Of a DNA stretch of 5,916 nt, positions 1-5,916 are shown piece after piece. The position numbers and the translations under genes are program-made. The stretch is from Candidatus Hodarchaeota archaeon. Lineage in GTDB: Archaea; Asgardarchaeota; Heimdallarchaeia; Hodarchaeales; Hodarchaeaceae. Where the stretch lies: the NCBI GenBank assembly GCA_016839665.1, contig JAEOTU010000199.1:1-5916 (forward strand). The letters are read 5' to 3'. The stretch's first letter is position 1, and each line of letters opens with the position of its first letter. The notes under the pieces were generated by a model, which ran no database searches, was not told the DNA's origin, and saw only the letters and a list, made by a program, of their open reading frames with translations.

Positions 1-271
1 ATGCTTCTTGTCCAGGAGGAAATAACGGACTAACCAGTAATACGCATAAGGGAATGATATTAGCAAATGAAAAGAAGTATATTTCATTTAAAGTAGCTTT
101 TACGTCTATATAGTATAAGAGTTTCAGGAAATAAAAAATTGTGATCGTAGTATAGAATGTTAGAAATATTAGACTTAATGCGATATTATCCTCATCTCTA
201 ATGAAAAAGAATATACTTGCTGCGAGACCCATGAGGAAAACAAAATAAGCAATTGAATGTCGTGAAACGAT
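1..271 (-). CDS. Multi-pass membrane protein, N-terminal part (cut by window edge), possible paralogue of the upstream RING membrane protein
   Basis: About 90 codons are open on the minus strand and run off the left edge. The translation begins IVSRHSIAYFVFLMG and has three hydrophobic segments, at about residues 7-23, 31-50 and 66-84. The upstream RING protein has the same layout: x-V-x-R at the N-terminus, then three helices at nearly the same positions. Residue identity is low, so paralogy is plausible but not proven. The start is odd. A strong GGAGGT (284-279) sits 7 bases before ATC at 271-269, exactly where the neighbour's first residue aligns. There is no in-frame ATG, GTG or TTG between the stop at 304-302 and an ATG at 232-230, and that ATG lies inside the first membrane helix. 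Either an ATC start or an ATG-to-ATC base error fits. It follows the RING gene after 5 bases, so it is probably co-transcribed. Whether it also ends in a RING domain cannot be seen. Confidence 0.72.
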   Translation of the reverse strand, partial: MVSRHSIAYFVFLMGLAASIFFFIRDEDNIALSLIFLTFYTTITIFYFLKLLYYIDVKATLNEIYFFSFANIIPLCVLLVSPLFPPGQEA

Positions 272-276
272 CCTGA

Positions 277-1434
277 TTACCTCCAGCGACTGTTTAGATA
301 ATTATTTTGATACATTTTAATTAATTTCTCATAACTTTTCCCCGAAAGCCGATATAATTTCTCCGTTGAAAGTGGTTTATTGCAACGGGAGCAGATATTC
401 GCCACACTCAACCATTTCTCCAGTTCATGGGAATGTGCAGGATGTCTGCATTGAGGGCATATAACAACCCGTTTATCTGCCTCTGTGGGAAATTCATAAC
501 AAAATATGCAACGAAAATCATCTTCTGTTAAATGTTGGCCCACAGGTATGAGTTTTGAAAGAATAGCTGGAGATATTTTTTCTATACGGGTTATATTTAC
601 CCCTGTGTCTATTCCTGGAACAACTTTCACTGAACTATGAGCTGAGGTTCGTACTCTGCTCATTGTCTCGGGTGAACTTGGTCGTACTACTGTCGACAGA
701 GAATTTCGAGAAGGTTGTGGTTGTCTACTCGGTCGTGAAGATATTTGGGGTGCTCTGTTTCGACTAGTCTGTCTAGGCGATGATTGTTGAAGTCTTCTAT
801 CAACATGTATTCTACGGATTGGTACTAATATGATCTTTAATATATAATGTTGAACAAATAGAATTAAACTTATTGAAATAAACCCTAATCCACTGAGTTC
901 TATAGATCCTGTTTGGATCCAATAGAAACCTAAACTTACAAACATCCCGACATTATATAGAATAACAAATTCATTTTGATACTTCTTTCTAAAGACGAAA
1001 ACCACAGGATAACGTCCAGAATAATATCGTTGGATAAGTATTAACAGGAAAATGAAGGGTAGTAATACAAAAAATACGCTAAATAGATTTAGAAATAAAA
1101 AAAATCTATCTACATTTAGAAAATTAATATCAAGTGTCATTTCAAGAAGAGATGTTTGAAGAAAACCATCTTCTCCTAATGAAGCTTGTTGAGCGAGTAA
1201 TGTTCCCCCTAAGGCAATCAATGATGGAATTACGATGAATACAGCAGAAGCAATTGGTGCATTAAAACGTTGAAAGTATCGCCACTCATCAAATAATTTA
1301 ATAGATGAAACAATTACTAAAGTAATATAAAAGATGGTTAGAGCGACTTCTGCTTGTTGTTCAGTAATTAATGTGAGTACCGTAAAAACAATTCCCACAG
1401 CACAAATGGAAAGATATGTATTCCGTCCAACCAA
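277..1434 (-). CDS. Membrane-anchored RING-type ubiquitin ligase (E3) candidate
   Basis: This 385-residue protein has about six hydrophobic helices (residues ~5-24, 29-47, 59-81, 110-135, 155-174, 180-205). A basic Ser/Arg/Gln/Pro-rich linker follows (~206-260), then a C-terminal zinc domain (~305-355). The zinc domain shows C309-x2-C312, C326-x2-C329, H331, H334, H336, W341-L342 and C348-x2-C351. The C-x-H-x-x-H and the Trp-Leu after it match a RING-H2 finger, but the usual sixth ligand position is Glu337, and H336 or C326 may substitute. RING proteins bind a charged E2 and direct ubiquitin transfer. The clustering with E1, E2 and modifier genes supports that role at the cell membrane, with the RING presumably cytosolic. 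The start is TTG at 1434, preceded by TGAGGT 10 bases upstream, 18 bases after the JAMM stop. Eukaryotic multi-pass membrane RING ligases have a similar overall plan, but homology of the membrane part is not claimed. Confidence 0.85.
   Translation of the reverse strand: MVGRNTYLSICAVGIVFTVLTLITEQQAEVALTIFYITLVIVSSIKLFDEWRYFQRFNAPIASAVFIVIPSLIALGGTLLAQQASLGEDGFLQTSLLEMTLDINFLNVDRFFLFLNLFSVFFVLLPFIFLLILIQRYYSGRYPVVFVFRKKYQNEFVILYNVGMFVSLGFYWIQTGSIELSGLGFISISLILFVQHYILKIILVPIRRIHVDRRLQQSSPRQTSRNRAPQISSRPSRQPQPSRNSLSTVVRPSSPETMSRVRTSAHSSVKVVPGIDTGVNITRIEKISPAILSKLIPVGQHLTEDDFRCIFCYEFPTEADKRVVICPQCRHPAHSHELEKWLSVANICSRCNKPLSTEKLYRLSGKSYEKLIKMYQNNYLNSRWR
279..284 (-). promoter_or_regulatory. Strong ribosome-binding site GGAGGT of the left-edge membrane gene
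   Basis: On the minus strand GGAGGT overlaps the TAA stop of the RING gene and lies 7 bases before the ATC codon at 271. It supports translation starting near 271 rather than at the downstream ATG at 232, which is 46 bases away. Confidence 0.65.
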
Positions 1435-1444
1435 CTAGATTTAA

Positions 1445-1450
1445 ACCTCA
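1445..1450 (-). promoter_or_regulatory. Ribosome-binding site TGAGGT supporting the TTG start of the RING gene
   Basis: TGAGGT on the minus strand lies just after the JAMM stop codon and 10 bases before TTG at 1434. The first two codons read Leu/Met-Val, and no ATG lies in a better position. Confidence 0.55.
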
Positions 1451-1452
1451 CA

Positions 1453-2379
1453 TCATTTTTCATGGTCATATTCTAAAAACATACGGCCCTTCTCCTCTGT
1501 GAGAGGAAGGAGCGTATTTATTATTTCAGGAAGACTTTCTAAGGGGCAATTCAATACCCTATAATGAGGTTCTTCCCATGTTTTCATATCTTCCTTTAAA
1601 CGAAAGATTTTGAAACCATAAGAACTATTGGAAATCTTTGTAGGGTCAATAACCAAAGCAATAGGGGCAGTAATCTGTGAATTCCGTGCTCCAAGTCGTT
1701 GATAACGAACTTGAGTCTCATAATCCGTTTGACTCATGAATGCTCCATATGAAGGATGTGAATGGTACCATCCAAGAATAATTTGGTTTTTATTATGAGA
1801 TTTAATCTCATTATAAACTCTAACCATAGATTGTGGGTCGTGAATCTGAGTATTCACGTTTGTACCATGCCCAATCGGAAAAGCATCTTCTATAACTAAG
1901 CAGGCTAATGGTGTATCATTACTTTCTATATGACCTGTAAGGAGACCAATCACCTCTATCCAATCTCTTTGGGGTACGTCTGGATTTGCATATTTTAACG
2001 CGTGTAGAGCTAGTTTTATATAGGCTTTAAGATGAATTTTCACTCGAGAAGTATCTGATTCGGGGTTTAAGTCATTCAAACTTAAATCAACACTTTCTAA
2101 GTCCTCTAAGATATTCTGTTTTTGATGTTCCCCCTTTTCAATAGATTCAGATTTAGGGGAAGATTTTTTATCTAGTCTTGAAGTAATTAAATGGGACGGA
2201 ACTATTTGTATTTCTTTGCTTGTTAAACTTTCAAAATCCGTATTAGGCTGATAATTAAAGGTAGGTACTTTAAATGTAAAGGAAAAAGTCTCCGGATCGA
2301 AGGTTAAGGAAAGATCTCTAAGTAATAATTCGAAAATGTTCTTTAAGGCCTTTTTCTCTTCTACCATTTTTTTAACCAT
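1453..2379 (-). CDS. Rpn11-like JAMM/MPN+ metalloprotease, candidate deubiquitinase and modifier-processing enzyme
   Basis: This 308-residue protein has a complete JAMM zinc-protease motif: E142 in IEVIGLLTG, H206-x-H208-P in GWYHSHP, then S216 and D219. The stretch from about residue 112 to 260 follows the order seen in proteasomal Rpn11: an N-terminal helix, E-V-x-G-L, a G-W-Y-H-S-H-P core, and a V-I-D-P strand at 243-246. H206, H208 and D219 should bind zinc and E142 should activate water, hydrolysing isopeptide or peptide bonds after the modifier C-terminus. Residues 1-110 form an extra, charged N-terminal region not found in Rpn11. It has a short hydrophobic helix at ~10-25 and a probably disordered section at ~65-110. 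The gene lies 19 bases after the E2 gene. The ribosome-binding site is weak, and a second Met at residue 5 is an alternative start. Inferred roles are removing the tail of the second modifier and deconjugation. Confidence 0.93.
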   Translation of the reverse strand: MVKKMVEEKKALKNIFELLLRDLSLTFDPETFSFTFKVPTFNYQPNTDFESLTSKEIQIVPSHLITSRLDKKSSPKSESIEKGEHQKQNILEDLESVDLSLNDLNPESDTSRVKIHLKAYIKLALHALKYANPDVPQRDWIEVIGLLTGHIESNDTPLACLVIEDAFPIGHGTNVNTQIHDPQSMVRVYNEIKSHNKNQIILGWYHSHPSYGAFMSQTDYETQVRYQRLGARNSQITAPIALVIDPTKISNSSYGFKIFRLKEDMKTWEEPHYRVLNCPLESLPEIINTLLPLTEEKGRMFLEYDHEK

Positions 2380-2398
2380 TTGCCATTAATCTTGGTTC

Positions 2399-2926
2399 TC
2401 ACCATTTCTTATTTGCATATTTTTTGGTTATCTTGCGAGCTTTTGTAATGAAATTCTTCCTATTGCTTAAATACTCTTGAGCTGCCTTTTTATTGAATAC
2501 ATCATGGGGATTTGTGTAAGCTGTATCAATATTGAACATAGCAAGAATCGAATATATGATTGTACCAATGTTCTTCGATGGAGACCAACCATCTGGTCTT
2601 CCGATTAAGTCAGGGTCAACAAGAGCTAAGCAAATATTCCGTTTCCCCTTATACTCATCAGGTTTCGGCCAAAAGTTTGGATGCCAAATTGGTGTGTGCA
2701 AACGAACGAATGGGGGAGAATAGGGATAATTTGGTCCAAAATTAACTTCTAACTTGAATTTTCCTTTCTCGTACGGAGTTCCTTTAGGCCCCTCTAGAAG
2801 GACTGCAAGGTGTTCAACTGATTTTTTCCCACCTGGGAATGCTTTTAGTTGTTTGACAGTTTTTTGCTTATATAACTTCTTTAATTGATTATAATCATCA
2901 GCAATCCTTTTAATACGTATAGACAT
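2399..2926 (-). CDS. E2 ubiquitin-conjugating enzyme (UBC fold)
   Basis: This 175-residue protein spans a full UBC domain (~1-155). The N-terminal helix 1 is basic, as expected for E1 binding. YPYSPP at 67-72 is the usual Pro-rich turn, HPN lies at 82-84, and the catalytic cysteine is C99 in NICLALV. GWSPS at 113-117 corresponds to the conserved Trp-Ser-Pro loop that contacts RING ligases. D142 in NPHD sits where an active-site aspartate is found in UBE2D-type enzymes. It should accept the modifier from the E1 as a thioester and pass it on with the RING protein. Compared with UBE2D, the spacing from HPN to Cys (15 versus 8 residues) and from Cys to the Trp (15 versus 8) are each about 7 residues longer, so the active site is framed by two insertions. 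The C-terminus is Lys-rich. A GGAGGT lies 8 bases before the ATG, and the gene follows the E1 by 17 bases. Confidence 0.96.
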   Translation of the reverse strand: MSIRIKRIADDYNQLKKLYKQKTVKQLKAFPGGKKSVEHLAVLLEGPKGTPYEKGKFKLEVNFGPNYPYSPPFVRLHTPIWHPNFWPKPDEYKGKRNICLALVDPDLIGRPDGWSPSKNIGTIIYSILAMFNIDTAYTNPHDVFNKKAAQEYLSNRKNFITKARKITKKYANKKW

Positions 2927-2934
2927 GTAATATA

Positions 2935-2940
2935 ACCTCC
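2935..2940 (-). promoter_or_regulatory. Strong ribosome-binding site GGAGGT of the E2 gene
   Basis: GGAGGT on the minus strand lies 8 bases before the ATG at 2926 and just after the E1 stop. It is the best site in the ubiquitin operon and fixes the E2 start. Confidence 0.8.
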
Positions 2941-2943
2941 TAT

Positions 2944-4194
2944 TTACATAATTTTCAGTGTTAAATAGATTTGAGCGCCATCCTCAAATCCTGTGACTAA
3001 GATTGTCTCATAATTTCGAAGTTTAGCCTCAGAAAGGGTTAAGTTCCAATCAACCTCATTAACCTCTGAAGAGTCAATTCGAAAGATACTTGGGGAAAAC
3101 TCTGGGTCGATTAGGAATTTTTTTTCTTGTCCTAATTTTGTTATAATTTTCTTCAATTGAAATTTTGGCTTAACTTTTATTTTGTAAAGGGGTGTACGAG
3201 TATTACCACACATGGCGCAACTTGAATTCCTTGGTTTCTCCATTTCATAGAATTTCCCAGTGAGTCCATTATAGATCACATAATTGAGTTGAAGAGAGCC
3301 CAATTTCTTTTCATTCTCGGGAGTATGTAGATGGTGGAGGACTTTCACAGCTTCTTGAGATTGCAATGAAGCCATTACGCAATTTATAGTGATTACTGTG
3401 GCTTCATGATTATCAACTATTTGAATAACCTGACCTGTAGAGAACGGTTGAGATACAGGAAAATGGGCTTTAAGCAAGGTGTTTGCATATTTCTTAACTT
3501 CCTCTATTTCTTTCGGTTTCAATATATCAACAGGCCGTCCATGATTCTGTTCAAAGTGTAATTGCCCTTTTAAAATGCAATGTGCAGGTTTACGTGGCAC
3601 ACCAACTAATGTACAAGCACCCAACTGATCTTGTTCGCGTTCTGTTAAAGGATCACATTCTAAACACGCGTTACTGAAAGGAAACACGCAATAGACGTGG
3701 CCATTATAAGCTGCTGTTCCTGCATCAATTAAGGGTTTATGATTGTGAATAGCTCTTCGATTTAATTCTGATCGGGCTTCAATTGAGTCTAAACCTGCAA
3801 TATAGAGATCCGCTTCATGATATAGGTGGGGGGGAAGGTCTTGTAAAGCACAATTGTATCCTTCGATTGTAATAAAAGGATTCATTTCTCTTAGTCGTTT
3901 AGCAGCGAATTCTGCCTTAAATACTCCTTCTGGTGCTCCAATAAATAGTACTTGTCGGTTAAGATTAGAATATTCAACTGTATCAAGATCCACTAGAATT
4001 AATTTTCCGATACTGACCATTGCTAAATTCTTAGCGACTTCGACTCCAAGTCCACCAATCCCGACAACTAGAACAGTACTTTTCTTTAAAGTTTCTTGTC
4101 TCCATCCTGGAAGGCGAAATTGTCGATCAAAGCGTCTCTTTTCTTCGTCAGTAAATTTTTCACTAGTGAAATCTGACACATTTGCCATTTTCAC
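2944..4194 (-). CDS. E1-like modifier-activating enzyme, UBA3-type
   Basis: This protein of about 416 residues is built like UBA3, the catalytic half of the NEDD8 E1. Its ThiF/MoeB adenylation fold has RFDRQFRLPG (21-30, with an arginine finger), GIGGLG at 45-50, D69 and D71, SNLNRQ at 76-81, K93 and D136. The catalytic Cys is C194 in a CT-x4-P-x2-P-x-HC pattern (194-206) typical of UBA2/UBA3. Zinc is probably bound by C177/C180 and C326/C329. Residues ~335-416 resemble the C-terminal ubiquitin-fold domain that recruits E2. It should adenylate the modifier C-terminus, form a thioester on C194 and transfer to the E2. No separate adenylation partner is seen, so a homodimer is likely. The E2 and modifier neighbours argue against a MoeB/ThiF sulfur-transfer role. 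The outer start is GTG at 4194, 6 bases after the modifier stop. ATG at 4188, two codons in, is equally possible, and neither has a clear ribosome-binding site. Confidence 0.96.
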   Translation of the reverse strand: MKMANVSDFTSEKFTDEEKRRFDRQFRLPGWRQETLKKSTVLVVGIGGLGVEVAKNLAMVSIGKLILVDLDTVEYSNLNRQVLFIGAPEGVFKAEFAAKRLREMNPFITIEGYNCALQDLPPHLYHEADLYIAGLDSIEARSELNRRAIHNHKPLIDAGTAAYNGHVYCVFPFSNACLECDPLTEREQDQLGACTLVGVPRKPAHCILKGQLHFEQNHGRPVDILKPKEIEEVKKYANTLLKAHFPVSQPFSTGQVIQIVDNHEATVITINCVMASLQSQEAVKVLHHLHTPENEKKLGSLQLNYVIYNGLTGKFYEMEKPRNSSCAMCGNTRTPLYKIKVKPKFQLKKIITKLGQEKKFLIDPEFSPSIFRIDSSEVNEVDWNLTLSEAKLRNYETILVTGFEDGAQIYLTLKIM

Positions 4195-4200
4195 TCAACT

Positions 4201-4548
4201 TCAAAAATCGAATCCTGCCGTTGAAACAGGAATAATCAAGCATTCTAAACCATTTTCAATATCATAATTAGATAACACATCATCTCTATCAAGGGTACGA
4301 CCACTGATAGAGATATGAAAATCCTGTGGGTTAAGACCGAAAATTCCTCCAAGTGTCTCCTTTAATTCTGGAACTCCCATTTCAGGATCAACTGTGAGTT
4401 TTTCTAATTTTTCACCTGGTCCTATCGTCGATCTGAAGAACAGTGTTATACGGGCCCCACTAGGCACTTTGGTTCTCATTTGAGTTTCTACAATCTCTTC
4501 TTCCTCTTCTTCGATTTCCAATTCATCAAAATCCTCATTTTCAGACAT
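4201..4548 (-). CDS. Ubiquitin-like modifier precursor (second copy, with C-terminal tail FDF)
   Basis: This is a 115-residue protein with an acidic N-terminal tail (1-30, including a run of six Glu), a beta-grasp domain (~33-110) and a C-terminus reading STAG-FDF. It is about half identical to the first modifier across the fold, sharing IFGLNP, DFH, SGRTLD-type and IP-x-STAG segments. The GRTLD and NYDIENG stretches align with GKQLE and DYNIQKE of ubiquitin. The three residues after Ala-Gly imply cleavage to expose the conjugating glycine, presumably by the adjacent JAMM protease. The reading frame stays open to 4671, but I chose ATG 4548. It gives MSENEDFDEL, which matches MSDFEDLDF of the first modifier, and a GGAG lies 9 bases upstream. 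A candidate TATA box at 4593-4600 would also put the transcript start inside the longer frame. It is the first gene of the main operon, 6 bases before the E1. Confidence 0.92.
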   Translation of the reverse strand: MSENEDFDELEIEEEEEEIVETQMRTKVPSGARITLFFRSTIGPGEKLEKLTVDPEMGVPELKETLGGIFGLNPQDFHISISGRTLDRDDVLSNYDIENGLECLIIPVSTAGFDF

Positions 4549-4591
4549 TGAATAAGACTCCATTCCAATTTTTTTCGTTGGAAGCATTTTA

Positions 4592-4602
4592 CTATATTTA
4601 AT
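4592..4602 (-). promoter_or_regulatory. Candidate archaeal TATA box for the modifier-E1-E2-JAMM-RING operon
   Basis: ATTAAATATAG on the minus strand ends about 44 bases before the ATG at 4548. With the usual archaeal spacing, transcription would begin near 4570, giving a leader of about 20 bases. The upstream element is not clearly purine-rich, so this is a moderate call. It implies that the second modifier operon can be expressed apart from the first modifier. Confidence 0.45.
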
Positions 4603-4743
4603 CTGGTAAAAAAGCTTTAGAGAACTACTCTTTACTGGTGAATAAATATCGAGTTCAATCATTTTAATCATTCCTAATTAGTGTGTGATTTCATTTTCGA
4701 GAAATTTCGATTTTGGATATCGTGTTAATCCTTCTGTAGTAAT

Positions 4744-4806
4744 GAGAAAGAAAGGATGATTTCTTTCTCTCAGTTTACAAAACCGAGAAAGAAAGCCTCT
4801 CATCCT
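4744..4806 (-). terminator. Long hairpin with a duplicated third arm after the first modifier gene; candidate terminator or RNA-processing element
   Basis: On the minus strand, AGGATGA (4806-4800, including the stop codon) pairs with TCATCCT (4759-4753). Inside it, TTTCTTTCTC (4794-4785) pairs with GAGAAAGAAA (4769-4760). Together this is about 17 base pairs with a 5-base bulge. A second TTTCTTTCTC copy (4753-4744) follows directly. It could act as the pyrimidine-rich termination tract, or it could compete for the same GAGAAAGAAA arm and form a 10-bp hairpin with a 6-base loop. Archaeal termination mainly needs U-rich tracts, so the hairpin may instead stabilise the short upstream mRNA or be a processing site. 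Confidence 0.5.
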
Positions 4807-5147
4807 GCTGTACTATGGGGAATCAAAAGAATTTCGTCGCCATTATCGATACTATAGTCGCCAATGGGAGCTGATTCATCTAAAGTGCGACCAGCGTGAC
4901 TTAAGTGAAAATCATTGGGATTCAAGCCAAATATGTTGGCTAAGGTGTCTCTGACATCTCTAACTGGAGTATTCTCTCCTACACTGAGTTTTTCGGTTCG
5001 TTCAGGTCCAACAGTAGATTTAAAAAATACATTCTTCTTTGGTCCTGCTGTAATGCCAGTAATTGGAGTCTTAGATTGTGTAGGGGTTTTAGATTGAATT
5101 ATTGTTTGTTCTTCTACATTAAAGTCTAAATCTTCAAAATCACTCAT
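4800..5147 (-). CDS. Ubiquitin-like modifier (first copy, mature-ended STAG)
   Basis: This 115-residue protein has a flexible N-terminal tail (1-36, acidic start, then QSKTP twice at 18-22 and 24-28). A beta-grasp fold follows (~37-115) and ends exactly at Ser-Thr-Ala-Gly. AGRTLDES aligns with AGKQLEDG of ubiquitin, and DYSIDNG aligns with DYNIQKE. No residue follows the terminal Gly, so it would be ready for E1 activation without processing. The usual Gly-Gly is Ala-Gly. The position of ubiquitin Ile44 is Ser, and Arg72 is His. All six lysines (20, 26, 37, 38, 43, 53) lie in the tail or first hairpin, so no Lys48 or Lys63 equivalent exists. The long tail recalls SUMO, but the sequence is not SUMO. 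It has its own promoter region and lies 251 bases before the second modifier, suggesting separate control of dose. The start is ATG with a weak GTGAT upstream. Confidence 0.93.
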   Translation of the reverse strand: MSDFEDLDFNVEEQTIIQSKTPTQSKTPITGITAGPKKNVFFKSTVGPERTEKLSVGENTPVRDVRDTLANIFGLNPNDFHLSHAGRTLDESAPIGDYSIDNGDEILLIPHSTAG

Positions 5148-5174
5148 TATTTATCACTTTTTTACTTTTTTCGT

Positions 5175-5198
5175 GAGTTTTTTCTTTATAAGAAACTC
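5175..5198 (-). repeat. Inverted repeat over a minus-strand TATA-like box
   Basis: GAGTTTCTT and its complement (9 pairs, a 3-base TTT bulge in one arm, loop of 3) centre on CTTATAAAG, 28-50 bases before the first modifier gene. It could be an operator over the promoter or a hairpin in the leader if transcription starts further upstream. AT-richness makes chance a real alternative. Confidence 0.4.
5184..5192 (-). promoter_or_regulatory. Candidate proximal TATA box of the first modifier gene
   Basis: CTTATAAAG on the minus strand would place the transcript start near 5163 and give a leader of roughly 15 bases, typical for archaea. It lies inside the inverted repeat at 5175-5198, so a protein bound there would block it. 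It competes with the upstream box at 5222-5231, and the sequence alone does not decide between them. Confidence 0.4.
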
Positions 5199-5221
5199 AT
5201 GTAATATACGTACCACATGCA

Positions 5222-5231
5222 CTATTTAAAG
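5222..5231 (-). promoter_or_regulatory. Candidate distal TATA box of the first modifier gene
   Basis: CTTTAAATAG on the minus strand is close to the archaeal box-A consensus (TTTAWATA). Transcription from it would start near 5200 and give a leader of about 55 bases containing the hairpin at 5175-5198. Confidence 0.45.
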
Positions 5232-5241
5232 CTTACGAAAT

Positions 5242-5268
5242 ACCCGAAACACCCGTAACACCCGAAAC
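5242..5268 (+). repeat. Three tandem 9-bp repeats (ACCCGAAAC) upstream of a TATA box, candidate operator
   Basis: ACCCGAAAC, ACCCGTAAC and ACCCGAAAC follow one another without a gap and end one base before TATATAAA at 5270. They are GC-richer than their surroundings. A weaker unit, TTACGAAAT, may precede them at 5233-5241. Ribbon-helix-helix repressors often bind tandem short repeats, and the gene just downstream encodes such a protein, so self-regulation is possible. The repeats also lie between the two divergent promoters. Confidence 0.6.
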
Positions 5269-5269
5269 C

Positions 5270-5277
5270 TATATAAA
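5270..5277 (+). promoter_or_regulatory. TATA box TATATAAA of the plus-strand unit
   Basis: TATATAAA is a near-consensus archaeal box A. The expected transcript start is around 5300, about 30 bases before the TTG start at 5334. The tandem 9-bp repeats overlap the region where TFB would contact the DNA. Confidence 0.65.
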
Positions 5278-5320
5278 GGTGAAGGTATCTATAATCATTG
5301 AAAATGTAAGTCAATGCTTT

Positions 5321-5326
5321 TGAGGT
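5321..5326 (+). promoter_or_regulatory. Ribosome-binding site TGAGGT that selects a TTG start
   Basis: TGAGGT lies 7 bases before TTG at 5334. No in-frame ATG occurs before the conserved NIKIS strand, so the TTG start is preferred. Confidence 0.65.
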
Positions 5327-5333
5327 TAATATT

Positions 5334-5744
5334 TTGCCACAGAATGCTCAAAACATCAAAATTTCTAATCGTGCGTGGGAACTTCTCCGATGGGCAAAAT
5401 TTGAGCTTGATGCAAAGTCTTACAGTGACGTTATCATCTTAATGAACAATAAGATACATAATCGGTCAAAAAGTCTTGAAAAAGCTCTATTGACTTTCGA
5501 TGAAGAAAGGCATCGGATTAAATCAAAAACTCCTGATGATGAGGGGAATTCCCGTATATTGCATGAAAAGCCCAAAACAATCTTATTAAGGCCTAATACT
5601 CATAAGATACTGAATCGGTTAAAAATAGAAAGCAATCAACCTGCTTACACTTTTTCTGATGCCATTGAATTCTTAGTTAGAGAAAATAAGGATATTTGGA
5701 ATAACATACCTAAACGCTTGAAAAAAAACAACTTAACTAAATGA
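5334..5744 (+). CDS. Small protein with two ribbon-helix-helix-like segments, probable DNA-binding regulator or antitoxin-like protein
   Basis: This 136-residue protein contains two similar segments of about 35 residues. The first (7-41) reads NIKIS, then a helix with AWELL, then SYSDVI. The second (81-118) reads KTILLRP, then HKILNRL, then TFSDAI. A short strand, a helix and S-x-S-D-x-I is the pattern of archaeal VapB-like and CopG-like ribbon-helix-helix proteins. Two such segments in one chain could fold as a single-chain dimer. No toxin gene follows, since the next gene encodes a small membrane protein, so a transcriptional regulator is as likely as an antitoxin. It is divergent from the modifier locus and shares its intergenic region, which makes it a candidate regulator of that locus or of itself through the 9-bp repeats. 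The linker (42-80) is charged and unremarkable. It starts with TTG and has a good TGAGGT. Confidence 0.7.
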   Translation: MPQNAQNIKISNRAWELLRWAKFELDAKSYSDVIILMNNKIHNRSKSLEKALLTFDEERHRIKSKTPDDEGNSRILHEKPKTILLRPNTHKILNRLKIESNQPAYTFSDAIEFLVRENKDIWNNIPKRLKKNNLTK

Positions 5745-5756
5745 GTCAAGAATATG

Positions 5757-5762
5757 TGAGGA
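5757..5762 (+). promoter_or_regulatory. Ribosome-binding site of the right-edge gene
   Basis: GTGAGG lies 7 bases before ATG 5770, in the 25-base gap after the ribbon-helix-helix gene. It supports a real, probably co-transcribed gene. Confidence 0.55.
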
Positions 5763-5769
5763 AATTCTA

Positions 5770-5916
5770 ATGTCAGAATCAGATATAGATGCTATTTATG
5801 ATTTAATTGCACGAAATCCCCCAATTTTTGCTATTATTGGCGGAATTTTGATCATTCTGCTCGGAGAATTAATTGATACTGAATTGTTGATCTTCTCCGG
5901 ATGGAGTTCTCTAATC
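5770..5916 (+). CDS. Small membrane protein, N-terminal part (cut by window edge), function unknown
   Basis: Forty-nine codons are open to the last base of the window. After a short acidic start (MSESDIDAIYDLIARNPP) comes a hydrophobic helix at about residues 19-32 with an IIGG core. A second, weaker hydrophobic stretch (38-49) is cut off. The gene has a good ribosome-binding site and starts 25 bases after the ribbon-helix-helix gene on the same strand, so the two are probably one unit. I do not recognise a family from this fragment. Confidence 0.6.
   Translation, partial: MSESDIDAIYDLIARNPPIFAIIGGILIILLGELIDTELLIFSGWSSLI

Follow-up and report, generated by a model that had tools for sequence, protein, structure and literature searches.

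An Asgard archaeal gene cluster that looks like an AG-ended variant of the ubiquitin system

Does a compact run of genes in an Asgard archaeon encode one more copy of the ubiquitin system described in Caldiarchaeum, or a conjugation pathway with an identity of its own? The window analyzed here, a stretch of 5916 nucleotides, is Hodarchaeales-type Asgard DNA. The host, as an Asgard archaeon, belongs to a lineage close to eukaryotes. We consider it likely, at a probability of about 0.8, that these genes specify a dedicated Asgard ubiquitin-like conjugation system, separated from canonical ubiquitin by the AG ends of its modifiers and by its own enzymes; conjugation itself we infer. An earlier note had placed two modifiers, an E1, an E2, a JAMM protease and a membrane RING-type protein within 277..5147, and all six ORFs are found there, each on the minus strand. 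The spacing of 5–19 bases that it gave between genes holds for four of the gaps (6 bases between modifier B and E1, 17 between E1 and E2, 19 between E2 and JAMM and 18 between JAMM and RING), but 128 bases separate modifier A from modifier B. Between these two a hairpin can form (–23.4, against –17.1, sd 3.2, for mononucleotide shuffles). At one side of the run lies the beginning of TM2, another membrane protein (2..232, minus strand), cut by the window edge and near-identical to the start of proteins in two relatives (L001:6682-7227 and L003:13951-14496). At the other side is a small, divergent VapB-antitoxin-like protein (5334..5744, plus strand; Pfam VAPB_antitox 3.2e-04, below cut-off).

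Modifier A (4800..5147, 115 aa) matches Pfam ubiquitin at 8.3e-07 and has 81 homologues. Its acidic tail, in which SKTP occurs twice (K20 and K26), leads into a beta-grasp domain that ends in IPHSTAG with no extension. Modifier B occupies an ORF of 156 aa (4201..4671), of which the true start is probably MSENEDF (4201-4548, 115 aa), because the corresponding ORF in two relatives (L004 and L007) has no earlier start codon. Its tail carries the motif MRTKVP, and its C-terminus is IPVSTAG followed by FDF. The match of modifier B to Pfam ubiquitin is below cut-off (1.4e-03); it is modelled as a ubiquitin beta-grasp, with block pLDDT 87–96 over residues 71–150, and the best Foldseek match of the model is Caldiarchaeum ubiquitin (8.4e-08). 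Pfam, fold model and Foldseek identify ubiquitin beta-grasp modifiers, and neither of the two in the window has a Gly-Gly end. The copies of modifier A are masked or truncated in L002 and L009.

The E1 (2944..4194) is a UBA3-like single-chain activating enzyme by its ThiF match (3.3e-51), its profile and its place in a tree. The profile is closest to UBA3, the catalytic subunit of the NEDD8 E1 (1e-50), over positions 31–405, including the half-domain with the catalytic cysteine C194 (C192 if the protein starts at MANVSD). The E2 (2399..2926, 175 aa; UQ_con 1.1e-26) has its HPN motif at 82–84 and catalytic C99; HPN and Cys are invariant in 33/33 aligned sequences and in all 73 ORFs of at least 100 aa, and the profile lies nearest eukaryotic E2s such as Ubc13 and UBE2T. 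The JAMM protein (1453..2379; JAB 2.5e-15) has an N-terminal extension of ∼105 aa and is Rpn11-like: its profile gives CsRpn11 as the best match (3.8e-24), followed by Rpn11 and CSN5, and E142, H206, H208, S216 and D219 are invariant in 33/33 aligned sequences. Among 72 JAMM ORFs the HxHP..S..D pattern misses two, one cut by a contig end and one a split ORF, and a strict E.xG.L pattern misses six, the Glu being present in all six. The catalytic residues named earlier (E1 C194, E2 C99 and JAMM E142/H206/H208/D219) are exact in ORF numbering, with S216 in addition.

A sulfur-carrier or SAMP-like pathway, in which the E1 would be a MoeB/ThiF-type adenylyltransferase and the modifier a sulfur carrier, could account for the MoeB-like adenylation core (1jw9, 4.7e-42; NCBIfam MoeB 1.1e-37, far below cut-offs). 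Such a pathway is marked by a ThiF/MoeB-type E1 without a Cys domain and by the absence of an E2. Here the Cys half-domain and the C-terminal part of the E1 align to UBA3, the cluster also encodes an E2 of catalytic type and a RING-like protein, and a rhodanese match is absent among the nine window ORFs scanned. We regard this reading as highly improbable; the grouping of the enzymes with sulfur carriers, which would have spoken against the earlier proposal, is not seen.

The sixth gene (277..1434) encodes a membrane protein with a C-terminal RING-like zinc domain, assigned by structure model, a RING profile match and weak Foldseek matches. The model has six long helices in 2–207 and a disordered linker at 209–284; in the zinc domain C309, C312, C326, C329, H334, C348 and C351 are invariant in 53/53 aligned sequences. 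Ile310 is nearly invariant, a candidate E2-facing site. As read from the sequence, the domain appears to be without the full classical RING ligand set: in the 66 ORFs fitting the pattern the usual H4 place holds Tyr 43, His 21 and Phe 2 times, and the usual C6 place Glu 65 times and Ala once. Might the protein, rather than acting as an E3, be an adaptor or receptor with a zinc finger that serves to read the modifier or to anchor the enzymes? The incomplete ligand set would fit such a role, as would the weak Pfam matches to UBZ, a zinc ribbon and the second zinc finger of IFT121, and the PDB matches to WDR19/IFT144. However, a profile from 32 relatives finds the RNF24 RING as its best match (2.6e-05), with the EL5, RNF4 and RNF165 RINGs also in the first ten rows; the top Foldseek matches are RING/U-box folds, if weak (best E 0.023), and the gene sits within a conjugation cluster. 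An adaptor or receptor is a possibility that we rate as doubtful. Our RING call is itself moderate, since the whole membrane protein gave no Foldseek match at E ≤ 0.001. The membrane RING ligase of the earlier note is sustained in being RING-like by profile and model, but its ligand set is incomplete and no Pfam match obtained with the single sequence from the window reaches cut-off. Its gene neighbourhood would place it as the E3 of the pathway.

How general is the cluster? Loci were fetched by peptide patterns from the E1, so that the conservation of E1 motifs is partly built in (the E1 of L038 has CSLVG in place of CTLVG), and of 111 loci the best 80 were retained. In these best 80 the E1 bait is accompanied by a UBL in 78, an E2 in 74, a JAMM in 73 and the membrane RING in 68. 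TM2 is also picked up by the iterated profile built for the membrane RING protein, and BLAST linkage served to tell the two families apart; the TM2 family is present in 24 loci, of which 9 are Hodarchaeales-type and 15 Heimdall-type. Genes and residues are kept in relatives down to ∼42% E1 identity, and two modifiers are present in 11/11 Hodarchaeales-type loci fetched. The modifier was not found in L020 or in the 21 kb of L013, a locus with E1, E2, JAMM and membrane RING. A search of 227 genomes from the phylum gave strong matches to the modifier profile in 109, to the zinc domain in 98 and to both in 96, with cuts that we set at E about 1e-15 and 1e-20. At the looser cut of E ≤ 0.001 the modifier profile matches in 123/227 and the zinc domain in 168/227, leaving 104/227 genomes without a match to the modifier profile. 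Because the cluster recurs across Asgard archaea, neither the membrane RING nor the duplicated modifier is special to this genome. The earlier idea of a distinct variant stands as to distinctness, but not on those two grounds, which relatives share. The system stands out by its AG-ended modifiers, by the presence of separate GG-ubiquitin systems alongside it and by a shared K-x-P motif.

In relatives, 115 modifier ORFs could be read to a stop, and every one terminates in S[TVI]AG followed by 0–7 residues; 72 of them end exactly at AG. These ends were gathered by a profile trained on this family, on which canonical ubiquitins (n = 4) score only 13–14 bits, and 115/115 therefore describes the AG end of this family, not the absence of other ends. 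A 200-aa length filter removed longer proteins labelled by the iterated UBL profile; most of these are membrane proteins of 259–282 aa from Loki-type loci that have the UBL at the C-terminus. Two sequences, P0002 and P0018, resemble head-to-tail double modifiers; both are incomplete and were left out of the evidence.

Canonical GG ubiquitin, ending in ...RTTGG and with its own E1 of 331–335 aa, occurs elsewhere in the genome in three of four Hodarchaeales-type genomes searched, and the same three carry a third cluster of Ubl (...QIKGG), E1, E2 and JAMM. In G001 the canonical locus includes an E2 together with the ESCRT genes for UEV, VPS28, EAP30, two Snf7 and an MIT-AAA ATPase; in G004 the genome search did not find canonical ubiquitin. 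In a tree that took in 20 of the 81 E1s of the STAG system (system III, GG ubiquitin being system I), these 20 form a single clade (98/97), apart from the E1s of systems I and II. Human UBA3, UBA1 and one MoeB row lie on long branches and the system I rows are not one group, and from this tree we use only the separation of the STAG clade. Relatives thus keep the cluster beside separate ubiquitin systems, and the lineage may therefore run several protein-tagging systems in parallel.

These observations bear on the plainest alternative, that this is a Caldiarchaeum-type ubiquitin system in another Asgard genome, with no separate identity and with AG a neutral drift of GG. The parts are the same, the JAMM and modifier folds are nearest Caldiarchaeum proteins, and a UQ_con search of the Loki genome G008 finds no E2 besides the one in this cluster, so that the STAG system may be the main ubiquitin system there. 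Yet AG is kept across the whole modifier family read while the extensions after it drift, separate GG ubiquitins with their own E1 share a genome with it in Hodarchaeales-type and Heimdall-type archaea, and the E1 clades are separate. We judge this alternative unlikely and retain the dedicated, AG-ended system.

K-x-P recurs in the modifier tails and in proteins at the locus that otherwise bear no relation to them; elsewhere it is rare. The consensus [IV]-[KRE]-x-K-[TI]-P occurs in the disordered tails of the modifiers and in locus-encoded partners: a coiled coil in Loki-type genomes, disordered proteins rich in Lys and Pro in those of Heimdall and Hodarchaeales type, and the VapB-like protein. 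The last carries RHRIKSKTP in the window, and its homologues beside Hodarchaeales-type loci (n = 7) each have RHRI[KE]xK[TIN]P. A phosphosite at a conserved Thr-Pro was considered and set aside, the Thr often being Ile, Val or Arg while Lys and Pro stay. Whether the lysines are acceptors, or K-x-P serves for docking to a common reader or is a by-product of Lys/Pro-rich disorder, is evenly balanced. The neighbouring proteins are Lys/Pro-rich, Asn replaces the Lys in modifier B of G001/L002, and a docking motif would be conserved too. Against a by-product, though not against docking, 114 tails contain 217 K-x-P where composition-preserving shuffles give 29.1 (maximum 44), and in 60 sampled regions of a single chromosome (1202 ORFs) only the partner encoded at this locus has at least two matches to [IVLM][KRE]xK[TIVRKEQSN]P. 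If the shorter [STE]K[TIV]P is used instead, two copies also turn up in one unrelated protein of this sample, which is 1160 aa long.

The working cascade proposed earlier is borne out to the extent that a complete E1–E2–RING–JAMM set is present and, judged by sequence, fold and conservation, probably works. Modifier A would be made mature and modifier B trimmed after AG by the JAMM protease. The E1, probably a homodimer, would adenylate the terminal glycine and pass the modifier to its own cysteine and on to C99 of the E2. The membrane RING-like protein may recruit the E2~modifier and direct the modifier to substrates at the membrane, from which the JAMM protease could take it off again. The AG end, with its own E1, E2 and JAMM, would separate the pathway from GG systems in the same cell. 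Most tentatively, the lysine of each K-x-P, whether in a flexible tail or a locus partner, may be a preferred acceptor or docking site. A bolder version, speculative and in our estimate improbable, is a third orthogonal pathway that single Hodarchaeales cells would run next to two of GG type, with AG as its C-terminal code, [IV]-[KRE]-x-K-[TI]-P as its acceptor consensus and the locus partners as dedicated substrates or scaffolds that the membrane RING would modify at the membrane. If K-x-P is an acceptor site it would provide predicted substrates of an Asgard conjugation system, a point that we did not find in the open-licence papers searched.

In the passages of PMC5654768 and PMC6043591 that describe it, the ubiquitylation operon of Caldiarchaeum subterraneum encodes Ub, E1, E2, the RING protein srfp and Rpn11, and the modifier precursor is trimmed by the JAMM protease. 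The present cluster shares a Ub-fold modifier, an E1 with a Cys domain, an E2, a RING-type protein and an Rpn11-like JAMM. As those passages have it, Caldiarchaeum has one modifier with a GG end, a small RING protein and a JAMM gene opposite in direction, whereas here there are two modifiers with AG ends and K-x-P tails, a six-helix membrane RING-like protein, a JAMM gene within the run, and separate GG systems in relatives' genomes. According to excerpts of Fuchs 2018, CsRpn11 removes the tail after GG and processes a Gly77Ala precursor, equivalent to an –AG end, much more slowly than Gly78Ala; the kept AG therefore points to a matched, partly orthogonal protease. E1/E2/ubiquitin clusters of an Asgard Ub-ESCRT system are catalogued in Hatano 2022 (PMC9192718), and some of our loci may be in that catalogue, B3_Heim and HeimAB125 appearing in it. 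The Heimdall ubiquitin tested there (V45), as its passages describe it, fits the canonical GG ubiquitin of L083 (residue 45 Val) and not a STAG modifier, and those passages contain neither an AG end nor parallel systems.

Bacterial E1–E2–JAB clusters give partial matches in PADLOC to the E1 core (1.9e-19) and JAMM (1.2e-05) only, the E2 and modifiers having no match to its bacterial defence families, and the E1 and E2 are separate proteins here; PADLOC and NCBIfam have no match for the E2, membrane RING protein or modifiers. The NEDD8 pathway (UBA3, CSN5) is similar in that the E1 is nearest UBA3 and the JAMM also near CSN5, but the cluster is without a second E1 subunit and its modifiers without a GG end. 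SUMO-2/3 has a disordered N-terminal tail with a consensus lysine usable for chains, an analogy for the K-x-P tails, although the motif is another, the end is AG and the cluster has a JAMM rather than a SENP-type protease; if the acceptor reading is true, the tail lysines would permit SUMO-like chains. Eukaryotes run many parallel ubiquitin-like pathways (ubiquitin, NEDD8, SUMO and others), separated by matched E1s and C-terminal tails, and if the bolder version above is true, parallel Ubl pathways separated by a C-terminal code would predate eukaryotes.

Six ORFs run along the minus strand of the window from 5147 to 277, encoding modifier A, modifier B, an E1, an E2, a JAMM protein and a membrane protein that carries a zinc domain at its C-terminus. 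The catalytic residues numbered in an earlier note (C194 of the E1, C99 of the E2, and E142, H206, H208 and D219 of the JAMM protein) are exact in these ORFs. The spacing of 5–19 bases that it gave for the genes is found from modifier B through to the membrane protein, where the gaps are 6, 17, 19 and 18 bases, but A and B are separated by 128 bases (4672–4799). A hairpin is possible in this spacer, and may lead to unequal levels of A and B. The likeliest start of modifier B is MSENEDF, which makes the protein 115 aa long, the same length as A. Also present are a second membrane protein, TM2 (2–232, cut by the left edge of the window), a divergent VapB-like ORF (5334–5744) and the first part of an ORF that includes a hydrophobic stretch (5770–5916, also cut by the window edge).

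A profile made from 40 relatives of the E1 is closest to UBA3, the catalytic subunit of the NEDD8 E1, with which it aligns over 31–405; MoeB ranks later, with an alignment confined to the adenylation core. The NCBIfam names that rank best are MoeB/ThiF, none of which comes near its cut-off. In the E1 tree 20 sequences from clusters of the window type (the STAG system) form one clade (98/97), separate from the other rows. All 33 aligned relatives of the E2 keep the HPN motif and the catalytic Cys, which are also present in all 73 E2 ORFs of at least 100 aa. The JAMM profile lies closest to Caldiarchaeum Rpn11, followed by Rpn11 and CSN5, and the E, HxH, S and D residues are again invariant (33/33). 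In the predicted structure of the membrane protein, six long helices are joined by ~75 disordered linker residues to the zinc domain at the C-terminus, which is modelled with confidence. All 53 aligned sequences keep six Cys and one His in this domain. The best profile matches are RING fingers, RING/U-box folds rank first in Foldseek although the matches are weak, and the ligand set differs from the classical one. For these reasons the domain is called RING-like.

All 115 modifier ORFs (<200 aa, with a stop) end in IPxS[TVI]AG followed by 0–7 residues, and 72 stop directly after AG. The end is STAG in 100, SIAG in nine and SVAG in six, while GG occurs in the last twelve residues of none of the 115. 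The protein database set has S[TI]AG in 76 of 81, the other five being truncated or off-frame by eye. In the Caldiarchaeum system, by contrast, GG is the processed end, and a Gly77Ala precursor was processed much more slowly than Gly78Ala (PMC6043591, in excerpt). Set against these properties, the kept AG suggests that the enzymes are co-adapted to it. In two database homologues of A (P0002, labelled partial, and P0018, which starts inside a domain) two modifiers lie head to tail as in polyubiquitin precursors, with STAG directly abutting the acidic tail of the second.

Judged by their sequences, A and B are old paralogues in the Hodarchaeales-type loci (L001–L011, so assigned from E1 similarity and labels). 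Median identity is 91% between A proteins (86–100, 45 pairs) and 81% between B proteins (72–98, 66 pairs), compared with 51% between A and B of the same locus (48–53, 10 loci), and each group is a supported clade. Duplicated modifiers are seen too among Loki-type loci and in three of Heimdall type (L017, L023 and L054), and the tree places these apart from the A/B pair.

How widely is the cluster distributed? All organism-named homologues of modifier A (81 listed), the E1 (best 120 of 779) and the membrane protein (57) are labelled as Asgard archaea, including Hodarchaeales, Hodarchaeota, Heimdallarchaeota, Odinarchaeota, Thorarchaeota, Promethearchaeota and the like. The closest named locus is L001 (YT5_056, Hodarchaeota), with an E1 94% identical. 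An E1-pattern scan confirmed 111 relatives, and among the best 80, grouped by single-linkage BLAST, the modifier family is found in 78 (not in L013 or L020), E2 in 74, JAMM in 73 and the membrane RING protein in 68. Several of the loci that lack genes sit on short contigs or close to a contig end (e.g. L016, L020, L028 and L030). Gene order is modifier-modifier-E1-E2-JAMM-RING in 11/11 Hodarchaeales-type loci, E2-JAMM-RING-TM2-modifier-E1 in 12/21 of Heimdall type, and includes E1-E2-JAMM-RING in 41/48 of Loki type and related; among these 48 loci, 23 have a modifier, an opposite-strand membrane-UBL gene and a second modifier ahead of the E1. Across 227 genomes of the phylum the modifier profile has a match in 123 at E ≤ 0.001, and a strong one in 109; the zinc domain is strong in 98 genomes, and both are strong together in 96.

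The gene between two modifiers on the opposite strand at L034:3227-4015, with its Loki-type equivalents, encodes a membrane protein whose C-terminal ubiquitin-like domain ends in IPSRKK; this protein has a weak TRAP-gamma match (8.8e-04, below cut-off). Proteins of 260–296 aa at L043:15492-16382, L060:6432-7271 and L037:16555-17337 combine an N-terminal CPKC-type motif with a UBL at the C-terminus, and the first has repeated IESKEP/IRSKQP motifs ahead of the UBL. In Borrarchaeum (L077:6330-8072 and L078:1910-3718), proteins of 580–602 aa with a terminal UBL (SRAG or STAG) adjoin the cluster.

The modifier tails share a lysine motif, K-x-P, with proteins encoded at the same loci. In 114 tails 217 of 338 lysines lie within K-x-P (shuffled mean 29.1, maximum 44), and 110 tails have at least one. 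Both tail lysines of window A and the sole one of window B (counted from MSENEDF) are so placed; in modifier B of G001/L002 Asn replaces the lysine. Nearby genes encode motif-rich proteins. In 37 loci of Loki type this is a coiled-coil protein, with 117 motifs in all, 35 of them close to the N-terminus, 52 close to the C-terminus and 30 elsewhere; in 14 of Heimdall type it looks disordered; and in seven of Hodarchaeales type, with a relative in L007, its gene lies downstream of TM2. By comparison with L001, the partner of the window locus would lie outside the window. Lysine occupies P-2 of 61% of prolines in modifier tails against a background of 12%, and of 63, 48 and 35% in Loki, Heimdall and Hodarchaeales partners (backgrounds 20, 26 and 20%), compared with 8% in other genes (background 8%). 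In a sample of the G002 chromosome (60 regions, 1.2 Mb, 1202 ORFs) a single protein has at least two matches to [IVLM][KRE]xK[TIVRKEQSN]P, and this is the partner at the STAG-system locus. The window VapB-like protein has one copy, RHRIKSKTP, and RHRI[KE]xK[TIN]P is found in 7/7 of its homologues.

Ten genomes were searched for the ubiquitin family. Three of Hodarchaeales type (G001, G002 and G003) have a further ubiquitin ending RTTGG (followed by FPN in G002) that adjoins an E1 of 331–335 aa, here termed system I. By its Pfam content (E2, a UEV-type protein, VPS28, EAP30, two Snf7 and an MIT-AAA ATPase) the G001 neighbourhood is an ESCRT cluster, and that of G003 resembles it by eye. In L003, which is the chromosome of a Heimdallarchaeota-labelled bin, A and B share 21 and 26% identity with the G001 system I ubiquitin. 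The same three genomes contain a third cluster (L111:8528-13312, L114:5959-11407 and L202:2072-7144), with a QIKGG-ended Ubl, an E1 of 408–416 aa, E2, JAMM and a membrane protein; that of L111 has a weak CCDC47 match (1.4e-03, below cut-off). E2 scores are ~121–123 bits for system I, 93–95 for the STAG system and 82–84 for the third cluster. In G004 the single ubiquitin-family match is a STAG modifier, and the search found no further ubiquitin. The ubiquitins of Heimdall AB125 (G005) and G006 end in RTKGG with one further residue. At position 45 the AB125 protein has Val, the residue tested in the Heimdall ubiquitin of Hatano 2022 (PMC9192718, in excerpt), and therefore the published protein is probably this one.

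Taking genes, residues, folds and conservation together, the parts fit a conjugation cascade that acts at a membrane, uses two modifiers and can be reversed by their removal. Thioesters would pass along the cascade, the membrane protein would act as the RING, and modifier B would be trimmed; the system would be orthogonal to the other ubiquitin systems, and K-x-P may have a role within it. Related work covers the reconstituted Caldiarchaeum cascade (PMC5654768), CsRpn11 (PMC6043591), Asgard Ub-ESCRT (PMC9192718), ESCRT evolution (PMC10936438), reviews (PMC12993045, PMC11354881), Eme 2023 (PMC10307638) and a eukaryogenesis preprint (PMC12338589). In the passages covered of this open-licence literature we found no mention of AG-ended modifiers or of three parallel systems. 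The STAG system resembles ubiquitin in its apparent working, yet the GG end usually taken as defining is absent; we therefore class it as an AG-ended variant that looks to work like ubiquitin.
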